DNA of 64,000 nt from Bacteroidales bacterium (GTDB taxonomy: Bacteria > Bacteroidota > Bacteroidia > Bacteroidales > UBA1402), in assembly GCA_017464285.1 (NCBI GenBank), contig JAFUDT010000009.1, forward strand, positions 1-64,000, written 5' to 3'. Numbering within the stretch: the stretch's first letter is position 1; each line of letters starts with the position of its first letter. The position numbers and the translations under genes were made by a program. The notes under the pieces were generated by a model that saw only the letters and a list, made by a program, of their open reading frames with translations, was not told the origin of the DNA and made no database searches. Below, one piece after another: positions 1 through 64,000 of this stretch.

Positions 1-1
1 C

Positions 2-1375
2 TACCGCTACCGACCACAGCAGGGACTCAGCGTCTCGGGACAGGTCTTCCCTATGAAAGGGAATCGTAGAACCCGGGAAAGACAGTTGCAACAAGGCATG
101 GAGATAGAAGCCCTTATCGGCATCGACAGCTTCGCCATCGAAGGGACGGTCCAAGCCGGCAAGCAGGGAGAGTTCTCCTTTCAACTGCCTGATTTTGAAG
201 GCACCGGACATCTATTTCTCAATACGCACTTTCGTCAGGACAGCTCAGAGACCCCTAAAAGCCAGAATATCTTCCGACGGATTGCCCGTTATTACCGGGA
301 AAGTCTGCAATCTTACGGTGAGGGTGATTTTTTCAATTATGAGACCGACAGAAACGGCTACTGGGCCAATGGATATCTTCCCATCAAAGAAAGCTGGCAG
401 CCCCATGTCAGGCTGCTTTCCTACTACGAGACCCATCCCCTGGAGTATCGGCAGGAAGAAACGCTGGCCCAGGCCTTAGGACTGACCCTGGCTGAAAGCG
501 GCGCAAGCGACGAAGCCTATAATCTTTCCTTGAAAGATGTGGATATAGAGGGTAAGCGGACCCTGAGAAGAATGGATCTCAGTCAGCCGGCCATCCGACT
601 GGATGCCCGCGATGAAATGAATCTCCAGCTGGATCTGGGCATGTTTTACGGACTGTTCGACACCACCTTTATGGACTATTGCGCCTTGATGCGCCACGGG
701 GTCCGGGGTAGGGGGCGCATCGTCTCCAACTTCGGCAAAGTCCGTGAAAATCCCGACAGTGAGGGCATCGCAGACAATCCTAATGAGGGAGAGGCCATAG
801 AAGGGGCTGAAGACATCGACACCTCGCTCGAAACCATGGGCGACAGCTACAACGGCCTGCGCAGAGAAGACCAGAGCTACTTCATGCAACACTACATGAA
901 GGGGCGCGATGAAGTGATTGACGTGATCCATTTCGGGGATCCTGATTCGGTCAAATTTGTCGCAAGGGTCTATCTGGAGATGCTGCGCACCATCAGTATC
1001 TACTCGGACAAGACATCCCGGCAGCTGCTCGACCTGGAACTCATGCGCGATGCCTATACCGACAACTATGTGTTACACAACGAACTCTATCAGGACGATG
1101 CCCGCGACTGGCTTCCTATTCCGCGCAGCGGTCGCAACATGCGCATTAGGGGATTCTCCCGTCCGGCCGAATTTTACAGCCCCGACTACAGCAAACGGAC
1201 TCTTCAGGACGCTCCCAAGGACTATCGCCGCACGCTCTACTGGAACCCGGAGGTCAAGACTGACCAGAACGGCCGGGCACATATAGAGTTCTATAACAAC
1301 GCCACCGCCCGCTTTCTGGTCATCTCGGCCGAAGGCCTCAGCCCCGGCGGGCAGGCCATCATTCTCGAAGAATAA
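2..1375 (+). CDS. C-terminal part of a large MG2/carboxypeptidase-regulatory-like envelope protein (5' end outside window)
   Basis: The reading frame is open from base 2, so the true start lies upstream; the ATG at 53 is internal. The 457 visible residues begin with a beta-sandwich-like stretch (GLSVSGQVFPMKG) and end with YWNPEVKTDQNGRAHIEFY followed by a short tail (LVISAEGLSPGG). That ending is typical of the large Bacteroidetes cell-surface proteins annotated as MG2-domain, carboxypeptidase-regulatory-like or TonB-plug-like proteins. There is no obvious enzyme motif. It converges with the lipoprotein gene that ends 22 bases downstream. The family call is inferred from the C-terminal pattern; the substrate or role is unknown. 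Confidence 0.6.
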   Translation, partial: YRYRPQQGLSVSGQVFPMKGNRRTRERQLQQGMEIEALIGIDSFAIEGTVQAGKQGEFSFQLPDFEGTGHLFLNTHFRQDSSETPKSQNIFRRIARYYRESLQSYGEGDFFNYETDRNGYWANGYLPIKESWQPHVRLLSYYETHPLEYRQEETLAQALGLTLAESGASDEAYNLSLKDVDIEGKRTLRRMDLSQPAIRLDARDEMNLQLDLGMFYGLFDTTFMDYCALMRHGVRGRGRIVSNFGKVRENPDSEGIADNPNEGEAIEGAEDIDTSLETMGDSYNGLRREDQSYFMQHYMKGRDEVIDVIHFGDPDSVKFVARVYLEMLRTISIYSDKTSRQLLDLELMRDAYTDNYVLHNELYQDDARDWLPIPRSGRNMRIRGFSRPAEFYSPDYSKRTLQDAPKDYRRTLYWNPEVKTDQNGRAHIEFYNNATARFLVISAEGLSPGGQAIILEE

Positions 1376-1397
1376 GATTCACCGGCACAAGGATTTC

Positions 1398-2186
1398 CTA
1401 TTCGTAAATATATTTGACATCCTTGTAATCATAGGACAAGGGGTGTCCGTATCTGGCCCCCCGGTCGAAATCATATACCTTCAGGCGGTATTCCCCGACA
1501 TTCGTCTCTCTTCCTGAATAAAATATCGGCCTTAGAGCATTCACCGCCACTACTCTGTCATGATGCTCAGACCAGACAAGCACCACTTTGCGGTCGAAAG
1601 CAAACACACTGTCGGCCTGTGTCAGATTCAGTTCTTTTCTATGGAGATTACGGAAATGCCAAACCATTTGATCCATCTCTTCTAGACTGAACCCGTCTTC
1701 TCTCCAGTTTTTGTTGATTCTGTCGGCATAGCGGCAGATTTTATTGTATTCTCGACGGCTCCACGCGGAAGAATTACTGCCTGAATGCATGATGGCGTAT
1801 ATCAGATCCTCTTTAGGTGCTGCGCGAAGGGCGTTCACATCGATAATCCCGGTCGGGGAGCGATAATCCAAATCTTCGTGGTAGTAAACAAACATGCTCC
1901 AAATCATGTAATAGAGTCTTTCGGAGATATTGACAGAGGCTCCGTTCGAAGCCTTAAGTCCGTGTCTTCCCTTCTCCACATATTCTGTCGTTCCCCTTTC
2001 CCTTACAATTAGGCCGACGCGTTGTTGAGCCTCTCCGAAAATACGGAACTCTTCTTCTGTCCACTGTTGTATATCAGGGTTATCAATATCAAGGAAAGAT
2101 TGATCTTGATATTGGTATCTGGATTGCTGGCAGGATAATGTCAGCAAGGCAAACATAAGAATATGGAAGTAATAATAAGTTTTCAT
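1398..2186 (-). CDS. Hypothetical lipoprotein (262 aa)
   Basis: The N-terminus (MKTYYYFHILMFALLTLSCQQ) is a short signal peptide ending in a lipobox with Cys19, so the protein is probably a lipidated envelope protein. The mature part is soluble, rich in Tyr, Arg and Asp, with no recognised catalytic motif. Its start is 2 bases after the stop of the TPR/HTH gene upstream (2189-4321), so the two are almost certainly one transcript, and the lipoprotein may act with or be controlled by that regulator. I do not recognise the family. Confidence 0.7.
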   Translation of the reverse strand: MKTYYYFHILMFALLTLSCQQSRYQYQDQSFLDIDNPDIQQWTEEEFRIFGEAQQRVGLIVRERGTTEYVEKGRHGLKASNGASVNISERLYYMIWSMFVYYHEDLDYRSPTGIIDVNALRAAPKEDLIYAIMHSGSNSSAWSRREYNKICRYADRINKNWREDGFSLEEMDQMVWHFRNLHRKELNLTQADSVFAFDRKVVLVWSEHHDRVVAVNALRPIFYSGRETNVGEYRLKVYDFDRGARYGHPLSYDYKDVKYIYE

Positions 2187-2188
2187 TG

Positions 2189-4321
2189 TTAGGAGATTAA
2201 ATAGTTGATAAATGACTTGTCAAAATCGGAAGCTCCGCTGTCTTTTCCGAACAGTTTTAGATTCATCCTTTTTCTAAGAGTGGAGGAATAACCTCTCCCC
2301 TTTCCTATCAGCACGTCTATCTCGGCAGGATCGAAACCGGAGAGAACCAAAAGACAGATCCGGTATTCATTGACATTTAACTTCCTCTCTCCCAGAAACT
2401 CCGATGCCAGAAGCGGAAAGGCCGCCTCCGCCTCTGTGGCAAGAGTGTTCCAGTCTTGTTCACATAGGGGATTGTCCTTGAAATGCGTCAATGCGTCTCG
2501 AAAGCGAACAACAATGCCCGAATGAAGCAAAGCGGTCCGGCGATTTATCTTCTCATTATTGTTTCCCGCGAACACCCCCTGTTGTCCGCCCATTTTTCTT
2601 TTATGCAGATTAGCCGAAATCCTGGGGAAAAACAAGACCGTTCCCAAACCCAAGAGGATCAGTCCTGCCACCTCGTAATAAAATAAAGAGCGCTTCTTGT
2701 GAAGGGCTTCCTCTGGCAAGGAGACACTTGCCAAGGCCTGGTATTTCCGGACCGAGTCTGCATGTTGCCGCTGCTGAAGGGAAAACACCTGCATCAAGCC
2801 GTTGCATGCGGCACTTGTCAACTTTTCCGAACTGTTACTTTCCAGGACTTTCCTAAAACATTGTTCTGCAGACAATAGTTCCTGCCTACCCAGCCAAGTC
2901 CTGCCCATGTAAAGATTGAGTATGTCGGTCTGCTCCCCCGAACGTTCTCCCTCAGTGAAAGAGGTCAGGCATTCTATTATTCTTACGGCCTCTGGGTAGT
3001 CGGCCAGTGCAATTGCATTCTCCACATGCAATGCTCCAAGCCTAAAAGCGGCTTTTGACCCAGCATGAATGGCCTGACGAAAAAAAGGCTCAATACAGGC
3101 TTCACTTTCCCGGTGTTTGCCCATGTCGGACAGGAGCCTCCCGTAATCATGGCTTATTTGGTAGAGAGATTCTGCGTCTCCGATGTGTTTGGCATATGCC
3201 AAAGCCCTTTCCCACGCCACTTGACTGTCGGCCGTATTGCCAAGTTGCCCGTAAAGGGAAGCCGTTTCCATCCACATATTCATGCATAATGAAGGCTCGC
3301 TGTCCATCGCGGGCTTGTCCACCAGAGCCAGAGCTTGCAGATAGCAGTCCAATGCTTTTTCCGGTTGATTTAGTTTTTTCATGGAATGCCCTGTTTCCTG
3401 CAAAAGTTGTACTCTCTCACGTGTTGGCAATGGCTCTTGACCGGATTTCTGATAATTATAAATTTGCATCATTATCAGGCGCTTTCTCTCCATGAGGTGT
3501 TTGCCTACGCCCGTCACTTCTAGCTTACGCCCATTTACTGCAATGGACGAGGGAAGGGTCTCCGGCATTGCATAAAGATTTCCAAACAGATCGTGTTCGA
3601 CAGGGGTAACCGTTGTTGCAGAAGTCTGCAGATACCTGATGCCGTCTATGTAGAAATATGCGCCCTCCTTCTCTCCGAAATGAGCCACACGGCATAGGCA
3701 TGGCCACAGCCAAATACTACAGAATGTCATTACCTCTACATTTTTTGTCAGGTTTTCAACGGAGAGATTCAACAGATAATCATTAATGACTGTAGGTGAA
3801 GATGCCCCTATCATTTCATGAAACATATAAATGTCCCGAAGTCTCGGGTCCTGGCTTGAGGCCAGTTCTGTCTTCAGGTAATGCCGCGGACCCATGGCTA
3901 AGGGATAATGATCAAACTGATGAGGTGGATAAAGTCCCTCTGAATCTTGGAACACATGAGACATATCATAGAAATAATGTAGCATTCCACTTGAAACCAT
4001 CTCCCTCTCTATTTTCAATATAGCCTTCCGATCTACTTGAAGGACAATTTCATAGTGGTGATTTTCAAGATCCTGTAACAGATCGGCAGTGGTATTACCT
4101 CGTCCATAATTGCGATGCAAGACAAAGGATAAGGCCTTCCTCATCCTTCTTTCCATTTCTCGGATCTTCCTATATTCTACAGTATCGTATGTTGACGCGG
4201 GCGATTTCGAGACCGGAGCTCCAGAAGAAGGAAAAAAGTCATGAGCCTGTCCTTGGAATTCTGTTACAATCAGACCAAGAAACAGACATAATAACATGTA
4301 TGTTCTTTTTCTCTTTTTCAT
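2189..4321 (-). CDS. TPR-containing membrane-anchored regulator with C-terminal HTH
   Basis: The 710-residue protein has an N-terminal signal segment (LLCLFLGLIVTEF), a long extracytoplasmic or sensor region, several TPR-like helical pairs around residues 300-520 (for example MKKLNQPEKALDCYLQALAL), and one hydrophobic helix near residue 550 (YYEVAGLILLGLGTVLFF). The last ~100 residues hold a LuxR-like helix-turn-helix (NEYRICLLVLSGFDPAEIDVLI, then STLRKRMNLKLFG). Bacteroidetes have many TPR-TM-HTH proteins of this design, thought to signal across the inner membrane to DNA. It leads a two-gene operon with the lipoprotein at 1398-2186. Target genes are unknown. Confidence 0.75.
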   Translation of the reverse strand: MKKRKRTYMLLCLFLGLIVTEFQGQAHDFFPSSGAPVSKSPASTYDTVEYRKIREMERRMRKALSFVLHRNYGRGNTTADLLQDLENHHYEIVLQVDRKAILKIEREMVSSGMLHYFYDMSHVFQDSEGLYPPHQFDHYPLAMGPRHYLKTELASSQDPRLRDIYMFHEMIGASSPTVINDYLLNLSVENLTKNVEVMTFCSIWLWPCLCRVAHFGEKEGAYFYIDGIRYLQTSATTVTPVEHDLFGNLYAMPETLPSSIAVNGRKLEVTGVGKHLMERKRLIMMQIYNYQKSGQEPLPTRERVQLLQETGHSMKKLNQPEKALDCYLQALALVDKPAMDSEPSLCMNMWMETASLYGQLGNTADSQVAWERALAYAKHIGDAESLYQISHDYGRLLSDMGKHRESEACIEPFFRQAIHAGSKAAFRLGALHVENAIALADYPEAVRIIECLTSFTEGERSGEQTDILNLYMGRTWLGRQELLSAEQCFRKVLESNSSEKLTSAACNGLMQVFSLQQRQHADSVRKYQALASVSLPEEALHKKRSLFYYEVAGLILLGLGTVLFFPRISANLHKRKMGGQQGVFAGNNNEKINRRTALLHSGIVVRFRDALTHFKDNPLCEQDWNTLATEAEAAFPLLASEFLGERKLNVNEYRICLLVLSGFDPAEIDVLIGKGRGYSSTLRKRMNLKLFGKDSGASDFDKSFINYLIS

Positions 4322-4361
4322 TTTTAAGTTTTTAAATCTGGTTATCTGCTTTTCGTCGGTT

Positions 4362-4369
4362 CAAAATTA
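4362..4369 (-). promoter_or_regulatory. -7 box upstream of the TPR/HTH regulator
   Basis: The minus strand reads TAATTTTG, matching TAnnTTTG, about 40 bases upstream of the 4321 start. No clear TTTG lies at the expected -33 distance. Confidence 0.4.
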
Positions 4370-4528
4370 GTACTACCTGTATGAAACATCAAGAGTTTGT
4401 ATCATCATTAATCAACTGTTGATTAATCGTAATATATTGTTAATCAGCCTCTATTATATTGTTGTTGAGGATTGTCGATTCCTCTCGGCCAAAATGCCGG
4501 TAAATTGGTCTTGGGTGAACGAGCAGTA

Positions 4529-4891
4529 TTACATGCTACTGCCAAAAAGAGCGAACGCCAAGATGGTAAATAGTCGTGTTATCAAAGGAACCAGACCTAC
4601 CATGCAAACAAACCCCATAAAAATTTTTTCTATTTTGGACTGAGGACGACAGAATATCCAATACCCTAAGACGTACAGGGGGGCAAATAAACAAACAGAA
4701 ACATCTTTCAATAAACTACCATCTTCTTTTAGAATGAAGCAACAAAGAAAAAGCCACATAGCTGAGAACAGTGTCAAAAAAGTGGCAGTGAAATTGACGC
4801 GTCGTTCATTGTAATGAATTAAACGACACACAAGCAATGTCACAACAGAAACAATCAGAACTCCAACAATGTCGATGAATTCAATTTCCAT
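4529..4891 (-). CDS. Small four-helix membrane protein, unknown function
   Basis: This 120-residue protein is almost entirely hydrophobic, with about four predicted membrane helices separated by short charged loops (HYNERRVN, KEDGS, RPQSKIEK). It is the last gene of the five-gene minus-strand operon that runs from about 7067, lying 29 bases after the winged-helix gene. Size and layout resemble the 121-residue protein at 5877-6242 of the same operon, so distant paralogy is possible but not shown. Base composition is AT-rich like the rest of the operon. I do not recognise the family. Confidence 0.6.
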   Translation of the reverse strand: MEIEFIDIVGVLIVSVVTLLVCRLIHYNERRVNFTATFLTLFSAMWLFLCCFILKEDGSLLKDVSVCLFAPLYVLGYWIFCRPQSKIEKIFMGFVCMVGLVPLITRLFTILAFALFGSSM

Positions 4892-4920
4892 ATTATTAAG
4901 CTTTGAATGGTATGATCTCC

Positions 4921-5214
4921 TTAGAAACCGAGCAGGGCACCAAGCGCTTCGATGTGTGTGGCAAAAGCCTTTCGTCCTGCTTGGGTGACAGCATAGGAGG
5001 TATTGGGCTTACGGCCAACAAACTTCTTATGTGACACTACAAATCCCATGTCTTCCAATGATTTAAGATGACTCGCCAAATTCCCGTCAGTCACACCAAG
5101 CATCGACTTCAGTGTGTTAAAGTCTGCCTCGTCTCCTGCTGTAAGCACCGACATTATTCCCAAGCGAACTCTGCTCTCGAAAGCTTTGTTCAATCTATCA
5201 ATTCCTGTCATCAC
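4921..5214 (-). CDS. Winged-helix transcriptional regulator (HTH_34-like)
   Basis: The 97 residues make a compact winged-helix fold: a recognition-helix region (DFNTLKSMLGVTDGNLASHL), a wing (VVSHKKFVGRKPNTSYAVT) and a closing helix (AGRKAFATHIEALGALL). This is the single-domain MarR/ArsR-like type that in Bacteroidetes often sits beside a multi-pass membrane protein. Its ATG overlaps the stop of the upstream membrane-protein gene as ATGA, so translation is probably coupled. It may repress its own operon. No metal- or ligand-binding residues are evident. Confidence 0.8.
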   Translation of the reverse strand: MMTGIDRLNKAFESRVRLGIMSVLTAGDEADFNTLKSMLGVTDGNLASHLKSLEDMGFVVSHKKFVGRKPNTSYAVTQAGRKAFATHIEALGALLGF

Positions 5215-5855
5215 TTTTTGGAATCAAAACAAAAGCGAAACCATACACCCCACACCAGGTGGCACAAACCGAATCCGACAGTCCAGAACATCAGCCCGTA
5301 CAAAGGAAGACAAATCGCTGCCAAGCCCACTGCCATTTGAGCAAACCCAAGGTATTTTATAATTGACCTCTCAAAAATCACAGGGGAAACAATGACTAAT
5401 GCCAAGCCGTAAAACTCCAGCATGTACCCTGGAACCAAGTCCCAATGTCCGTTCAGAATGGGTGTAAGACAGAGCAGACCTCCTGTAAGCATTGTTATAA
5501 AAAAAAGCCTGAGCAATCGTCTAACTCCTGTATCGAGACTGAAAAGCATCCCTTTTCTGGCAGCTCTTCGTCGGGACATCCCATAAACAGACAGAAAAGC
5601 CCCTGCAAATACGCAGACGAGTATCATAGAGACAATGGTGAATACCCGGGGAGTGATTTCGGTCATAGGAATATTGGTTACACCGTATAGCGGTTTCATG
5701 GAACCATAAAGGACCAGACTGCCGGCTATTGCCCCTAAAATGGCCCATATTGCGGCAATAATACCAGATGCCCCGTCAATATAGAGCACCTTTTGTGAGC
5801 GTTCCATCATTTTTTTGATGTCGCTCAGTGTCTCTGTAATTTCGTGTTCATTCAT
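5211..5855 (-). CDS. Multi-pass membrane protein paired with the winged-helix regulator
   Basis: The product is about 214 residues with a short amphipathic N-terminus (MNEHEITETLSDIKKMMERS) followed by about six membrane helices. An alternative ATG four codons upstream (5867) exists, but MNEHEI is the more natural start for this kind of protein. The last four bases overlap the start of the winged-helix gene. Membrane protein plus HTH_34 regulator is a common Bacteroidetes pair with no assigned function. It lies 21 bases after the next gene upstream in the operon. Confidence 0.65.
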   Translation of the reverse strand: MNEHEITETLSDIKKMMERSQKVLYIDGASGIIAAIWAILGAIAGSLVLYGSMKPLYGVTNIPMTEITPRVFTIVSMILVCVFAGAFLSVYGMSRRRAARKGMLFSLDTGVRRLLRLFFITMLTGGLLCLTPILNGHWDLVPGYMLEFYGLALVIVSPVIFERSIIKYLGFAQMAVGLAAICLPLYGLMFWTVGFGLCHLVWGVWFRFCFDSKK

Positions 5856-5876
5856 TACAATATACATTTATCGGAA

Positions 5877-6242
5877 TCACATATTGCTTGTCCAAACCAT
5901 AATACAGGTAATTAGACAAGCTCCTGTCACCAAAATAGAAATACACAATGAGAAAAAAGTGACCACTTTCTTTCGTTTGATTTCCCTAAATGGGAAAAAA
6001 AGATGAGTAAGGAAAACAAAAGGTGGAAGAAACAAGAAAAAACACATCTTTGTCGCTCCTTTGTCTATTACACCGACTATCTTTAATAAAAACAATAGAA
6101 GCGTGTAGCTACTTATGCATACAAGAAGAAACTTCAAATATTCATATTTCTTTCCTGTCCATTTCTGAGGAGAGACATAGTACATAATGGTCAACAATAA
6201 AACAATAACCCAATCAAATGGGATAAAATAGCCCGGCATCAT
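5877..6242 (-). CDS. Small four-helix membrane protein, unknown function
   Basis: The 121 residues form about four membrane helices with a basic central loop (FREIKRKKVV). It starts 3 bases after the stop of the Cys-rich lipoprotein gene upstream and precedes the six-helix membrane protein, so it belongs to the same operon. The region is strongly AT-rich. The resemblance in size and topology to the 120-residue protein at 4529-4891 suggests the two may share an origin. Function unknown. Confidence 0.6.
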   Translation of the reverse strand: MMPGYFIPFDWVIVLLLTIMYYVSPQKWTGKKYEYLKFLLVCISSYTLLLFLLKIVGVIDKGATKMCFFLFLPPFVFLTHLFFPFREIKRKKVVTFFSLCISILVTGACLITCIMVWTSNM

Positions 6243-6245
6243 TTT

Positions 6246-7067
6246 TCATTCCCCCCTCATGCCAATTTCATTCCAACATTCTCCATTATAAACAGCCACC
6301 CCACAATCGCTATTGAGAAAATACAAACGACTTCCGGAACAATCCGTCCCCCATCCATTATAGTCCATACATCGATCATAGCGTGTTTCACAACGTCCTT
6401 GTGCATATTGAGGGAAAGCCTCTGTACAATTACGATATGGCAAGTGATTTTCAACACATGAAATGTCACCACTACTTGACTCTGATAAACTTCTCTTGCC
6501 TGATGTCCTCTCAGAGTGGCAACACGACATTCTACGATATCCTAAATTAAAAAAATAAGCATTGCGCTCGCGAATAGATGATGAAGGTTTTATTTTAGAC
6601 CTGAACTTTGTATAGACACTTTTTTCTGTCTTTGCTCTTCCTGCCAATTTTATACTTTCAACGGTTTTACCCTCATCTAAAAAAACTTTCCCCTCATTAT
6701 CTCCTACGTATTTTTTCCCATTAATATAAACAATGGCGTTCTTAAGAGGCAGATAAATCCTGGCTGTCGCACCTTCGATGTAATAACATCCTGCTTTCTC
6801 TATTTCATTCCTGTATTCGTCCCATAGTTTTATAACTGAGTCTGCCTCTTCACCAAAGTACTTAACTGAAGTATACCCTATTAAGTATATTGCCTCTCCC
6901 TCAGAGGTAGAGGTCTTTGTCTTCAGATAATGAGTATCCACATAGCGTCCCTCAAAAACTTTTTGTGAATCACTAGGGGAAAAAACCTCGTCATAAAAAC
7001 CTGATGAGCAAGAATAGACTCCCAACAACAAAGGTGCCAAAACCAATTTAATAAATCTTTGTTTCAT
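6246..7067 (-). CDS. Cysteine-rich lipoprotein, unknown function
   Basis: I place the start at 7067 (MKQRFIKLVLAPLLLGVYSC), which gives a normal lipoprotein signal with the lipid-accepting Cys at residue 20. The longer frame to 7184 adds an implausible hydrophobic stretch. The 273-residue product has a middle beta-rich region and a C-terminal part of about 90 residues with nine cysteines (including MSCC, DISC, RNC, GRC, DRC, TDC, SDC, GEC), which may form disulfides or bind metal outside the cytoplasm. It is the first gene of the AT-rich operon. No family recognised. Confidence 0.6.
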   Translation of the reverse strand: MKQRFIKLVLAPLLLGVYSCSSGFYDEVFSPSDSQKVFEGRYVDTHYLKTKTSTSEGEAIYLIGYTSVKYFGEEADSVIKLWDEYRNEIEKAGCYYIEGATARIYLPLKNAIVYINGKKYVGDNEGKVFLDEGKTVESIKLAGRAKTEKSVYTKFRSKIKPSSSIRERNAYFFNLGYRRMSCCHSERTSGKRSLSESSSGDISCVENHLPYRNCTEAFPQYAQGRCETRYDRCMDYNGWGTDCSGSRLYFLNSDCGVAVYNGECWNEIGMRGE

Positions 7068-7226
7068 AATTGTTCCAATTAAAGAGTTTATAATAACGAA
7101 CATAAAAGAAAATAGCAAGCCTCTCAAAAGAACTTTGCACCACAAAGTAAAAAAGAAATCAAAAGCCAACAAAGAGATTTGCACTATTTAACTATTTGCT
7201 GAGGCGTGAAACTCTTTTCTGGTCTG

Positions 7227-7703
7227 TTACAAGTTATTTTTCCTCCAAAAAACACTGGTGATATCCGTCAGTGTCAGGTTCGGCTCTACGCGGTAGAGAT
7301 GCTGATTGGTGGAAGGTTTGTTCAAAGGTCCCTGTGCCTCGATATACGGACCCAGCTTGACATAGTTGAACCACTGCAGGGGAAAGCCCTCCGGCAACTG
7401 GCTCCGACCCGAGTACCATGCCGTTTTGAGCGGTGTTTCCCGGCCGGAATGAAGATATTCAGCCAGGCGGGCCACCTCAAAGGGCGTACGGTCGCCCCCC
7501 ATGAAACAGACACAGGTGATACCGCGGCCATACCGATCCAGCAACAGCTCCAACGACTGCTCGTTGAGTTCATAGCCCACATCTTCCATAAGGTAGGCGC
7601 TATGACAGCCCGGACAGTTGTTGGGACAGTGTGAAATATTGAGTGCCAGGCTCACTTCGCCTGGCACTTCCTGAAAAACAATATCGAAATCGGCGTACTT
7701 CAT
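7227..7703 (-). CDS. nrdG: Anaerobic ribonucleotide reductase activating enzyme NrdG
   Basis: This is a radical-SAM protein of 158 residues that installs the glycyl radical on NrdD. The [4Fe-4S] motif CX3CX2C appears as NCPNNCPGCHS near residue 31, with the later Gly-rich SAM-binding stretch CVCFMGGDRTPFE. The start at 7703 (MKYADFDIVFQEVPGEVSLA) is one base after the nrdD stop; the longer frame to 7760 would overlap nrdD. The pair is clearly co-transcribed with nrdD first. Length and motif are normal for the family. It works only without oxygen, which supports an anaerobic host. Confidence 0.93.
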   Translation of the reverse strand: MKYADFDIVFQEVPGEVSLALNISHCPNNCPGCHSAYLMEDVGYELNEQSLELLLDRYGRGITCVCFMGGDRTPFEVARLAEYLHSGRETPLKTAWYSGRSQLPEGFPLQWFNYVKLGPYIEAQGPLNKPSTNQHLYRVEPNLTLTDITSVFWRKNNL

Positions 7704-7704
7704 G

Positions 7705-9837
7705 CTATACTCCGCTGGCCATGGCTCCGGTCGGGATATTGACAGCCGGTCCTCCGGCATAATAACGACGCTTGGCCTCCTCCTGACGAGCTTGCGAGAA
7801 GTTGCTGATACGCTTCATGTAACCGATGATGCGGGTCAGATAGTCGAGATCCTTGCTGCCGCAATGGGGGCATTCGTGCAGATAGCGCTTGTCGATGTGA
7901 CCGCACTGGTTGCAGACTGTGTTGGGAATGTTGAAGGTGAAATAGTTGCAGCCTTCGACGGCAGCTACACGCAACAGCTGGCGATACTGCTCCTTGCTCA
8001 GATGCTCCTCGAGATTCATGTGCAAGGCCGAACCGCCGGTCAGGTGCTCGATATACTTGCGGCCGTGCAGGCGGAACTTGTCCAAGACATTGAGCGAAGT
8101 GTCCTCGACAATGTAGAAATAGCTGTTGTAGCAGTCACGGGGCACATAGTAGTGGTCTTCCTTGTCCCATTTAGCGTGCTTGACACCAACATTTTCGGCC
8201 GGAATCATTTCGCAGTTGAACAGGATATCCTTCGTGCGGTATTTCTTGTTGTACTCCTCGACCAGTCCCAGCACCTCCTGGACAAACTGCACATACTTGG
8301 GATTGTCGTTGATTTCGATACCCAGGAACTGGGCGGCTTCGACCAGGCCGTTGACTCCGATGGTCAGGTACTGGCGGCTGATATTGATGAAGCCCGAGTC
8401 GAACAGCGGCAGCATACCCTTGGCCTGCAGGGCCTTCAGATTCTCGTTGTAGCCGAGCTGTACCTTGTGTGCCAAGTCGATAACCTCCCGCAGGAAAGTC
8501 TGATACGGCATACCAGACTTGACGGCATGCTGGATGCAGCGGTTCAGGTTGATGGTCAGCACACTCTTAGATCCGGTCGAAACACCGCCGGCACCCAGGG
8601 TGTAGCTGAAGCCGTTGTCCTGGATCTCGTTGCGCAGACGGCAGCAGGAAGCCAGCGAGTCGGCATTGTCACTCATATAGGTGAAGAAGGAATGTCCTTC
8701 GGCATACATTTCGGCCGTGAAGTCACCGTATTCCTTGTCGAGCACATCACCGTCCTTGGACAGCAGAGCCATGGTCTCGACCGGGAAGGTCAGCACGGCC
8801 TTGGTGCGTTCCTGGTTGAACCATTTCATAAACCGTTTCTGCAGCCAGGACAGGGATTCCCAGTGGGGCTTGCTTCCGTTCGGGAAGACAAAGTCGCTGA
8901 AAATACTCTGGAAGTAATACTTGTCGTAGTAGGAGATATTCCAGAAAACTGCCTGGAAGTTGCGGGCGCCGGTCGGCTGGTTGATCGAATAGACAATCTG
9001 TTCGAAATGGTCGCAGATGACTTTGTCTATCGTACGGTGACGATTGGACATATCCACCACCTTGTCGGCATTCAGATAATAGTCCTCGCCATATTCCAGA
9101 CCGATGAAATAGTTCATGTACATCAGGAACTCGGGCGTGGCACAGGCACCGCTCAGCATACTGGAGACAATGAATACCATATTGATGAAGCCTCCGCAGA
9201 AAGACTTCAAATTGGTGGGCGGGGTGGAATTGCCGCCTATGGCCTTGGTTCCGCCGATCAGCCAGGGATACATGGTAATGCTGGCGCAGTAGTTGGCCAG
9301 GTTGGTCTCGTCGTTCTTGTAGAGAAAATGGTTCTTGAGCAGTTCAATATAGCGGTCGGAAAGTTCCTTGCCGTACATTTCCTTGAGACGGTCGGTGAGC
9401 AGACGACGGTTCAGGCGGATGAAGTTGGACTTGGGCAGTTCGCCGATGAGCGTGGCAATGTTCTTTTTGTCCACATTGGCATTGGCATCATATTTACTGC
9501 CGGTGGCCGCATTCGAGGCATTGCAGTAGTTCATCAGAAACTCCAGCTTGTCGCGCGTTTCCCGGTCGTCGCTGTGACGCTTGCGATAGAGCATGAAAGA
9601 CTTGGCCACGGAATAGTAACGCTCCTGCATCAGGGCAATTTCCACCTGGTTCTGCACCTCTTCGACAGTGATACCGTTGTAGATGTTCAGGTGACTGAGG
9701 ATGGAGGTCATGATCTCCTGAGTGGCAAAACAGTTGACCGAAAGGAATGCCTTGGCAATGGCATTCTTGATTTTGTCGATGGAAAACGGCACTTCCTTTC
9801 CATCACGCTTGACGATGTAAATTTCTGCGGAACTCAT
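7705..9837 (-). CDS. nrdD: Anaerobic ribonucleoside-triphosphate reductase NrdD (class III)
   Basis: The enzyme reduces ribonucleotides to deoxyribonucleotides for DNA synthesis without oxygen. An ATP-cone regulatory domain opens the protein (YIVKRDGKEVPFSIDKIKNA). The body contains conserved reductase stretches such as NLKSFCGGFINM and LASCCRLRNEI, then the C-terminal zinc site (CNQCG with CPHCG) and the glycyl-radical motif TRIIGYMKRIS. At 710 residues it has normal length and no missing key residues. It is followed by nrdG one base later. A -7 box (TATATTTG) lies about 70 bases upstream. Confidence 0.97.
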   Translation of the reverse strand: MSSAEIYIVKRDGKEVPFSIDKIKNAIAKAFLSVNCFATQEIMTSILSHLNIYNGITVEEVQNQVEIALMQERYYSVAKSFMLYRKRHSDDRETRDKLEFLMNYCNASNAATGSKYDANANVDKKNIATLIGELPKSNFIRLNRRLLTDRLKEMYGKELSDRYIELLKNHFLYKNDETNLANYCASITMYPWLIGGTKAIGGNSTPPTNLKSFCGGFINMVFIVSSMLSGACATPEFLMYMNYFIGLEYGEDYYLNADKVVDMSNRHRTIDKVICDHFEQIVYSINQPTGARNFQAVFWNISYYDKYYFQSIFSDFVFPNGSKPHWESLSWLQKRFMKWFNQERTKAVLTFPVETMALLSKDGDVLDKEYGDFTAEMYAEGHSFFTYMSDNADSLASCCRLRNEIQDNGFSYTLGAGGVSTGSKSVLTINLNRCIQHAVKSGMPYQTFLREVIDLAHKVQLGYNENLKALQAKGMLPLFDSGFINISRQYLTIGVNGLVEAAQFLGIEINDNPKYVQFVQEVLGLVEEYNKKYRTKDILFNCEMIPAENVGVKHAKWDKEDHYYVPRDCYNSYFYIVEDTSLNVLDKFRLHGRKYIEHLTGGSALHMNLEEHLSKEQYRQLLRVAAVEGCNYFTFNIPNTVCNQCGHIDKRYLHECPHCGSKDLDYLTRIIGYMKRISNFSQARQEEAKRRYYAGGPAVNIPTGAMASGV

Positions 9838-9905
9838 TTTTAGCTTATTATTGGATTACTTTTTAACAATTCCTCTACCTGCACGTGTTATGGAAAACAC
9901 GGTTG

Positions 9906-9913
9906 CAAATATA
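9906..9913 (-). promoter_or_regulatory. -7 box for nrdDG
   Basis: The minus strand reads TATATTTG, an exact TAnnTTTG match, about 70 bases before the nrdD ATG. The -33 element is weak. Confidence 0.5.
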
Positions 9914-10203
9914 TGGATAGTCTTCTTCAAAAACCAATCTTTTTGGAAATAATTTTTTCATCCCCAAATCTAAAGTTTTCCAAAAATATTTCTAACATAC
10001 TATTTATCAGGAATCTAATTTTTCCCGGATGATAAAAAGTTTTCCAAAACTATTTTTTGTAGACTCTCATTTCTTTTCTATTTCTGGTTTTTTCCCTCAG
10101 GGATACGGCTCGGGGCTCGGCTGTCAAGATTCTTTATGACTTCTTTTGCCCGCTTTGATTTAACATTTCTGTCTCCCCGCTGTTTTCTTCTTCGGGAAAA
10201 ACT

Positions 10204-10233
10204 TTTGTAATCTGTATTTTTACCCTATCTTCG
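10204..10233 (+). promoter_or_regulatory. Promoter for the GH3 gene
   Basis: TTTG at 10204-10207, 18 bases, then TATCTTCG at 10226-10233 (one mismatch to TAnnTTTG). The start codon is 25 bases downstream. Confidence 0.5.
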
Positions 10234-10258
10234 TAGCGTATCGGACAACTCCCGCTTT

Positions 10259-12466
10259 ATGAAAAAATCACCTCTTATCTTTCTGGGCCTATTTTTCGCC
10301 ATGAGCTTTCAGACCTCTGCCGGAGAAACGCTGGACAGTCCGACGGACTGGCTTGATCCGGACAAGGCTATCGAAGAACGCATCGAGGGAATCCTCCAGC
10401 AACTTACTTTGGAGGAGAAGGCAGCCCTCTGCCATGCCCAGGGGAAGTTCTCCTCTCCGGGCGTACCCCGGCTGGGAATTCCCGAACTCTGGTACAGCGA
10501 CGGACCCCACGGCGTGAGAGCGGAAATCAACTGGAACAACTGGGGCTATGCCGGCTGGACCAGCGATTCCTGCACGGCTTTTCCGGCACTGACCTGCCTG
10601 GCTGCCAGTTTTGATCCTTCGCTGGCGCTGGAATACGGGCGCGCCATCGGCCAAGAAGCCCGCTACCGCAAAAAGGACGTACTGCTTGGACCCGGAGTGA
10701 ACATTTACCGCACTCCTCTGAACGGCCGGAATTTCGAATACCTGGGCGAAGATCCCTGTCTGGCGGCGGCCATGGTCGCTCCCTATGTCCAGGGGGTACA
10801 GGAAAACGGTGTGGCGGCCTGTGTCAAGCACTATGCTCTGAACAATCAGGAGACAGACCGCGGTCACATTATGGTCGAAGTCAGCCAGCGGGCGCTGCAC
10901 GAAATATACCTGCCAGCCTTCAAAGCGGCGGCGCAGGCAGGCGCCTGGTCCTTCATGGGAGCCTACAACCAATACAACGGCGAACATTGCTGCCACAATG
11001 ATCTGCTTATCAATCAGATTCTAAAAGGACGCTGGGGCTGGGACGGCGTGCTGATCACAGACTGGGGCGGTGCCCACGACACCCGACAGGCCGTCTTCAA
11101 CGGGCTGGATATTGAAATGGGAACCTATACCAACGGCCTGACCAGCGAGTCGGCCTTCGGCTATAACGACTACTATCTGGCCGACCCTTTTCTGAAAGGG
11201 ATCAAAGACGGCAGCTATCCCATTGAATTGCTGAACGACAAAGTCCGCCGCATCCTGCGGCTCATGTTACGCACCACGCTGGCTCCCCGGCGTCCGCTGG
11301 GATCCTTCGCCACCGAAGCCCATGCCCGCACGGCCCGTGAGATAGCCGCTGCAGGGATCGTGCTGCTCAAGAATGACAAAAAGCTCTTGCCTCTCTCTCC
11401 CGGTTTGCGGAAAATCGCCGTCATCGGGGAGAATGCCACCCGCAACCTGATGCAGGGTGGCGGCAGCAGCGAACTCAAGCCATGGCGCAGTGTCACTCCG
11501 CTACAGGCTTTAGGGCTGCGCTATCCCGATGCCGAGATTGTCTATGCACAAGGCTACGACTCGGGCAAGGCGATGTATTCTCAAGAAGGAGTGCCTACCC
11601 ACGATCCGGCCAGGCTGCACGAGCAGGCCGTCCAGGCAGCCCGTGATGCTGAATTGGTAATCTTTGTCGGAGGTCTGAACAAGAACCATCGGCAAGACTG
11701 CGAAGCCGCCGACCGCAAGTCTTATGAGCTCCCGTTCGGACAACCGGAACTCATCCGCGACCTGGCTCTGGTCAACCCTCGCATTGTCGTCGTACTGCTG
11801 AGCGGCAATGCGGTTGAGAGCAGTTGGGCGGCTCAGGTACCCGCCATAGTACAGGGATGGTATGGGGGCAGCGAAGCCGGGAACGCTCTGGTGGATGTCC
11901 TTTCCGGTGATGTCTGTCCTTCCGGCAAACTTCCCTTTTCCTTCCCCGAAAAGCTGGGCGACAACGCCGCCATGTCGTTCGGGAGTCTTTCCTATCCCGG
12001 TGACGGCAAACGGCAAGTGTATATGGAAGATATCCTGGTCGGCTATCGCTGGCATGACACACGCAAGATTCCGGCTGCCTGGCCCTTCGGTCACGGCCTG
12101 TCCTATACAAGTTTTTCGTTAGGGAAAGCCCGTCTCGACAAAAAGACATGTCAGGCAGGCGAACAACTGACGGTCTCCGTTCCTGTGAGCAACACCGGAA
12201 AGTGTCGCGGCGCCCAGGTCATCCAACTCTACGTCAGTCAGCCCAAGGCCTCTGTCCCCCGCCCGGCCAAGGAACTGAAGGCCTTCAGCAAAATATGGCT
12301 GGATCCGGGTGAAAGCCGCACCGTGGAAATAACGGTCCCTGTTGACTGCTTTGCCTATTACGACGAGACAAGACAAGACTGGCACCTGGAGGCCGGTGAG
12401 TACCTCCTGCGCGTGGGCACCTCCTCGACGGAGATTCATACGTCCTTGAAGGTCAGTGTGCAATAA
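10259..12466 (+). CDS. Glycoside hydrolase family 3 (beta-glucosidase/xylosidase type)
   Basis: The 735-residue protein has an N-terminal signal peptide (MKKSPLIFLGLFFAMSFQTS) and is probably exported to the periplasm. The GH3 barrel carries the substrate-binding KHYALNNQE near residue 190 and the nucleophile motif VLITDWGG with Asp268. The second alpha/beta sandwich follows (AAAGIVLLKND, SGNAVESSW), and a C-terminal fibronectin-III-like domain ends the chain. It removes terminal beta-linked sugars from oligosaccharides; glucose versus xylose specificity cannot be told from motifs. It overlaps cinA tail-to-tail by 14 bases. The xylA/xylB operon elsewhere in the window makes a role in plant glycan use plausible. 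Confidence 0.92.
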   Translation: MKKSPLIFLGLFFAMSFQTSAGETLDSPTDWLDPDKAIEERIEGILQQLTLEEKAALCHAQGKFSSPGVPRLGIPELWYSDGPHGVRAEINWNNWGYAGWTSDSCTAFPALTCLAASFDPSLALEYGRAIGQEARYRKKDVLLGPGVNIYRTPLNGRNFEYLGEDPCLAAAMVAPYVQGVQENGVAACVKHYALNNQETDRGHIMVEVSQRALHEIYLPAFKAAAQAGAWSFMGAYNQYNGEHCCHNDLLINQILKGRWGWDGVLITDWGGAHDTRQAVFNGLDIEMGTYTNGLTSESAFGYNDYYLADPFLKGIKDGSYPIELLNDKVRRILRLMLRTTLAPRRPLGSFATEAHARTAREIAAAGIVLLKNDKKLLPLSPGLRKIAVIGENATRNLMQGGGSSELKPWRSVTPLQALGLRYPDAEIVYAQGYDSGKAMYSQEGVPTHDPARLHEQAVQAARDAELVIFVGGLNKNHRQDCEAADRKSYELPFGQPELIRDLALVNPRIVVVLLSGNAVESSWAAQVPAIVQGWYGGSEAGNALVDVLSGDVCPSGKLPFSFPEKLGDNAAMSFGSLSYPGDGKRQVYMEDILVGYRWHDTRKIPAAWPFGHGLSYTSFSLGKARLDKKTCQAGEQLTVSVPVSNTGKCRGAQVIQLYVSQPKASVPRPAKELKAFSKIWLDPGESRTVEITVPVDCFAYYDETRQDWHLEAGEYLLRVGTSSTEIHTSLKVSVQ

Positions 12467-13703
12467 TCTCGCGCCGGAGCATCTCCATCACCGTGTTCGT
12501 GGCCCGGCCAACAACCCGCATCCGTCCGCCGGCCGGGCCGAAATGACAGAGCCGGCTGCTGACCCCCCGGGCAGAAGCCACAGCCATCCAGACCGTCCCG
12601 ACCGGTTTTTCAGGGCTGCCGCCGTCAGGACCGGCAATCCCGGAGGTGGCTACCGCATAGTCGGTCTGGAACAGTTCCCTGGCATGCTGAGCCATTTGCT
12701 CCACTACCTCATGGCTGACAGCTCCCATCGATGCCAGGTCGTCGGCCGACACATGCAATATCTGCTGTTTGGCCTCATTGGCGTAGGAGACCACCGATCC
12801 TTTGTAATAGGCCGAACAGCCGGGCATGGAGGTTATCTGATGCGCAATGAATCCCCCTGTGCAACTTTCGGCCGTGGCAAGTGTCTGCTGACGTTCTTTC
12901 AGCAAGTCGGCTACCACTTCTGTCATGGTCTGGTCTTTTCTGGCAAAAACATAGTCTCCGGCCAAGGCGCAGAGTCTTTCCACCTCAGCGTCCACTTCCC
13001 GGGCAAGACGAGCTTCATCAGGGCCTGAACCGGTCAGGCGCAGACGGATGATTCCTCCGTCGGGCAAATAGGCCAGGGAAATATGTGGAGGCAAGGAAAG
13101 TTCCCAGGGCTCCAGCAGATCGGAGAGGAAACTCTCCCCTATGCCGATGGTCTGCACAACCCGGCACAGATAATGTTCGCCAGGCATGAAACGCCTCTGC
13201 AGACGGGGTATGACCTCTTCCTGCATCAAGCCTTTCATTTCATACGGGACGCCCGGCAGGGAAATCAGGACCTTGCCCTGCTCTTCGAGCCAAAGACCCG
13301 GGGCTGTTCCCAAAGGATTGGGCAGGATATCGGCTCCCTGCGGGACCATCGCCTGGGTCTTGTTGGTCTCTGTCATGGCCATACCGCGACTGGCCAGCAG
13401 CCGGGACACGAAATCGTAGGTAGGCTGGTCAAGACGTAGGGTGGTATGAAAATAGTCACAGATGACCTTTTTGGTGATATCATCTTTCGTCGGGCCCAGA
13501 CCGCCGGTCACAATCACGGCATCTACCTGTCGCAAGGCCGATTCTATTTCCTGGTAAATATCTGCCGCCTTGTCGCCCGTTACAACAGTCCGGTCCACAA
13601 AAAAACCGTTTTTGAGCAACATTTCGCTCATCACAGCGGCATTGCTGTTGATCACCTGTCCGATGAGCAATTCGTCTCCGATGTTGATAATCCTGATATT
13701 CAT
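12453..13703 (-). CDS. cinA: CinA-family protein (NMN amidohydrolase / competence-damage protein)
   Basis: At 416 residues this has the two CinA domains: an N-terminal MoaB-like domain (MNIRIINIGDELLIGQVINS, GGLGPTKDD, SLPGVPYEMKGL) and a C-terminal nicotinamide-mononucleotide deamidase domain (TATAESCTGGFIAHQIT, TSGIAGPDGG). The second domain salvages pyridine nucleotides; the N-terminal domain is linked to ADP-ribose hydrolysis. I start at 13703, since the longer frame to 13847 has no family-like sequence. It is directly downstream of the permease gene (20 bases). The last codons overlap the GH3 gene on the other strand. Confidence 0.92.
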   Translation of the reverse strand: MNIRIINIGDELLIGQVINSNAAVMSEMLLKNGFFVDRTVVTGDKAADIYQEIESALRQVDAVIVTGGLGPTKDDITKKVICDYFHTTLRLDQPTYDFVSRLLASRGMAMTETNKTQAMVPQGADILPNPLGTAPGLWLEEQGKVLISLPGVPYEMKGLMQEEVIPRLQRRFMPGEHYLCRVVQTIGIGESFLSDLLEPWELSLPPHISLAYLPDGGIIRLRLTGSGPDEARLAREVDAEVERLCALAGDYVFARKDQTMTEVVADLLKERQQTLATAESCTGGFIAHQITSMPGCSAYYKGSVVSYANEAKQQILHVSADDLASMGAVSHEVVEQMAQHARELFQTDYAVATSGIAGPDGGSPEKPVGTVWMAVASARGVSSRLCHFGPAGGRMRVVGRATNTVMEMLRREIIAH

Positions 13704-13723
13704 CGATGTATTGATTATATGAT

Positions 13724-15025
13724 TTAAACCGTCAGTGTAAGGCCGCCCAGAGCCGCCAGCAAGGCGGGCAGACCGATCAGGGTTCCCATCTTGAGAAAGT
13801 CCGCGAAACGGAAATGACAGCCGTGGGCCGTCAGAATGGAGCGCCACATGATACCGGCCAAGGCTCCTGTCGGCGTCAACAGAGCTCCCAGATTGGAACC
13901 GATGACCGTAGCATAGACTGCCGGCAACGACTCAGAAGCCGGCAAATGATCTATGACCGCCTGGAAGAGCACACTCATAGGGATATTGTTCAGCAGATTG
14001 GACGAAAAAAACGACAGCAGGCCATATTTCATCACTGTTCCGCCCTGTCCTGCCAAAGAAGCAATTTTTTCGGTCAGTCCGTTCTCCGTCAGCACAAGTG
14101 TCATGACAAACATCGACAACATAAAAGGAATCAGCGCCCATGGAGCCCGGTTCAGACAGGCGATCACCCCTACCGGCCTTTCGTGCCGGACAGCTGAGAT
14201 CAAAGTGGCGCACAGTAGCAGGCTTATGGCTGAAATCCCGGAAATCAGCCACATTTCCAGCCCGATGTAGGAAGATAAGACCAAACAGACCGTACAGACC
14301 CCTAAATGAATAAGTCCCAGTGTCAGGCGTAAACGGTCGGTGATGACAATTTTCTCTGCCTGCCCCGTGACAGGAGCCGTTAGCTGACGGCGATACAGGA
14401 ACCACAAGAGCAGCATCGCCGATATTCCGGCCGCCAATGTCGGTCCCCACATCACCCTTAGATAACTCATAAAATCCACTCCACGGGCCGTTGCCAAATA
14501 GATATTGGTCGGATTGCCTATCACCAGGGCCATCGACCAGGTATTGGCCGCGACAAACTCGGCACTCAGATACGGAAGCGGGCTGATTCGGGCATTACGG
14601 GCAAAAGAGCAGATGAAGGGAGTGAACGACAGAATGATGATGTCGTTGGAAGTAAAAACCGTCAGGACGGCAACGGTCACATAAAGGTAGACAAACAGCT
14701 TGCGCTGGCTGGTCCTGGCCCGCAGCAAGGCTATATTGGCCAGATAGCGGAAAAAGCCGAACTCGTCCAGATAAATGGACAATAGGGTCATTGAAATAAA
14801 CAGTATCAGTATTTTCAGCGGGTTGACGGCATTATCGGCAGTCACTGCCTCCAGCAGCGCTGACCAGGGAACTTTGGAAAAGACGCTCAACAGCAGAACG
14901 CCACCCAGGGCAATCATCCAGTAGGTGTCCATCTGATGGCGGGCCAGCCTTAGCGTTGACCTGAAAAGGACACTGGCAAACATTGACACGCAGGTCAGCA
15001 GGCAAATTATGACAGCCAAAAGCAT
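13724..15025 (-). CDS. ArsB/NhaD-type (SLC13-like) ion permease
   Basis: A 433-residue polytopic membrane protein with about 11-12 helices. The conserved VFTSNDIIILSFTPFI and MALVIGNPTNIYLA stretches are hallmarks of the ion-transporter superfamily that includes ArsB, NhaD and SLC13 carriers; the C-terminal half repeats them (SNLLNNIPMSVLF, GSNLGALLTPTGALAG). The ion carried is uncertain. A TATCTTTG -7 box at 15044-15051 lies inside the longer frame that reaches 15058, so the ATG at 15025 is the likely start, about a dozen bases from the expected transcript end. cinA follows and is probably co-transcribed. Confidence 0.8.
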   Translation of the reverse strand: MLLAVIICLLTCVSMFASVLFRSTLRLARHQMDTYWMIALGGVLLLSVFSKVPWSALLEAVTADNAVNPLKILILFISMTLLSIYLDEFGFFRYLANIALLRARTSQRKLFVYLYVTVAVLTVFTSNDIIILSFTPFICSFARNARISPLPYLSAEFVAANTWSMALVIGNPTNIYLATARGVDFMSYLRVMWGPTLAAGISAMLLLWFLYRRQLTAPVTGQAEKIVITDRLRLTLGLIHLGVCTVCLVLSSYIGLEMWLISGISAISLLLCATLISAVRHERPVGVIACLNRAPWALIPFMLSMFVMTLVLTENGLTEKIASLAGQGGTVMKYGLLSFFSSNLLNNIPMSVLFQAVIDHLPASESLPAVYATVIGSNLGALLTPTGALAGIMWRSILTAHGCHFRFADFLKMGTLIGLPALLAALGGLTLTV

Positions 15026-15043
15026 TTCTGAGGAATTAGTCCG

Positions 15044-15051
15044 CAAAGATA
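15044..15051 (-). promoter_or_regulatory. -7 box for the permease-cinA operon; decides the permease start
   Basis: The minus strand reads TATCTTTG, an exact consensus match 19 bases before the ATG at 15025. Because transcription should begin downstream of this box, the upstream ATG at 15058 would not be in the message. Confidence 0.55.
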
Positions 15052-15101
15052 CATACATTTGATGTCTTCTGTTCTTTCACTCCGCTGCGCAGAAGATGTC
15101 T

Positions 15102-15245
15102 CGCCTTGCTCTATCTTTCGCGCCGCTCCGCGACACAGAAGACAGACTGCGGCTCACCAAAGCAAACTTTGGATTGCCACAAGGCTGAAAGCCAGTCAAA
15201 AGCAAATGAATTTGCTTTTGGATTCGCCTTGCACTATCTTTGCAG
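15102..15245 (+). repeat. Promoter-carrying palindromic repeat, copy A
   Basis: This stretch contains, in order, a degenerate CTTGCTCTATCTTTCG module, a GGCTCACC-AAAGCAAAC segment, a 24-base inverted repeat (15197-15220; arms CAAAAGCAAAT and ATTTGCTTTTG), and a full CTTGCACTATCTTTGC module at its right end. The same order of modules occurs on the minus strand at about 33464-33572. The right end is the promoter of the acyl-CoA synthetase gene. Confidence 0.65.
15211..15242 (+). promoter_or_regulatory. Promoter of the acyl-CoA synthetase gene
   Basis: Perfect Bacteroides-type spacing: TTTG (15211-15214), 20 bases, TATCTTTG (15235-15242). The -33 TTTG lies in the right arm of the inverted repeat. 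The ATG at 15272 is 29 bases beyond the -7 box. Confidence 0.8.
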
Positions 15246-15271
15246 CAGACACGAGAAACACAAAGACCACT

Positions 15272-17515
15272 ATGAGAATTCAGAGAATCTTTGACCTGCT
15301 CGACTGGATGGTTGAACAGTTTCCAAGAGAAGATGCCCTGGCCGGAAAACGCAATGGCGTCTGGGAAAAATACAGCACTGAAGAGTATTACAAATATTCT
15401 CACCTGCTGGCCTATGGTCTGTACGAAATGGGGGTTCGAAAGGGGGACCGCATCGTCACCATTTCCAACAACCGTCCGGAATGGAATTTTCTTGACATGG
15501 CCATCGGTATTCTCGGCGCCGTCCACATCCCTGTCTATCCCACCTTGGCTCCCGACAGCTATTACTATATCTTCCATCATTGCGAACCCCGCATGATGGT
15601 CATCTCCAATGCCTCTCAGCTGCGTAAGATACAGCCGGCCCTGGATAGAATGACCCCTGCTCCCGATCTTTATACCTTTGACGAAGTGCCGGGACAGAAA
15701 AGAGTTTCGGATATTCTGGATCTGGGAATCGCCCACAAGGACCAGGATGAGGAAATCATCGAAAAAGTCAAAAAGAGCATCCTCCCCTCCGACCTGTTCT
15801 CCATTATCTACACCTCCGGCACAACCGGAGACCCCAAAGGAGTCATGCTCTCGCATCACAACCTGATATCCAACTTCATCGCCCATGCCAAGGTTCAGAT
15901 TAACGACCACCGGCACAAAGCCTTGAGTTTCCTGCCGCTCTGCCATATCTACGAACGCAGCCTGAACTACCACTACCAATACCTGGGCATCGGCATCTAT
16001 TACGCCGAAAACTTGGGCACCATAGCCGCCAACCTCAAGGAAATCCAGGCCGACGGTTTCTGCACAGTGCCTCGGGTCATAGAGACCATCGCCGACAAAT
16101 TGTTCGCCGCCGGACGAGATCTGCCGCTAATTTCCCGTACGATATACAACCGGGCCATCCGACACGGCTATAAATTCGACTGGGAAAAGCAAAACTGGTG
16201 GTATCGGCTGTGGCTCCGCTTCTATGATGAAACGGTCTATTCCAAATGGCGCGATAATCTGGGCGGCCATCGGCTGGTCATCGTCAGCGGAGGCTCCGCC
16301 ATCCAAGAGAGGTTTGTCCGTCTGTTTTCGGCAGCAGGCATGCCTATTTACGAAGGTTACGGCATGTCGGAAACCTCCCCGGTCATTGCTGTCAACAACC
16401 CGGCCGGCAACCGTGTGAAAATCGGAACGGTCGGCGAAATCCTGGCCGGTGTGGAAGTCAAGTTCTCGGAAGATGGAGAAATTCTGACCCGCGGACCCCA
16501 TGTCATGATGGGCTATTACAAGGATCCTCAATACACAGCCCGGGTCATCGATGCAGACGGCTGGCTGCATACAGGTGACATCGGCACCTTTGTCGATGGC
16601 ACCTACCTGAAAATCACCGACCGGAAAAAGGAGATATTCAAACTTTCGGCCGGTAAATATGTTGCGCCCCAGATGATAGAAAACAAACTCAAAGAGTCCA
16701 TCTACATCGAGCAGGCGATGGTTATCGGAGAAAACGAAAAATTTGCCTCGGCCCTGCTTGTACCCAACTTTCAGGAACTGCACACCTGGGCTCAGAAAAA
16801 CCGACTCCGCTATCGCGACAACGAGGCCCTGATCGAGCATACGGCCGTCCATAGACATTTCTCAAAAATCATCGAGGATTTCAACAAGACACTGGCTCCC
16901 CACGAGCAAATCAAGCGTTTCAGGCTGGTCGTGGACGAATGGACCATGTTCAACGGACTCCTCTCCCCCACATTGAAACTTAAGCGCGCAGTACTTTACA
17001 AAAAATACGCCGAGCTGATTCACGAGATTTACAATAAGAGTGAAGAAACTGCCGTCAAAGGCAAAGTCTTCAGTCAGGATCTCTCACACATTTCTTTCAA
17101 GTCGCTAAAGAACCTCAGCCCGAAAACTCTCTCCAACGTTATTTCCAACCGCAAGAAAAATCGTGATGAACGTGAGCGGCTCAAGGAAATCAAACGTCTG
17201 GCCAAAGAACGTCGCCGGAAAGCCAAACAGGCTCGCAAAGTTGAAAAAAGCAAAGCAAAACAGCAGGAGAAACAAGTCCGTCTGGAACGAAAAGCAACCT
17301 GGAAACAGATGAGCCGCATGGAACGGAAAGCCTCCAAACAAGCCTACCGTGAGGAAAAAGCCCAGACCAAGGCTCTTAGAAAAGAGCAAAAACATCTCAG
17401 GAAGGCCGAACGTCTTCGCCTCAAGGAGCAACGCAAACAGACCCGTCGGGCCATCCGCCAGCGTCGCAAACTGGCCCGTCGTCAAGAAAAACTAAACCGG
17501 AACAAAACGAACTAA
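15272..17515 (+). CDS. Long-chain acyl-CoA synthetase (AMP-forming) with a highly basic C-terminal tail
   Basis: The enzyme activates fatty acids to acyl-CoA through an acyl-AMP. The AMP-binding signature YTSGTTGDPKGV is at residues 180-191, followed by EGYGMSETSPV and the hinge/ATP region GWLHTGDIG...ITDRKKEIFKLSAGKYV. The start at 15272 follows a strong promoter; the longer frame from 15059 runs through that promoter and a repeat. Residues 627-747 form an extra tail: by count 53 of 121 residues are Lys/Arg and 15 Asp/Glu, likely one long charged helix. Usual members end near 600 residues. The tail may bind RNA, ribosomes or anionic membranes; this is unproven. ychF follows 11 bases later. 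Confidence 0.92.
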   Translation: MRIQRIFDLLDWMVEQFPREDALAGKRNGVWEKYSTEEYYKYSHLLAYGLYEMGVRKGDRIVTISNNRPEWNFLDMAIGILGAVHIPVYPTLAPDSYYYIFHHCEPRMMVISNASQLRKIQPALDRMTPAPDLYTFDEVPGQKRVSDILDLGIAHKDQDEEIIEKVKKSILPSDLFSIIYTSGTTGDPKGVMLSHHNLISNFIAHAKVQINDHRHKALSFLPLCHIYERSLNYHYQYLGIGIYYAENLGTIAANLKEIQADGFCTVPRVIETIADKLFAAGRDLPLISRTIYNRAIRHGYKFDWEKQNWWYRLWLRFYDETVYSKWRDNLGGHRLVIVSGGSAIQERFVRLFSAAGMPIYEGYGMSETSPVIAVNNPAGNRVKIGTVGEILAGVEVKFSEDGEILTRGPHVMMGYYKDPQYTARVIDADGWLHTGDIGTFVDGTYLKITDRKKEIFKLSAGKYVAPQMIENKLKESIYIEQAMVIGENEKFASALLVPNFQELHTWAQKNRLRYRDNEALIEHTAVHRHFSKIIEDFNKTLAPHEQIKRFRLVVDEWTMFNGLLSPTLKLKRAVLYKKYAELIHEIYNKSEETAVKGKVFSQDLSHISFKSLKNLSPKTLSNVISNRKKNRDERERLKEIKRLAKERRRKAKQARKVEKSKAKQQEKQVRLERKATWKQMSRMERKASKQAYREEKAQTKALRKEQKHLRKAERLRLKEQRKQTRRAIRQRRKLARRQEKLNRNKTN

Positions 17516-17526
17516 CATATAGCACT

Positions 17527-18630
17527 ATGTCTCTTCAATGCGGTATCATAGGACTGCCCAATGTGGGGAAATCCACTCTGTTCAACTGTCTTTCCAGCAC
17601 CAAGGCTCAGGCTGCCAATTTCCCTTTTTGCACCATCGAGCCCAATGTCGGCGTAATCAATGTCCCCGATGAAAGGCTCAATGAATTGGCCAAGCTGGTG
17701 AATCCCTCCCGCATCGTGCCGGCCACGGTCGAAATCGTAGACATCGCCGGACTGGTCAAAGGGGCCAGCCAGGGAGAAGGATTAGGCAACAAGTTTCTGG
17801 GCAACATCCGCGAGTGTGATGCCATCATCCATGTCCTCAGGTGTTTTGACGATGACAATGTCACGCATGTCGACGGTCAGGTGAATCCTGTCCGGGACAA
17901 GGAAATAATCGATTCTGAGCTGCAGCTGAAAGACCTGGAGACGGTTGAAAGCCGTATTGGCAAGGTCCAGAAGCAGGCCCAGGTGGGCAGCGACAAACAG
18001 GCCAGGATAGCCTACGAAGTGCTGCTCAAGTACAAGGCCGCCTTGGAGCAGGGTAAATCGGCACGCTCAGTCACTCTGGAGAACAAGGAAGAGGAAAAAG
18101 TGGCTCATGATCTGTTCTTGCTCACCAACAAACCGGTCATGTATGTCTGTAACGTAGATGAAGCCTCCGCGGCCAAGGGTAATGCCTATGTGGAGGCTGT
18201 ACGACAGGCTGTTAAGGAAGAAAATGCCGAAATAATGGTGGTTGCTGCCAGAATAGAATCAGAAATTGCAGAATTCGAAACCACCGAAGAGCGCGAGATG
18301 TTCCTTTCCGAACTGGGACTGGCCGAATCCGGGGTGAACCGTATCATCAAGTCAGCTTTTAAATTGCTTCACCTGAGCACCTTCCTGACCGCCGGACCTT
18401 TGGAAGTCCGGGCATGGACTTACCGTAGCGGCAGCAAGGCTCCGGTTTGTGCCGGTGTCATTCATTCCGATTTCGAAAAAGGATTTATCCGTGCAGAAGT
18501 CATTAAATATGAAGACTACCTGCACTACGGCTCGGAGCAGGCGGTCAAAGAAGCCGGCAAAATGAACGTGGAAGGCAAAGACTACGTCGTGCAGGACGGT
18601 GACATCATGCACTTCCGTTTCAATGTCTGA
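17527..18630 (+). CDS. ychF: Ribosome-associated GTPase/ATPase YchF
   Basis: An Obg-family P-loop NTPase of 367 residues that prefers ATP and binds ribosomes; it is linked to stress responses. Motifs: G1 GLPNVGKSTLF at residues 8-18, the G3-side AGLVKGASQGEGLGNKFL, an internal coiled region, and a C-terminal TGS domain (RAWTYRSGSKAPVCAGVIHSD, ending VQDGDIMHFRFNV). Length and motifs are complete. It lies 11 bases after the acyl-CoA synthetase gene and is probably read from the same promoter. It converges with mutS, leaving 8 bases between stops. Confidence 0.97.
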   Translation: MSLQCGIIGLPNVGKSTLFNCLSSTKAQAANFPFCTIEPNVGVINVPDERLNELAKLVNPSRIVPATVEIVDIAGLVKGASQGEGLGNKFLGNIRECDAIIHVLRCFDDDNVTHVDGQVNPVRDKEIIDSELQLKDLETVESRIGKVQKQAQVGSDKQARIAYEVLLKYKAALEQGKSARSVTLENKEEEKVAHDLFLLTNKPVMYVCNVDEASAAKGNAYVEAVRQAVKEENAEIMVVAARIESEIAEFETTEEREMFLSELGLAESGVNRIIKSAFKLLHLSTFLTAGPLEVRAWTYRSGSKAPVCAGVIHSDFEKGFIRAEVIKYEDYLHYGSEQAVKEAGKMNVEGKDYVVQDGDIMHFRFNV

Positions 18631-18638
18631 GGCGAAAA

Positions 18639-21314
18639 CTATTTCCCCTTGATAATCCGCTTGATGTCACTCAGTTTGTTGAGTGCCTCCAAGGGTGTCA
18701 GGTTATTGACATCCAGGTTTTTGATTTCATCCCTGATCTGAGACAGCACAGGATCGTCCAGCTGGAAAAAGCTCAACTGATAACCTTCACGTTGACTGGC
18801 CAGTCCGTTGACTGGTTTGACGGCCAGGCTTCGGGCATCCTGCTCTGCTCCCTGACTCTCAAACTGCCGGAGTATATCATTTGCCCTGTTGACAATACTC
18901 TGGGGCATCCCTGCCATCTTGGCGACATGAATACCAAAACTGTGCTCGCTCCCTCCTTTGACCAATTTACGCAAAAACAACACCTTATTGTCTGCCTCCT
19001 TGACCGAGACATGGTAATTGCGAATCCTGGAAAAAGACTTTTCCATTTCGTTCAGTTCATGGTAATGGGTGGCAAACAGGGTTTTTGCCCGGTATTTCGG
19101 ATGTTCGTGGATATATTCGACAATGGCCCAGGCAATGGAGATGCCGTCATAGGTACTGGTACCCCGTCCAAGTTCGTCAAACAGCACCAGGCTGCGGTCG
19201 GACAAGTTGTTCAGGATGTCGGCTGCTTCGGTCATTTCTACCATGAAAGTGGATTCGCCCAGTGAAATATTGTCCGAAGCTCCCACCCGGGTGAAAATCT
19301 TGTCCACCAAGCCGATTTTTGCAGCCTCTGCAGGCACAAAGCATCCTATCTGAGCCATGATGACTATCAGGGCCGTCTGACGGATCAGGGCCGACTTACC
19401 CGACATATTCGGTCCGGTAATCATCAATATCTGTTCAGAAGAACTGTCAAGATGAATATCATTAGCGATATATTTTTCCCCGTCCGGCAGTTGCTGTTCG
19501 ATGACCGGATGACGGCCTGACTTGATGTCAATCTGGTCTGTCGTCAGGATTTCAGGACGGAAATAAAGATTCTTTTCCGAGACCTCTGCGAAAGAAAGCA
19601 GACAGTCGAGTTGGGCCACCACCACAGCATTCCTCTGTATCACGGAAATGTAGCAAACCAAATCCTCCATTAAGGACGCAAACAGCCCGCTTTCCAAATC
19701 GGAAATACGTTCTTCGGCTCCGAATATTTTTTCTTCATATTCCTTGAGCTCAGGCGTGATATAACGTTCGGCATTCACCAGGGTCTGCTTGCGTATCCAG
19801 TTTTCCGGTACCCTGTCTTTGTAGGTATTTCGCACCTCAATATAGTACCCGAATACATTGTTGTAACTTATTTTCAGGCTGTTGATACCTGTCCTTTCTG
19901 TCTCGCTTTCCTGCATCCGGCGAAGATAGTCCCTGCTCGATGCGGACAAATCGCGCAATTCGTCCAATTCAGCGTTGACCCCACGACGAAAAACCTCTCC
20001 CCGGTTCACGGCAATAGGCGGATTGTCAACCAGTTCTCTTTCTATTCTTTGAGTAATATCGCTGCAGGCATCAAGTTGTGCCGTCAGTGACAGCAGGTCT
20101 GCTGCTGCTTCTTCTCCGTCAAACGCGCTGTCCGCTTGCCGGAGATAGGAAACGATTTCACCCACAGCCTTCATGGAGTTCTTCAGATAGACAACATCGC
20201 GAGGCGAGGCCCGACCGACGGAAATCTTGGAGACGATACGCTCCAGGTCTCCCACCATGGCAATACGCTGGTTCAGAAAAGTCCTGAAATCGGCATTCTT
20301 ATAAAAGTATTCCACCACATTCTGTCTGGAAACAATGGCTGCAGCATCCTTCAAAGGAAACAGTACCCAACGACGAAGCAGACGGGAGCCCATGGCGGTT
20401 TGGGTATGGTCGATGATGTCGAGCAGGCTTTTTCCGCCTTCATTGATTGTGTGGCAAAGCTCAAGGCTGTTGATGGTATAGCGGTCCAGTCGCACGTACT
20501 TGTCTTCCTCGATACGGCTCAGTGTCTGGATATGCCCCAACTGCGTATGCTCGGTCATATCCATATAATACAGGACCGATCCGCTGGCTATGACGGCCAA
20601 TGTCATCTGCTGCAGACCGAAACCCTTCATGTTTTTAGTCTGAAACTGTTTTGTCAGACGGTTAACAGCAGAATCCTCGGTATATACCCAGTCTTCCATT
20701 TCGAAACGGGAGCCGGTGTAATGAAATCTATCGGTAAAAACAGCTCTCTTACTTCGTTCGTACAAGACTTCCTTTGGCATAAAAGATCCCAGAAGTTTGT
20801 CTATGTATTCAAAACTTCCCTCAGCTGTCAGGAATTCCCCTGTGGAGATGTCCAGAAACGCTATTCCCGCCCGGTTTTTTTCTATATGGATTCCGGCAAG
20901 AAAATTATTTTCGCCGATGCTGAGTACAGCATCATTGGTAGACACTCCTGGTGTTACAAGTTCTGTCACTCCCCTTTTGACCAGTTTCTTGGCTTTTTTC
21001 GGATCCTCCAACTGGTCACAGATAGCCACACGCTTCCCGGCCCTTACCAATTTGGGCAGATAGGTATCTAGTGCATGATGTGGAAAACCTGCCATTTCTA
21101 TCTTTCCAGCCGGTCCGTTGGATTTGGCCGTCATGGCAATATTGAGGATTTCTACCGCAACGACGGCATCCTGTCCGTATGTTTCATAAAAGTCTCCTAC
21201 CCGGAACAACAGAACTGTCTCCGGGTATTTTGCCTTTACTTCAAAATACTGTTTGATCAACGGGGTGTCTGATATATCTTTTGCCACTGCCTCTTTAGTT
21301 ATATTCTCTGTCAA
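18639..21314 (-). CDS. mutS: DNA mismatch repair protein MutS
   Basis: The 891-residue protein detects mispaired bases and recruits MutL. The N-terminal mismatch-binding domain has the phenylalanine wedge context ([16 protein letters not shown], normally GxFYE). The connector, lever and clamp regions follow, then the ABC-type ATPase with Walker A ([14 protein letters not shown] near residue 630), Walker B ([13 protein letters not shown]) and the closing ATHYHEL. The C-terminal dimerisation segment is present. It appears intact. A TATTTTTG box lies about 90 bases upstream. Codon use is more AT-rich than at 10-18 kb. Confidence 0.97.
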
Positions 21315-21402
21315 TAAAATGTCAGTTGTTTTTAGGTCCGGATGCCATAATTCTTTTTGTTCGGAAAAAAAAATTGTCCATTAATCAAATATCTATCTCC
21401 GC

Positions 21403-21410
21403 CAAAAATA
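21403..21410 (-). promoter_or_regulatory. -7 box for mutS
   Basis: The minus strand reads TATTTTTG, matching TAnnTTTG. No convincing -33 TTTG is seen. The leader would be about 80 bases. Confidence 0.4.
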
Positions 21411-21641
21411 AAACCTTTTATTTGCTTTTCGGATACTGACGCGGAATCTCATTTTATCAACATATATATTATACAAATAAATACTTATTAATCAGGTTAT
21501 TATATATACTTATCAACATTACTGACATCCTATTATCTTCATTCAGGTTATATTATATATAAGAAGAAATATCATAATAGTGTGTTTGTGTCGACAATCT
21601 GAAAAACAACTGCGATCCGGCTGTAAAGGTAATAAAAATAT

Positions 21642-21649
21642 TATTTTTG
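21642..21649 (+). promoter_or_regulatory. -7 box for queH
   Basis: TATTTTTG, an exact match, ends only 9 bases before the proposed ATG at 21659. No -33 match. This predicts a very short or absent leader. Confidence 0.45.
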
Positions 21650-21658
21650 CACCCTGTG

Positions 21659-22315
21659 ATGAACAAGGTCAATTATCAGTTGGAAATGGACAGACTCCTT
21701 GCCGAACTTCGTTCAGAAGGACGGGTACCTTCCCTGTTGCTGCATGTCTGTTGTGCTCCGTGCAGCAGCTATGTATTGGAGTATTTGTCTTCCTTCTTTG
21801 AAATAACTGTCCTGTTTTATAATCCAAATATCAGTCCGGAGAGTGAATATAGGAAAAGAGCCTCCGAGCTGCAGCGTTTTATCAAGGAATATCCCTTCGA
21901 GCATCCTGTAATAATAAGGGAATCAGTCTATGATTCTTCCATTTTTTATGCAGCTGTAAAAGGTCTGGAGGACGAGCCTGAACGTGGGAAGCGCTGTCAT
22001 GTCTGCTATGCTCTGCGGCTCGAAGAGACTGCCCGTTTGGCTTCAGAATTTCATTTCGATTACTTTGCCACTACTCTGACTTTGAGTCCGCTTAAAGATG
22101 CTGTACGTCTGAATGATATTGGGCAGGCCATGGGAATGAAATACCATACGGCCTATCTGCCGTCCGATTTCAAGAAAAAGGAAGGCTATAAGCGTTCTAT
22201 AGTTTTGTCTTCCCAGTTCGGTCTCTACCGTCAGAATTATTGTGGTTGTGTTTTTTCCAGGAAAGCTACTCGATCAGCTTCTGCTGATGCAGCCAGTCGA
22301 GTATCAGAGACTTGA
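21659..22315 (+). CDS. queH: Epoxyqueuosine reductase QueH
   Basis: QueH performs the last step of queuosine synthesis in tRNA, reducing epoxyqueuosine; it is the iron-sulfur alternative to QueG. The paired cysteines are present: CCAPC near residue 27, then RCHVC, then CGC near the C-terminus. I start at 21659 (MNKVNYQLEMDRLLAEL); a TTG at 21647 falls inside the -7 box. The last ~17 residues beyond CGCVFS are encoded over the end of the esterase gene on the opposite strand and look like an extension made by a missing earlier stop. queA and queF of the same pathway are also in this window. Confidence 0.93.
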   Translation: MNKVNYQLEMDRLLAELRSEGRVPSLLLHVCCAPCSSYVLEYLSSFFEITVLFYNPNISPESEYRKRASELQRFIKEYPFEHPVIIRESVYDSSIFYAAVKGLEDEPERGKRCHVCYALRLEETARLASEFHFDYFATTLTLSPLKDAVRLNDIGQAMGMKYHTAYLPSDFKKKEGYKRSIVLSSQFGLYRQNYCGCVFSRKATRSASADAASRVSET

Positions 22316-23168
22316 AAGTTTCATGATATCGGAAACTCGTTCTGAAACCCCATCCGTGACCTCCTTCTGGAAAGATATGCAAGGAGGCGGGAACATTTTT
22401 TTCTTTAAGGGCTGAGTAGAATTCAATACTGTTTTGAGGAACCACGGTCCTGTCGTCATGACTTAGAAACAATAATGTTGGCGGGGTGTCCTGAGATACT
22501 TGCAATTCGTTGGAGTAAAAACAGGCAAGTTCTTCCGTAACATCATCCCCCAGCAGGTTTTGCCTGGATCCCTTGTGGGTGATTTCCGGTTTCATGGAAA
22601 TGACTGGGTAGAAAAGAATACAGTAATCAGGACGGCAGCTGAAATGATTGACTGCATCTGGGTCGTCGGCTAAACCAGAATCAAAATGAGTGGCAGCCGT
22701 ACTGGCCAGATGACCTCCGGCAGAAAAACCTGAAATGCCTATTTTTAAAGGATTAATATGCCATTCATCGGCCTTGGATCTTAAAAACCTGATGGCTCTT
22801 TGGGCATCTTTGAGCGGAATATCATGATGAGCATTTGGCAGTCTGTATTTAAGTACGACTGCATTGATACCGTTCTCATTGAGCCACTGGGTGAAATCCG
22901 CTCCTTCATGCCTGAAGGCCTCATGCTGATAACCGCCGCCGGGGCACAGTACAAGAGTGACGCCGGTGTTTTTTTCCGGACTGGCCAGGGAAACGAATAT
23001 TGAGGCTGTCGTGACATTGCGGTAACTACCGTTTTTATCTGTAGTTTCATTATCGGCAATACCGTTGCTTTCAGGTGTTCCTTCAGGCCAAAGAGGGTAC
23101 TCCACGAGATTCTCCGCCACACACGAAAGTATGGTCAGACCAAATAATAAGGAAAACAATAATCTCAT
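22266..23168 (-). CDS. Alpha/beta hydrolase, acetylxylan-esterase-like lipoprotein
   Basis: About 300 residues with a lipoprotein signal (MRLLFSLLFGLTILSC), so probably anchored in the envelope. The hydrolase core shows the oxyanion-loop region LVLCPGGGYQ, the nucleophile elbow GFSAGG, an acid region (LFLSHDDRTVVP) and the catalytic His in GGHGWG. Closest in pattern to carbohydrate esterases that remove acetyl groups from xylan or related glycans. An ATG two codons upstream (23174) is an alternative start. Its 3' end overlaps queH by 50 bases on the other strand. The substrate is inferred. Confidence 0.8.
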   Translation of the reverse strand: MRLLFSLLFGLTILSCVAENLVEYPLWPEGTPESNGIADNETTDKNGSYRNVTTASIFVSLASPEKNTGVTLVLCPGGGYQHEAFRHEGADFTQWLNENGINAVVLKYRLPNAHHDIPLKDAQRAIRFLRSKADEWHINPLKIGISGFSAGGHLASTAATHFDSGLADDPDAVNHFSCRPDYCILFYPVISMKPEITHKGSRQNLLGDDVTEELACFYSNELQVSQDTPPTLLFLSHDDRTVVPQNSIEFYSALKEKNVPASLHIFPEGGHGWGFRTSFRYHETFKSLILDWLHQQKLIE

Positions 23169-23189
23169 AATCATACTATTATATAAAAT

Positions 23190-26093
23190 TTAATGAGCTT
23201 CTAACCAATTACTGCCCACGCCGACATCGGCTTTCAAAGGAATGGATAAATGAACAGCATTCTCCATATTGTCAGTGACAATTCTCTTGACTTGTTCGAT
23301 TTCCTGTTCTGGAACGATAAAGTTCAGTTCATCGTGGACTTGAAGTATCATTTTGGTTTTCAGTCCTTGTTTGTTCAAATCACGATAAATATTGACCATG
23401 GCTATCTTAATGATGTCGGCTGCAGTGCCCTGGATAGGTGCATTGATGGCGTTACGTTCGGCATAACCTCTTACTACGGCGTTATGGGAAACAATGTCTG
23501 GCAAATATCGTTTACGGTGGAAAATTGTTTCTGTGTATTTTGTTTCCTGGGTCTTTTTAATGGCATTGTCCATATATTCCTTCACCTTTGGATAGGTTTG
23601 GAAGTAGCCTTCAATCAGTGATTTTGCTTCTGCTCTGGGTACATTCATCCGGGTAGCCAGTCCGAAGTTGGAAATACCGTAGATGATGCCGAAATTGGCC
23701 GTTTTTGCCTTTCGTCGCATATCTGATGTAACTTCATCAAGTTTTACTTTATAGATTTTTGCCGCTGTTGCCTGATGAATGTCATGGTCCTCGGTGAAAG
23801 CTTCTATCATATTTGGATCTTGACTCAGGTGAGCCATTATTCTCAATTCTATCTGAGAGTAGTCGGCCGAGAGGAATACTTCGCCCTTGTCGGCAGAGAA
23901 AACTTTTCTCATTTCTTTGCCCATTTGGTCGCGAATGGGGATGTTCTGCAAATTCGGATTACTCGAACTTAGGCGACCGGTAGCGGTAACCGTCTGATTG
24001 AAAGAGGTGTGTATTTTGCCGGTCTGAGGATTAATCAGTTGGGGAAATGCATCGACATAAGTACTGAGTAATTTGTTTATACCTCTATATTCCAGTAGTT
24101 TACCTATGATAGGATGATTATTTTTGATACTGGTGAGAAATTCTTCCGATGTAGAGTATTGCTTGGTTCCTTTTGTTTTCTTCACCTTGTCGGTCACTTG
24201 CAGTTTTTCAAACAGGATTTGACCGGCCTGTCTGCTGGAATTGATATTGAAACGTTCTCCTGCCAGGAGGTAGATATCTTCTTCTATTTTTTTTAGTTCT
24301 TCCCGAAGCTGGGTAGAGTAAGCCTTCAGGGCTTCGGTGTCGATACTGACACCTGTCAGTTCCATGTCGGCCAATACATAAACCAGAGGCAATTCTACCT
24401 GATAGAAAAGGTATTGCAGTTGTTCCTTTTCAATTTGTTCTTCAAGTAGTGGTTTCAACTGCCAGACGACATCGCTCTGTTCGGCGACCAGAAGGGTTGT
24501 CTCTTGGGCGGAACCAGACCGATAGTGGAGATAGTTGGCTGCCAGTTCTTCAATGCTGTGTTTCACTTCCGTCTGAAGCAGATAGTGTGCTATCATTGTA
24601 TCAAACACGAGTCCCTGCAGCCTGATGCCATATCGGTACAGCACCATGATATCAAACTTGAGATTATGTCCGACTTTTTCTGTCAGTTCATCTTCGAAGA
24701 AAGGACGCAGATCCTCCAGCATCTTTATACAGTTTTCCCGACTGGCAGGACAAGGGATATACCAAGATTCGTGCGCATGAAAGGTAAAGGATATTCCGAC
24801 AAGATCTGCCGTCATGGCATCGGTTGTGCTGCACTGCGTCTTAAAACTGCATTTTTCCTGTACACGGAGTTTCGATAGAAAAACGTGTTTTTTTTCTTCA
24901 TTATCAATGATATAATAATTGTGTTCAGTCGATTTTAAGTCTTTGAGATTTGGCTGCGCAAAAACACTCGGGGAGTCGGATTCGATTATTCCAGTGAAAA
25001 GGCTGTCTGAAACAAGGTTCTCGCTCTGTACGACTGCCGCTTGGGCTGCTGTTGGCACTGACTTGTCCTCGACTTCTTGAACGGAGTCCCAAAGTGATAG
25101 TTGCTGCTGATTATCTTTCTGGGCAGACAAATTCGGGTTACTGTCATTTTTAAAAACAATTTTACCATGTGTCGGCGTTATGATCGTGGCTGCTTGCGCC
25201 GTCGAAGGATTTTCATACGTTGCTGTTGCGCTTTTGCGTCCTATCCATGATCTGAACTCCAGCCGCTGAAAAATTGCCTTCACTTTTTCCTCATCCCGGG
25301 CAGTAACCAACAAATCTGTTTCTTCGAATTCAACGGGAACATCAGTACGGATGGTAGCCAGAAAATGCGAGAAACGGATCAAGTCTTTATTCTGTTCGAT
25401 TTTTTCCTTGACAGATCCTTTCAATTCGTCGGTGTGTTCCAGAAGATTGTCCACATGACCGAACTGTGCAATCAGCTTTTGAGCCCATACCTTGCCTATT
25501 CCAGGGCATCCTGGAATATTGTCGGAAGCATCTCCCATCAGGCTGAGCAGGTCTATTATCTGTGAGCTTTCCTTGATACCGTATTTTTCGCATACCTCTG
25601 CCGGACCAAGGATGTCGAAATCGGATGAGCCATAGCGCGGTTTATAGATGAAAGCATGTTCGCATACCAGTTGTCCATAGTCTTTGTCGGGCGTCATCAT
25701 ATAGACATCAAAGCCCTTTTCAACGGCCTTTTTCGATAGTGTTCCAATTACATCGTCAGCTTCGAATCCAGGGACTTCTAAAATGGGAATATGATAGGCC
25801 CTCAGTAATTCTTTGATAAATGGGATCGACCAGCGGATGGTCTCAGGCGTTTCCTCCCTTTGTGCCTTGTAGGCTTCGTAGGCTTCGTGACGGAAGGTTT
25901 TTCCGCTAGGGTCGAAGGCAACAGCCAGGTGGCTTGGATTTTCCTTTTTCAGCACATCCTCCAAGGTATTCAAAAAACCGAAAACAGCTGAGGTATTCTC
26001 CCCTTTCGAGTTGATTCTCGGATTTTTGATGAAGGCATAGTAAGAGCGGTAAATCAATGCATAGGCATCCAGCAGGAATAATCTTTTTCTCAT
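23190..26093 (-). CDS. polA: DNA polymerase I with a degenerate proofreading site
   Basis: The 967-residue protein has all three Pol I regions: 5'-3' exonuclease (FEADDVIGTL, GDASDNIPGCPGIGKVWAQKL), the 3'-5' exonuclease-like domain, and the polymerase with motif A (DYSQIELRIMAH), motif B (RRKAKTANFGIIYG) and motif C (QVHDEL). In the proofreading domain the Exo I motif, normally DxE, reads FKTQ: Lys418 and Gln420 replace Asp and Glu, while the Exo II Asp is kept (GHNLKFDIMVL). Proofreading is therefore probably absent. A non-conserved linker of about 100 residues (around 300-400) separates the first two domains. The gene starts at 26093, with a -7 box about 25 bases upstream. Confidence 0.96.
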   Translation of the reverse strand: MRKRLFLLDAYALIYRSYYAFIKNPRINSKGENTSAVFGFLNTLEDVLKKENPSHLAVAFDPSGKTFRHEAYEAYKAQREETPETIRWSIPFIKELLRAYHIPILEVPGFEADDVIGTLSKKAVEKGFDVYMMTPDKDYGQLVCEHAFIYKPRYGSSDFDILGPAEVCEKYGIKESSQIIDLLSLMGDASDNIPGCPGIGKVWAQKLIAQFGHVDNLLEHTDELKGSVKEKIEQNKDLIRFSHFLATIRTDVPVEFEETDLLVTARDEEKVKAIFQRLEFRSWIGRKSATATYENPSTAQAATIITPTHGKIVFKNDSNPNLSAQKDNQQQLSLWDSVQEVEDKSVPTAAQAAVVQSENLVSDSLFTGIIESDSPSVFAQPNLKDLKSTEHNYYIIDNEEKKHVFLSKLRVQEKCSFKTQCSTTDAMTADLVGISFTFHAHESWYIPCPASRENCIKMLEDLRPFFEDELTEKVGHNLKFDIMVLYRYGIRLQGLVFDTMIAHYLLQTEVKHSIEELAANYLHYRSGSAQETTLLVAEQSDVVWQLKPLLEEQIEKEQLQYLFYQVELPLVYVLADMELTGVSIDTEALKAYSTQLREELKKIEEDIYLLAGERFNINSSRQAGQILFEKLQVTDKVKKTKGTKQYSTSEEFLTSIKNNHPIIGKLLEYRGINKLLSTYVDAFPQLINPQTGKIHTSFNQTVTATGRLSSSNPNLQNIPIRDQMGKEMRKVFSADKGEVFLSADYSQIELRIMAHLSQDPNMIEAFTEDHDIHQATAAKIYKVKLDEVTSDMRRKAKTANFGIIYGISNFGLATRMNVPRAEAKSLIEGYFQTYPKVKEYMDNAIKKTQETKYTETIFHRKRYLPDIVSHNAVVRGYAERNAINAPIQGTAADIIKIAMVNIYRDLNKQGLKTKMILQVHDELNFIVPEQEIEQVKRIVTDNMENAVHLSIPLKADVGVGSNWLEAH

Positions 26094-26115
26094 ATCAATT
26101 CTATGATTGGCCCTT

Positions 26116-26123
26116 CAAAAATA
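26116..26123 (-). promoter_or_regulatory. -7 box for polA
   Basis: The minus strand reads TATTTTTG, exact to consensus, 22 bases before the polA ATG. The -33 element is not clear. Confidence 0.45.
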
Positions 26124-26175
26124 CGTAATTTTGGTATGTATTCTCTTTTTTCCCCCGCTTTTTTCCGATTTGCAT

Positions 26176-26183
26176 TATCTTTG
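26176..26183 (+). promoter_or_regulatory. -7 box for the polyprenyl synthase gene
   Basis: TATCTTTG, exact to consensus, ends 17 bases before the ATG at 26201. The expected -33 region is T-rich (TTTTTT) without an exact TTTG. Confidence 0.5.
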
Positions 26184-26200
26184 TAGCCCCAAGGAAAGCT

Positions 26201-27166
26201 ATGATAGACCGCATCAGAAAGCCTGTAGAGGCTGATTTTCTCAAGTACCGTCAGTTGATGGTATCTTCTTTTTCTTCCGATAATGAGATATTGTCTTCCG
26301 TGTCGGCTTATCTTTCCGAGTCTCAGGGTAAGCAGTTCCGTCCGGTTTTTCTACTTCTGTCGGCTGCGATTGCCGGAGGTGTCCGTCAGTCTTCGGTCAC
26401 CATGGCTGTCGCCCTGGAGTTGCTGCATACTGCCAGCCTCTTGCATGATGATGTGGTGGATGTTTCCGATCAGCGTCGTTCTCGCCCGACTGTGAATGCG
26501 GTGTGGAACAACAAAACGGCCATTTTATCGGGAGATTATTTTCTTTCTAAGGTTATCGGGCTGGTGGCTTCCACGTTCAGCCCAGCTTTGATGCAAGGCC
26601 TGGCACAGACCGGGCAGTCCTTGGCTGACGGCGAGTTGCTCCAGCTTAGTCATGCAGGCAGCCTGACAACTAATGAGCAGACATATTTTGAAATAATCCA
26701 AAAAAAAACGGCCAGCCTTTTTGCCTATTCGGCCTATGCGGGGGCTGTAACAGCAGGAGCAGACGAGAACACGGCCTCTGTTTTAAGGCAGTTTGGTATG
26801 TGTCTAGGCTATATCTTCCAAATGCGGGATGATGTTTTTGATTTTCTTGAGTCTGGGCAAATCGGGAAACCTGCGGGTGCCGATTTAAGGGAAGGAAAGC
26901 TGACTTTACCTTTGATTTATGCCTTGAATTCGAAAGATTATTCTCTTCCGTTGAAGGAATTATTGCGAGATTTCAGTAACCTCTCCACACAGCAGTTGCA
27001 GGAAATCTCCCGTTTGACATTTGCCTCCGGAGGTGTGACTTATGCCAACGATAAAATGTCGGAAATCAAAACCAAAGCACTTTCTTTGCTCGAAAGTTTT
27101 CCCGAATCGGAATTCCGGTCTTCTCTGGCGATGTGTCTTGATTATGCCATGAATCGCCAACGCTGA
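26201..27166 (+). CDS. Polyprenyl diphosphate synthase (octaprenyl/heptaprenyl type)
   Basis: A trans-isoprenyl diphosphate synthase of 321 residues that extends farnesyl diphosphate for the menaquinone side chain. Both Asp-rich metal-binding motifs are visible: LLHDDVVDVSDQRR (first DDxxD) near residue 80 and FQMRDDVFDF (second) near residue 208. The GKQFRPVF substrate motif precedes the first. Chain length cannot be fixed by eye. It is divergent from polA and ends 2 bases before the convergent mazG-like gene. Confidence 0.9.
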   Translation: MIDRIRKPVEADFLKYRQLMVSSFSSDNEILSSVSAYLSESQGKQFRPVFLLLSAAIAGGVRQSSVTMAVALELLHTASLLHDDVVDVSDQRRSRPTVNAVWNNKTAILSGDYFLSKVIGLVASTFSPALMQGLAQTGQSLADGELLQLSHAGSLTTNEQTYFEIIQKKTASLFAYSAYAGAVTAGADENTASVLRQFGMCLGYIFQMRDDVFDFLESGQIGKPAGADLREGKLTLPLIYALNSKDYSLPLKELLRDFSNLSTQQLQEISRLTFASGGVTYANDKMSEIKTKALSLLESFPESEFRSSLAMCLDYAMNRQR

Positions 27167-27168
27167 GC

Positions 27169-27495
27169 TTAGGTGAGCTTGGGGTTGTTCAAGTGTCTTT
27201 CTCTGTCCCGGGTGGTTTTTTTCTTCCAGTTTTTTTCAAATGCCTCGCTCAAATCTGTTCCTGTTTGATTGGCCAGGCAGATCAGGACCCATAATACATC
27301 CGCCAGTTCGTCGCCTAAATCGGCTTCAGCTTCTTTGTTTTTGAAGGATTGTTCCCCATAGCGCCGGGCAATGATTCTTGCCACTTCTCCCACTTCTTCT
27401 GTGAGAATCGCCATATTGGTCAGTTCGTTGAAGTAACGGACACCATAGGATTTAATCCATTCATCTACTTTTATTTGTGCTTCTTTTATTGTCAT
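27169..27495 (-). CDS. MazG-like nucleotide pyrophosphohydrolase
   Basis: A 108-residue all-alpha protein with the MazG/dUTPase-like metal site: EEVGEVARII followed by the ADLGDELADVLWVL motif (ExxE...ExxD type). Members hydrolyse non-canonical or excess NTPs. It starts 2 bases after the dtd stop and is the last gene of the mnmG-uvrC-dtd run, a common Bacteroidetes order. Confidence 0.88.
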   Translation of the reverse strand: MTIKEAQIKVDEWIKSYGVRYFNELTNMAILTEEVGEVARIIARRYGEQSFKNKEAEADLGDELADVLWVLICLANQTGTDLSEAFEKNWKKKTTRDRERHLNNPKLT

Positions 27496-27497
27496 AG

Positions 27498-27953
27498 TCA
27501 GTATGTTTTTTGTTTTGAATCGACCCAGATGGTCACAGGCCCGTTGTTTTCGATCGAGACGAGCATGTCTGCTCCGAAGATTCCCTTCTTGCAGCGCTTT
27601 CCGAAAATATCACCAATTCTGTCGCACAGTTTTTCATAGATTTTTTCCCCAGTCTCTGGTCTGGCGGCCCGGATAAACGACGGTCTGTTTCCTTTGGCAG
27701 TCTGTGCCATCAAGGTGAATTGGCTGACAACGAGTATATCTCCGTCTATATCACCGACAGAAAGGTTCATCAGTCCGTTTTCATCGCTGAATATTCGCAT
27801 CTTTACTACCTTCCCTGCCAGATATTCCACGTCTTCCTCTGTGTCGCCTTCCTCTACTCCGGCCAGAATAAGCAATCCTTTTCCTATTTTAGTGTGTTGT
27901 ACGCCGCCTATCGTAACGCTGGCCGAAAGGACTCTTTGTATCAGCAGTCTCAT
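27498..27953 (-). CDS. dtd: D-aminoacyl-tRNA deacylase Dtd
   Basis: The 151-residue enzyme removes D-amino acids (and Gly) mischarged on tRNA. Family motifs are intact: SQFTLMAQTAKGNRPSF around residue 78 and the cross-subunit Gly-cisPro motif in NNGPVTIWVDS near the C-terminus. The start overlaps the uvrC stop by 4 bases, so translation is likely coupled. Confidence 0.96.
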   Translation of the reverse strand: MRLLIQRVLSASVTIGGVQHTKIGKGLLILAGVEEGDTEEDVEYLAGKVVKMRIFSDENGLMNLSVGDIDGDILVVSQFTLMAQTAKGNRPSFIRAARPETGEKIYEKLCDRIGDIFGKRCKKGIFGADMLVSIENNGPVTIWVDSKQKTY

Positions 27954-29818
27954 GATTCGTTTTCTGTGTGAAAGAACTTATATATTATGTTTGCACGACT
28001 TTTACCGGCTACTTGTATTATTTCTTCCAGGCTTGCCTCTTTTATTTTCTGAGTACTTTTGAAGGTTGAAAGCAGTTTCTTTTTGGTTACCGGGCCGATG
28101 TTCTTGATGTCATCCAATAGGGAGTGTATCTGTGATTTGCTTCTAAGTTTCCGATGAAAAGTAATGCCGAATCGATGTGCCTCGTCCCTCAGTTGCTGTA
28201 TTAGTTTCAAACTTTCCGAATCCTTGTTCAGATACAGTGGGATGGAGTCACCTGGAAAGTAGATTTCTTCCAGCTTTTTAGCGATACCGATAAGCTGTAT
28301 CTTGTCAATTTTCTCCTGAAAGGCTTTTCTTTCCTCTGTATTATAGTCTTTAAAATCCTCATTATCAGTCAAATTCCTCATTGTCTTAACCGCCGATGAC
28401 AGTTGCCCTTTACCTCCGTCGACAATGACCAACTGGGGCAGCTCCTGGTCTTCTTTCAGCAGCCTGCTATATCTTCTGTGCAGGATTTCTTCCATAGAGG
28501 CGAAGTCATTGGCTCCTATAACTGTTTTAATGCTGAAATGTCGGTAGTCTTTTTTTGATGGGCGTGCTTTTTTGAAAACTACGCAGGAGGCAACGGGGTG
28601 AGTACCCTGTATATTTGAGTTGTCGAAACACTCGATATGCATGGGCAGCTCTTTCATGTGCAAGTCTGTTTTCAGTTGCTGCAAGATTCTGCTGGCACGC
28701 TGGTCTGGATTAAGTTTTTCCTGTTGTTTGAGTATGTCCAGTTTATATTGTCGTACGTTTCTTTCGGACAGATCCAGTATTTTCTTTGCATCTCCCCTTT
28801 TGGGAACGATAAAATCAATGCCGTCTATTTGCATATTGGGTGGAAAGGGTACGATGATACTTTTGTTTACACTGTGAAAGCGTTTTCTCATCTCAAAAAT
28901 TCCGGAGGCCAGTATATCTTCTTTTTCTTCTTCAATGTGTTTCCGATATTCAAAAGTATAGGCTTGGATAATGCACCCTTGCCGAATATTAAGATAGTTG
29001 ATATATGCGGCGTGATCGTTTTCATCATAAGAATAGACATCTATTCTGTCCAGATGGCTGTTGACAACATAAGATTTACTGCGGAAACCTTCAATAAGTT
29101 CCAATTTCACTTTGTATTCCTGGGCCTTTTCGAATTCCAGTTTGTCAGCGTATGCCCTTATTTTTTCTCTTAGTTCTGATTCGATGCTTTTCAGGTTGCC
29201 CTTTAGAATTTCTCTTATTTGAGCAATGTCTTTTTCGTAAGCTTCTTTACTCTGTTCCCCGATACATGGGCCTTGACACTGGTGCAGGTGGTAGTACAGA
29301 CAGACATTGTATTTTTTCTCCTTGATCATGTTTTCATCCATCGCCAGGCTGCAACGTCTAAGCGGATATATTTTTTTGATCAGGTCAAGCAGCGTATATA
29401 CCATGGGCACAGAACTGTACGGCCCGAAATACTCGGAACCGTCCCGAACGGTCTTTCTTGTCATGAACACTCTTGGGAAAGATTCCTTTTTTATACAGAT
29501 GCTCGGATAGGTTTTATCATCTTTGAGGAGAATGTTGTATCGTGGTTTATATTGCTTGATCAGGTTGTTCTCAAGAAGAAGAGCGTCTGTTTCGCTCTCG
29601 ACCACGGTATATCGTATATCCCGGATTTTCCTTACCAAAATCCTTGTTTTGGGAGAATCTTCGTGTTTTTTATTGAAGTAAGAGTGAACTCTTCTTTTCA
29701 GGTTCTTGGCTTTACCGACATAGATGATGACGCCTTCCTCGTTGAAATATTGATATACGCCTGGTTTTTCAGGAATCCTGTCCAATATTTCTTTAATATG
29801 TTTGTCTACGGTCATCAT
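27950..29818 (-). CDS. uvrC: Excinuclease ABC subunit C (UvrC)
   Basis: UvrC makes both incisions in nucleotide excision repair. The N-terminal GIY-YIG nuclease is clear (KPGVYQYFNEEGVIIYVGKA), followed by a UVR interaction region (KLEFEKAQEYKVKLELIE near residue 210), the RNase-H-like endonuclease (IECFDNSNIQGTHPVASCVV, VIVDGGKGQL) and C-terminal helix-hairpin-helix motifs (LLDDIKNIGPVTKKKLL). I start at 29818 (MMTVDKHIKEIL). The open frame extends to 29890, but that would translate through the two parS-like sites, and the added residues are not UvrC-like. It overlaps dtd by 4 bases. Confidence 0.96.
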   Translation of the reverse strand: MMTVDKHIKEILDRIPEKPGVYQYFNEEGVIIYVGKAKNLKRRVHSYFNKKHEDSPKTRILVRKIRDIRYTVVESETDALLLENNLIKQYKPRYNILLKDDKTYPSICIKKESFPRVFMTRKTVRDGSEYFGPYSSVPMVYTLLDLIKKIYPLRRCSLAMDENMIKEKKYNVCLYYHLHQCQGPCIGEQSKEAYEKDIAQIREILKGNLKSIESELREKIRAYADKLEFEKAQEYKVKLELIEGFRSKSYVVNSHLDRIDVYSYDENDHAAYINYLNIRQGCIIQAYTFEYRKHIEEEKEDILASGIFEMRKRFHSVNKSIIVPFPPNMQIDGIDFIVPKRGDAKKILDLSERNVRQYKLDILKQQEKLNPDQRASRILQQLKTDLHMKELPMHIECFDNSNIQGTHPVASCVVFKKARPSKKDYRHFSIKTVIGANDFASMEEILHRRYSRLLKEDQELPQLVIVDGGKGQLSSAVKTMRNLTDNEDFKDYNTEERKAFQEKIDKIQLIGIAKKLEEIYFPGDSIPLYLNKDSESLKLIQQLRDEAHRFGITFHRKLRSKSQIHSLLDDIKNIGPVTKKKLLSTFKSTQKIKEASLEEIIQVAGKSRANIIYKFFHTENES

Positions 29819-29825
29819 TTTTGTT

Positions 29826-29841
29826 TGTTTCACGTGGAACA
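29826..29841. promoter_or_regulatory. parS centromere-like site (exact 16-bp match)
   Basis: The bases TGTTTCACGTGGAACA equal the reverse complement of the well-known parS TGTTCCACGTGAAACA bound by ParB/Spo0J. It sits in the short gap between mnmG and uvrC. ParB spreads from such sites to organise origin-proximal DNA. Confidence 0.8.
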
Positions 29842-29873
29842 ATTCTTCTTCCCTGCTGCTCTGTCCCCGTGAA

Positions 29874-29889
29874 TGTTCCACGGGGAACA
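29874..29889. promoter_or_regulatory. Second parS-like site (one central mismatch)
   Basis: TGTTCCACGGGGAACA differs from the palindrome TGTTCCACGTGGAACA at one base. It lies 32 bases from the exact site (48 bases centre to centre), just past the mnmG stop. It may be a weaker ParB site or a decayed copy. Confidence 0.5.
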
Positions 29890-29896
29890 TATGAAA

Positions 29897-31771
29897 TTAA
29901 CGACCCAGTAAAACCAGCAGAACGCTGATGTCGCTGGGCGAGACCCCCGGAATGCGGCTGGCTTGTCCCAGAGTGTCGGGTTGTATTCTGTTTAGTTTTT
30001 GTCGGGCTTCGAACGAGAGAGATGTGATCTGGGAATAGTCAAATCTGCCGTTGATGCGGATACTGTCCAGACGTTTTATTTTGTCGGCCTGCAGGCGCTC
30101 TCTTTCTATATAGCCTTGATACTTGATACGAATTTCAGCTGCTTCGATGATTTCTTCCTGCCGATTGGGAATCCTTTCCATCCTGGTTTTCAGGGCTGGG
30201 ATATGTTCTTTTAGCTGTTCAAAGCCCAGCTGAGGGCGGAGTATGAGAGAGCTGAGCCTGGTTCCTTGCTCCAGCGGGGTTGTTTGCAGCTGCTCCAGCG
30301 CGGAATTAATGTAGCGGGCTTTGACAGGATAGTCTTGGCAGAAAGAGATAAGTTCGTCTATCTCTTTTTCTTTTTCTTTCCACAGATCATAACGCTCCCG
30401 TCGTGCGAGTCCTATCTGATATGATTTTTCTGTCAGGCGGGCGTCTGCATCATCCTGACGGAGCAGGATGCGGTATTCGGCCCGTGATGTGAACATTCGG
30501 TAGGGCTCGTCCACCCCCTTGTTGATCAGGTCGTCAATGAGCACACCAATGTAGGATTCATCTCTTGAAAGCACGAATTCATGAAGTCCATGACAAAGCT
30601 GGTGGGCGTTGATGCCGGCAATAATCCCCTGTCCGGCAGCCTCTTCATAGCCGGTTGTTCCATTGATTTGCCCGGCAAAAAACAGCCCTTTGACAAGTTT
30701 GGTCTCCAGAGAAGCTTTTAACTGTGTAGGATCGAAATAATCGTATTCAATGGCATAGCCCGGGCGGTAAATCTGAACATCTCTCAGGCAGGGAATTTTC
30801 TGCAGGGCAGCCAGCTGAGTCTGCAGCGGGAGGGAAGAGGAAAAGCCATTCAGATAGTACTCCTGGCTGTCTTCGCCTTCCGGTTCAAGAAACAGCTGGT
30901 GCCTGTCTTTGTCTGCAAAATTGACGATTTTTGTTTCGATACTGGGGCAATAACGAGGACCGATGCTCTTGATCTGTCCGTTGTATAGAGGCGACTCTCC
31001 CAGATCGGCCCGTAGTACATCGTGTACTTGCGGATTAGTGTAGCATATCCAGCAGCTGAGCTGTTTGAGCGGTCTGGGTTGGAAGTCGAGGAAGGAAAAC
31101 TTGTGGAAATCGTTGTCGCCGGGCTGTTCTTCCATTTCATCAAAATACACGCTGCGTGCATCTATGCGGACAGGGGTCCCTGTTTTCATCCGGCCGGTGG
31201 TAAATCCCAGGTTTTTCAGCTGGTCGCTCAAACCCATTGATGCCGGTTCGGCCAATCGTCCGCCGGAAATCTGGGTGCGCCCGATATGAATCAGGCCATT
31301 CAGGAAAGTACCGTTGGTCAGTACGACACACTTGGCTCGGAAATGGACATTCATGGTCGTGATAAGCCCGGTCACCTGTCCGTGTTCAATGATCAGTTCT
31401 TTGACTGTGTCCTGCCAAAGATACAGATTATCAATATTTTCCAATACTTTTCTCCAGGCCAGGATAAATTTCTGGCGGTCGCTTTGTGAGCGAGGACTCC
31501 ACATGGCCGGTCCTTTGGATCGGTTCAGCATCCGGAATTGTATGGCCGTTTGGTCAGTAACAATGCCTGTATAGCCGCCAAGCGCATCTATTTCTCTGAC
31601 AATCTGTCCTTTCGCTATTCCGCCAATGGCCGGATTACAACTCATCTGAGCTATTTTGTTCATGTCCATGGTGATGAGCAGGGTCTGAGATCCCATATTA
31701 GCTGCAGCCGCTGCTGCTTCACAGCCGGCATGTCCGGCCCCTACCACGATGACATCGTAACAAAACTTCAT
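29897..31771 (-). CDS. mnmG: tRNA uridine-5-carboxymethylaminomethyl synthase MnmG (GidA)
   Basis: With MnmE, this FAD protein modifies the wobble uridine of several tRNAs. The dinucleotide-binding motif VVGAGHAGCEAA opens the 624-residue chain. The conserved CNPAIGGIAKGQIVREIDALGG and NGTFLNGLIHIG segments follow, and the C-terminal MnmE-binding helical region is complete (DYSQITSLSFEARQKL, TLGQASRIPGVSP). It follows ybeY by 5 bases. In many bacteria gidA lies close to oriC, which agrees with the parS sites just downstream. Confidence 0.97.
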   Translation of the reverse strand: MKFCYDVIVVGAGHAGCEAAAAAANMGSQTLLITMDMNKIAQMSCNPAIGGIAKGQIVREIDALGGYTGIVTDQTAIQFRMLNRSKGPAMWSPRSQSDRQKFILAWRKVLENIDNLYLWQDTVKELIIEHGQVTGLITTMNVHFRAKCVVLTNGTFLNGLIHIGRTQISGGRLAEPASMGLSDQLKNLGFTTGRMKTGTPVRIDARSVYFDEMEEQPGDNDFHKFSFLDFQPRPLKQLSCWICYTNPQVHDVLRADLGESPLYNGQIKSIGPRYCPSIETKIVNFADKDRHQLFLEPEGEDSQEYYLNGFSSSLPLQTQLAALQKIPCLRDVQIYRPGYAIEYDYFDPTQLKASLETKLVKGLFFAGQINGTTGYEEAAGQGIIAGINAHQLCHGLHEFVLSRDESYIGVLIDDLINKGVDEPYRMFTSRAEYRILLRQDDADARLTEKSYQIGLARRERYDLWKEKEKEIDELISFCQDYPVKARYINSALEQLQTTPLEQGTRLSSLILRPQLGFEQLKEHIPALKTRMERIPNRQEEIIEAAEIRIKYQGYIERERLQADKIKRLDSIRINGRFDYSQITSLSFEARQKLNRIQPDTLGQASRIPGVSPSDISVLLVLLGR

Positions 31772-31776
31772 GGCTT

Positions 31777-32214
31777 TTATTTTCGGTTGTCAGATGAGAT
31801 AGTTTCCAATAAATCCAGGGCTTTCCGCTCTTCTTGCCTCATTCTGGCGGCCTGGTCCTCCTGTTTGTCTTTCAGGCCGCAGAGATGAAGCACTCCATGA
31901 ACCAGAACGCGGTGCAGTTCTTCGTCAAACTCCGTTTGCATCATCTCTGCATTCGAAGCAACGGTTTCCAGACTGATGAACAGATCTCCCGCTATGCAAG
32001 GTTCTTTCGTTTCGTCGAAAGTGATGATGTCCGTATAGTAGTCGTGCCCCAGGTATTGTCTGTTGACTTCCAGAATCTTCCGGTCAGAACAGAATATATA
32101 GTTAATGTCACCCAGCGTTTTGTCGTGCAATGCTGCCACGCGGGGTAGCCATCTGGCTATCTTTCCGGTGTCCAAAAGGGGCATGTCAATATCTTCGTTG
32201 TAGTAGCGTATCAT
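31777..32214 (-). CDS. ybeY: Endoribonuclease/rRNA maturation factor YbeY
   Basis: A small zinc-dependent RNase (145 residues) for 16S rRNA 3'-end processing and ribosome quality control. The metal motif is HGVLHLCGLKDKQ; the third His of the usual HGxLHLxGxDH is replaced, as in other Bacteroidetes proteins I know of this type. The start ATG shares its A with the stop of the SpmAB-like gene (TGATG), so the two are translationally coupled. Confidence 0.9.
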   Translation of the reverse strand: MIRYYNEDIDMPLLDTGKIARWLPRVAALHDKTLGDINYIFCSDRKILEVNRQYLGHDYYTDIITFDETKEPCIAGDLFISLETVASNAEMMQTEFDEELHRVLVHGVLHLCGLKDKQEDQAARMRQEERKALDLLETISSDNRK

Positions 32215-33449
32215 CAGGCAAAGAACAGATAGGCGACGAATATGGCGGCTAAGATGCCGGCCAAGTCGGCCAGCAGACCGGCTGTCACGGCGTAGCGGGT
32301 ATGTTTGATACCCACGGAACCAAAATACAGGGCGATGATGTAGAAAGTGGTGTCGGTGGCTCCTTGGAACATGCAGGATAGCCGGCCGGCAAACGAGTCG
32401 GGGCCAAGGCTACGCATGGTCTCAACCATCATAGCTCTCGCACCGCTGCCGCTCAATGGTTTCATGAAGGCAGTAGGCAGAGCCTCGACAAATTTTGTGT
32501 CCAGGTGGCAGGCCTGAAAACACCATGTGATTCCGTCCATCAGCAGATCCATGGCTCCAGAGGCTCTGAAAACACCGATTCCAACGAGCATTCCTACTAA
32601 GTAGGGTATAATTTTGACGGAGGTTTCGAAGCCACCCTTGGCACCATCGATAAAGGCATCGTAAACATTGATTTTCTTGTACAGGCCGCCAGCCATAAAG
32701 GCGACAATGACAGCCAGCAGCAGCCCATTGCTCAGAATCCCTGAGATGTGTCCCATGCTTTCTTTATCCATGGCACTGAACCAGAAGACCAGAGCGGCAA
32801 TAACCAGGGATATGCCTCCCAGCCAGCCGATGACAGTTTTGTTCCAAAGCTGGAGTTTCTGGCGCAGGCCGACATAGAGTATGGCCGTCAGGGTGGAGAC
32901 AAAGGTGGCAATAATGATGGGGATAAACACATCTGTCGGGTTGGCAGCACCCAGAATGGCCCGCTGGGCAATGACCGACAGTGGAATAATGGTAATGCTT
33001 GAGGTGTTCAGTGCCAGAAACATAATCTGGGCATTGGAGGCTGTCTCTTTTTGGGGGTTAAGTTCCTGCAGACTCTGCATGGCCTTTAGCCCCATGGGGG
33101 TGGCAGCATTGTCCAGCCCCAGCATATTGGCCGAAAAGTTCATCACCAGTTCGCCGTTGACAGCGTGATTTTTTGGAACTTCCGGGAAGAGTTTTTCGAA
33201 AAACGGTCCGACAATCCGTGCTAAAAAGCGCACCGCACCGGCTCTTTCACCGATTTTCATGAATCCCATCCAAAGAGTCATGATGCCCACCAGGGGCAGG
33301 CAGATCTCCATTACGGAGAACTTGGCCATGTCGAAACTGCTGTTGATAATGCGTTCAAATACTCCGGCATCGCCCAGCAGGAAGAATTGCACCAGGGCAA
33401 CGACAAAAGCCACAACAAAAAAGCCGACCCAAATATAATTCAGTGCCAT
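32214..33449 (-). CDS. Fused SpmA/SpmB-like nucleoside-recognition membrane protein
   Basis: A 411-residue integral membrane protein with two nucleoside-recognition (Gate) domains in tandem, corresponding to the spore maturation proteins SpmA and SpmB of Firmicutes (NFSANMLGLDNAATPMGLKAM in the first half; SGSGARAMMVETM and FQGATDTTFYIIALYFG in the second). Non-sporing Bacteroidetes carry the fused form; its job there is unknown. I start at 33449 (MALNYIWVGFF). The frame to 33494 would run through the promoter. It heads the operon with ybeY and mnmG. Confidence 0.85.
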   Translation of the reverse strand: MALNYIWVGFFVVAFVVALVQFFLLGDAGVFERIINSSFDMAKFSVMEICLPLVGIMTLWMGFMKIGERAGAVRFLARIVGPFFEKLFPEVPKNHAVNGELVMNFSANMLGLDNAATPMGLKAMQSLQELNPQKETASNAQIMFLALNTSSITIIPLSVIAQRAILGAANPTDVFIPIIIATFVSTLTAILYVGLRQKLQLWNKTVIGWLGGISLVIAALVFWFSAMDKESMGHISGILSNGLLLAVIVAFMAGGLYKKINVYDAFIDGAKGGFETSVKIIPYLVGMLVGIGVFRASGAMDLLMDGITWCFQACHLDTKFVEALPTAFMKPLSGSGARAMMVETMRSLGPDSFAGRLSCMFQGATDTTFYIIALYFGSVGIKHTRYAVTAGLLADLAGILAAIFVAYLFFA

Positions 33450-33463
33450 CTCATTTTTTTTTG

Positions 33464-33495
33464 CAAAAATAGTGCAAGCCGAAACCAAAAGCAAA
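33464..33495 (-). promoter_or_regulatory. Promoter of the SpmAB-ybeY-mnmG operon
   Basis: Read on the minus strand: TTTG (33495-33492), exactly 20 bases, TATTTTTG (33471-33464). The -33 TTTG sits in an arm of the 31-base inverted repeat, the same arrangement as before the acyl-CoA synthetase gene. Confidence 0.8.
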
Positions 33496-33515
33496 CTGTT
33501 TCAGTTTGCTTTTGG
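33485..33515. repeat. Perfect inverted repeat (14-bp arms, 3-base loop)
   Basis: Arms CCAAAAGCAAACTG (33485-33498) and CAGTTTGCTTTTGG (33502-33515) flank TTT. The core AAAAGCAAA/TTTGCTTTT is shared with the inverted repeat at 15197-15220. It could form a cruciform or be bound by a dimeric protein. Confidence 0.8.
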
Positions 33516-33630
33516 TGAGGCGCAGCCTATTTGGTCGGCTGTCAAGCCGAAAAAATAGTGCAAGGAGGTGTAGTGAGGCGCAGCCTATTTGGTCGGCTGT
33601 CAAGCCGAAAAAATAGTTCAAAGAGGTCAA
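33515..33630. repeat. Two tandem 58-bp repeats
   Basis: Unit 1 is 33515-33572 and unit 2 is 33573-33630. The first 45 bases (beginning GTGAGGCGCAGCCTATTTGG) are identical; the last 13 differ at a few positions. Each unit contains a small hairpin TCGGCT-gtca-AGCCGA, and on the minus strand each holds a CTATTTTTTCGG that resembles the -7 module of the nearby promoter. Confidence 0.85.
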
Positions 33631-33815
33631 TTTGGTTAGTTTAACACAGGCTTTGGCATCTTTGTATTAAAGAATCCCAATCAGGCTTGACAGAACCGAT
33701 AATTATATAGTTATTTGCCGATCTGTTTCGTACAAAGCAACAGCCAAAGTAAACCTTTTTGGAGAAAACGATTCTAAAGTTAGATTTTGAGATGACTATC
33801 ACTAATCATTTTTTT

Positions 33816-35357
33816 ATGAAAGCAAAACATTACACTCTTCGTGGCCTGACTTTTGTCATGGCTGCTGCCTGTGCATTGACGGTCAATGCACAGGTGACGA
33901 AATTCTCCGGCGTAGAGCCTGAACCGGGCATGATACCCCCTCATCCCACCCGTCTGCCTGAAGTTGTTATCCCTGCCTTTCCTGGAGCTTGGGGAGCCGG
34001 TATGTTCACTCAGGGCGGCCGCGGAGGTAAGGTCTATGTGGTGACCAACCTGGAAGACAAAGGCCCCGGCAGCCTGCGTGAGGCTCTTGAAGCCGAAGGA
34101 CCGCGCATTGTGGTATTCCGCGTGGCCGGTACTATCAAAATTGACAAGGACATCAACATCAACCATCCTTATGTAACGATTGCCGGCCAGTCGGCTCCCG
34201 GTGACGGTATTTGCTTAGCCGGAACACTGAACATCAATACCTATGAGGTTATTGTCCGTCATATCCGTGTTCGTCGTGGTGTGCCAGTCGGCGGACAGGG
34301 TGACGACAACATCGGCGGTAACCCCGACCACCACATCATTATCGACCACTGTTCGGCTTCCTGGGGCATGGACGAAAACATTTCGCTGTATCGCCATATG
34401 CGCCCCTCGGCAGACGGCAAGACCCAGATCAAGGACCCTGCCAGGTTTGTCACCATCCAGTGGACAATCTCCAGTGAGGCTTTGAACGCCCGTAACCATG
34501 CCTTCGGCGGTACTTGGGGCGGCTCGCCTTCCACACAGCATCACAACCTGTTTGCCTGCAATACTGCCCGTAATCCGTCAATCGGCATGTCCGGTGCTTT
34601 CGATTACCGCAACAACGTAGTTTTCAACTGGCGTCATCGTACCATGGACGGCGGCGACGAGACCTCTCTGGTCAATGTCATCAACAACTATTACAAACCG
34701 GGTCCTGCCACCAACGAGAATATGAAGACCGTGTTTGCCCGTATCGAGGAGCGCCACATGTATTCCCCTGGTAGCGCCTGGGCAGCCGGTGACTGGTATG
34801 CCAAGGAAAAGAATCCTGCCAACCGTCCAGGTAAATGGTATGTGGCCGGAAACATTATGGAGGGTTCCGACGAAGTGACTCTTGACAACTGGAAAGGAAT
34901 GCGCGGTAATGAAAAATGGGCCCGTGTCAATACCCCCTTTGAAGGCTGGCCTGTTGCCCCGCACCATACGGCTCTTGAGGCCTACAAAGCAGTCTTGGCC
35001 GGTGTCGGTGCCACCCTGCCCCGCCGTGATGCTGTCGATGCCCGTGTCGTCGAGATGGTCCGTTCTGGCAAGCCTGTGACAGAAACGGGTATTATCAGTG
35101 ACATCTCAGAGGTCGGCGGCTATCCCGAACTGACCTACAAGAAATCCGAGGTCCTGAAGGATACCGACAACGACGGAATGCCTGATGAATGGGAAAAGAA
35201 GTACGGCCTGAATCCGAAGGATGCCGGCGATGCCGCTCAGGATCTTGACAAGGACGGTTACACCAACATCGAAGAATTCCTCAACGGCACAGATCCTACG
35301 GAATACCTGAACTATCGTAATCTGGGCAATAACATTGACAGAATCAGCATGAAGTAA
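33816..35357 (+). CDS. Secreted pectate lyase, polysaccharide lyase family 1
   Basis: I start at 33816, giving a signal peptide MKAKHYTLRGLTFVMAAACA cleaved near VNAQ; 513 residues. The beta-helix shows PL1 patterns: FPGAWGAGMFTQGGRGGKVYVVTNL, AGQSAPGDGI, and the conserved VRHIRVRRG and DHCSASWGMDEN segments. It cleaves polygalacturonate by beta-elimination. The C-terminus has calcium-loop-like repeats (DTDNDGMPDEWEKKYGLNP, then DLDKDGYTNIEEF), seen in secreted enzymes as thrombospondin-3/dockerin-like modules. It may pair with the PL9-like enzyme at 46.3-48.7 kb in pectin breakdown. Confidence 0.9.
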   Translation: MKAKHYTLRGLTFVMAAACALTVNAQVTKFSGVEPEPGMIPPHPTRLPEVVIPAFPGAWGAGMFTQGGRGGKVYVVTNLEDKGPGSLREALEAEGPRIVVFRVAGTIKIDKDININHPYVTIAGQSAPGDGICLAGTLNINTYEVIVRHIRVRRGVPVGGQGDDNIGGNPDHHIIIDHCSASWGMDENISLYRHMRPSADGKTQIKDPARFVTIQWTISSEALNARNHAFGGTWGGSPSTQHHNLFACNTARNPSIGMSGAFDYRNNVVFNWRHRTMDGGDETSLVNVINNYYKPGPATNENMKTVFARIEERHMYSPGSAWAAGDWYAKEKNPANRPGKWYVAGNIMEGSDEVTLDNWKGMRGNEKWARVNTPFEGWPVAPHHTALEAYKAVLAGVGATLPRRDAVDARVVEMVRSGKPVTETGIISDISEVGGYPELTYKKSEVLKDTDNDGMPDEWEKKYGLNPKDAGDAAQDLDKDGYTNIEEFLNGTDPTEYLNYRNLGNNIDRISMK

Positions 35358-35384
35358 TCCGCTTGGATTTCGCGACAAATGATA

Positions 35385-35416
35385 GAATGGGTCGGACTGC
35401 CTGGTCCGGCCCGTTC
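35385..35416 (+). terminator. Hairpin after the pectate lyase gene
   Basis: GAATGGGTCGGAC and GTCCGGCCCGTTC pair over 13 bp (two G-T wobbles) around a 6-base loop, followed by a weak TTGTT. It probably ends the lyase transcript. Confidence 0.5.
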
Positions 35417-35479
35417 TTGTTGAAAGACGGCATGAAAGATAACACTGCCGGTTTTCTTGCATTTGGGGAGAGTTTGACG

Positions 35480-35487
35480 TATCTTCG
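35480..35487 (+). promoter_or_regulatory. -7 box for ruvB
   Basis: TATCTTCG (one mismatch to TAnnTTTG) ends 20 bases before the ruvB ATG. No good -33. Confidence 0.35.
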
Positions 35488-35507
35488 CTTCCCGATAGTG
35501 TTTCAGT

Positions 35508-36530
35508 ATGGAAGAAAAGTTCGATATACGCAGTCAGTCGTTCGCAGAAAAGGAGCAGGATTTTGAGAAGGCATTGCGACCACTGTCCTTTTCGGATTTC
35601 CGGGGTCAGCAGAATATTGTCGAGAATCTCAGAGTCTTTGTATCGGCGGCCAAGATGAGGCAGGAGCCGATGGATCATGTGCTTCTGCATGGCCCTCCGG
35701 GACTGGGGAAAACCACATTGTCCAATATTATAGCCAATGAGCTGGGAGTCGGTTTCAAGGTGACGTCAGGGCCGGTGCTCGATAAACCGGGTGATTTGGC
35801 GGGCCTGCTTACTTCATTGGAACCAAACGATGTCCTTTTCATCGATGAAATCCATCGTTTAAGCCCAATAGTGGAGGAGTATCTTTACTCGGCCATGGAG
35901 GATTACCGCATCGATATCATGATAGACAAAGGACCGAGTGCCCGCTCTATCCAGCTTGACCTGAATCCTTTTACGATGATCGGGGCCACCACCCGAAGCG
36001 GACTGCTGACAGCCCCGTTGCGAGCCCGTTTTGGCATCAATTGTCATCTGGAGTATTATCCGGCAGAGATTCTCAAGGGTATTATTGTCCGTTCGGCCCG
36101 GTTGCTCAGCATCCCTTGCGAAGAAAGTGCCGCCGAAGAAATTGCCCGTCGGAGCCGGGGAACGCCCCGAGTGGCCAATGCTTTGCTGCGCCGGGTGCGC
36201 GACTTTGCCCAGGTCAAGGGGAGCGGCCGCATCACGCTTGAAATTGCCAAATACGCATTGTCGGCACTTAACATCGACACTTATGGACTTGATGAAATCG
36301 ACAACAAAATACTGTTGACAATTATCGACAAGTTCCACGGGGGGCCGGTCGGACTGACAACGATCGCAACTGCTCTGAGCGAGGATCCCGGCACCCTGGA
36401 GGAAGTCTATGAGCCCTTTCTCATACAGGAGGGATTCCTCAAGCGGACTCCCCGCGGCCGCGAGGTGACCGATTTAGCCTGGACACATTTGGGCCGCAGC
36501 CGTTTCGGTAAAGAAGGATCATTGTTCTAA
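35508..36530 (+). CDS. ruvB: Holliday junction branch-migration helicase RuvB
   Basis: The motor of RuvABC, 340 residues, hexameric. Walker A is [14 protein letters not shown] near residue 60, Walker [11 protein letters not shown] near residue 111, sensor [19 protein letters not shown], and the C-terminal winged helix ends in [15 protein letters not shown]. The protein is complete. The flippase gene follows 17 bases after it. ruvA and ruvC are not in the window. Confidence 0.97.
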
Positions 36531-36547
36531 CCTTTTATTTTTGATAT

Positions 36548-38026
36548 ATGCCTGGACTGAAAAGTTTGGCCAAAGACACTGCCATTTACGGGCTGAGCAG
36601 CATTATCGGCAAGTTTCTTAACTGGTGTCTGGTGCCCTTTTATACCTATGCCCTGAAAGAATCGGCCGAATATGGTATTGTCACCGAGCTGTACAGTTGG
36701 ACCGCCGTGGTTATCGTGATCCTCACCTATGGCATGGAAACCGGATTCTTCCGTTTTGTCAATCGGGAGGACAAAGACCCCGATCAGGTGTATTCTACCA
36801 CATTGTGCAGTCTGGCTTCGACGTCGTTCCTCTTTATTTTACTGGGGCTGCTATTGCTGCCGCAGATTTCCCGCGGTATCGGCTATACCAGCCATCCTGA
36901 ATTCATTGGGATGATGATATGTATTGTGGCGGTCGATGCCTTTTCATCGATACCTTTTGCCTATCTTCGCTATAAAAACAGGCCGCTTCGATTTGCCTCG
37001 CTCAAGCTGCTGTCAATTTTCATCAACATTTTCTTCAACCTGTTTTTTATCTGGATTTGTCCCAAGATACATGCTCTTTATCCGGAGTGGATCAGCTGGT
37101 TCTACCGGCCCGGTTACGAAGTAGGATATGTCTTCGTTGCCAACGCTCTCTCAACGGGTATCACCCTGTTGGCCCTCTTGCCGGATTTCATTCATGTCAA
37201 ACTGAATTTCAACCGACAGTTGCTCCGACAGATGTTGCGTTATTCGCTTCCCTTGCTGGTGCTGGGCATTGCCGGTATCATGAACCAGGATTTTGACAAG
37301 ATTATTTTCAAGCATCTGTTTGACGATCCGAATCAGGCGCAGTCGCAGTTGGGTATCTATGGAGCCTGCTGCAAGATTGCCATTATCATGATGATGTTTA
37401 CCCAGGCCTTCCGGTATGCCTACGAGCCCTTTGTTTTTGCCAAAAACCGCACAGCCGACAATCGTCAGGCCTATGTAGAGGCGATGAAGTATTACATCAT
37501 TTTCGCTTGGTTGATATTTCTTGTGGTAGTTTTTTATATCGATATCATTAAATATCTGATATCCAGCAGGTATCACGATGGCCTTGCCGTAGTGCCTGTA
37601 GTGCTGGCCTGTTATCTGTTCCAGGGAGTCTTCTTTAATCTGTCGCTGTGGTACAAGTTGACCGATAAAACCCAATGGGGGGCATATATCACCATTTTCG
37701 GCTGTTTACTGACCGTTGCCGGCAATTTGCTCTTCGTTCCGCGTTACGGCTATATGGCGGCAGCATGGACCTCCTTTGTGAGCTATTTCCTGATGATGTT
37801 AGTCAGCTGGGCGCTGGGTCAGAAATACTACCCGATGAAATATGATATGAAGTCGGCCCTTTTCTATACGATACTGACAATGGTAGTTTTTGTTATTGGA
37901 ACAAATCTGCCGTTTTCATCGCTGGTTCTCCGCTTGATTATTCGGACCTTGCTGTTGGGAGTCTTTCTGCTGGTTGTCCTCAAGAGGGATCTGCCCTTTG
38001 AGGTCTTCCGTAAGGTCCGCCAGTAA
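36548..38026 (+). CDS. Polysaccharide/lipid flippase (Wzx/MATE-like)
   Basis: A 492-residue membrane protein with about 12-14 helices, starting LAKDTAIYGLSSIIGKFLNW, the usual opening of Bacteroidetes oligosaccharide flippases of the MVF/MATE superfamily. It probably moves lipid-linked sugars across the inner membrane. It follows ruvB in the same direction, which is common in the phylum. Its last 111 bases overlap folK on the other strand. Confidence 0.88.
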   Translation: MPGLKSLAKDTAIYGLSSIIGKFLNWCLVPFYTYALKESAEYGIVTELYSWTAVVIVILTYGMETGFFRFVNREDKDPDQVYSTTLCSLASTSFLFILLGLLLLPQISRGIGYTSHPEFIGMMICIVAVDAFSSIPFAYLRYKNRPLRFASLKLLSIFINIFFNLFFIWICPKIHALYPEWISWFYRPGYEVGYVFVANALSTGITLLALLPDFIHVKLNFNRQLLRQMLRYSLPLLVLGIAGIMNQDFDKIIFKHLFDDPNQAQSQLGIYGACCKIAIIMMMFTQAFRYAYEPFVFAKNRTADNRQAYVEAMKYYIIFAWLIFLVVVFYIDIIKYLISSRYHDGLAVVPVVLACYLFQGVFFNLSLWYKLTDKTQWGAYITIFGCLLTVAGNLLFVPRYGYMAAAWTSFVSYFLMMLVSWALGQKYYPMKYDMKSALFYTILTMVVFVIGTNLPFSSLVLRLIIRTLLLGVFLLVVLKRDLPFEVFRKVRQ

Positions 38027-38467
38027 TTCTACGACCTTTTTTTTCAGGACAGGATGTTCCAGGTCGGGCGCTATCTGACAAAGAGGTTCCAACACAAATT
38101 GTCTCTTGTGCAGCAGAGGGTGGGGCAACAGCAGATTTTTCCCCTGGCAGATCAGCTCATCGTAAAACAGCAGGTCTATGTCGATAGCCCGGTCGTGGTA
38201 CTGGCCGTCGGATTTTTGGAGTCGTCCCAGTTCCCGTTCAATCTGTTGGGTGATTTGGAGGCACTTTTGGGGACTGCAGTTCGTCCTGACGGTAATACAG
38301 GCATTCAGAAAATCATGCTGTGAGGAAAATCCCCAAGGGCGTGTCTCCAGAAAAGCAGATCGGGCAACGAGCTGCCCGATTCGTTCTTCTATTTCGGAAA
38401 TAGCCCTTTCCATCGTTTCTTTCCGTGGCCCGAGATTGGACCCCAGACTCAGGTAGAGCAAGGCCAT
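37916..38467 (-). CDS. folK: Dihydropterin pyrophosphokinase FolK
   Basis: Transfers pyrophosphate from ATP to hydroxymethyldihydropterin in folate synthesis. Motifs: LYLSLGSNLGPR at the N-terminus, ETRPWGFSSQHDFLNACI, and the signature YHDRAIDIDLLFYDE with LLLPHPLLHKRQFVLEPL. The catalytic core ends about residue 155. The remaining ~28 residues (rich in Gln and Asn) are read antisense to the last codons of the flippase and look like an extension caused by loss of an earlier stop. It is the last gene of the ftsX-uppP-truB-queA operon. Confidence 0.93.
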   Translation of the reverse strand: MALLYLSLGSNLGPRKETMERAISEIEERIGQLVARSAFLETRPWGFSSQHDFLNACITVRTNCSPQKCLQITQQIERELGRLQKSDGQYHDRAIDIDLLFYDELICQGKNLLLPHPLLHKRQFVLEPLCQIAPDLEHPVLKKKVVELLADLTEDLKGQIPLEDNQQKDSQQQGPNNQAENQR

Positions 38468-38473
38468 AGTCCC

Positions 38474-39523
38474 TTAGATGATGAGCAGGGCGTCACCGTA
38501 GCATCCAAACTGGTATTTCTCCTTGAGGGCAGTCTGATAGGCTTCCACGACGGCCTCATATCCGCCAAAAGCAGCGGTGGTCATGAGCAGGGTTGAATAG
38601 GGCATGTGGAAATTGGTAACCATGGCATCGGCCACACTGAAGTCGTAGGGCGGGAAGATAAAACGGTTGGTCCAGCCGTCGAAGGCCTTGATATGGCTGT
38701 TGGTGCCAACGGCTGTCTCTATTGCCCGCATGACCGATGTCCCTACCGAGCAGACTTTTTTCTCCCGGTCTTTGGCCTTGTTCACCATGGCGGCGGTCTC
38801 TTCGTTGATAATCATCTGTTCAGAGTCCATTTTGTGTTTGGTGAGATCTTCGACATCGATTTCACGGAATCCGCCCAGCCCAATATGAAGGGTCAGGAAG
38901 GCGGCATCAACCCCTTTGATTTCCATTCTTTTCATCAGTTCACGACTGAAGTGAAGATTGGCCGACGGAGCGACGACGGCCCCTTCGTTACGGGCAAAAA
39001 TAGTTTGGAAGTCAGTGGCATCATCCCCATCAACCTCCCGGTTCAGATATCTTGGAATCGGCGTTTCTCCCAAGGCAAACAAGGCTTTTTTGAATGATTC
39101 ATGATCCCCGTCGTAAAGGAAACGCAGGGTGCGGCCGCGAGAGGTAGTATTGTCAATGACTTCTGCTACCATGGAGTCGTCTTCGCCGAAATAGAGTTTG
39201 TTGCCGATGCGGATTTTTCGGGCCGGATCGACCAGCACGTCCCAAAGCCGGAACTCTTCGTTCAGTTCCCGGAGCAGAAAAACTTCAATCTGGGCACCGG
39301 TTTTTTCCTTATTTCCGAAAAGTCTGGCTGGAAAAACCTTCGTGTCATTGAAAACAAAGACGTCTCCTTCTTCGAAATACTCGAGAATCTCTTTGAAAAC
39401 ACGATGCTCGATACTCCCTGTTTTCCGGTTCAACACCATTAGCCTTGCTTCGTCACGATACATCGGCGGCTTTTTGGCAATCAGCTCTTCGGGCAGATTG
39501 AATTTAAAGTTGGATAACTTCAT
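38474..39523 (-). CDS. queA: S-adenosylmethionine:tRNA ribosyltransferase-isomerase QueA
   Basis: The 349-residue enzyme moves the ribose of SAM onto preQ1 in tRNA to make epoxyqueuosine. The opening [25 protein letters not shown] and the middle [18 protein letters not shown] and [13 protein letters not shown] stretches are family-typical. truB is 3 bases upstream and folK 6 bases downstream. QueF supplies its substrate and QueH acts on its product; both are encoded here. Confidence 0.96.
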
Positions 39524-39526
39524 AGT

Positions 39527-40267
39527 TTAGTCTATTATTCTTTGATTGTTGTCAGGATGATGGTTCAGGCGGCCAAGATACTCCTGTCGGAAGGAGACGA
39601 TATCGAGACAGTCTGAAAGGCGGAAGTCTCCGACCCTGGTTCGCTGGAGAGCAGTGAGATAAGCTCCGCAGTGCAAGGCCTGGCCAATGTCACGGGCCAG
39701 GGCCCGGATATAGGTGCCTTTACTGCACACTACCCGGATGGTGATGTGCGGCCGTTGCTCTCCGTCGGCTGCCTGGTAGTCGGTCAGTTCGATTTCATCG
39801 ATGACCAGAGTCTTGGGCTTGAGATTGACCGCTTCACCCTCCCGGGCATATTCGTAGGCTCTTTTGCCTTGTATTTTGCAAGCGGAAAAGGAAGGCGGTA
39901 CCTGCTCGATGGTACCGACAAATTCTGTCAGCGTTTCACGAACCAGGGTCTCTGTTATGTGGCTGTAGTCAAAGGTTTTGTCTATGGGTTTTTCCATGTC
40001 GAAAGAGGGTGTGGTGGCTCCCAGTTCCATGGAGGCCACGTACTCCTTGGTCTGGTACTGGAACTCTTCGATACGCTTGGTGGCCCGTCCGGTACAGACA
40101 ATCATCACACCGGTGGCCAGTGGATCCAGTGTGCCGGCATGGCCGACTTTAAGGCTCTTCATTTTCAGTCCCCGACACAGGGAAAAGCGGACATCATTGA
40201 CCAACTTGAACGATGTCCAGCCCAAAGGCTTGTTGAAACAAAGAATTTCTCCTGCCTGAAAATCCAT
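39527..40267 (-). CDS. truB: tRNA pseudouridine-55 synthase TruB
   Basis: Makes the universal pseudouridine of the T-loop. I start at 40267 (MDFQAGEILCFNKPLGWTSF), one base after the uppP stop; the longer frame overlaps uppP. The catalytic Asp is in GHAGTLDPLATGVM near residue 46. The 246-residue protein includes the usual VPPSFSACKIQGKRAYEYAREG and CSKGTYIRALARDIG segments. Confidence 0.96.
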   Translation of the reverse strand: MDFQAGEILCFNKPLGWTSFKLVNDVRFSLCRGLKMKSLKVGHAGTLDPLATGVMIVCTGRATKRIEEFQYQTKEYVASMELGATTPSFDMEKPIDKTFDYSHITETLVRETLTEFVGTIEQVPPSFSACKIQGKRAYEYAREGEAVNLKPKTLVIDEIELTDYQAADGEQRPHITIRVVCSKGTYIRALARDIGQALHCGAYLTALQRTRVGDFRLSDCLDIVSFRQEYLGRLNHHPDNNQRIID

Positions 40268-40268
40268 G

Positions 40269-41072
40269 TCAGTGAAGGAATAGGGGTAGAACAATGGCCA
40301 AAATGCCGACAAGGGCACAATAGACGGCAAACCAGATGAGTTTGCCTTTTCTGACCAGGCTGAGCATCCAGCGGCAGGCGATGCAGCCCGATACAAAGGC
40401 GGTGACAAAACCGACGAGAAGGGAACTCAGGGGCAAACCATTTCCGGCGGCAGCACTGAAATCTCCGCCAATGATATCCAGCAGCATTTCTCCCAGAATG
40501 GGGATAATGACCATGATAAAGGAGAATTGGGCAATGGTTTCTTTCTTATTCCCGAGCATCAGTCCAGTGGCAATGGTCGAACCCGAGCGGGACAGCCCCG
40601 GCATGACGGCACAGGCTTGTGCCACGCCGATGATAAAGGCGTCTCTCCAGGAGATGTGTTCTTTTTGGCGGGGCTTGGCAAGATGGGAAAAGGTCAACAG
40701 CAAAGCTGTGAGCAACAGCATACAACCGACAAGTAGCAGCCCGTTGCCGAAAAACTGTCTGACCTGATCTTTGAAAAACATCCCGACAATAAGAACGGGT
40801 ATCATCGAAACGAATATTTTGAGGACATACTGCGTTTCGTCGTTCCATTTGAACTGAAAAAAACCCTTGAGTAGCGCCCAAAGATCCTTCCACAAGATGC
40901 AGATAGTACTCAAAACCGTTGCTGCATGGACGGTGACGGTAAACATCAGATTTTCCTCACCGGAAGTGCCGAGCAGGTAGTTGCCTATCTCGAGGTGTCC
41001 GCTGCTGCTCACGGGCAGATATTCTGTCAGGCCCTGAACCAGGCCGAGGATAAAGGCTTCCCAAACATTCAT
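40269..41072 (-). CDS. uppP: Undecaprenyl-diphosphatase UppP (BacA)
   Basis: Recycles the lipid carrier of peptidoglycan and other glycans; loss of it raises bacitracin sensitivity. Signature motifs: [19 protein letters not shown] near the N-terminus and [15 protein letters not shown] near residue 160. About 8 membrane helices in 267 residues. It sits between the DUF3098 gene and truB in the standard Bacteroidetes order. Confidence 0.96.
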
Positions 41073-41077
41073 GGCAA

Positions 41078-41326
41078 TCAGTCTTCAGATTCTGGAGTTT
41101 TTTTTCGGGCAGGATTGACCAGGATGCCGATCATGATCAGCACGAATCCGATAAAGGAAATGGACGGAGCCAAAACGATACGCCGGAAACTGAAAATGTC
41201 AGGATTATAGGCGTCTTTGGTCGAAGGGGCACCCAACATCAGGATAAAGCCCAGAAGGATCAGTACGATGCCGGTCCCGAGCCAGACAAAATTCTTTTTA
41301 CTAAGGGCAAAATGCTTGTCGTTCAT
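41078..41326 (-). CDS. DUF3098-type small membrane protein
   Basis: An 82-residue protein with two membrane helices ([16 protein letters not shown] and [15 protein letters not shown]) and a charged C-terminus. A gene of this type regularly lies between ftsX and uppP in Bacteroidetes. Its function is unknown, but the position suggests a role near cell division or wall synthesis. Confidence 0.8.
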
Positions 41327-41347
41327 TGTATTGACAGTATCTGTTGT

Positions 41348-42226
41348 TTATACATAGTAGAGTTCGTCGTTGCTCATTTTCAGAAAGCGGTTCACCGAAA
41401 AAACGGTGGCCACGGCGCTGATGAGGATCCCCAGCCCCAGAAGCAGCGCCAGGATGGCCCAGTACATCTGGGCAGTAACCATCCGGCTGATGCCGGGAAA
41501 AACGCTGTCCATGGCGGAAAGCGTCAGGTAATACAGTCCCAGGGCCAGCAGGGCGCTGATGATGCCGCAAAGGACATTCTGCCTGACAAAAGGCCGTCGG
41601 ATGAAACTGCGACGAGCTCCCACCAGGCACATCGTGTGGATGAGAAAGCGTTTGGAATAGATCATCAGACGCACGGTGTTACGGATCAGCATAAAGGAGA
41701 TGAGCGTCAGTACTACGGCAACGGTCAGCAACAGTTTTCCGATGGACAGTATGTTCTTGTTGACCAGCTGAATCAGGTCTTCCCGATAGACGACTTCCTG
41801 GACATAGGACGGAGCAGACAGAGTGCTGACAATCTTTCGTATCTGCTCCATCTGGGTGAATTCAGAGTTCATCTGTATTTCGATGGTGGCAGGCAGGGGA
41901 TTGAATCCCAGAAACTTCTCGGGACTTTCGCCCAGTTCCTCGGTAAGTTCCTTCAGGGCGCTTTCCTTGTCGATGTATTGGTATTTTTTTGTCCATTCGG
42001 CCTGGCTGACCATTTTTTGGAAAGCGGTCAGTTCGGTCGGAGTAATGTCGTCTTCAAGCAGAACAGTGACACAAATATTTTCCTTGGCTGTCTGTGACAG
42101 TTCCCGGGCAAAAAATCCCAGGGTTGTCATAATGGCAAAAAGCAGCAGCACCAGGCTGATGCTGACTGTTGCCGTCAGTCGGGAGCCGAAGACTCTCCCT
42201 CTGGTTTTTCTCAGTTTTTTGTTCAT
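41348..42226 (-). CDS. ftsX: Cell division protein FtsX
   Basis: The membrane half of FtsEX, which activates wall hydrolases at the septum. 292 residues: one N-terminal helix, a periplasmic domain (residues ~55-170), then three helices (VVLTLISFMLIRNTVRLMIY and others) as in the FtsX permease fold. It is the first gene of the operon running to folK. ftsE is not nearby. Confidence 0.9.
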   Translation of the reverse strand: MNKKLRKTRGRVFGSRLTATVSISLVLLLFAIMTTLGFFARELSQTAKENICVTVLLEDDITPTELTAFQKMVSQAEWTKKYQYIDKESALKELTEELGESPEKFLGFNPLPATIEIQMNSEFTQMEQIRKIVSTLSAPSYVQEVVYREDLIQLVNKNILSIGKLLLTVAVVLTLISFMLIRNTVRLMIYSKRFLIHTMCLVGARRSFIRRPFVRQNVLCGIISALLALGLYYLTLSAMDSVFPGISRMVTAQMYWAILALLLGLGILISAVATVFSVNRFLKMSNDELYYV

Positions 42227-42264
42227 GATGGACTGCCTTGAGCCGAATTATCCCTAAGATGGGA

Positions 42265-42272
42265 CAAAAGTA
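42265..42272 (-). promoter_or_regulatory. -7 box for the ftsX-folK operon
   Basis: The minus strand reads TACTTTTG, matching TAnnTTTG, 38 bases before the ftsX ATG. Confidence 0.4.
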
Positions 42273-42309
42273 CATATTATTTCGGTCGTTATGTACTTTT
42301 ATGCCGGAT

Positions 42310-43650
42310 TTATTCTGCTAATTCGCCCAAAAGTGTCGCCGATGAGCTGTTCAGGATGCGCACTTTCACAAAATCTCCGATATGGCAGTCCCCTTTGGGG
42401 AAGACCACCGTTTTGTTTTTCTCGGTTCGGCCGCACATCTGTTCGTGTGAACGTTTGGAGAAACCTTCGACCAGGACGGTGTATGTTTTCCCTGTTTCCC
42501 GCAGGTTGCTTGTTGCAGACAGTCGGTTTTGCAGGTCGATGATCTCTGACAGGCGCCGCAGTTTCACCTCTTCGGGGACATCGTCTGCCAGGTGCTTGGC
42601 CGCATAGGTGCCTGGCCGTTCGGAATATTTGAACATAAAGGCGGAGTCAAAGCCTACTTCCTCCATCAGGGAGAGGCTTTGCCGGTGATCTTCTTCGGTT
42701 TCGGAGTGGAAGCCGCAAAAGATATCCGTCGATATGCCGCAGCCGGGCAGGATACGGCGGATGGCGTCAATCCGGCCTAAGTACCATTCCCGGTCGTAAT
42801 GACGGTTCATGAGCTTGAGGATTCTGGAACTGCCTGACTGAACGGGCAGGTGAATATGCCGGCAGATATTGGGATGGGCAGCCATGCTCTCGAGCAGTTC
42901 GTCGCTCATGTCTTTGGGGTGAGAGGTGGTAAAACGTATCCACATGTCGGGAGCCGCCTGTGCAACCAAAGCTACCAGCTTGGGGAATTTTATACCGTTA
43001 AAATCGTAGGAATTGACATTTTGTCCCAACAGAATGGCTTCTTTGAAGCCTCGTTCTCTCAGATCTGCCAGTTCGCGGAGGATGCTTTCCGTGTCACGGC
43101 TACGTTCCCGTCCGCGGGTGTAGGGCACAATGCAGTAACTGCAGAAGTTGTTGCAGCCTCTCATGATGGAAATATAGCCGGAAATACGACCCATGCCGAT
43201 GCGCGAGGGCAGTACATTGGGATAAGTTTCAGTGGTGGAGAGGACCACATTGACCGCTTTCTCTCCTTTTTCAACAGCCCCCAGCAGGCTGGGCAGGTCC
43301 ATATAGGCATCTGGTCCGGCCACCAGATCCACGCCGTAACGCTCTGTCAGTTCCTCTTTGAGCCGTTCGGCCATGCATCCAAGAATGCCGATGAAAACAT
43401 GCTTTTTTTTCTTGAGAGCCTGCAGCGCCTGCAACCGGCCGAATATTTTTTGCTCTGCATTGTCTCTGACCGAACAGGTGTTGAGCAGAATCAGATTGGC
43501 GTCTTCCTGGCTTTGGCAGGGTTCGTAGCCGGCCGTTTTCAAGATGGAGGTCACAACTTCACTGTCTGCCACGTTCATCTGGCAGCCATAGGTTTCGAGA
43601 AAAAATTTTTTGTGGTCCTCTGTCGTGATCCCTGCGATATGGTCCTTCAT
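42310..43650 (-). CDS. miaB: tRNA-2-methylthio-N6-dimethylallyladenosine synthase MiaB
   Basis: Radical-SAM methylthiotransferase (446 residues) acting on A37 of tRNAs. The N-terminal MTTase domain carries the second cluster cysteines (ETYGCQMN, NTCSVRDNA, GCMAE). The radical-SAM cluster motif is RGCNNFCSYCIVPYTRGRE near residue 155, and a TRAM domain ends the protein (TYTVLVEGFSKRS...). All motifs are intact. Confidence 0.96.
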   Translation of the reverse strand: MKDHIAGITTEDHKKFFLETYGCQMNVADSEVVTSILKTAGYEPCQSQEDANLILLNTCSVRDNAEQKIFGRLQALQALKKKKHVFIGILGCMAERLKEELTERYGVDLVAGPDAYMDLPSLLGAVEKGEKAVNVVLSTTETYPNVLPSRIGMGRISGYISIMRGCNNFCSYCIVPYTRGRERSRDTESILRELADLRERGFKEAILLGQNVNSYDFNGIKFPKLVALVAQAAPDMWIRFTTSHPKDMSDELLESMAAHPNICRHIHLPVQSGSSRILKLMNRHYDREWYLGRIDAIRRILPGCGISTDIFCGFHSETEEDHRQSLSLMEEVGFDSAFMFKYSERPGTYAAKHLADDVPEEVKLRRLSEIIDLQNRLSATSNLRETGKTYTVLVEGFSKRSHEQMCGRTEKNKTVVFPKGDCHIGDFVKVRILNSSSATLLGELAE

Positions 43651-43666
43651 CGCTCTAATTTTTGCT

Positions 43667-43674
43667 CAAAAGTA
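43667..43674 (-). promoter_or_regulatory. -7 box for miaB
   Basis: The minus strand reads TACTTTTG, 16 bases before the miaB ATG. Confidence 0.4.
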
Positions 43675-43683
43675 GTGTTTCCT

Positions 43684-43717
43684 TTTGATATGGGCAACGG
43701 AAAAATATATACCTTTG
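43684..43717 (+). promoter_or_regulatory. Promoter of the CoA-transferase-aroK genes
   Basis: TTTG (43684-43687), 22 bases, TACCTTTG (43710-43717). It overlaps the start of the larger ORF, supporting the ATG at 43769. It is divergent from the miaB promoter. Confidence 0.55.
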
Positions 43718-43768
43718 CACTTGAATCGGTTCGGACCGGTCAGTGAAAGTTATTATCATTCATATACT

Positions 43769-45250
43769 ATGTCTTTGAAGTTTATCTCTGCAGAGCAAGC
43801 TGCATCGATTGTCAAGAATGGAGACAATGTCGGATTCAGCGGGTTTACTCCTGCCGGTGCGCCCAAAGTGGTGGCCGGTGCCATTGCGGCCAAGGCTGAG
43901 GCTGAACACCAGGCCGGCCGTGAATTCAAAATCGGTATTTTCACTGGAGCTTCCACCGGCGACAGTCTGGATGGAGTGCTGGCCAGGGCCAATGCTGTCA
44001 AGTTCCGTACCCCCTACCAGTCCAACAAGGATTTGCGCGACCGGATCAATGACGGCTCCGCTCCTTATATCGATTTACATCTGTCCCACCTGCCCCAGGA
44101 GATCCGTTACGGATTCTGGGGAAAAGTGGATATCGCAATCATCGAGGCTTCTGATGTGACAGAGGACGGAGAGATTATTCTGACTACGGGGGTGGGCATT
44201 GCCCCGACGATTTCCCGTCTGGCAGACAGGATTATAGTGGAACTGAATGCCAAACACCCGAAGTTTATCCGTGGACTGCACGACCTTTACGAGCCGGCAG
44301 ATCCCCCATATCGCCGTGAAATACCGGTCTATAAGCCCAGCGACCGCATTGGTACGCCGGTATTGAAGGTGGACCCTGCCAAGATTATAGGCGTGGTCGA
44401 GAATTGTATGGACGATCAGGTAAAGCCCTTCACCGAACCGGATGAGACGACTCGTACCATCGGCAACCGGGTGGCTCATTTCCTGGCCGAAGAAATAAAG
44501 GCGGGCCGCCTGCCAGCCAGCTTCCTGCCCATCCAGTCTGGCGTAGGCAATATTGCCAATGCGCTGCTGGGAGCTCTGGGAGAGAATCCTGACATCCCTG
44601 CTTTTGAAATGTACACCGAAGTGATTCAGGATTCTGTCATCGGACTGATGCACGAAGGTCATGTCAAATTTGCCAGCGGCTGTTCACTTACCACCTCTCC
44701 TGAGGTGCTTCATACCATCTATGACGATTGGAGCTTCTTCAAGGACAAACTTGTCCTGCGTCCTCAGGAAATCTCCAACAACCCGGAGGTCGCCCGTCGT
44801 TTGGGCCTGATTACCATCAACACGGCCTTGGAAGCCGACCTGTTCGGTAATATCAACAGTACTCACGTGCTGGGCACCAAGATGATGAACGGTATCGGCG
44901 GCAGCGGCGACTTTACGCGCAATGCTTTCCTGTCGATCTACACCTGCCCCTCGGAGGCTAAGGGCGGCAAGATATCAGCTATTGTTCCGATGGTTTCCCA
45001 TCTCGATCACAGCGAGCATTCCGTCAAGATTCTTGTGACCGAACAGGGTGTAGCCGATTTGCGAGGCAAATCTCCCATCCAGAAAGCTCAGACCATTATC
45101 GAAAATTGTGTACATCCCGACTACAAGCAGCTGTTGTGGGACTATCTGAAGCTGTCAAAGGGAGGCAACACGCCTCATACCCTTTCTGCCTGTTTCAAAA
45201 TGCATCAGGAGTTTGCCGCTTCGGGAGATATGCGCAATACGCGCTGGTAA
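43769..45250 (+). CDS. Acetyl/propionyl-CoA:succinate CoA-transferase
   Basis: A 493-residue class-I CoA-transferase of the acetyl-CoA hydrolase/transferase family, used in Bacteroidetes to exchange CoA between succinate and acetate or propionate at the end of fermentation. The catalytic Glu is in MYTEVIQDS (Glu284), with the CoA-binding GVGNIANALLGAL before it and NGIGGSGDFTRNA after it. I start at 43769 (MSLKFISAEQAASIV). aroK begins 6 bases downstream. Confidence 0.92.
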   Translation: MSLKFISAEQAASIVKNGDNVGFSGFTPAGAPKVVAGAIAAKAEAEHQAGREFKIGIFTGASTGDSLDGVLARANAVKFRTPYQSNKDLRDRINDGSAPYIDLHLSHLPQEIRYGFWGKVDIAIIEASDVTEDGEIILTTGVGIAPTISRLADRIIVELNAKHPKFIRGLHDLYEPADPPYRREIPVYKPSDRIGTPVLKVDPAKIIGVVENCMDDQVKPFTEPDETTRTIGNRVAHFLAEEIKAGRLPASFLPIQSGVGNIANALLGALGENPDIPAFEMYTEVIQDSVIGLMHEGHVKFASGCSLTTSPEVLHTIYDDWSFFKDKLVLRPQEISNNPEVARRLGLITINTALEADLFGNINSTHVLGTKMMNGIGGSGDFTRNAFLSIYTCPSEAKGGKISAIVPMVSHLDHSEHSVKILVTEQGVADLRGKSPIQKAQTIIENCVHPDYKQLLWDYLKLSKGGNTPHTLSACFKMHQEFAASGDMRNTRW

Positions 45251-45256
45251 GCCTTC

Positions 45257-45781
45257 ATGGAACGGATCTTCCTCATCGGCTATATGGGAGCCGGCAAATC
45301 TCGCCTGGGCAGGATGCTGGCGGAGGCTCTTGGATGGTCGTTTGTCGATCTGGACGTTTTCATCGAGGAAAAATATGCACAGAAAATCCCTTCTCTCTTC
45401 GAATCCCGGGGAGAGGAGGGATTTCGTCTTATTGAACGGGAATGCCTGCATGAGGTGGCCGAATTCAAGCGGGCGGTGATTTCAACAGGAGGAGGAACCC
45501 CCTGTTATGCCGACAACATGGAATATATGAATCGAAGCGGTGAAACGCTCTATCTGAAGGTGGCAGTGCCGGAACTGTTGCGGCGGCTGCTTTCACCCAA
45601 GTCACAAGGAAAACGCCCCCTGCTGGCCGGACTCAGTCCGGAGCAAATGGAAGAAAAAATCGTCCGCATGCTCCAGCTGCGGGAACCGTATTACCTGAGG
45701 GCAAAACACCAGTATTATATGGCCGACGAGCAATCCCACGAACATAATCTGCAAGGCCTGCTCGTAGCACTTGGGCTGTAG
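45257..45781 (+). CDS. aroK: Shikimate kinase AroK
   Basis: Phosphorylates shikimate on the way to chorismate and aromatic amino acids. 174 residues with P-loop GYMGAGKSRLGRML at residues 8-21, the shikimate-binding DLDVFIEEK and GGGTPCY, and the LID-region KRPLL. It is likely co-transcribed with the CoA-transferase and ends at a strong terminator. Confidence 0.94.
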   Translation: MERIFLIGYMGAGKSRLGRMLAEALGWSFVDLDVFIEEKYAQKIPSLFESRGEEGFRLIERECLHEVAEFKRAVISTGGGTPCYADNMEYMNRSGETLYLKVAVPELLRRLLSPKSQGKRPLLAGLSPEQMEEKIVRMLQLREPYYLRAKHQYYMADEQSHEHNLQGLLVALGL

Positions 45782-45805
45782 GAGGCGACAATTGAATCAG
45801 AACTG

Positions 45806-45840
45806 AACCCGCTATGAAAACTTTCATAGCGGGTTTTCTT
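45806..45840. terminator. Bidirectional terminator between aroK and queF
   Basis: Perfect 14-bp stem (AACCCGCTATGAAA / TTTCATAGCGGGTT) with a 2-base loop, followed by TTTTCTTTT on the plus side. It lies between two convergent genes. Confidence 0.9.
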
Positions 45841-46317
45841 TTATCGACTGCCGCTGTTCAGGTTGGCCGTCAGGCGCTCCTGAACCAAGGCCTGGTGATC
45901 TTGGTCTCCGTAGTTGGCAAAGGGCAGAATGCGGATACCTCCGCGTGGGTTGAACAGCCCGCTTACTTCGATATACTTTGGATCCATCAGCTCAACGAGG
46001 TCTTTCATGATGATATTCACACAGTCTTCATGAAAATCTCCGTGGTTGCGAAAACTGAACAGGTAGAGTTTCAGACTTTTGCTCTCAACCATCCGCTGAC
46101 GTGGAATATAGCTGATAATGATATGTCCGAAATCGGGTTGCCCTGTCTTGGGGCACAGAGAAGTGAATTCCGGACAGTCCAGTGTCACCAGATACTCGTT
46201 GTCGGGATGTTTGTTTTCAAAGGTTTCCAGCACTTCCGGGCAATAGTTGTCACTGTATTTTGTCTGCCGGCTGCCCAGCAGGCTGATTCCTTCGAGTTCT
46301 TTTTCAGTTCTTGGCAT
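45841..46317 (-). CDS. queF: NADPH-dependent preQ0 reductase QueF (short type)
   Basis: Reduces preQ0 to preQ1 for queuosine. 158 residues, the single-domain type. The active-site Cys is in [16 protein letters not shown] and the QueF motif is [16 protein letters not shown] start at 46317 ([15 protein letters not shown]), as the longer frame adds a lysine-rich lead. It follows the PL9-like gene by 10 bases but is unrelated in function. Confidence 0.95.
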
Positions 46318-46327
46318 AGCTCGTTTT

Positions 46328-48739
46328 TTATTTGACGATAACTTTTTTGCCGTCAATCAGATAAATGCCGACGGGCAGGTCTTCAAGACGGGCATTGATT
46401 TTGCGTCCGAGGATGTCATATATACCGTTTGGACGAGAAGAGACGGTTGGTCGTGCAAGGGCCGTTGCTTCGTCTGGTACACGGATGAACATATCGTACA
46501 TCCTGATTTCTCCCCCTGAGTTGGTATTGAGCAGTTGAATTGTGACAGGCAGGGCTCCTGCTGCAATTCCGGCCTGAGAAAGGACATCCCAGTTGCAGTA
46601 GGTCCCCTTGGAGAGTTTCTCGGTCTTGAAACTGCCGCTGATACCGTCAGCCCTTTGCCATTTGACAGTAATATAACGGCCACCGGTAAAATGCAGGTTG
46701 ACAATCAGTTTCATGACGCCGGTGGGCAAAACCCATTGTATGCCGCCGCTGTTCCGGGCCAGGACTGCCGCTCCTTTGGTGCAGCCGGGGGGAATGGTAC
46801 TGTCACTTTCCATATAGTTCGGGTTGATGTAGGACAGTTTATCGCTGGAGGTCCCCTGTATCATTGAGACGACATTTCTCAAATCTTCGGGCAGAAGGTC
46901 TGGCTGGTCCTGGAAATGGTACCAGTCGCCTGTCAGGATGTGCGAAGGGGCGACCACTGTGATGACTCCATATTTGACGATGTCCTTGTTCCCTCCCAGT
47001 GCAACGACACTGTAGGTGCCTGAGGCGGTGGGTGTACCAAGGATGGTCAATGTGCTGTCGTCGGCCAGTCGGTAACTGAGGCCTTCTGGAAGATTACAGA
47101 CCTCGAACTGCTTGGCCGATCCTCCCAACCGGAAGGTGATGGGAAGTATTTCTGTGCTGCTGACCACTTCCTGGGAGGCATTGCCACTGAGGCAGTCCAA
47201 GGTAGCCTTGACCGTTATCGGGACATCGGGAGTAGAGGGAATACCGTCGCTTTCAAAGGCACCGAAGTCGGGTCTGTCATCGTTGAAGGGAATGGTGATG
47301 TTGTCGAGCGTCTCCAGCTCAAGACCGGCGGCTGCAGCTTGTTCTTCGGTCATGAAGCGTTCCGGTTCAAAGTTGACAATGGGGTCGCCTATATCAATCA
47401 TGACCGAGTTGTCTGTAAGCCTTGCAAATCCGTTGTCGGGCAAGCTTCCGTCCGACAGGCGGGGCGTCATGAAGTCTTCAGCCTTCAGACTGACGAAAGC
47501 TGATGAATAATCCCGGGTCTTGGGTTTATCGCTGCCTACTTTCTGGCCTTCCTTGTACGGATTGCAGCCGTCCAGTGTGGTCCAGCTGTTGTAGTCTGTA
47601 TCAGGCACCACAGAACCTTCCTTGTTTTCGGAAAGAAATTCGTGGTTGAGAGTTGTCGGATTAAATCCGATGCAGTTACGGATATACATACCGCCATACT
47701 TAAATATGGTCGGGAACCGGTAGTTGTAGGCGTTGTCCCAGGCTACGCAGTTGAACAGATACATGCCTTCGTAGGCGTTGTTCTGGTCAAAGCCCTTGCC
47801 TGAATTACCGAAAGAAACACAGTTCTTGACAACATGTGCACCGACCGACTGATCGAAAGCAGCTCCACCGCTGCTGCCTCCTCCTCCCAATTTGAATCCG
47901 TTACCGTTGCCTGCCTCCCTTCCATCAGGGGTATAGCCATTATGGTAGGTCCAGCAGTTATCAATCAGCACGGGATGATAGACCATATACAGATCCCAGC
48001 CGTCATCGCTGTTTGTCCAGGAGCGGCAGTTGTGAAACTCGGTTCCAGGCCCCGGAAACAGTTTACAGGCAAAGCCGTCAGCATCTCCGCCATCGTCTGT
48101 ACCGTTATAGGAACGGGCGTCATAGTTGTTGTAGGAGTCGCAGTTGATGACGATATTGCCACGGCAAAACTGATAGTCCGGGTTGAACTTGGGCGTTCCG
48201 GCGGGCAGTTCCTTGGTTTCTTCAATGGAGAAATCCTTGTACATGCCGATTTGCAGACCCGTATCGTTGTTGCCATAGAAAACGCAGTTTTCAACGATAT
48301 TATATGACCCTTCTATCTTCATGCCGTTATCTTCGGCATGGCACAGAGTAAGTCCCTTGAAATGCCAGTAATTGGCCAGATGGTTGACATAGATACAGCG
48401 TCCCATCTTGAAGTCGTTCTGTGATGTGTGGTGCATGCCGGAGCCGTCAATAATGACTGTATCGCCCGGAACGGCCCACATATAGCATCTGTTTTGGGCA
48501 GAAGTGTTTTTTTCCGGAATCTTGATTCTCTCTGAGATGATATAGCGTCCTCCCTTGATCCAGAGTGTGTCTCCCGGCTGCAGAAGCTCCACTCCCTTAT
48601 GAACGGAGGCCAGGGGGGCCTCTTTGGTGCCTGGATTGTCGTCATGGCCGTCTGTGGCGACATAGAGGGATGCTGTGGCCGTCTCTGTGCAGAAGGCGCA
48701 GAACACCAGAATGGTGGTAATCAGGAGAAACTGTTTCAT
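46328..48739 (-). CDS. Secreted PL9-like pectate lyase with C-terminal sorting-like tail
   Basis: An 803-residue exported protein (signal [20 protein letters not shown]). The first ~500 residues form a right-handed beta-helix with many N-N-C-V type turns ([32 protein letters not shown]) and a [10 protein letters not shown] segment like the catalytic Lys region of polysaccharide lyase family 9. A putative Ig-like domain (~510-600) and a beta-sandwich follow. The last ~35 residues ([11 protein letters not shown]... [16 protein letters not shown]) resemble the short C-terminal tails of Bacteroidetes secreted proteins. Pectin cleavage is inferred from family. Confidence 0.82.
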
Positions 48740-48747
48740 GTTTCGGG

Positions 48748-49371
48748 TTAAAAGAACTTGGCAATTTCATCAAGGCTTTTGCGGGTCGGGCGGTTGGGAC
48801 TTTGAACACGGTATCCGACGCTGATGACGGCCATGACTTCCTCCTCTTGAGGAATGCCGAGCAGCCGGCGCAGAGCCTCTGCATCGCGAATCCCCATAAT
48901 CAGCGTGTCAAATCCCATTTCCCGGGCTTTCAGAATCAGGTAGGCATTGCTCAGACCGTTGTCGTAAGCGCCCCAGCCGTCTCCAATCTCATTGGCGGCT
49001 GTTCCGCGGAAAAACCCTGAGCCGCCTTTTTTATAGGTGGAAACAATCAGAACCGGGGCATTGGCAGTGTTCCGCTTGTTGTTGTCTCCCAGGAGTTCAC
49101 GGACGGCCGCCACTTTTTCGGGTGTTATGGCAGCATAGTACCTGACGGGCTGGTTATTGGCCCAGGAGGGGGCTTCAATGGTTGTCTGGAGCAGTGTACG
49201 TATTTCAGATTCTGAGATTTTCTTATCGGGATCATACTGCCGGATACTACGGCGGCTGGCAACGATTTCATCGAAAGAAAGACTTGAGTTCTCCTGGGGG
49301 TCCTTGCAGCCTGATGCCAGGCCGAACATACTGATTCCTGCCATAATCAACAAGTATTTGAAAAGTTTCAT
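48748..49371 (-). CDS. Nitroreductase-fold lipoprotein
   Basis: A nitroreductase/FMN-dependent oxidoreductase of about 207 residues (ASRRSIRQYDPDKKI, EAPSWANNQPVRYY, GAYDNGLSNAYLILKAREMG, VISVGYR). Unusually it begins with a lipoprotein signal ending LASGC, which would place a flavin enzyme on the envelope side. An ATG one codon upstream (49374) also exists. It is 8 bases upstream of the PL9-like gene and shares its promoter. Substrate unknown. Confidence 0.85.
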   Translation of the reverse strand: MKLFKYLLIMAGISMFGLASGCKDPQENSSLSFDEIVASRRSIRQYDPDKKISESEIRTLLQTTIEAPSWANNQPVRYYAAITPEKVAAVRELLGDNNKRNTANAPVLIVSTYKKGGSGFFRGTAANEIGDGWGAYDNGLSNAYLILKAREMGFDTLIMGIRDAEALRRLLGIPQEEEVMAVISVGYRVQSPNRPTRKSLDEIAKFF

Positions 49372-49414
49372 CATATCTTTTTTTATGATAGTTTGTCGCG
49401 ATTGAAAACCATGA

Positions 49415-49446
49415 CGAAGATAAGCGGTTCTAATGATACTGCCAAA
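49415..49446 (-). promoter_or_regulatory. Promoter of the nitroreductase-PL9 pair
   Basis: Minus strand: TTTG (49446-49443), 20 bases, TATCTTCG (49422-49415), about 44 bases before the ATG. Confidence 0.6.
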
Positions 49447-49475
49447 CAGTTCTGAGAATAAAGACTTCTCTCGAA

Positions 49476-51020
49476 TTATTTTTTCCTTTCCCCCCAGTCC
49501 CCTCGGTCTAGACTGCGATACCCGACAGATTCGGCAATATGGGCGGGAAGAATACTCTCCGACCCTTCCAGATCGGCGATAGTCCGGGCGACCTTAAGGA
49601 TACGGCTGTAGGCCCTGGCACTGAGTTTGAGACGGTCCATGGCCTGTCGTAGTATTGCCATACCCTGTCGGTCAGGCTGGGCGAAAATTTCAAGCAGGCC
49701 TTGCGTCATCTGTGCGTTGCAATGTATCCCGAATTTGCCGCGGAAGCGGTCTTCCTGTCGTTTCCTGGCCTGTTTCACCCGTTCTCTGATGTCGGCAGAG
49801 GACTCGCCGGGCTTCTGCCCTGTCAGTTTGTCGAAACGGACAGCCTCAATTTCACAGTGAATGTCGATGCGGTCGAGTAAAGGCCCGGAGATACGATTCA
49901 TATAGTGCTGAATCTGTGTCGGCGAACAAGTGCAGAGATGTCCGGAATCGCCGTAGTAGCCGCAGGGGCAGGGATTCATCGAGGCGACGAACATGAAATT
50001 GCAAGGATAGTCCACGGAGTATTTGGCCCGACTTATGGTGATGTGCCGGTCTTCAAGCGGCTGTCGCAGGACTTCCAGAACATAACGGCTGAATTCGGGA
50101 AGCTCGTCAAGAAACAGTACACCATTGTGGGCCAGGGAGATTTCTCCCGGTTTCGGATTGCTGCCTCCGCCGACCAGTGCCACATGGCTGATGCTGTGAT
50201 GGGGAGCCCTGAAGGGGCGTTCATAAATCAGCCCGTTTGGTGTGCCTGCCATGGAGGCAATGGAATGAATGACGGAGGTTTCCAGCGCCTCGCTCAGGGA
50301 CATGGGCGGCAAAATGCCGGGGATACATTTGGCCAGCATGGTCTTGCCGGCCCCTGGTGGACCTATCATCATCAAGTTGTGTCCGCCGCTGCAGGCTATC
50401 TCGATGGCCCGTTTTACAGTTTCCTGTCCCTTGACAAAGGTAAAATCATGTTCCGCCGCCATTTCTGACCTACCTGCCGGCCGACTGTCACGCGACCATG
50501 GCTGGCAAGTTGTTTTTCCGGAAAGATGCAGGCATAGTTCTTTAAGCGTAGAAATTCCGTAGACATTCAGTCTGTCCACCACAGCTGCTTCTTCGGCATT
50601 CTGGAGGGGAACATAGAGATGTTGAAAGCCATGTTCCCTGGCCATCAGGGCGACGGGTAATATCCCCCTGACCGGGAGCAGGCTGCCGTCAAGCGATAAT
50701 TCTCCGATGAAAAGGGAGTTTTCCAGCTGTGTGAGGTCGATATGTCCGCCCGCCGCCATCAGTCCCACGCTCAGGGGTAGGTCGTAACCGCTGCCTTCTT
50801 TACGCAAATCGGCCGGAGCCATATTGATGACGACCTGTTTGCGCGGGATGTCCATACCGTTCATCTGGAGAGCGGAGCGGATACGTTCATGGCTCTCCCT
50901 GACGGCATTGTCGGGCAGACCGACAAGAGAAAACCGGATACCTCTGGAAACATGTATTTCTATGGATACGGGGATTCCCTTAATCCCCTGTAAGGCGGCA
51001 GAAGAAACTTTGACTAGCAT
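49476..51020 (-). CDS. comM: ComM/YifB-family Mg-chelatase-like AAA+ helicase
   Basis: In naturally competent bacteria ComM drives branch migration during DNA uptake recombination. 514 residues: N-terminal Lon-like fold (IHVSRGIRFSLVGLPDNAV), then Walker A MIGPPGAGKTMLAKCIPG near residue 219, Walker B NGVLFLDELPEF, a zinc-type Cys cluster (NPCPCGYYGDSGHLCTC) and the C-terminal Mg-chelatase helical domain. The protein is complete. Confidence 0.93.
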   Translation of the reverse strand: MLVKVSSAALQGIKGIPVSIEIHVSRGIRFSLVGLPDNAVRESHERIRSALQMNGMDIPRKQVVINMAPADLRKEGSGYDLPLSVGLMAAGGHIDLTQLENSLFIGELSLDGSLLPVRGILPVALMAREHGFQHLYVPLQNAEEAAVVDRLNVYGISTLKELCLHLSGKTTCQPWSRDSRPAGRSEMAAEHDFTFVKGQETVKRAIEIACSGGHNLMMIGPPGAGKTMLAKCIPGILPPMSLSEALETSVIHSIASMAGTPNGLIYERPFRAPHHSISHVALVGGGSNPKPGEISLAHNGVLFLDELPEFSRYVLEVLRQPLEDRHITISRAKYSVDYPCNFMFVASMNPCPCGYYGDSGHLCTCSPTQIQHYMNRISGPLLDRIDIHCEIEAVRFDKLTGQKPGESSADIRERVKQARKRQEDRFRGKFGIHCNAQMTQGLLEIFAQPDRQGMAILRQAMDRLKLSARAYSRILKVARTIADLEGSESILPAHIAESVGYRSLDRGDWGERKK

Positions 51021-51063
51021 TTGAGATTAGATAAAAGGTTTGCAACAGATGTTTTTCCGGCTG

Positions 51064-51094
51064 CAAAGTTAATAATAAATTCATACAAGAGAAA
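51064..51094 (-). promoter_or_regulatory. Promoter of comM
   Basis: Minus strand: TTTC (51094-51091; one mismatch to TTTG), 19 bases, TAACTTTG (51071-51064). Confidence 0.5.
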
Positions 51095-51102
51095 TATAGA
51101 AT

Positions 51103-51133
51103 AAAAAAGCCCGGAGTTTATCCGGGCTCTTTT
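51103..51133. terminator. Terminator after xylA
   Basis: An 8-bp stem AGCCCGGA / TCCGGGCT with a 5-base loop, flanked by A-run and T-run on both sides. It follows the xylA stop on the minus strand. Confidence 0.85.
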
Positions 51134-51149
51134 ACAAGGAAGGGATCAG

Positions 51150-52463
51150 TCAGCAATACATGTTGACAATAGCTTCGTAGAGTTCTTGTTTGCCGCTGAT
51201 TTGGCGAGGTTCGCCGGCTTTTTTTGCGTAGGTCACCAAGTCTTCCAGACTCATTTTCCCTTCTTCAAAATCTTTTCCCTTGCCACTGTCAAAAGAAGCG
51301 TAACGCTCTTTGAGCATGGAGCAGTAAGGAGATTCCTGCAGCAGTCTGGCAGCTGCTTCCAGTGCACGGGCCATGGCATCCATGCCTGCGATGTGTGCAA
51401 TGAATATATCTTCCAGATCGGTGCTGTTGCGGCGGGTTTTGGCATCGAAGTTCGAACCGCCGTTGCCCAGGCCGCCATTGCGGATAATCTGCATCATGGC
51501 CTGAATCAGTTCAAAATTGTCGATGGGGAACTGGTCGGTGTCCCAGCCGTTCTGGTAGTCACCGCGGTTAGCATCAATGCTGCCCAGCATACCATTGTCG
51601 ACGGCGACAGCCAGTTCGTGCTCAAAAGTGTGGCCTGCCAGTGTAGCATGGTTGACTTCAATGTTGACCTTGAAATCTTTATCCAGACCGTGAGCCCTGA
51701 GGAAACCGATGACGGTTTCAGTATCGACATCATACTGGTGCTTGGTCGGCTCCATGGGTTTGGGTTCGACCAGGAAGGTCCCTTTGAACCCCTTGGCACG
51801 GGCATAGTCACGGGCCTTGGTCAACATCATGGCCAGATGCTCTTTTTCACGTTTCTGATCGGTATTGAGCAGGCTCATATAGCCTTCTCTGCCGCCCCAG
51901 AAAACATAGTTGGAACCGCCCAGTTCGATGGTGGCATCGATGGCGTTCTTAATCTGTACGGCGGCACGGGCCACGACATTAAAATCAGGATTGGTCGCAG
52001 CTCCGTTCATGTAGCGTTTATGACCAAAGATATTGGCCGTGCCCCATAACAGCTTGATGCCTGTTTCTGCCTGTTTCTGTTTGAGATAGGCGACAACTTC
52101 CTTGAGATTCTTCTCGTAAGTGTCGATATCAGCGGCTTCGGCCACCAGATCCACATCATGGAAGCAATAATACTCAATTCCCAATTTCTGCATGATTTCA
52201 AAACCGGCATCGACTTTTGCCTTGGCAGCCTTGACGGGGTCTTTTTCTGCATTCCAGGGGAAAGTCTTGGTGCCTCCGCCAAACTGGTCAGAACCTTCTG
52301 CACAGAGGGTGTGCCACCAGGCCATGGCGAATTTCAGCCAGTCTTTCATTTTCTTGCCCATGATTTCCTTTTCGGCATCATAGTAGCGATAAGCCAGCGG
52401 GTTCCTGGAGTTTACTCCTTCAAATTTAATTTTCCCGACTTCGGGGAAGAATTCTTTTGCCAT
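51150..52463 (-). CDS. xylA: Xylose isomerase
   Basis: Converts D-xylose to D-xylulose. 437 residues of the long class-II type ([23 protein letters not shown]). The catalytic base region [10 protein letters not shown] and the metal-binding [14 protein letters not shown] are present, as are [17 protein letters not shown] and SIDANRGD. It is the last gene of the sugar operon; xylulokinase is 26 bases upstream. Confidence 0.97.
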
Positions 52464-52489
52464 AGTTGTTTGATTTTTTTGTATGATAC

Positions 52490-53962
52490 TTACAGATAAC
52501 TTTTCCAGCGGAGATAGGCCTCTCGATAGGCTGCGGAATCTTTTTCAACGGGAAAGATTTCTTCGACTTTCTGTAGAGAGGCAAAAGCCTCGTGTGCATC
52601 CTTGTAAATGCCTGCTCCCAACCCGGCACCGCGGGCTGCACCGATGGAACCGTCGGTGTTGTAGAGTTCAATGCAGGCCCCCGTCAGGCCGGCCAGCGTA
52701 TCGCGGAAGACAGGATTGAGGAACATGTTGGCTTTGCCTGCTCTAATGAGTTTGGTCTCTATGCCTATAGAGTTCATGATTTCCATTCCGTAGGCAAAAG
52801 CAAAGACCACGCCTTCCTGGACAGCCCGCAGCAGGTGCGGCTGCCCATGTCGATTGAACTGCAGGCCATGAATGCTGCATGCTCCGGCCTTGTTTTCGAA
52901 CATGCGCTCACTTCCATTGCCGAAGGGCAGGATGGAAAGACCGTCGCAACCGATGGGAGCCTGGGCTGCCACTTCGTTGAGCTGGGCATAGGAAAGAGCA
53001 CAGGAAGAGGAGTTGCGTTTCATCCAGGCATTGGTGATGCCGGTGCCGTTGATGCACAGCAAGACTCCTATGCGGGTCTGAGACTTTGTATGATTGACAT
53101 GGGCAAAGCTGTTCACCCTGGATTTGGGGTCGTAATTGATATGCCCGTTCACACCGTAGACTACTCCGGAAGTACCGGCCGTGGCGGCTACTTCTCCCGG
53201 GTTTAGCACGTTGAGTGACAGGGCATTGTTAGGCTGGTCTCCTCCCCGGTAGCATACGGGAGTACCGGCTTTCAATCCCAGTTCTTCGGCGGCTTGGCGG
53301 GAGAGCTGTCCCTGAGGGGCAAAACTGGGCAGTATTTCAGGAATCCAGTCTGCGGAAAAGCCAAAGTAGTCCATCAGGAATTGAGCGGGCCGATGAGCGG
53401 TGAAATCCCATAGGATCCCTTCGGACAGTCCCGAGGCAGTTGTCGTGCATTCTCCGGTCAGACGCAGGGCGATATAATCGCCGGGAAGCATGAACTTGTC
53501 GATTTTATCGAAAATTTCAGGCTCGTGTTCCTTGACCCAAGCCAGTTTTGATGCGGTGAAATTGCCTGGTGAGTTGAGCAGATGTGACAGGCATTTCTCT
53601 TCCCCGATTTCGCGAAAAGCCTTTTCTCCATAAGGAACGGCTCTGGAATCGCACCAGATAATGGCTGGACGCAACAGGCGGGCATGCTTGTCGGTCAACA
53701 CCAGCCCGTGCATCTGGTAGGAAATACCGATGCCGGCAATATCTGTGGCATCAATGCGTGACTCTGCCAGAATGGCTTGTGTGGAGGCTTTGAGATTCTC
53801 CCACCAGGTATTGGGATCCTGTTCCGCCCAGCCTGTCTGCAGGGCGGTAATGGGCATTTCTTGTCGGGGAAAGAACGATGTCGAAAGGCAAACTCCCGAC
53901 TGTGCGTCAATGAGGGATGCCTTGACCGAAGAACTTCCGATGTCGTAGCCGAGTAGGTACAT
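52490..53962 (-). CDS. xylB: Xylulokinase
   Basis: A FGGY-family kinase of 490 residues that phosphorylates xylulose for the pentose-phosphate pathway. The N-terminal ATPase-fold motif is [41 protein letters not shown] marks the sugar site, and [10 protein letters not shown] and AGTSGVVYG form the ATP-site half. It lies 5 bases after galK and is co-transcribed. Confidence 0.94.
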
Positions 53963-53967
53963 GATGA

Positions 53968-55110
53968 TTATTTGATTTTATGTGAACCGCCGCCGATTTT
54001 TACCTCGTAAATTTTCGGGGATTTGTGGAATTTCTCCTTATAGTTTGAAATGGCATTCTGGATAAAGCCGTCATAAACAGATTCCTCCAGCAGGTTGATA
54101 GTGCAGCCTCCAAAGCCTCCGCCCATCATACGGGCTCCCAAAACTCCGCATTTACGGGCCACCTCTACCAGGAAATCGGATTCATCACAGCTTACGTTGT
54201 ATTCTTTGCTCAGCCCTTCATGGGAGGCAAACATCAATTCCCCGAATTTCCTGTAATCGCTTCTCTTGAGGGCTTCCTGCGCTTCCAGCACCCGGAGGTT
54301 CTCTTTAATTACATACATGCAGCGACGGAAGGTGCTTTCTTTGAGTTTTTTCTTGAATTCTCCGAGCATTTCCGGACTGACATCTCTCAAAAGCGTCACC
54401 TTGGGATACTTTTTCTGGATAGTGGCTACGCCCTCTTCACATTCAGCCCGCCTGATATTGTATTCCGAAGCTGCCAGATTGTGCTTGACCTGCGTGTCAA
54501 GCAAAACGACACGGCAATGCTCAGGATGGAAAGGCAAGGATTCGTATTCCAGAGAGCGGCAGTCAAGACGTAAGACATGACCTTCCTCCCCAAAGACGGA
54601 GGCAAATTGGTCCATGATGCCACAGCGCACTCCTACAGAATTGTGCTCGGCGGCCTGTCCGATTCTGGCCATCTCCATTTTGCTCAGCCCCAGCTGATAG
54701 AGGTCGTTCAGGGCAAAGACGAAGGTCGATTCCAGGGCGGCGGAGGTGGAAAGCCCTGACCCGATGGGAATGTCGCCGCCGAAGACACAGTCAAACCCGT
54801 GAATTTCTTTGCCCGCCTTGACCAGTTCGCTGATCACTCCATAAATATACATGGCCCAGCTTTGGATGGGCTTTTCATCGAGGGCGAATTCCTCGGTTTC
54901 CTTCATGTCGTAGGAATAGACGTGAACGATGTCTGTTCCGTTGGGACGGATGGCCGCCACGATGACTTTGTCGATAGCACCCGGCAGGACAAAACCACCG
55001 TTGTAATCGGTGTGTTCACCAATCAGATTCACTCTTCCGGGGGAAGCATACAGAGAATAGTCGTCTCCGTAGCGACTGACGAACTGTTTGCAAATGGCAG
55101 AATAATCCAT
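53968..55110 (-). CDS. galK: Galactokinase
   Basis: A GHMP kinase of 380 residues. The galactokinase signature PGRVNLIGEHTDYNGGFVLP is near residue 25, the nucleotide-binding motif GGDIPIGSGLSTSAALE near residue 110, and the third GHMP motif is GARMMGGGFGGCTI. It makes galactose-1-phosphate. It lies 12 bases after the nucleotidyltransferase gene. No galT or galE is in the window. Confidence 0.96.
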   Translation of the reverse strand: MDYSAICKQFVSRYGDDYSLYASPGRVNLIGEHTDYNGGFVLPGAIDKVIVAAIRPNGTDIVHVYSYDMKETEEFALDEKPIQSWAMYIYGVISELVKAGKEIHGFDCVFGGDIPIGSGLSTSAALESTFVFALNDLYQLGLSKMEMARIGQAAEHNSVGVRCGIMDQFASVFGEEGHVLRLDCRSLEYESLPFHPEHCRVVLLDTQVKHNLAASEYNIRRAECEEGVATIQKKYPKVTLLRDVSPEMLGEFKKKLKESTFRRCMYVIKENLRVLEAQEALKRSDYRKFGELMFASHEGLSKEYNVSCDESDFLVEVARKCGVLGARMMGGGFGGCTINLLEESVYDGFIQNAISNYKEKFHKSPKIYEVKIGGGSHKIK

Positions 55111-55122
55111 AGTGTTGCTGAA

Positions 55123-56028
55123 TTACCAGAGTTTAGACGGATAGATGCCGTCGTGAATTTGTTCGGCTATTTTGTCAACCACGTACTGACGGTCGGCAGC
55201 ATAGGTTACCCCAAACCATTTGGAGGTCGTGTCAAGCACCTCACAAGTTACTTTGCCCGAGGAAATCAGGTTATTGACAACCCAGGGAATATAGAACTCA
55301 GCCTTAGGCTGCTGGAGATTGGCATCGAGAAAGATTTTGAAATTCTCCTCGGAATAGTCGAAATAGTCAGGAGTAAAACCCCACATGTTCATCGAAACGG
55401 GGGCATTCTCATCGACAGAGACCAAATTATCTTCGTCATCCTTGTATTTGACTTTTCCGTCGGTATCACGGATGATGTAGGTCCGCTCCACGACATTGGT
55501 GAGCAAGTTGTTCTCGTCAGTCTGGCACAGGCCGCGGGCTACAGATCCGCTTTCCGACAGAGTATTGCCGACCCGGTAGCCGACCATGCAGTATTTGTTT
55601 TGCTGTCCTTCCATGCGACGGAGGAAGTCGGCCAGCACGGCAAAGCTGTCCTTGCCGTAGAAGTCATCGGCATTGATCACGGCAAAAGGTTCGTGGATGA
55701 CATCCTTGCCCATCAGAACGGCGTGGTTGGTGCCCCAGGGCTTGGTGCGCCCGGCGGGACAGGTATAGCCGGCCGGCAGATAGGAGGTCTCCTGGAAGAC
55801 GATTTCAACGGGCAGGATGCCTTGGTATTTGCTGGCGATTTTGGTACGGAAGTCTTCTTCGAACTGGTGACGGATCACAAAAACGACTTTGCCGAAACCG
55901 GCGCGGGCCGCATCGAAAATGGAATAGTCCATGATGGTTTCTCCGTTGGGCCCCAGTCCGTCAAGCTGTTTGAGACCGCCGTAACGGCTGCCCATACCGG
56001 CAGCCAGAACAAACAATGTAGGTTTCAT
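55123..56028 (-). CDS. Sugar-1-phosphate nucleotidyltransferase
   Basis: A 301-residue enzyme with the pyrophosphorylase opening FVLAAGMGSRYGGLKQLDGL and an NADDFYGKDSFAVL metal/nucleotide site. It differs from typical GalU. Being first in an operon with galK, it may turn the galactokinase product or another sugar-1-phosphate into a UDP-sugar, but this is inference. Transcription probably starts from the TATATTTG box at 56087-56094. Confidence 0.82.
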   Translation of the reverse strand: MKPTLFVLAAGMGSRYGGLKQLDGLGPNGETIMDYSIFDAARAGFGKVVFVIRHQFEEDFRTKIASKYQGILPVEIVFQETSYLPAGYTCPAGRTKPWGTNHAVLMGKDVIHEPFAVINADDFYGKDSFAVLADFLRRMEGQQNKYCMVGYRVGNTLSESGSVARGLCQTDENNLLTNVVERTYIIRDTDGKVKYKDDEDNLVSVDENAPVSMNMWGFTPDYFDYSEENFKIFLDANLQQPKAEFYIPWVVNNLISSGKVTCEVLDTTSKWFGVTYAADRQYVVDKIAEQIHDGIYPSKLW

Positions 56029-56086
56029 ATCTATGTCTATGGTCTAAATAAAAACAGAGCTAAGCGAAAAGCTGATTTCCATGACG

Positions 56087-56094
56087 CAAATATA
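56087..56094 (-). promoter_or_regulatory. -7 box for the nucleotidyltransferase-galK-xylB-xylA operon
   Basis: The minus strand reads TATATTTG, exact to consensus. It faces away from the plus-strand box at 56107, only 12 bases apart. Confidence 0.5.
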
Positions 56095-56106
56095 CTGAGA
56101 ATATTT

Positions 56107-56114
56107 TACCTTTG
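56107..56114 (+). promoter_or_regulatory. -7 box for the cyclophilin-M16 genes
   Basis: TACCTTTG, exact to consensus, 42 bases before the ATG at 56157. No clear -33. Confidence 0.5.
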
Positions 56115-56156
56115 TAGCCTTATCTACCACAATGACTACAAAAAACAGCGACAACA

Positions 56157-56963
56157 ATGAAAAAAACAATAACCGTCACATGGCTGACATTCTTTTTATT
56201 ATTTACCATGCAGGCAGAAACCAAGGTTTTAATCCAGACCACGATGGGCGACATCGTGATTCGTCTCTATGACGAAACCCCGCAGCATCGCGACAATTTC
56301 ATCAAACTGGTGGAGAGCGGTTTTTACAACGATCTGATTTTCCATCGGGTAATCAAGGACTTCATGATACAGGGCGGTGATCCTGATTCGAGGAATGCTG
56401 CTCCCGCGCAGCAGCTGGGAGCCGGCGGTCCCGGCTATACCGTCCCTGCTGAATTTGTCTATCCGAAATATTTCCACAAACGCGGCGCTTTGTCGGCAGC
56501 ACGACAGGCAGACCAGGTCAACCCGACAAAAGCCTCTTCGGGTTCGCAGTTTTATATCGTCTGGGGCCAGATCTACACATCGGCTCAAATGAAGCAGATG
56601 GAAGGCCAAAAGGTTGAACAGATGAAGAATGCCTATTTTCAGAGTCTGGCCATGCAGCAGCAGGACAAGATCCGGGCTATGTACCAGGCCCAGGACCAGT
56701 TGGGCCTGCAGCGTTTGCAGCAGGAACTGGCCTACCAGACCGACAAGTATTTTGCCGAGCATCCGGTGCAGCCCTTCACCGCAGAGCAGCTCAAATCGTA
56801 CACCACCGTGGGAGGCACACCTTTCCTCGACAACGAATACACTGTCTTCGGCGAGGTGGTCGAAGGACTGGAGGTCGTTGAGAAGATCCAGGCCGTCAAG
56901 ACCCAGCCGGGCGACCGTCCCGAGCAGGACATCAAGATGAAGATGAGCCTTGTTAAAGACTAG
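56157..56963 (+). CDS. Exported cyclophilin-type peptidyl-prolyl isomerase
   Basis: A 268-residue protein with a signal peptide (MKKTITVTWLTFFLLFTMQA). The cyclophilin core is clear (TTMGDIVIRLYDETPQHRDNF, LIFHRVIKDFMIQGGDPDS, SSGSQFYIVWGQ, GEVVEGLEVVEKI). A ~60-residue helical insert (from TSAQMKQMEGQKVEQ) typical of Bacteroidetes cyclophilins interrupts it. It helps fold exported proteins. The M16 protease gene begins one base after its stop. Confidence 0.93.
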   Translation: MKKTITVTWLTFFLLFTMQAETKVLIQTTMGDIVIRLYDETPQHRDNFIKLVESGFYNDLIFHRVIKDFMIQGGDPDSRNAAPAQQLGAGGPGYTVPAEFVYPKYFHKRGALSAARQADQVNPTKASSGSQFYIVWGQIYTSAQMKQMEGQKVEQMKNAYFQSLAMQQQDKIRAMYQAQDQLGLQRLQQELAYQTDKYFAEHPVQPFTAEQLKSYTTVGGTPFLDNEYTVFGEVVEGLEVVEKIQAVKTQPGDRPEQDIKMKMSLVKD

Positions 56964-56964
56964 C

Positions 56965-58206
56965 ATGAAGATAGGCCGCCACGTGCTTGCCAACGGGCTC
57001 AGGCTGCTGCATTACTACGATGCCAGCACCCGGATGGTGACCGTCAATCTCATGTACAATGTCGGTTCGAAGGACGAGCATCCCGACCATACCGGCTTTG
57101 CCCACCTGTTCGAGCATCTGATGTTCGGCGGTTCGGCCCATGTGCCCGACTACGACGGCGTGGTCCAGAACGCCTCGGGCGAAAACAACGCCTGGACCAT
57201 GCCCGATGTGACCAATTATTATCTCACCCTGCCGGCCAACCACCTGGAAACAGCGCTCTATGTGGAGAGCGACCGCATGTTTGCCCTGAATATCAATCAG
57301 GAGAGTCTGGATGTGCAGAAGCAGGTGGTGCTGGAGGAATTCAAGCAAAGCACTCTGAACCAGCCCTATGGCGATGTGGCCATGCTCATGCGTCCGATGG
57401 TTTACGGCAACCATCCTTATTCGTGGCCGACTATCGGGAAGCAGCTTTCACATATCGAACAGTTCTCCCTGAAGGATGTCCGGGACTTTTATCAGCGTTT
57501 CTATGCTCCTGACAATGCCGTGCTGGCCATTTGCGGCCATGTGGGCTTTGAGGAGTGTGTCGCCTTGGTCGAAAAATGGTTCGGCGACATTCCGGCCCGG
57601 GCCGTCAAGGCGCGCCACTTGCCCCCAGTGCCCAGACAGATGGATGCCAAAAGTCTGGATGTTGTCCGCCCGGTGCCTTTGGATGCCTTGTACAAATGCT
57701 GGCATGCTCCTTCGGTGACGGAACCGGGCTACCGCGAGTGCGACCTGATGACCGACCTGCTGGCCGGCGGCCGCTCGGCCAGGCTGTTCCAACGTCTGGT
57801 CAAGGAGCGCCTGCTGTTCAGCGGACTGGACATCTATGTGGGTGGTGAGGCGGAAGTTTCGGCCGGCAGCATCCAATTTACCGGCAAGCCGGTGGCCGGT
57901 GTTTCGCTCGAGGAAGCCGAGCAGGGGCTCAATGAGGAATTGGAGCGCTTTGTTGCCGAGGAGGTGTCGGCAGAGGAATTGCAGAAGGTCAAGAACAAAT
58001 ATGAGTCGGCCTACTTGTTCCGCAACACCAACTGCCAGCATGTGGCCACGCAACTCTGCTGGTATGAGACGGTGAGTTGCGCTGAAAACTATCTTGAGGA
58101 TTGTGATTTGACCCTGCGGGTGACGGCGGCATCCATCCGTCAGACGGCGGCGGAGGTTTTCCGACCGGAAAACTGCTCCACCCTCTACTACCGCCGCCAG
58201 CAGTAG
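56965..58206 (+). CDS. M16 family zinc peptidase (pitrilysin-like)
   Basis: A 413-residue insulinase-like protease. The inverted zinc motif HxxEH is FAHLFEHLMFGG near residue 46, with the distal Glu about 76 residues later (typical). The second half is the inactive M16C-like lobe. I start at 56965, one base after the cyclophilin stop; an ATG at 56950 would overlap it. No signal peptide is seen, so it is probably cytoplasmic or periplasm-associated by other means. Confidence 0.9.
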   Translation: MKIGRHVLANGLRLLHYYDASTRMVTVNLMYNVGSKDEHPDHTGFAHLFEHLMFGGSAHVPDYDGVVQNASGENNAWTMPDVTNYYLTLPANHLETALYVESDRMFALNINQESLDVQKQVVLEEFKQSTLNQPYGDVAMLMRPMVYGNHPYSWPTIGKQLSHIEQFSLKDVRDFYQRFYAPDNAVLAICGHVGFEECVALVEKWFGDIPARAVKARHLPPVPRQMDAKSLDVVRPVPLDALYKCWHAPSVTEPGYRECDLMTDLLAGGRSARLFQRLVKERLLFSGLDIYVGGEAEVSAGSIQFTGKPVAGVSLEEAEQGLNEELERFVAEEVSAEELQKVKNKYESAYLFRNTNCQHVATQLCWYETVSCAENYLEDCDLTLRVTAASIRQTAAEVFRPENCSTLYYRRQQ

Positions 58207-58227
58207 CCCCAGTTGAAAAAATATTTC

Positions 58228-58235
58228 TACCTTTG
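58228..58235 (+). promoter_or_regulatory. Orphan -7 box
   Basis: TACCTTTG, exact, but the only plus-strand frame after it (ATG at 58264) is 17 codons long. It may be the remains of a lost gene's promoter. Confidence 0.35.
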
Positions 58236-58261
58236 AAACAGCGGCGATATTTTTTGTTGGG

Positions 58262-58459
58262 CTATGGAAAAACTTTTACCGGTAGTCGTGAAGCTGCAGC
58301 CATACGGTCTTTTGAGTCGTTGATGGCCATCAGATCTTTGTACATGACACCATCTTCGATGTATTTAGATAGCACATTTTCAAGATGCTGACGGAAAAAT
58401 GCCGTCGATCTGTTTGGTGTGCCTTTTTGTCGGCCACCTGTTTTGATGTCTTTTGCCAT
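58262..58459 (-). pseudogene. Short GTPNR-type ORF, probably truncated
   Basis: 65 residues beginning MAKDIKTGGRQKGTPNRSTA. The GGRxxGTPN opening is seen in small Bacteroidetes and phage proteins (terminase-small-subunit-like or DUF of this style), which usually run to about 90-110 residues. Here the end (RLPVKVFP) departs from the expected pattern just before an orphan plus-strand promoter. It has its own exact TATCTTTG -7 box at 58492-58499. Whether it is functional is unclear. Confidence 0.45.
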
Positions 58460-58491
58460 ATTGTTGAACGTTTAAGGGTTACTACTGCGAG

Positions 58492-58499
58492 CAAAGATA
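58492..58499 (-). promoter_or_regulatory. -7 box for the short ORF
   Basis: The minus strand reads TATCTTTG, 32 bases before the ATG; an upstream TTTTC lies near the -33 position. Confidence 0.45.
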
Positions 58500-58700
58500 G
58501 CGGAGAAACTAAGGATGAAAACCTATCTGTTAATTCTCTGCATGATTAAGATGCAATATGGTTCTTTGTTGAGCTGCATGATATGGTTGAGGCTCCCCCC
58601 AAAAGTGGATTCTTGCTTGTACGCTGCTCTCCTTCCTTGCATTTCGGCTTAGTGATTATAACTAGTAGTTTTCCGTAGTATGCAAATAGTCACATTATTA

Positions 58701-58731
58701 TTTCATTTTTCAAGAAAACCATATAAATTTG
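58701..58731 (+). promoter_or_regulatory. Promoter of the Big2/FISUMP lipoprotein gene
   Basis: TTTC (58701-58704; one mismatch), 19 bases, TAAATTTG (58724-58731). Confidence 0.5.
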
Positions 58732-58809
58732 TTGCTTGACTGAAAGGTCTGTCATTTTGATGGCATTTAGGCTATTGATTAATTGACGAAACGACCGAAT
58801 AATTGAGCG

Positions 58810-60330
58810 ATGAAAACATTACTACGTTTTTTGTTTGTGGCTTCGTCCATACTGCTGTTTTTTTCTAGTTGCAAAGGAGATAAAGAGGAACTCGTTGGCA
58901 CGGGAGTGAAGACCCTGGATGCCAAGGATGTCACTGAATCCAAGGCCCTGCTTTGCGGTTTAATCAATGCCCCTGACCCGGTGGCACTGGACTTCGAGTT
59001 TGGATTCGAGATATCGATGGAGCCCGTTTTCACCACCGAATCCACCTCGAAAGTACAACCCAAATATTACAACGAAAACCATGAGTTCAGCTATCAGCTG
59101 GAAAACCTCATGCACGCCTCTACCTACCATTATCGCGCCTACATGATCAATCAAATGATGTTGTATCATGGCGAAGTCAAGTCCTTCACAACTGGAGTGA
59201 TTCCGGTTGAAAGCGTTTCGCTGGATAGGAACGATTATACTTTCAATGCTATCGGAAATTCCCTGAACCTCAGGGCTACCATTCTCCCATCAGATGCAAC
59301 TAATAAGAGTATTGAATGGTCTTCTAATAACGAAAATGTAGCCACTGTTGATAGTTATGGACGTGTCATCGCCCAGGGTAACGGTAGAGCCATCATAACT
59401 GTAAAGACCGTGGATCAGGAAAAAACGGATACCTGTGCTATCACTGTGAAGCAACTGGTTACAAGCATTGCAATAAGCAACACATCGCTTTTTCTTGTGG
59501 TTGGTGAAGAAGATACTCTCTCTGTGACATCTGTTTTGCCAGATAATGCCTATGACAAGACATACACTTGGACTTCATCTGATAATTCGGTAGCCACTGT
59601 AGATGAGAAAGGCAAAGTGACAGCTGTAGCCCGGGGCACAGCCATTATCAAGGCCACAGCCAATGACGGCAGCGGCGTCAGCTCGAGTTGTCAGGTATTA
59701 GTAAGGAGTAATTCTTGTCCTGACGGCGCTGTGGATTTAGGCCTGAGTGTATACTGGTCGACCTGTAACCTTAGCGAATCGGGATTAGTCAATTCTCCTG
59801 AAGTATATGGTGATTACTTTGCTTGGGGAGAAACCAGTAGCAAGTTGAATGTGCCATATGATTGGTCGAGTTACAAATGGTGTAACGGATCATCCACCTC
59901 ACTTACCAAATATAACATCTACAGTTCCTATGGAACAGTCGACAATAAAACCACTCTTGATTCCGAAGATGATGTGGCTCATGTGATACTCGGCGGCAGT
60001 TGGCGTATGCCTACCGATGCTGAGTGGAGGGAACTTCTGGAAAAATGCTCTTGGACATGGACTAGCAATTACAATGGTACAGGAGTCGCAGGAAGAATAG
60101 TAACCAGCAATGTCGAGGGTTATAAGGATAAGAGCATCTTTCTTCCCGCCGCTGGTGGCCGGAGCGTCACCAGTCTCAGCGATGCGGGATCCCGCGGCTA
60201 CTACTGGTCTTCTTCCCTCCTTACGGACTACCCGGGCTACGCGTGGAACGTTGTCTTCTATTCCGGCTATGCCAGCTGGGGCGTCGACAACCGTTACTTC
60301 GGGTTCTCAGTCCGTCCTGTCTCAGAATAA
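58810..60330 (+). CDS. Surface lipoprotein with Big2 repeats and a C-type-lectin/FISUMP-like C-terminus
   Basis: 506 residues. A lipoprotein signal (MKTLLRFLFVASSILLFFSSC) is followed by an Fn3-like domain (LENLMHASTYHYRAYMI), two bacterial Ig-like Big2 domains (each with WSSNNENVATVDSYGRV-type motifs) and, from about residue 305, a FISUMP/DUF1566-like domain (VDLGLSVYWSTCNL, GGSWRMPTDAEWRELL, ending YFGFSVRPVSE). Probably displayed on the cell surface for adhesion or binding. The last ~45 codons are GC-rich with C at most third positions, unlike the middle of the gene. That pattern is discussed under findings. Confidence 0.85.
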   Translation: MKTLLRFLFVASSILLFFSSCKGDKEELVGTGVKTLDAKDVTESKALLCGLINAPDPVALDFEFGFEISMEPVFTTESTSKVQPKYYNENHEFSYQLENLMHASTYHYRAYMINQMMLYHGEVKSFTTGVIPVESVSLDRNDYTFNAIGNSLNLRATILPSDATNKSIEWSSNNENVATVDSYGRVIAQGNGRAIITVKTVDQEKTDTCAITVKQLVTSIAISNTSLFLVVGEEDTLSVTSVLPDNAYDKTYTWTSSDNSVATVDEKGKVTAVARGTAIIKATANDGSGVSSSCQVLVRSNSCPDGAVDLGLSVYWSTCNLSESGLVNSPEVYGDYFAWGETSSKLNVPYDWSSYKWCNGSSTSLTKYNIYSSYGTVDNKTTLDSEDDVAHVILGGSWRMPTDAEWRELLEKCSWTWTSNYNGTGVAGRIVTSNVEGYKDKSIFLPAAGGRSVTSLSDAGSRGYYWSSSLLTDYPGYAWNVVFYSGYASWGVDNRYFGFSVRPVSE

Positions 60331-60332
60331 TA

Positions 60333-60362
60333 GGACGGCCAAGGCCTGTGGGCTAGCCGTCC
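60333..60362 (+). other. GC-rich hairpin just after the Big2/FISUMP gene
   Basis: Arms GGACGGC (60333-60339) and GCCGTCC (60356-60362) flank a 16-base loop, starting 2 bases after the stop. It precedes a separate terminator. Confidence 0.55.
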
Positions 60363-60372
60363 GGCCGACTGC

Positions 60373-60395
60373 GAATGCTGTCTGCATTCATTTTT
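60373..60395 (+). terminator. Terminator after the Big2/FISUMP gene
   Basis: GAATGC and GCATTC around a 5-base loop, followed by ATTTTT. Confidence 0.7.
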
Positions 60396-60585
60396 AATGA
60401 GAAAAATACTATCTTAGTGCTGTTGCAAAACACACAACGAATCAATTGTAGTAAACCCGTTCCAGGTCGTGAGATTAGGACGGGTTTTCAATTAATAAAA
60501 CACCTATCTCGGGAATATCTCGGGAATTATTTCAAAAGTAAAATGACAACAAGCAGATAAATAGCTTATTGTCATTTCTGTGAAG

Positions 60586-60657
60586 TAGTCCCGCCGGGAA
60601 TCGAACCCGGATCAACGGTTTAGGAAACCGCGATTCTATCCATTGAACTACAGGACC
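60586..60657 (-). tRNA. tRNA-Arg (anticodon CCU)
   Basis: On the minus strand a 72-base cloverleaf begins GGTCCTG and ends with CGGGACT plus discriminator A. The anticodon loop is TTCCTAA (anticodon CCT, reading AGG). The T arm is CCGGG-TTCGATT-CCCGG. CCA is not encoded. The acceptor stem pairs fully with two G-U pairs. Confidence 0.93.
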
Positions 60658-60745
60658 GTCAGGAATGGTGGATGACAATTGCCGTTTTGTGCGGCAAAAG
60701 TAAGCTTTTCTGTTGAATTGGGCAACTCTCTGCCGGGGAGGGGTC

Positions 60746-61471
60746 TTAAACGTCGAACATTTCTTCCAGGATGGTCAGAGATTTGATTTCCGGGAAGTCT
60801 GTCAGATGAATACGGTAGTAATTCAGAATCTGACGCAACAATTCGGTCCGTTGACGGCGCTCAAGGCGGAAAAGATGCAGATTGTCAAAGTTCATCCTCA
60901 GTAACAGGGCAAGGCGTTCGGCATCTTCCGGTGCAAGCCATGCGTTGTGTGCCGGCCGGGTGGGGCAGAAACTGCCGGCTGCCAGGTCGAAATACCAGTG
61001 CGGCCGGTTTTCTTCCATATTGGGGAAGAAGCCCAGAAACCGTGTCAGGTGTATCAGAAAGGCGAGGTGAAAATTGGCTGTCCCTTTATCGCTGAGGTCC
61101 AGCATCATGATAGCCTGTTCCAGATAGTTGTAGAGCGGCAGGTTACGCTCCTCTTCCATCAGTACCCGGTACAAAACCTCCGATAAAAACAGCGAAACTG
61201 CATTTTTGAGCGGATTCAGGGGCAAATCCGTGAAAGGATGGTAGCAGTGTGCCTCGCGCAGCCGCTGCAGTTCCCGGCTTCCTTTATGCTCTCCTTCGTA
61301 TTCAATCAGACTGAGCGGCTGCAACAGCGACTGGCTCAGCTTTCCCTTTTTGTTCTTATGGGAGACAAGATAGGAGATTCTCCCGAATTCACGGCTATAG
61401 AGACTGATAATGGCATCATTGTCGCTGTATTTGATTTTATGTAATACTATGGCCCTGGTTTTGACAAACAT
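60746..61471 (-). CDS. recO: DNA repair protein RecO
   Basis: 241 residues. The N-terminal OB-fold is typical (KTRAIVLHKIKYSDNDAIISLYSREFGRISYLV), followed by a helical domain with a few Cys/His but no complete zinc site visible. RecO loads RecA at gaps with RecR. It lies 21 bases after the outer-membrane barrel gene. Confidence 0.9.
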   Translation of the reverse strand: MFVKTRAIVLHKIKYSDNDAIISLYSREFGRISYLVSHKNKKGKLSQSLLQPLSLIEYEGEHKGSRELQRLREAHCYHPFTDLPLNPLKNAVSLFLSEVLYRVLMEEERNLPLYNYLEQAIMMLDLSDKGTANFHLAFLIHLTRFLGFFPNMEENRPHWYFDLAAGSFCPTRPAHNAWLAPEDAERLALLLRMNFDNLHLFRLERRQRTELLRQILNYYRIHLTDFPEIKSLTILEEMFDV

Positions 61472-61492
61472 GGCTCCCTATCATACAGTCGC

Positions 61493-63190
61493 TTAAAAAG
61501 AAAAGGAGATCCCTGCTACCCCGGTGATGCCGTAGCTGGCATAAAGATTCCAAATCTCCGTGCGGCGATTAAGCAGATTCCATACCGAGAGAAAGGTCCC
61601 CAGCTGTGGAGTGATTTTATACGAGCAGGTAGCCGACAACAGGTGCAGGTCGTCCAGAGGCTGGAAATCCTCCGATTCTGTGTAGGCATACCGGCCGCCG
61701 TCCCAGTGGTATTCGGCCTGGAGGGTAAGATGTTCGCCGGTTTTCAGTTCTATTCCCAGGTTGGCTTCCCAGTTGGGCTTGTACCAAAGGTGGCTGCCGG
61801 CCTGGGCAAAGATGTCGGACAGGACATCAGTCTCCTGCGTACGGTAGGCGTGATAGTGGTGATAGCGGATGTCTGCGTTCAGGTGGCAGACTTGATAGAG
61901 TGCGACATCGGCCCGCAGGGCAGCATAGAACTCACTGGCATCGACCGATGCGATATTGAAAAGTTTGGACGCCTGCTTTAGACCAGAGGTCCCGATGGCC
62001 GGTGTCACGTTGTAGAACAGGGGCAGGTTGTTGGTGGTCCGGAATCCGATTTCGGGACTGAACATACAGTTCTCCAGCGGCCTCCACCACAGATCGGCAT
62101 GCATCAGCAAGGGAGTGTAGTCCGGATCGATCTGGAGATCGGGCGACAGGAAGGGATTCATAAGCAAGCCTTCACGATAGGAATAGCATCTTTCCCCTCC
62201 GTCCAGAAAGATTCTGGCAGCAGCCTTTTCTCCCAGATCCCTTCTGGCTGAGGCTGTCAACGCGGCTTTCAACTGATGGCCGTTAGAAAGTCTGGCTCCC
62301 AGACTCATTTGCCAGTAACCCCATTGGTATTCGATTTCAGGATGTATTTCAAACCAAAGCCTGTTGTCCAGGTCATAGGGGGTGTCGGCGTAACTCAAAA
62401 AACGGGCCTGGGCTTCCATGACGGCAGTCCAGTCTTCCTGAAAATGCCAGGCAATCCGGCCTCTGGCATTGCTCTCCGATTCCAGGGGTCCTTGCGGCAG
62501 CCCCGGCATCGTAGCCTTGCCGAGACGGAAGAGATGCTCTTCAAGGCTGACAGCGTAATCCACTGTCTTGTCCCAGGGCTTGGAACTCATCGAGATCCAG
62601 GCACGGGTGTCCGATGACCACTGCTGATCGGGGATCTGTCCGAAACCTGGAGCAGGAGCATCGGCATAATAGTGCCAACTGCGGAAGCGTTCCGACAGAC
62701 CGGCCTCCAGCTGAGAATACCCCAGATGTAGCTTGTAGTTGAGCTGTAGTCGGTTGTCGCTGTTCCAGCCTGCCTCTTCTGATGGAACATCCTGTGACCG
62801 ATGCCAGAGATTCAGATCCAGTGTCTGACGGCTCTTCCGGAGGATATTCCACTGACCGTCTCCCAAAAAGGCCAGATGATTGCCTCCGCCCAGCCTCAGA
62901 TAGCCGTGTTTCTGCTGGTCAGGAAAACTTGTCTTTGCCTCGGCCGCCTTAAGAGCCACGAGCTCTTTGTCTACATCAAGCGGATTGCCGCTTAATGCAA
63001 AAACAACTTTTTCCTTGTTGGTCTTGATGCTCTCCTGTCCCGGCGACTGATAGATTTTTCCTGCGTTTTCAATGGTCGGGATATATTCTTTTTCCAGCAG
63101 TATGGCCCGTCTGATCAGGGAATCGGTGGTCTGTGCGGATAAAACGCCGCAGCACAGGGCGCAAAGAAGGGATAAAGATACTTTTTTCAT
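61493..63190 (-). CDS. Outer-membrane beta-barrel protein (TonB-receptor-like)
   Basis: A 565-residue exported protein (MKKVSLSLLCALCCGVLSAQ) made of many amphipathic strands rich in Trp and Tyr, ending LYASYGITGVAGISFSF, which has the terminal aromatic expected of outer-membrane proteins. There is no plug domain, so it is smaller than a standard TonB receptor. It starts 8 bases after the TPR gene stop, and the pair may form one envelope module. Ligand unknown. Confidence 0.75.
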   Translation of the reverse strand: MKKVSLSLLCALCCGVLSAQTTDSLIRRAILLEKEYIPTIENAGKIYQSPGQESIKTNKEKVVFALSGNPLDVDKELVALKAAEAKTSFPDQQKHGYLRLGGGNHLAFLGDGQWNILRKSRQTLDLNLWHRSQDVPSEEAGWNSDNRLQLNYKLHLGYSQLEAGLSERFRSWHYYADAPAPGFGQIPDQQWSSDTRAWISMSSKPWDKTVDYAVSLEEHLFRLGKATMPGLPQGPLESESNARGRIAWHFQEDWTAVMEAQARFLSYADTPYDLDNRLWFEIHPEIEYQWGYWQMSLGARLSNGHQLKAALTASARRDLGEKAAARIFLDGGERCYSYREGLLMNPFLSPDLQIDPDYTPLLMHADLWWRPLENCMFSPEIGFRTTNNLPLFYNVTPAIGTSGLKQASKLFNIASVDASEFYAALRADVALYQVCHLNADIRYHHYHAYRTQETDVLSDIFAQAGSHLWYKPNWEANLGIELKTGEHLTLQAEYHWDGGRYAYTESEDFQPLDDLHLLSATCSYKITPQLGTFLSVWNLLNRRTEIWNLYASYGITGVAGISFSF

Positions 63191-63198
63191 TTTCGTGA

Positions 63199-64000
63199 CT
63201 ATTCTATATGGCTGCGTTCGGAAATTTTGTTCAATCGTTCGGATATTCTTTCCTGAATATCGTCCTGGATGGTGTAGTTCTCTTTCAGACTGAGCAGGTA
63301 CTGTCTGGCCTGAAAGTCATCGCCGCGCTGCATATTGATGTCGGCCAGCAGGACGAAACAGCGTGCCATCCAATATTTATGAGAAGTTCCCTCCTGCAGG
63401 AACTGCTGGGAAATTTCGTCGGCTCTGTCGGTCATGTTCCGGTCGAAATAGTATTGAGCCAGCCGATAGCGCATTTCTGCGCCATAGGCGGTTTTAGATT
63501 CTTTGGCAAGAATCTCCATGTCTGCGACAGCTTCTTCTTCCCGGTTCAGCCGCAAGAGCGACATGGCTTTGTGATAGCGTGCCTCACGTAGCAGTTCGGG
63601 TGACAAGTTGCTTTCCTGTATCAGGAGTGAAGCGGCCTCCAGAAGTTCCCGGCTTTCCTCTTTGGCGGCCAGACAGCGCATGATACCCGTCCGGGCATTC
63701 AGACGCACGACTCTGTCTGAGGAAACCGTTTCCAATTGCCGGTAATAGACGAGGGCTTCGTCATATTGTTGTTTGGAATAGGTGTATTCTGACAGTCTGG
63801 ACAGGGCCTCGGGAACAAAGGCGTGTCCCTTGTGCGTGATGACAGCCCGATAGTAGGGGAGAGCCTCGTCCATGCGTTGCTGTTCACTGAGCAGATGACC
63901 GCAATAATAATTAGCTTCGGCACTGAAGTATCCCTGTGGATACATTCTCAGGTAAGCCTGAAATGCGGTCAGAGCCTCTTCTTTGCGACGATTGATCAGC
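63199..64000 (-). CDS. TPR-repeat protein, 5' end outside window
   Basis: The frame is open to the window edge (LINRRKEEALTAFQAYLRM continues upstream), so the ATG at 63945 is internal. At least six TPR-like helical pairs are visible (EANYYCGHLLSEQQRMDEALPYY, LSRLSEYTYSKQQYDEALVYY). It resembles the large tetratricopeptide proteins found before barrel genes in Bacteroidetes and may serve as their scaffold. About 266 residues are visible. Confidence 0.75.
   Translation of the reverse strand, partial: LINRRKEEALTAFQAYLRMYPQGYFSAEANYYCGHLLSEQQRMDEALPYYRAVITHKGHAFVPEALSRLSEYTYSKQQYDEALVYYRQLETVSSDRVVRLNARTGIMRCLAAKEESRELLEAASLLIQESNLSPELLREARYHKAMSLLRLNREEEAVADMEILAKESKTAYGAEMRYRLAQYYFDRNMTDRADEISQQFLQEGTSHKYWMARCFVLLADINMQRGDDFQARQYLLSLKENYTIQDDIQERISERLNKISERSHIE

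Follow-up and report, generated by a model that had tools for sequence, protein, structure and literature searches.

The DNA polymerase I encoded in the window (the whole stretch of Bacteroidales DNA that was analysed, 64,000 nucleotides long) is, in all likelihood, an ordinary PolA1 whose DnaQ-like 3'-5' exonuclease site was inactivated once its lineage had parted from that of the nearest species sampled; what remains is a structural spacer, folded but catalytically dead. Its gene is the sole family A polymerase gene found in the genome assembly (G000), with one place matching PF00476. A single chain carries the FEN-like 5'-3' nuclease, the exonuclease fold and the family A polymerase that make up a PolA1. 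The Pfam bit scores are 540 for the polymerase profile PF00476 and 190 and 105 for the 5'-nuclease profiles PF02739 and PF01367, and the match to the 3'-5' exonuclease fold PF01612 is weak, with 73 bits. Residues were mapped by alignment with Escherichia coli K-12 PolA as the reference. The features are as follows, with identities given to L003, the Pol I of the sister genome G004:

23190–26093, minus strand: polA, DNA polymerase I (PolA1), 967 amino acids, recognized with Pfam profiles
25239–26093, minus strand: FEN-like 5'-3' nuclease domain, residues 1–285, conserved (92% identity, acidic residues invariant)
24930–25238, minus strand: disordered linker, residues 286–388 (47% identity; AlphaFold2 pLDDT below 50 over 285–387)
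25086–25103, minus strand: motif QLSLWD resembling beta-clamp-binding motifs, residues 331–336, found by sequence match (Q331 invariant and L334 nearly so in a 16-row alignment)
24414–24929, minus strand: vestigial 3'-5' exonuclease domain, residues 389–560 (60.5% identity to the intact L003 domain; fold pLDDT about 90)
24834–24845, minus strand: Exo I motif FKTQ, in which D355 has become K418 and E357 has become Q420 (alignment to E. coli PolA)
24651–24653, minus strand: Exo II Asp481, equivalent to E. coli D424 and kept (alignment)
24477–24479, minus strand: Exo III position, where Gln539 replaces D501; the equivalent of Tyr497 is gone in a 19-residue deletion just upstream (alignment)
23193–24413, minus strand: polymerase domain, residues 561–967, with intact motifs (89.7% identity; motifs A, B (O-helix) and C invariant)

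A preliminary description of this DNA had read Exo I as FKTQ, with Lys418 and Gln420 replacing the metal-binding Asp and Glu, and both the E. coli alignment and the codons (TTT AAG ACG CAG for F417, K418, T419 and Q420, from 24845 to 24834 on the minus strand) bear this out. It was also right that the Exo II Asp and all polymerase motifs remain: D481 aligns with D424, the polymerase keeps DYSQIELR, the O-helix R793-K797-F801-Y805 and QVHDE, and none of the 16 aligned sequences departs from these O-helix residues, D744, H920-D921-E922 or the acidic residues of the 5'-nuclease. Although its account of Exo I and Exo II was correct, it overlooked the destruction of Exo III. The five DEDDy positions D355/E357/D424/Y497/D501 read K, Q, D, deleted and Q, so the site is not intact, and the protein has, by its residues, the substituted DEDDy site in a retained domain that marks an exo-inactive PolA1. 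An intact DxE lying elsewhere was looked for in the alignment of the exo domain and is absent, which leaves the predicted lack of 3'-5' editing standing. The site has no Exo III Tyr and retains a single one of its four metal carboxylates, which supports this prediction; on established DEDDy chemistry that carboxylate, Asp481, would not suffice for a two-metal site, with trace activity still possible. That the domain retains some nuclease activity, or an altered one, by using other ligands (K418, Q420, D481 and acids close by) is in our opinion very improbable. This would fit the retention of Asp481 and of the fold, and an exo domain that evolves more slowly than the disordered linker, but besides the missing ligands the Exo III helix lacks its beginning, and the residues lost differ among relatives (SASYK, SKEFQ and others at the five positions), with no new conserved set.

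The preferred reading, that of a dead but folded domain, agrees with the AlphaFold2 model built with 16 related sequences. The exo domain is predicted with confidence (pLDDT about 90), the linker at 285–387 is disordered, and a weak spot at 528–530 coincides with the site of the deletion. Foldseek comparisons of the exo-polymerase part gave TM-scores of 0.89–0.91 for Bst Pol I and, by target, 0.87 for Klenow, both Bst and Taq Pol I being close structural matches. We read the exo domain as a spacer whose site is dead, like that of Bst. The Pol I enzymes of Bst and Taq have a naturally exo-dead RNase H-like domain that serves as a scaffold, and the retention of such a domain is what the window Pol I shares with them; their losses are old and clade-wide, whereas that of the window Pol I is fresh, and the remnant of its site still has one carboxylate beside the deletion of 19 residues.

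The sister genome allows dating of the loss. L003 is 81% identical to the window Pol I over its length and has a perfect DEDDy site (FDTETT, in the columns where the window Pol I has FKTQ, HNIKFD and YAAEDAD). By region, the identity is 91.9% in the 5'-nuclease, 47% in the linker, 60.5% in the exo domain and 89.7% in the polymerase. A relative-rate test with the intact L005 as outgroup placed 29 exo-domain changes on the window branch and 8 on that of L003 (p = 0.00075), and the same outgroup gave 7 vs 7 for the FEN domain and 10 vs 11 for the polymerase. When three intact outgroups were required to agree, the exo counts were 19 and 2 (p = 0.0002). As dS was near or past saturation, we used dN alone together with the relative-rate tests instead of a dN/dS ratio; between the window Pol I and L003, dN is 0.28 in the exo domain, 0.51 in the linker and 0.05 in FEN, with FEN and polymerase in the range 0.05–0.06. 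The loss is recent and real, and the relaxation is limited to the exo domain and the window branch because the rate excess falls there only. The exo dN lies between those of the linker and FEN, and therefore constraint on the domain is not zero; a structural role or DNA binding may persist.

The same data lead us to reject an assembly or sequencing error, or a decaying pseudogene, as the source of the substitutions, since conservation differs by domain. The genome is indeed a draft, with 20 contigs and 83.5% completeness. However, 967 codons are open, the FEN and polymerase domains are 90–92% identical to the sister with dN of 0.05–0.06 at near-saturated dS, and the gene is single copy with its polymerase and 5'-nuclease catalytic residues intact. 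Moreover, the changes consist of dispersed substitutions together with deletions that keep the frame, which is expected if the remainder of the protein is under selection.

A real loss of this kind is not restricted to the window. The GTDB family was sampled with 13 species genomes from three genera. In the window's genus, the site is lost in G001 and G003, whose five DEDDy positions spell SANYK and SASYK; it is lost also in genus g2 (SKEFQ and SQEYQ), and genus g3 is intact. On a tree of the polymerase domain only, the window Pol I and L003 are joined at 99, the lost pair L004 and L008 is their sister, and g3 lies outside. This arrangement points to at least three independent losses within the family, if regain is excluded. 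A single ancient family-wide loss followed by regain of the site through recombination in G004 and genus g3 would account for losses in two of the three genera, but we consider it very unlikely: the exo domain of L003 is nearest to that of the window (60%), its identity to L005 (54%) is close to that between L005 and L011 (55%), as fits vertical descent, and excess change is found on lost branches only.

Repeated independent loss, which we prefer, is also seen beyond the family. On a 128-sequence tree (almost all from Bacteroidota, with E. coli and an Ignavibacterium added; a quick tree with SH-aLRT support only), at least 19 changes of exo state are needed. An exo-domain profile matched 288 of the 295 genomes in an evenly drawn Bacteroidales sample, and the motif is lost in at least 33 of these 288, from 16 families; this number is a minimum, as low scorers and the family Pol I were read individually and higher scorers mostly by profile score, and G099 (NKDYN) has lost its site despite a fairly high score. 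In Pol I from other orders and classes of Bacteroidota, the exo site was intact in 25 of the 25 read. The loss in the window Pol I is thus one of many independent losses in Bacteroidales.

It is also a frequent, already known kind of event. Timinskas et al. (2026) found substituted DEDDy sites in about half of bacterial PolA1 (PMC12926913). Most of these enzymes come from Firmicutes, Tenericutes and Actinobacteria; their occurrence bears no relation to genome size, and they are enriched in anaerobes. Their inactive class has the same make-up as the window Pol I (FEN, exo fold and polymerase with DEDDy substitutions); the window case differs in belonging to Bacteroidales, in being very recent and in being one of several losses in one small family. 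Recurrence in this largely anaerobic order fits the reported enrichment. Purified Helicobacter pylori Pol I, a bona fide Pol I, was shown biochemically to have no proofreading (PMC3121766), as is predicted for the window enzyme. H. pylori has no translesion polymerases, whereas the window genome has two Y-family loci. It is possible, though we think it rather unlikely, that the loss was adaptive, with an editing-deficient Pol I that extends mismatched or damaged ends and so provides, as shown for that of H. pylori, one more polymerase for translesion synthesis and mutagenesis. That precedent, the recurrence (at least 19 state changes and at least 33 of 288 genomes) and the enrichment in anaerobes favour it, but dispensable Pol I editing predicts the same pattern, and the domain decays in a relaxed manner. 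Y-family polymerases occur in exo-intact and exo-lost family members alike, with no complementary loss; their presence or absence gave no contrast that would suggest compensation among family members, several of whose genomes are incomplete.

Under the reading that we favour, of an ordinary PolA1 with a dead exo site, the window Pol I would be incapable of editing without its metal ligand sets. Primer removal and gap filling would continue through the coupled action of the 5'-nuclease and the polymerase, that is, nick translation without editing, because the residues of both are kept and those of the exo site are lost. The misinsertions of Pol I would be left to mismatch repair, and a MutS gene is present in the window at 18639–21314. 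Bulk replication would be proofread by a separate DnaQ: the assembly has an intact DnaQ-type exonuclease (FFDLETTG, HGAEADT) directly adjoining dnaN, and replicative proofreading should therefore persist. One of the two Y-family loci of G000 (L210, C10:429529-429963) has one in-frame TGA and may be a pseudogene or reflect a sequencing error or a wrongly read start; a 417-residue open frame in this region carries QTDLFD. Elsewhere in the window, a 713-codon open frame (7702–9843, plus strand) lies antisense to the 710-residue anaerobic ribonucleotide reductase NrdD (7705–9837, minus strand); it has no Pfam match and is probably a by-product of codon usage. The polymerase domains of the window and G004 enzymes are about 90% identical and their editing sites differ, which makes the pair an unusually clean contrast. 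It could serve to compare the mutation spectra of two close relatives and so show what Pol I proofreading does to them.

The linker between the FEN and exo domains holds a second feature, which is possibly a new by-product of this analysis. The motif QLSLWD, in the context NQQQLSLWDS, agrees at four of five positions with the clamp-binding consensus QL(S/D)LF (PMC11139829) or Q-phi-x-[LM]-[FL], position 5 being Trp. A Phe-to-Trp change at this position has been reported to weaken binding by the internal motif of E. coli Pol III alpha (PMC11139829). Among 129 linkers of Bacteroidota Pol I, 94 hold the pattern Q-x-x-[LMI]-[FWY], whereas shuffling gives 3.6 expected (maximum 9 in 200 shuffles); these being related sequences, the figure expresses enrichment over composition and not 129 independent cases. 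A count of all three-residue patterns, none of them picked in advance, ranked Q..LF and its parts at the top (Q..LF 82 vs 1.7 expected), with the positional make-up Q-[GLPT]-[SD]-L-F-[DG]. The motif is found in L003, L005, L009 and many other loci, as QLDLF in L004 and L008 of the window's genus, in 10 of 10 Pol I from Bacteroidia outside Bacteroidales, and in some other Bacteroidota classes. Its core is unchanged between species pairs whose linkers are otherwise 47–66% identical. It is absent from E. coli Pol I, the controls outside Bacteroidota being E. coli and a few other loci.

Clamp-type motifs are present elsewhere in the genome, at the C-terminus of DnaQ (QQTLF), in a Y-family polymerase (QTDLF) and in MutS (QLSFF). 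The DnaE of G000 (L176, contig 13, an open frame of 1206 residues) has no Q..[LMI][FWY] motif; a few Bacteroidetes DnaE1 without a recognizable clamp motif have been described (PMC3919608). E. coli Pol I binds the clamp, and the 2024 clamp review gives no motif peptide for it (PMC11139829). In the 2026 survey, Actinobacterial PolA2 is presented as the first case of a clamp motif in an A-family polymerase (PMC12926913), and we found no report of such a motif in Bacteroidota PolA1 in the open-licence literature. PolA2/APEX resembles the window Pol I in having a dead 3'-5' exo domain and, within a disordered part of the protein, a clamp motif of the QxxLF type, which in the window enzyme is putative (PMC12926913). 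However, PolA2 lacks FEN and its motif sits in a loop of the remnant exo domain, whereas the window PolA1 has a conserved FEN domain and the motif in the FEN-exo linker; this type of linker motif is also found in exo-intact relatives.

The window motif probably ties Pol I to the sliding clamp, QLSLWD being the putative docking site on beta, a step of which we are less certain than of the loss of editing. For the phylum, we lean towards a clamp-tethered Pol I, with a conserved Q-x-[S/D]-L-F clamp motif in the disordered FEN-exo linker that would be the first mapped in a PolA1. If the motif binds the clamp, it is a defined recruitment handle for Pol I of the whole phylum, and such a tether would explain the recruitment of Pol I to Okazaki fragment ends in Bacteroidota.

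The motif is kept in most exo-lost lineages, the window included. In its loose form it occurs in 36 of 44 exo-lost and 79 of 81 exo-intact Pol I (raw association, Fisher p = 0.004); we set aside a link between exo loss and motif loss because supported branches yield only 6 independent pairs. Some exo-lost Pol I of the families f9 (L129, L142, L147 and L169) and f101 (L128, L130 and L157) have a linker shrunk to 18–31 residues and miss the strict motif, unlike most exo-lost lineages, with L129 retaining SLFE. Six Gastranaerophilales Pol I (L073, L074, L077, L078, L084 and L088) carry QLGLF; in their exo domain, Exo I and Exo III are intact and the Exo II Asp is replaced by Glu (KYEIN), so that activity may be kept or altered.

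Follow-up and report, generated by a model that had tools for sequence, protein, structure and literature searches.

An exact parS site and a near-copy beside mnmG form a probable origin-proximal centromere in a Bacteroidales bacterium

Two 16-bp sites in the gap between uvrC and mnmG of a Bacteroidales bacterium are very probably a genuine origin-proximal parS, to judge from their sequence and surroundings, and as such an ordinary kind of element. They lie in the window (the whole stretch of DNA that was analyzed, 64,000 nucleotides), which belongs to a 153-kb contig. ParB grips parS while newly replicated chromosomes are separated, and this type of site is well known. The less expected aspects are the attachment of parS to mnmG and a candidate replication origin (oriC) that can be proposed at the level of single bases. 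The features of the parS locus are as follows.

29826..29841, plus strand: parS site 1, exact TGTTTCACGTGGAACA, found by sequence match; the sole exact copy in the assembly
29874..29889, plus strand: parS-like site 2, TGTTCCACGGGGAACA, with one mismatch against TGTTYCACGTGRAACA, found by sequence match; the same 16-mer occupies the same position in G004, a genome of the same genus
29819..29896, no strand: uvrC–mnmG intergenic gap of 78 bp containing both parS sites, from open reading frames and relatives' alignments
27950..29818, minus strand: uvrC (TIGR00194, E 5.2e-149), its likely start being the ATG that ends at 29818
29897..31771, minus strand: mnmG, also known as gidA (TIGR00136, E 5.9e-246), with its stop codon toward the parS pair

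The first-pass annotation had claimed an exact 16-bp ParB/Spo0J sequence at 29826–29841, a near-copy at 29874–29889 and a chance origin that was very unlikely, and each of these claims holds. Both sequences are present at those coordinates, site 1 matching the 16-bp consensus exactly and site 2 with a single mismatch, each as a full or near-full palindrome. From base composition, 64 kb should hold 3.1e-5 exact copies of the 16-mer by chance, and the genome 1.2e-3. The spacing of the two sites is 48 bp, and site 2 and site 1 lie 7 and 55 bp, respectively, from the stop codon of mnmG; about 8e-6 sites with at most one mismatch are expected no farther than 100 bp to either side of a chosen point. 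A scan of the genome assembly (2,366,992 bases in 20 contigs, 83.5% complete) finds no second exact copy, and with up to two mismatches it returns the pair and one place at position 6410 of contig C2. This stray match, which appears only at two mismatches, is taken as noise because the reversed pattern, used as a control at equal tolerance, also matches three times in the assembly. The copies are few and clustered (two places within 64 bp) and not evenly scattered in this 83.5% complete assembly, from which additional parS sites might therefore be absent.

The longest uvrC frame opens at an ATG at 29890 and would enclose both sites. However, because the UvrC family profile match starts at residue 34 of this frame and the uvrC of near relatives aligns from the in-frame ATG at 29818, the pair likelier lies in a non-coding gap than inside uvrC, as had been suggested for the case that uvrC starts at 29818. 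Neighboring genes on the minus strand are mutS, an esterase-like gene, polA, a MazG-like gene, dtd, uvrC, mnmG, ybeY and a Gate-domain gene, and those on the plus strand are queH, a polyprenyl synthetase gene and ruvB. The best named matches of mnmG are from Dysgonomonas and Parabacteroides (72%), which points to Bacteroidales as the order of the genome. An Rfam scan of the window returned a tRNA only. In a comparison of window 33759–38026 with loci L043 and L108–L109, the block containing ruvB is inverted relative to the same-genus genomes G003 and G001, and the uvrC–parS–mnmG arrangement is intact.

The window had also been called probably origin-proximal, and GC skew by itself agrees. Within the window the skew turns from negative to positive, and the cumulative minimum of the 153-kb contig falls at 21544, which is 8.3 kb from parS. 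This minimum lies in the gap between mutS and queH (21315–21646), which from its sequence features is probably oriC. The features of this gap are as follows.

21315..21646, no strand: candidate oriC, the mutS–queH gap, 332 bp, 73% AT, from the skew minimum and the most AT-rich 250 bp of the contig
21454..21462, plus strand: DnaA-box-like TTATCAACA, found by sequence match
21510..21518, plus strand: DnaA-box-like TTATCAACA, found by sequence match, with a weaker box-like 9-mer directly after it at 21519–21527
21524..21536, plus strand: conserved element RACANNCTATHAT, a box end plus a trio-like run, common to the mutS segments of all seven family genomes
21574..21586, minus strand: inverted second copy of RACANNCTATHAT, found by motif scan

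Two of the contig's five TTATCAACA 9-mers lie in the gap (Poisson P 5.8e-5, for a test chosen after seeing the gap), and RACANNCTATHAT has two further copies in the contig, at 49385 and 61107. The classical DnaA box TTATCCACA is absent from the 153-kb contig, which first suggested that the contig held no oriC; this idea was dropped once the TTATCAACA variant was found in the skew-minimum gap. A strict scan for a box plus five DnaA-trios is negative in the contig and in 20 kb each of Bacteroides fragilis and G116 (a relative assembled as a single contig of 3.47 Mb). By inspection, the gap fits a lenient rule for the basal unwinding system (BUS), which asks for three or more 3'-NAN-5' trios no farther than 16 bp from a DnaA box; the box is at 21510–21518 and 5'-ATT ATC TTC ATT at 21532–21543. 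The inverted copies of RACANNCTATHAT are 50 bp apart around an AT-rich core (21524–21586), an arrangement also present in G004, and the pair could serve as a two-sided unwinding element.

The alternative that survives best accepts parS and places the origin elsewhere, so that the skew flip would reflect local noise or the edge of an inversion, and the AT-rich gap at mutS would be an ordinary promoter region. It is unlikely, and it draws on the size of the contig (just 153 kb), on the shallow skew curve (values within 40 of the minimum from 20839 to 28542, and shallow across 20–35 kb) and on three of the seven family genomes (G001, G003 and G006), in which the local skew minimum is 16–27 kb from the mutS segment. 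Against it, a single 332-bp gap holds the minimum, the AT peak and the box pair. In six of the seven family genomes no other 250 bp of the fetched stretch is as AT-rich as the segment 5' of mutS, which ranks second in G004, and in G000, G004, G007 and G009 the local skew minimum lies within about 0.6 kb of this segment. All seven have a local minimum at most 19 kb from parS, in stretches of 24–153 kb that were chosen around parS and so favor nearness. In G006, the mutS–queH pair is inverted and the AT-rich segment moves along with it.

Two complete chromosomes also argue against an origin elsewhere. In the 5.2-Mb chromosome of B. fragilis, which was not used in defining the motif, the skew minimum is at 4,492,976, and one of the two RACANNCTATHAT matches in 440 kb sits 11 bp away, with five TTATCAACA boxes within about 2 kb. 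Of 20 skew samples, 19 fit flips near the minimum and near 2 Mb. Here the distance from the minimum to mnmG and a one-mismatch parS is 104 kb (2%), a second one-mismatch parS is 10 kb from the first, and parB is about 777 kb from parS. In G116, whose sequence helped widen the motif, the skew minimum is at 2,547,347 and RACANNCTATHAT lies about 20 bp away; five TTATTAACA boxes are found within 1.2 kb, and parS is 19 kb from the minimum. The G116 minimum is near the left edge of a densely sampled stretch (from 2,540,001), and skew samples are negative both at 2.50–2.52 Mb, the nearest leftward, and at 2.64–2.66 Mb, rightward. Coarse sampling of G027 places the skew flip between 370 and 400 kb and parS at 423 kb, with one negative sample at 440–460 kb. 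In G154 (a complete genome in one contig of 4.38 Mb, from the same class), the skew is messy and ambiguous over the 10 sampled places.

The attachment of parS to mnmG in many Bacteroidota is a striking and less expected part of an otherwise ordinary centromere. Of 60 genomes of the order, 42 have exact parS (reversed control, 0/60), as do 110 of 148 genomes of the phylum (reversed control, 1/148), the window's own genome being counted in both sets. The surroundings of at least one site were read in each of the 42 order genomes, leaving out one additional site each in G025 and G052, and all 42 have at least one exact site no more than 272 bp from an mnmG match. G041 has a second exact parS 13 kb away, and G012 has one parS site at a contig end beside uvrC. 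In the phylum set, mnmG is within 1.5 kb of parS at 26 of the 29 loci read; at L092, parS is at the contig start with ybeY alongside, and L081 and L084 have exact parS with neither mnmG within 1.5 kb nor ybeY beside it. Several genomes carry parS sites about 1.9 kb apart, which is the length of mnmG, and where such loci were read, for example in G143 (L090) and G193 (L093), mnmG starts or ends beside the first of the sites.

The same association appears when loci are chosen blind to parS. Among 80 named mnmG loci (the best 80 of a longer list), exact parS is found within 800 bp outside mnmG in 52 and parS with at most one mismatch in 68, and the reversed pattern at equal tolerance is absent from all 1,496,533 bases. 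These loci are not independent trials because they have common ancestry. The 12 of 80 loci where no near parS was found include L195, in which the 3' flank is just 23 bp. In most Bacteroidales-named loci, parS is 3' of mnmG, commonly 3–60 bp from the match end; Chryseobacterium loci have parS on both sides of mnmG, and several loci with parS 5' of mnmG are from genera that we take to be Cytophagales. Exact parS lies 3.5–4.9 kb 3' of mnmG in two more of these 12, L136 (a Paludibacteraceae metagenome-assembled genome) and L137 (Bacteroidales UBA1181), and in L169 (the Prevotellaceae metagenome-assembled genome Nc350_bin217) an exact parS form is found within the mnmG match, with two more just downstream. 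We recognized no report of parS beside mnmG in a literature search that used few terms and had the standard survey (Livny et al., 2007) and most subscription papers outside its scope.

This distribution bears on the idea that the palindromes serve mnmG or uvrC as a terminator or regulatory element, through which a protein or a hairpin controls transcription. Their symmetry and their position, close to where mnmG ends and immediately upstream of uvrC, would suit such a role, but in some Bacteroidota the same sequence is upstream of mnmG or flanks it on both sides, uvrC is not adjacent to parS in many relatives, and the sequence is that of a ParB site and not a generic palindrome, which makes transcriptional control very improbable. 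Chance matches, despite the shortness of the sequence and the one further stray match in the genome at two mismatches, are scarcely credible given 3e-5 exact copies expected per window and the retention of the site next to mnmG across many genomes, for which the control is empty.

Exact parS is absent from 18 of the 60 order genomes. A uvrC search of these 18 and of G003 gave a match in 15 of the 18, some of them fragments or weak paralogues. G001 and G004 have two one-mismatch parS sites each at the uvrC locus, G042 and G047 have one each, and the remaining fetched uvrC loci of genomes lacking the exact site show no parS within flanks of about 1.5 kb. Exact parS is likewise absent genome-wide from B. 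fragilis Q1F2 and B. ihuae, and both carry a one-mismatch parS 9–11 bp from mnmG. In the window's own genus, the four genomes in which the uvrC–mnmG region was found (its own included) have two sites each, 48–180 bp apart, with one exact and one one-mismatch site each in G000 and G003; the uvrC search returned nothing for G002 and G005. When G000 is aligned with G004, and G003 with G001, the parS 16-mers prove to be kept amid diverged flanks.

The genes for ParA (identity assigned from its sequence) and ParB are adjacent on contig C2, not beside the parS sites, and the gene for DnaA is on contig C19. With contigs joined end to end, the minimum possible distance from parS is about 40 kb for parB and about 97 kb for dnaA. 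ParB is 290 residues long, and it matches solved structures of Spo0J, ParB and Noc. One study describes R173 and G201 (Caulobacter numbering) as absolutely conserved in ParB orthologs and replaced by Q and R in Noc, and lists the contact residues Q162 and S172 as conserved between ParB and Noc (PMC7383237). When this numbering is transferred by eye via the structure-match alignment (an offset of 10 fits all four named residues), the ParB of this genome carries R173, Y179, K184 and G201 together with the GERR motif, as a cognate parS-type ParB would, and deviates at two further contact residues, with H at Q162 and K at S172. The possibility of a Noc binding site was rejected, since the protein has R173 and G201 and not the Noc-type Q173 and R201.

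Of 39 relatives searched for ParB, 37 gave a match. In an alignment of 30 ParBs (29 relatives and the genome's own), R173 is present in 30/30 and G201 in 28/30 (A in two); position Q162 is Q in 24, H in five and V in one, and position S172 is K in 22/30. GERR is present in all 30 by construction because frames were selected by this motif, and L279 (GGRR) was left out. No SMC above the family cut-off was found in the 83.5% complete assembly, in which three matches are weak and below the cut-off; loading of SMC by ParB is therefore doubtful in this genome, with the incompleteness of the assembly in mind. This absence agrees with the lack of known SMC condensins in the two gut Bacteroidetes species examined in PMC10197239.

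We consider it highly likely, from these sequence comparisons, that the two sites are the chromosomal centromere of a Bacteroidales-type bacterium, with ParB loading and spreading, ParA-driven segregation and an origin 8.3 kb away. In this model, ParB, which belongs to the CTP-dependent clamp family and whose gene sits with that of ParA at another place in the genome, would load at the exact site; loading at the near-copy, 48 bp from it, is also probable. Loaded ParB would then spread over the flanking DNA, and ParA would move the parS region apart, carrying with it the newly copied origin predicted at about 21.3–21.65 kb.

A broader proposal can be made as one joint claim, for and against which we see the case as evenly balanced. 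Bacteroidota may hold parS beside mnmG and not beside oriC, dnaA or parAB, as a relic of an ancestral gidA–parAB–dnaA origin cluster that dnaA and parAB have left and from which oriC has drifted by up to about 100 kb, and the origin may be marked phylum-wide by TTATCAACA or TTATTAACA followed by CTATHAT, here to base resolution. The pairing of mnmG and parS could mark the origin side of Bacteroidota chromosomes, fragmentary metagenome genomes included. As a marker of the origin, dnaA misleads in this phylum, going by two studies, in which Bacteroidetes oriC is commonly distant from dnaA (PMC4755523) and ori is not systematically at dnaA (PMC10197239). The findings raise the questions of what keeps parS within tens of bases of mnmG and of what ParB–parS does in a phylum in which no known SMC condensins were found in the two species examined (PMC10197239) and no SMC above the cut-off in this assembly.

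Among known systems, the locus resembles chromosomal parS/ParABS of the Spo0J–Soj type in its 16-bp TGTTYCACGTGRAACA palindrome, in a ParB with GERR and R173/G201, in the ParA–ParB pair and in its origin-proximal position, whereas here parAB is on another contig and SMC above the cut-off was not found in the incomplete assembly. In PMC10197239, 12 gut bacteria (two of them Bacteroidetes) are reported to have their parS clusters at ori, which was called from skew together with parS and backed by read coverage. The origin genes given in PMC2099444 are gidA/gidB, parA/parB and dnaA/dnaN; here mnmG (gidA) and parS are likewise near the candidate origin, but other contigs carry dnaA and parAB, and the candidate oriC is 5' of mutS. 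A BUS-type oriC, as described in PMC8287927, consists of DnaA boxes and DnaA-trios. The candidate shares with it a box, a short spacer, a trio-like run and an AT-rich stretch, and differs in that its boxes are TTATCAACA or TTATTAACA and not TTATCCACA and that its trio run is short and imperfect.
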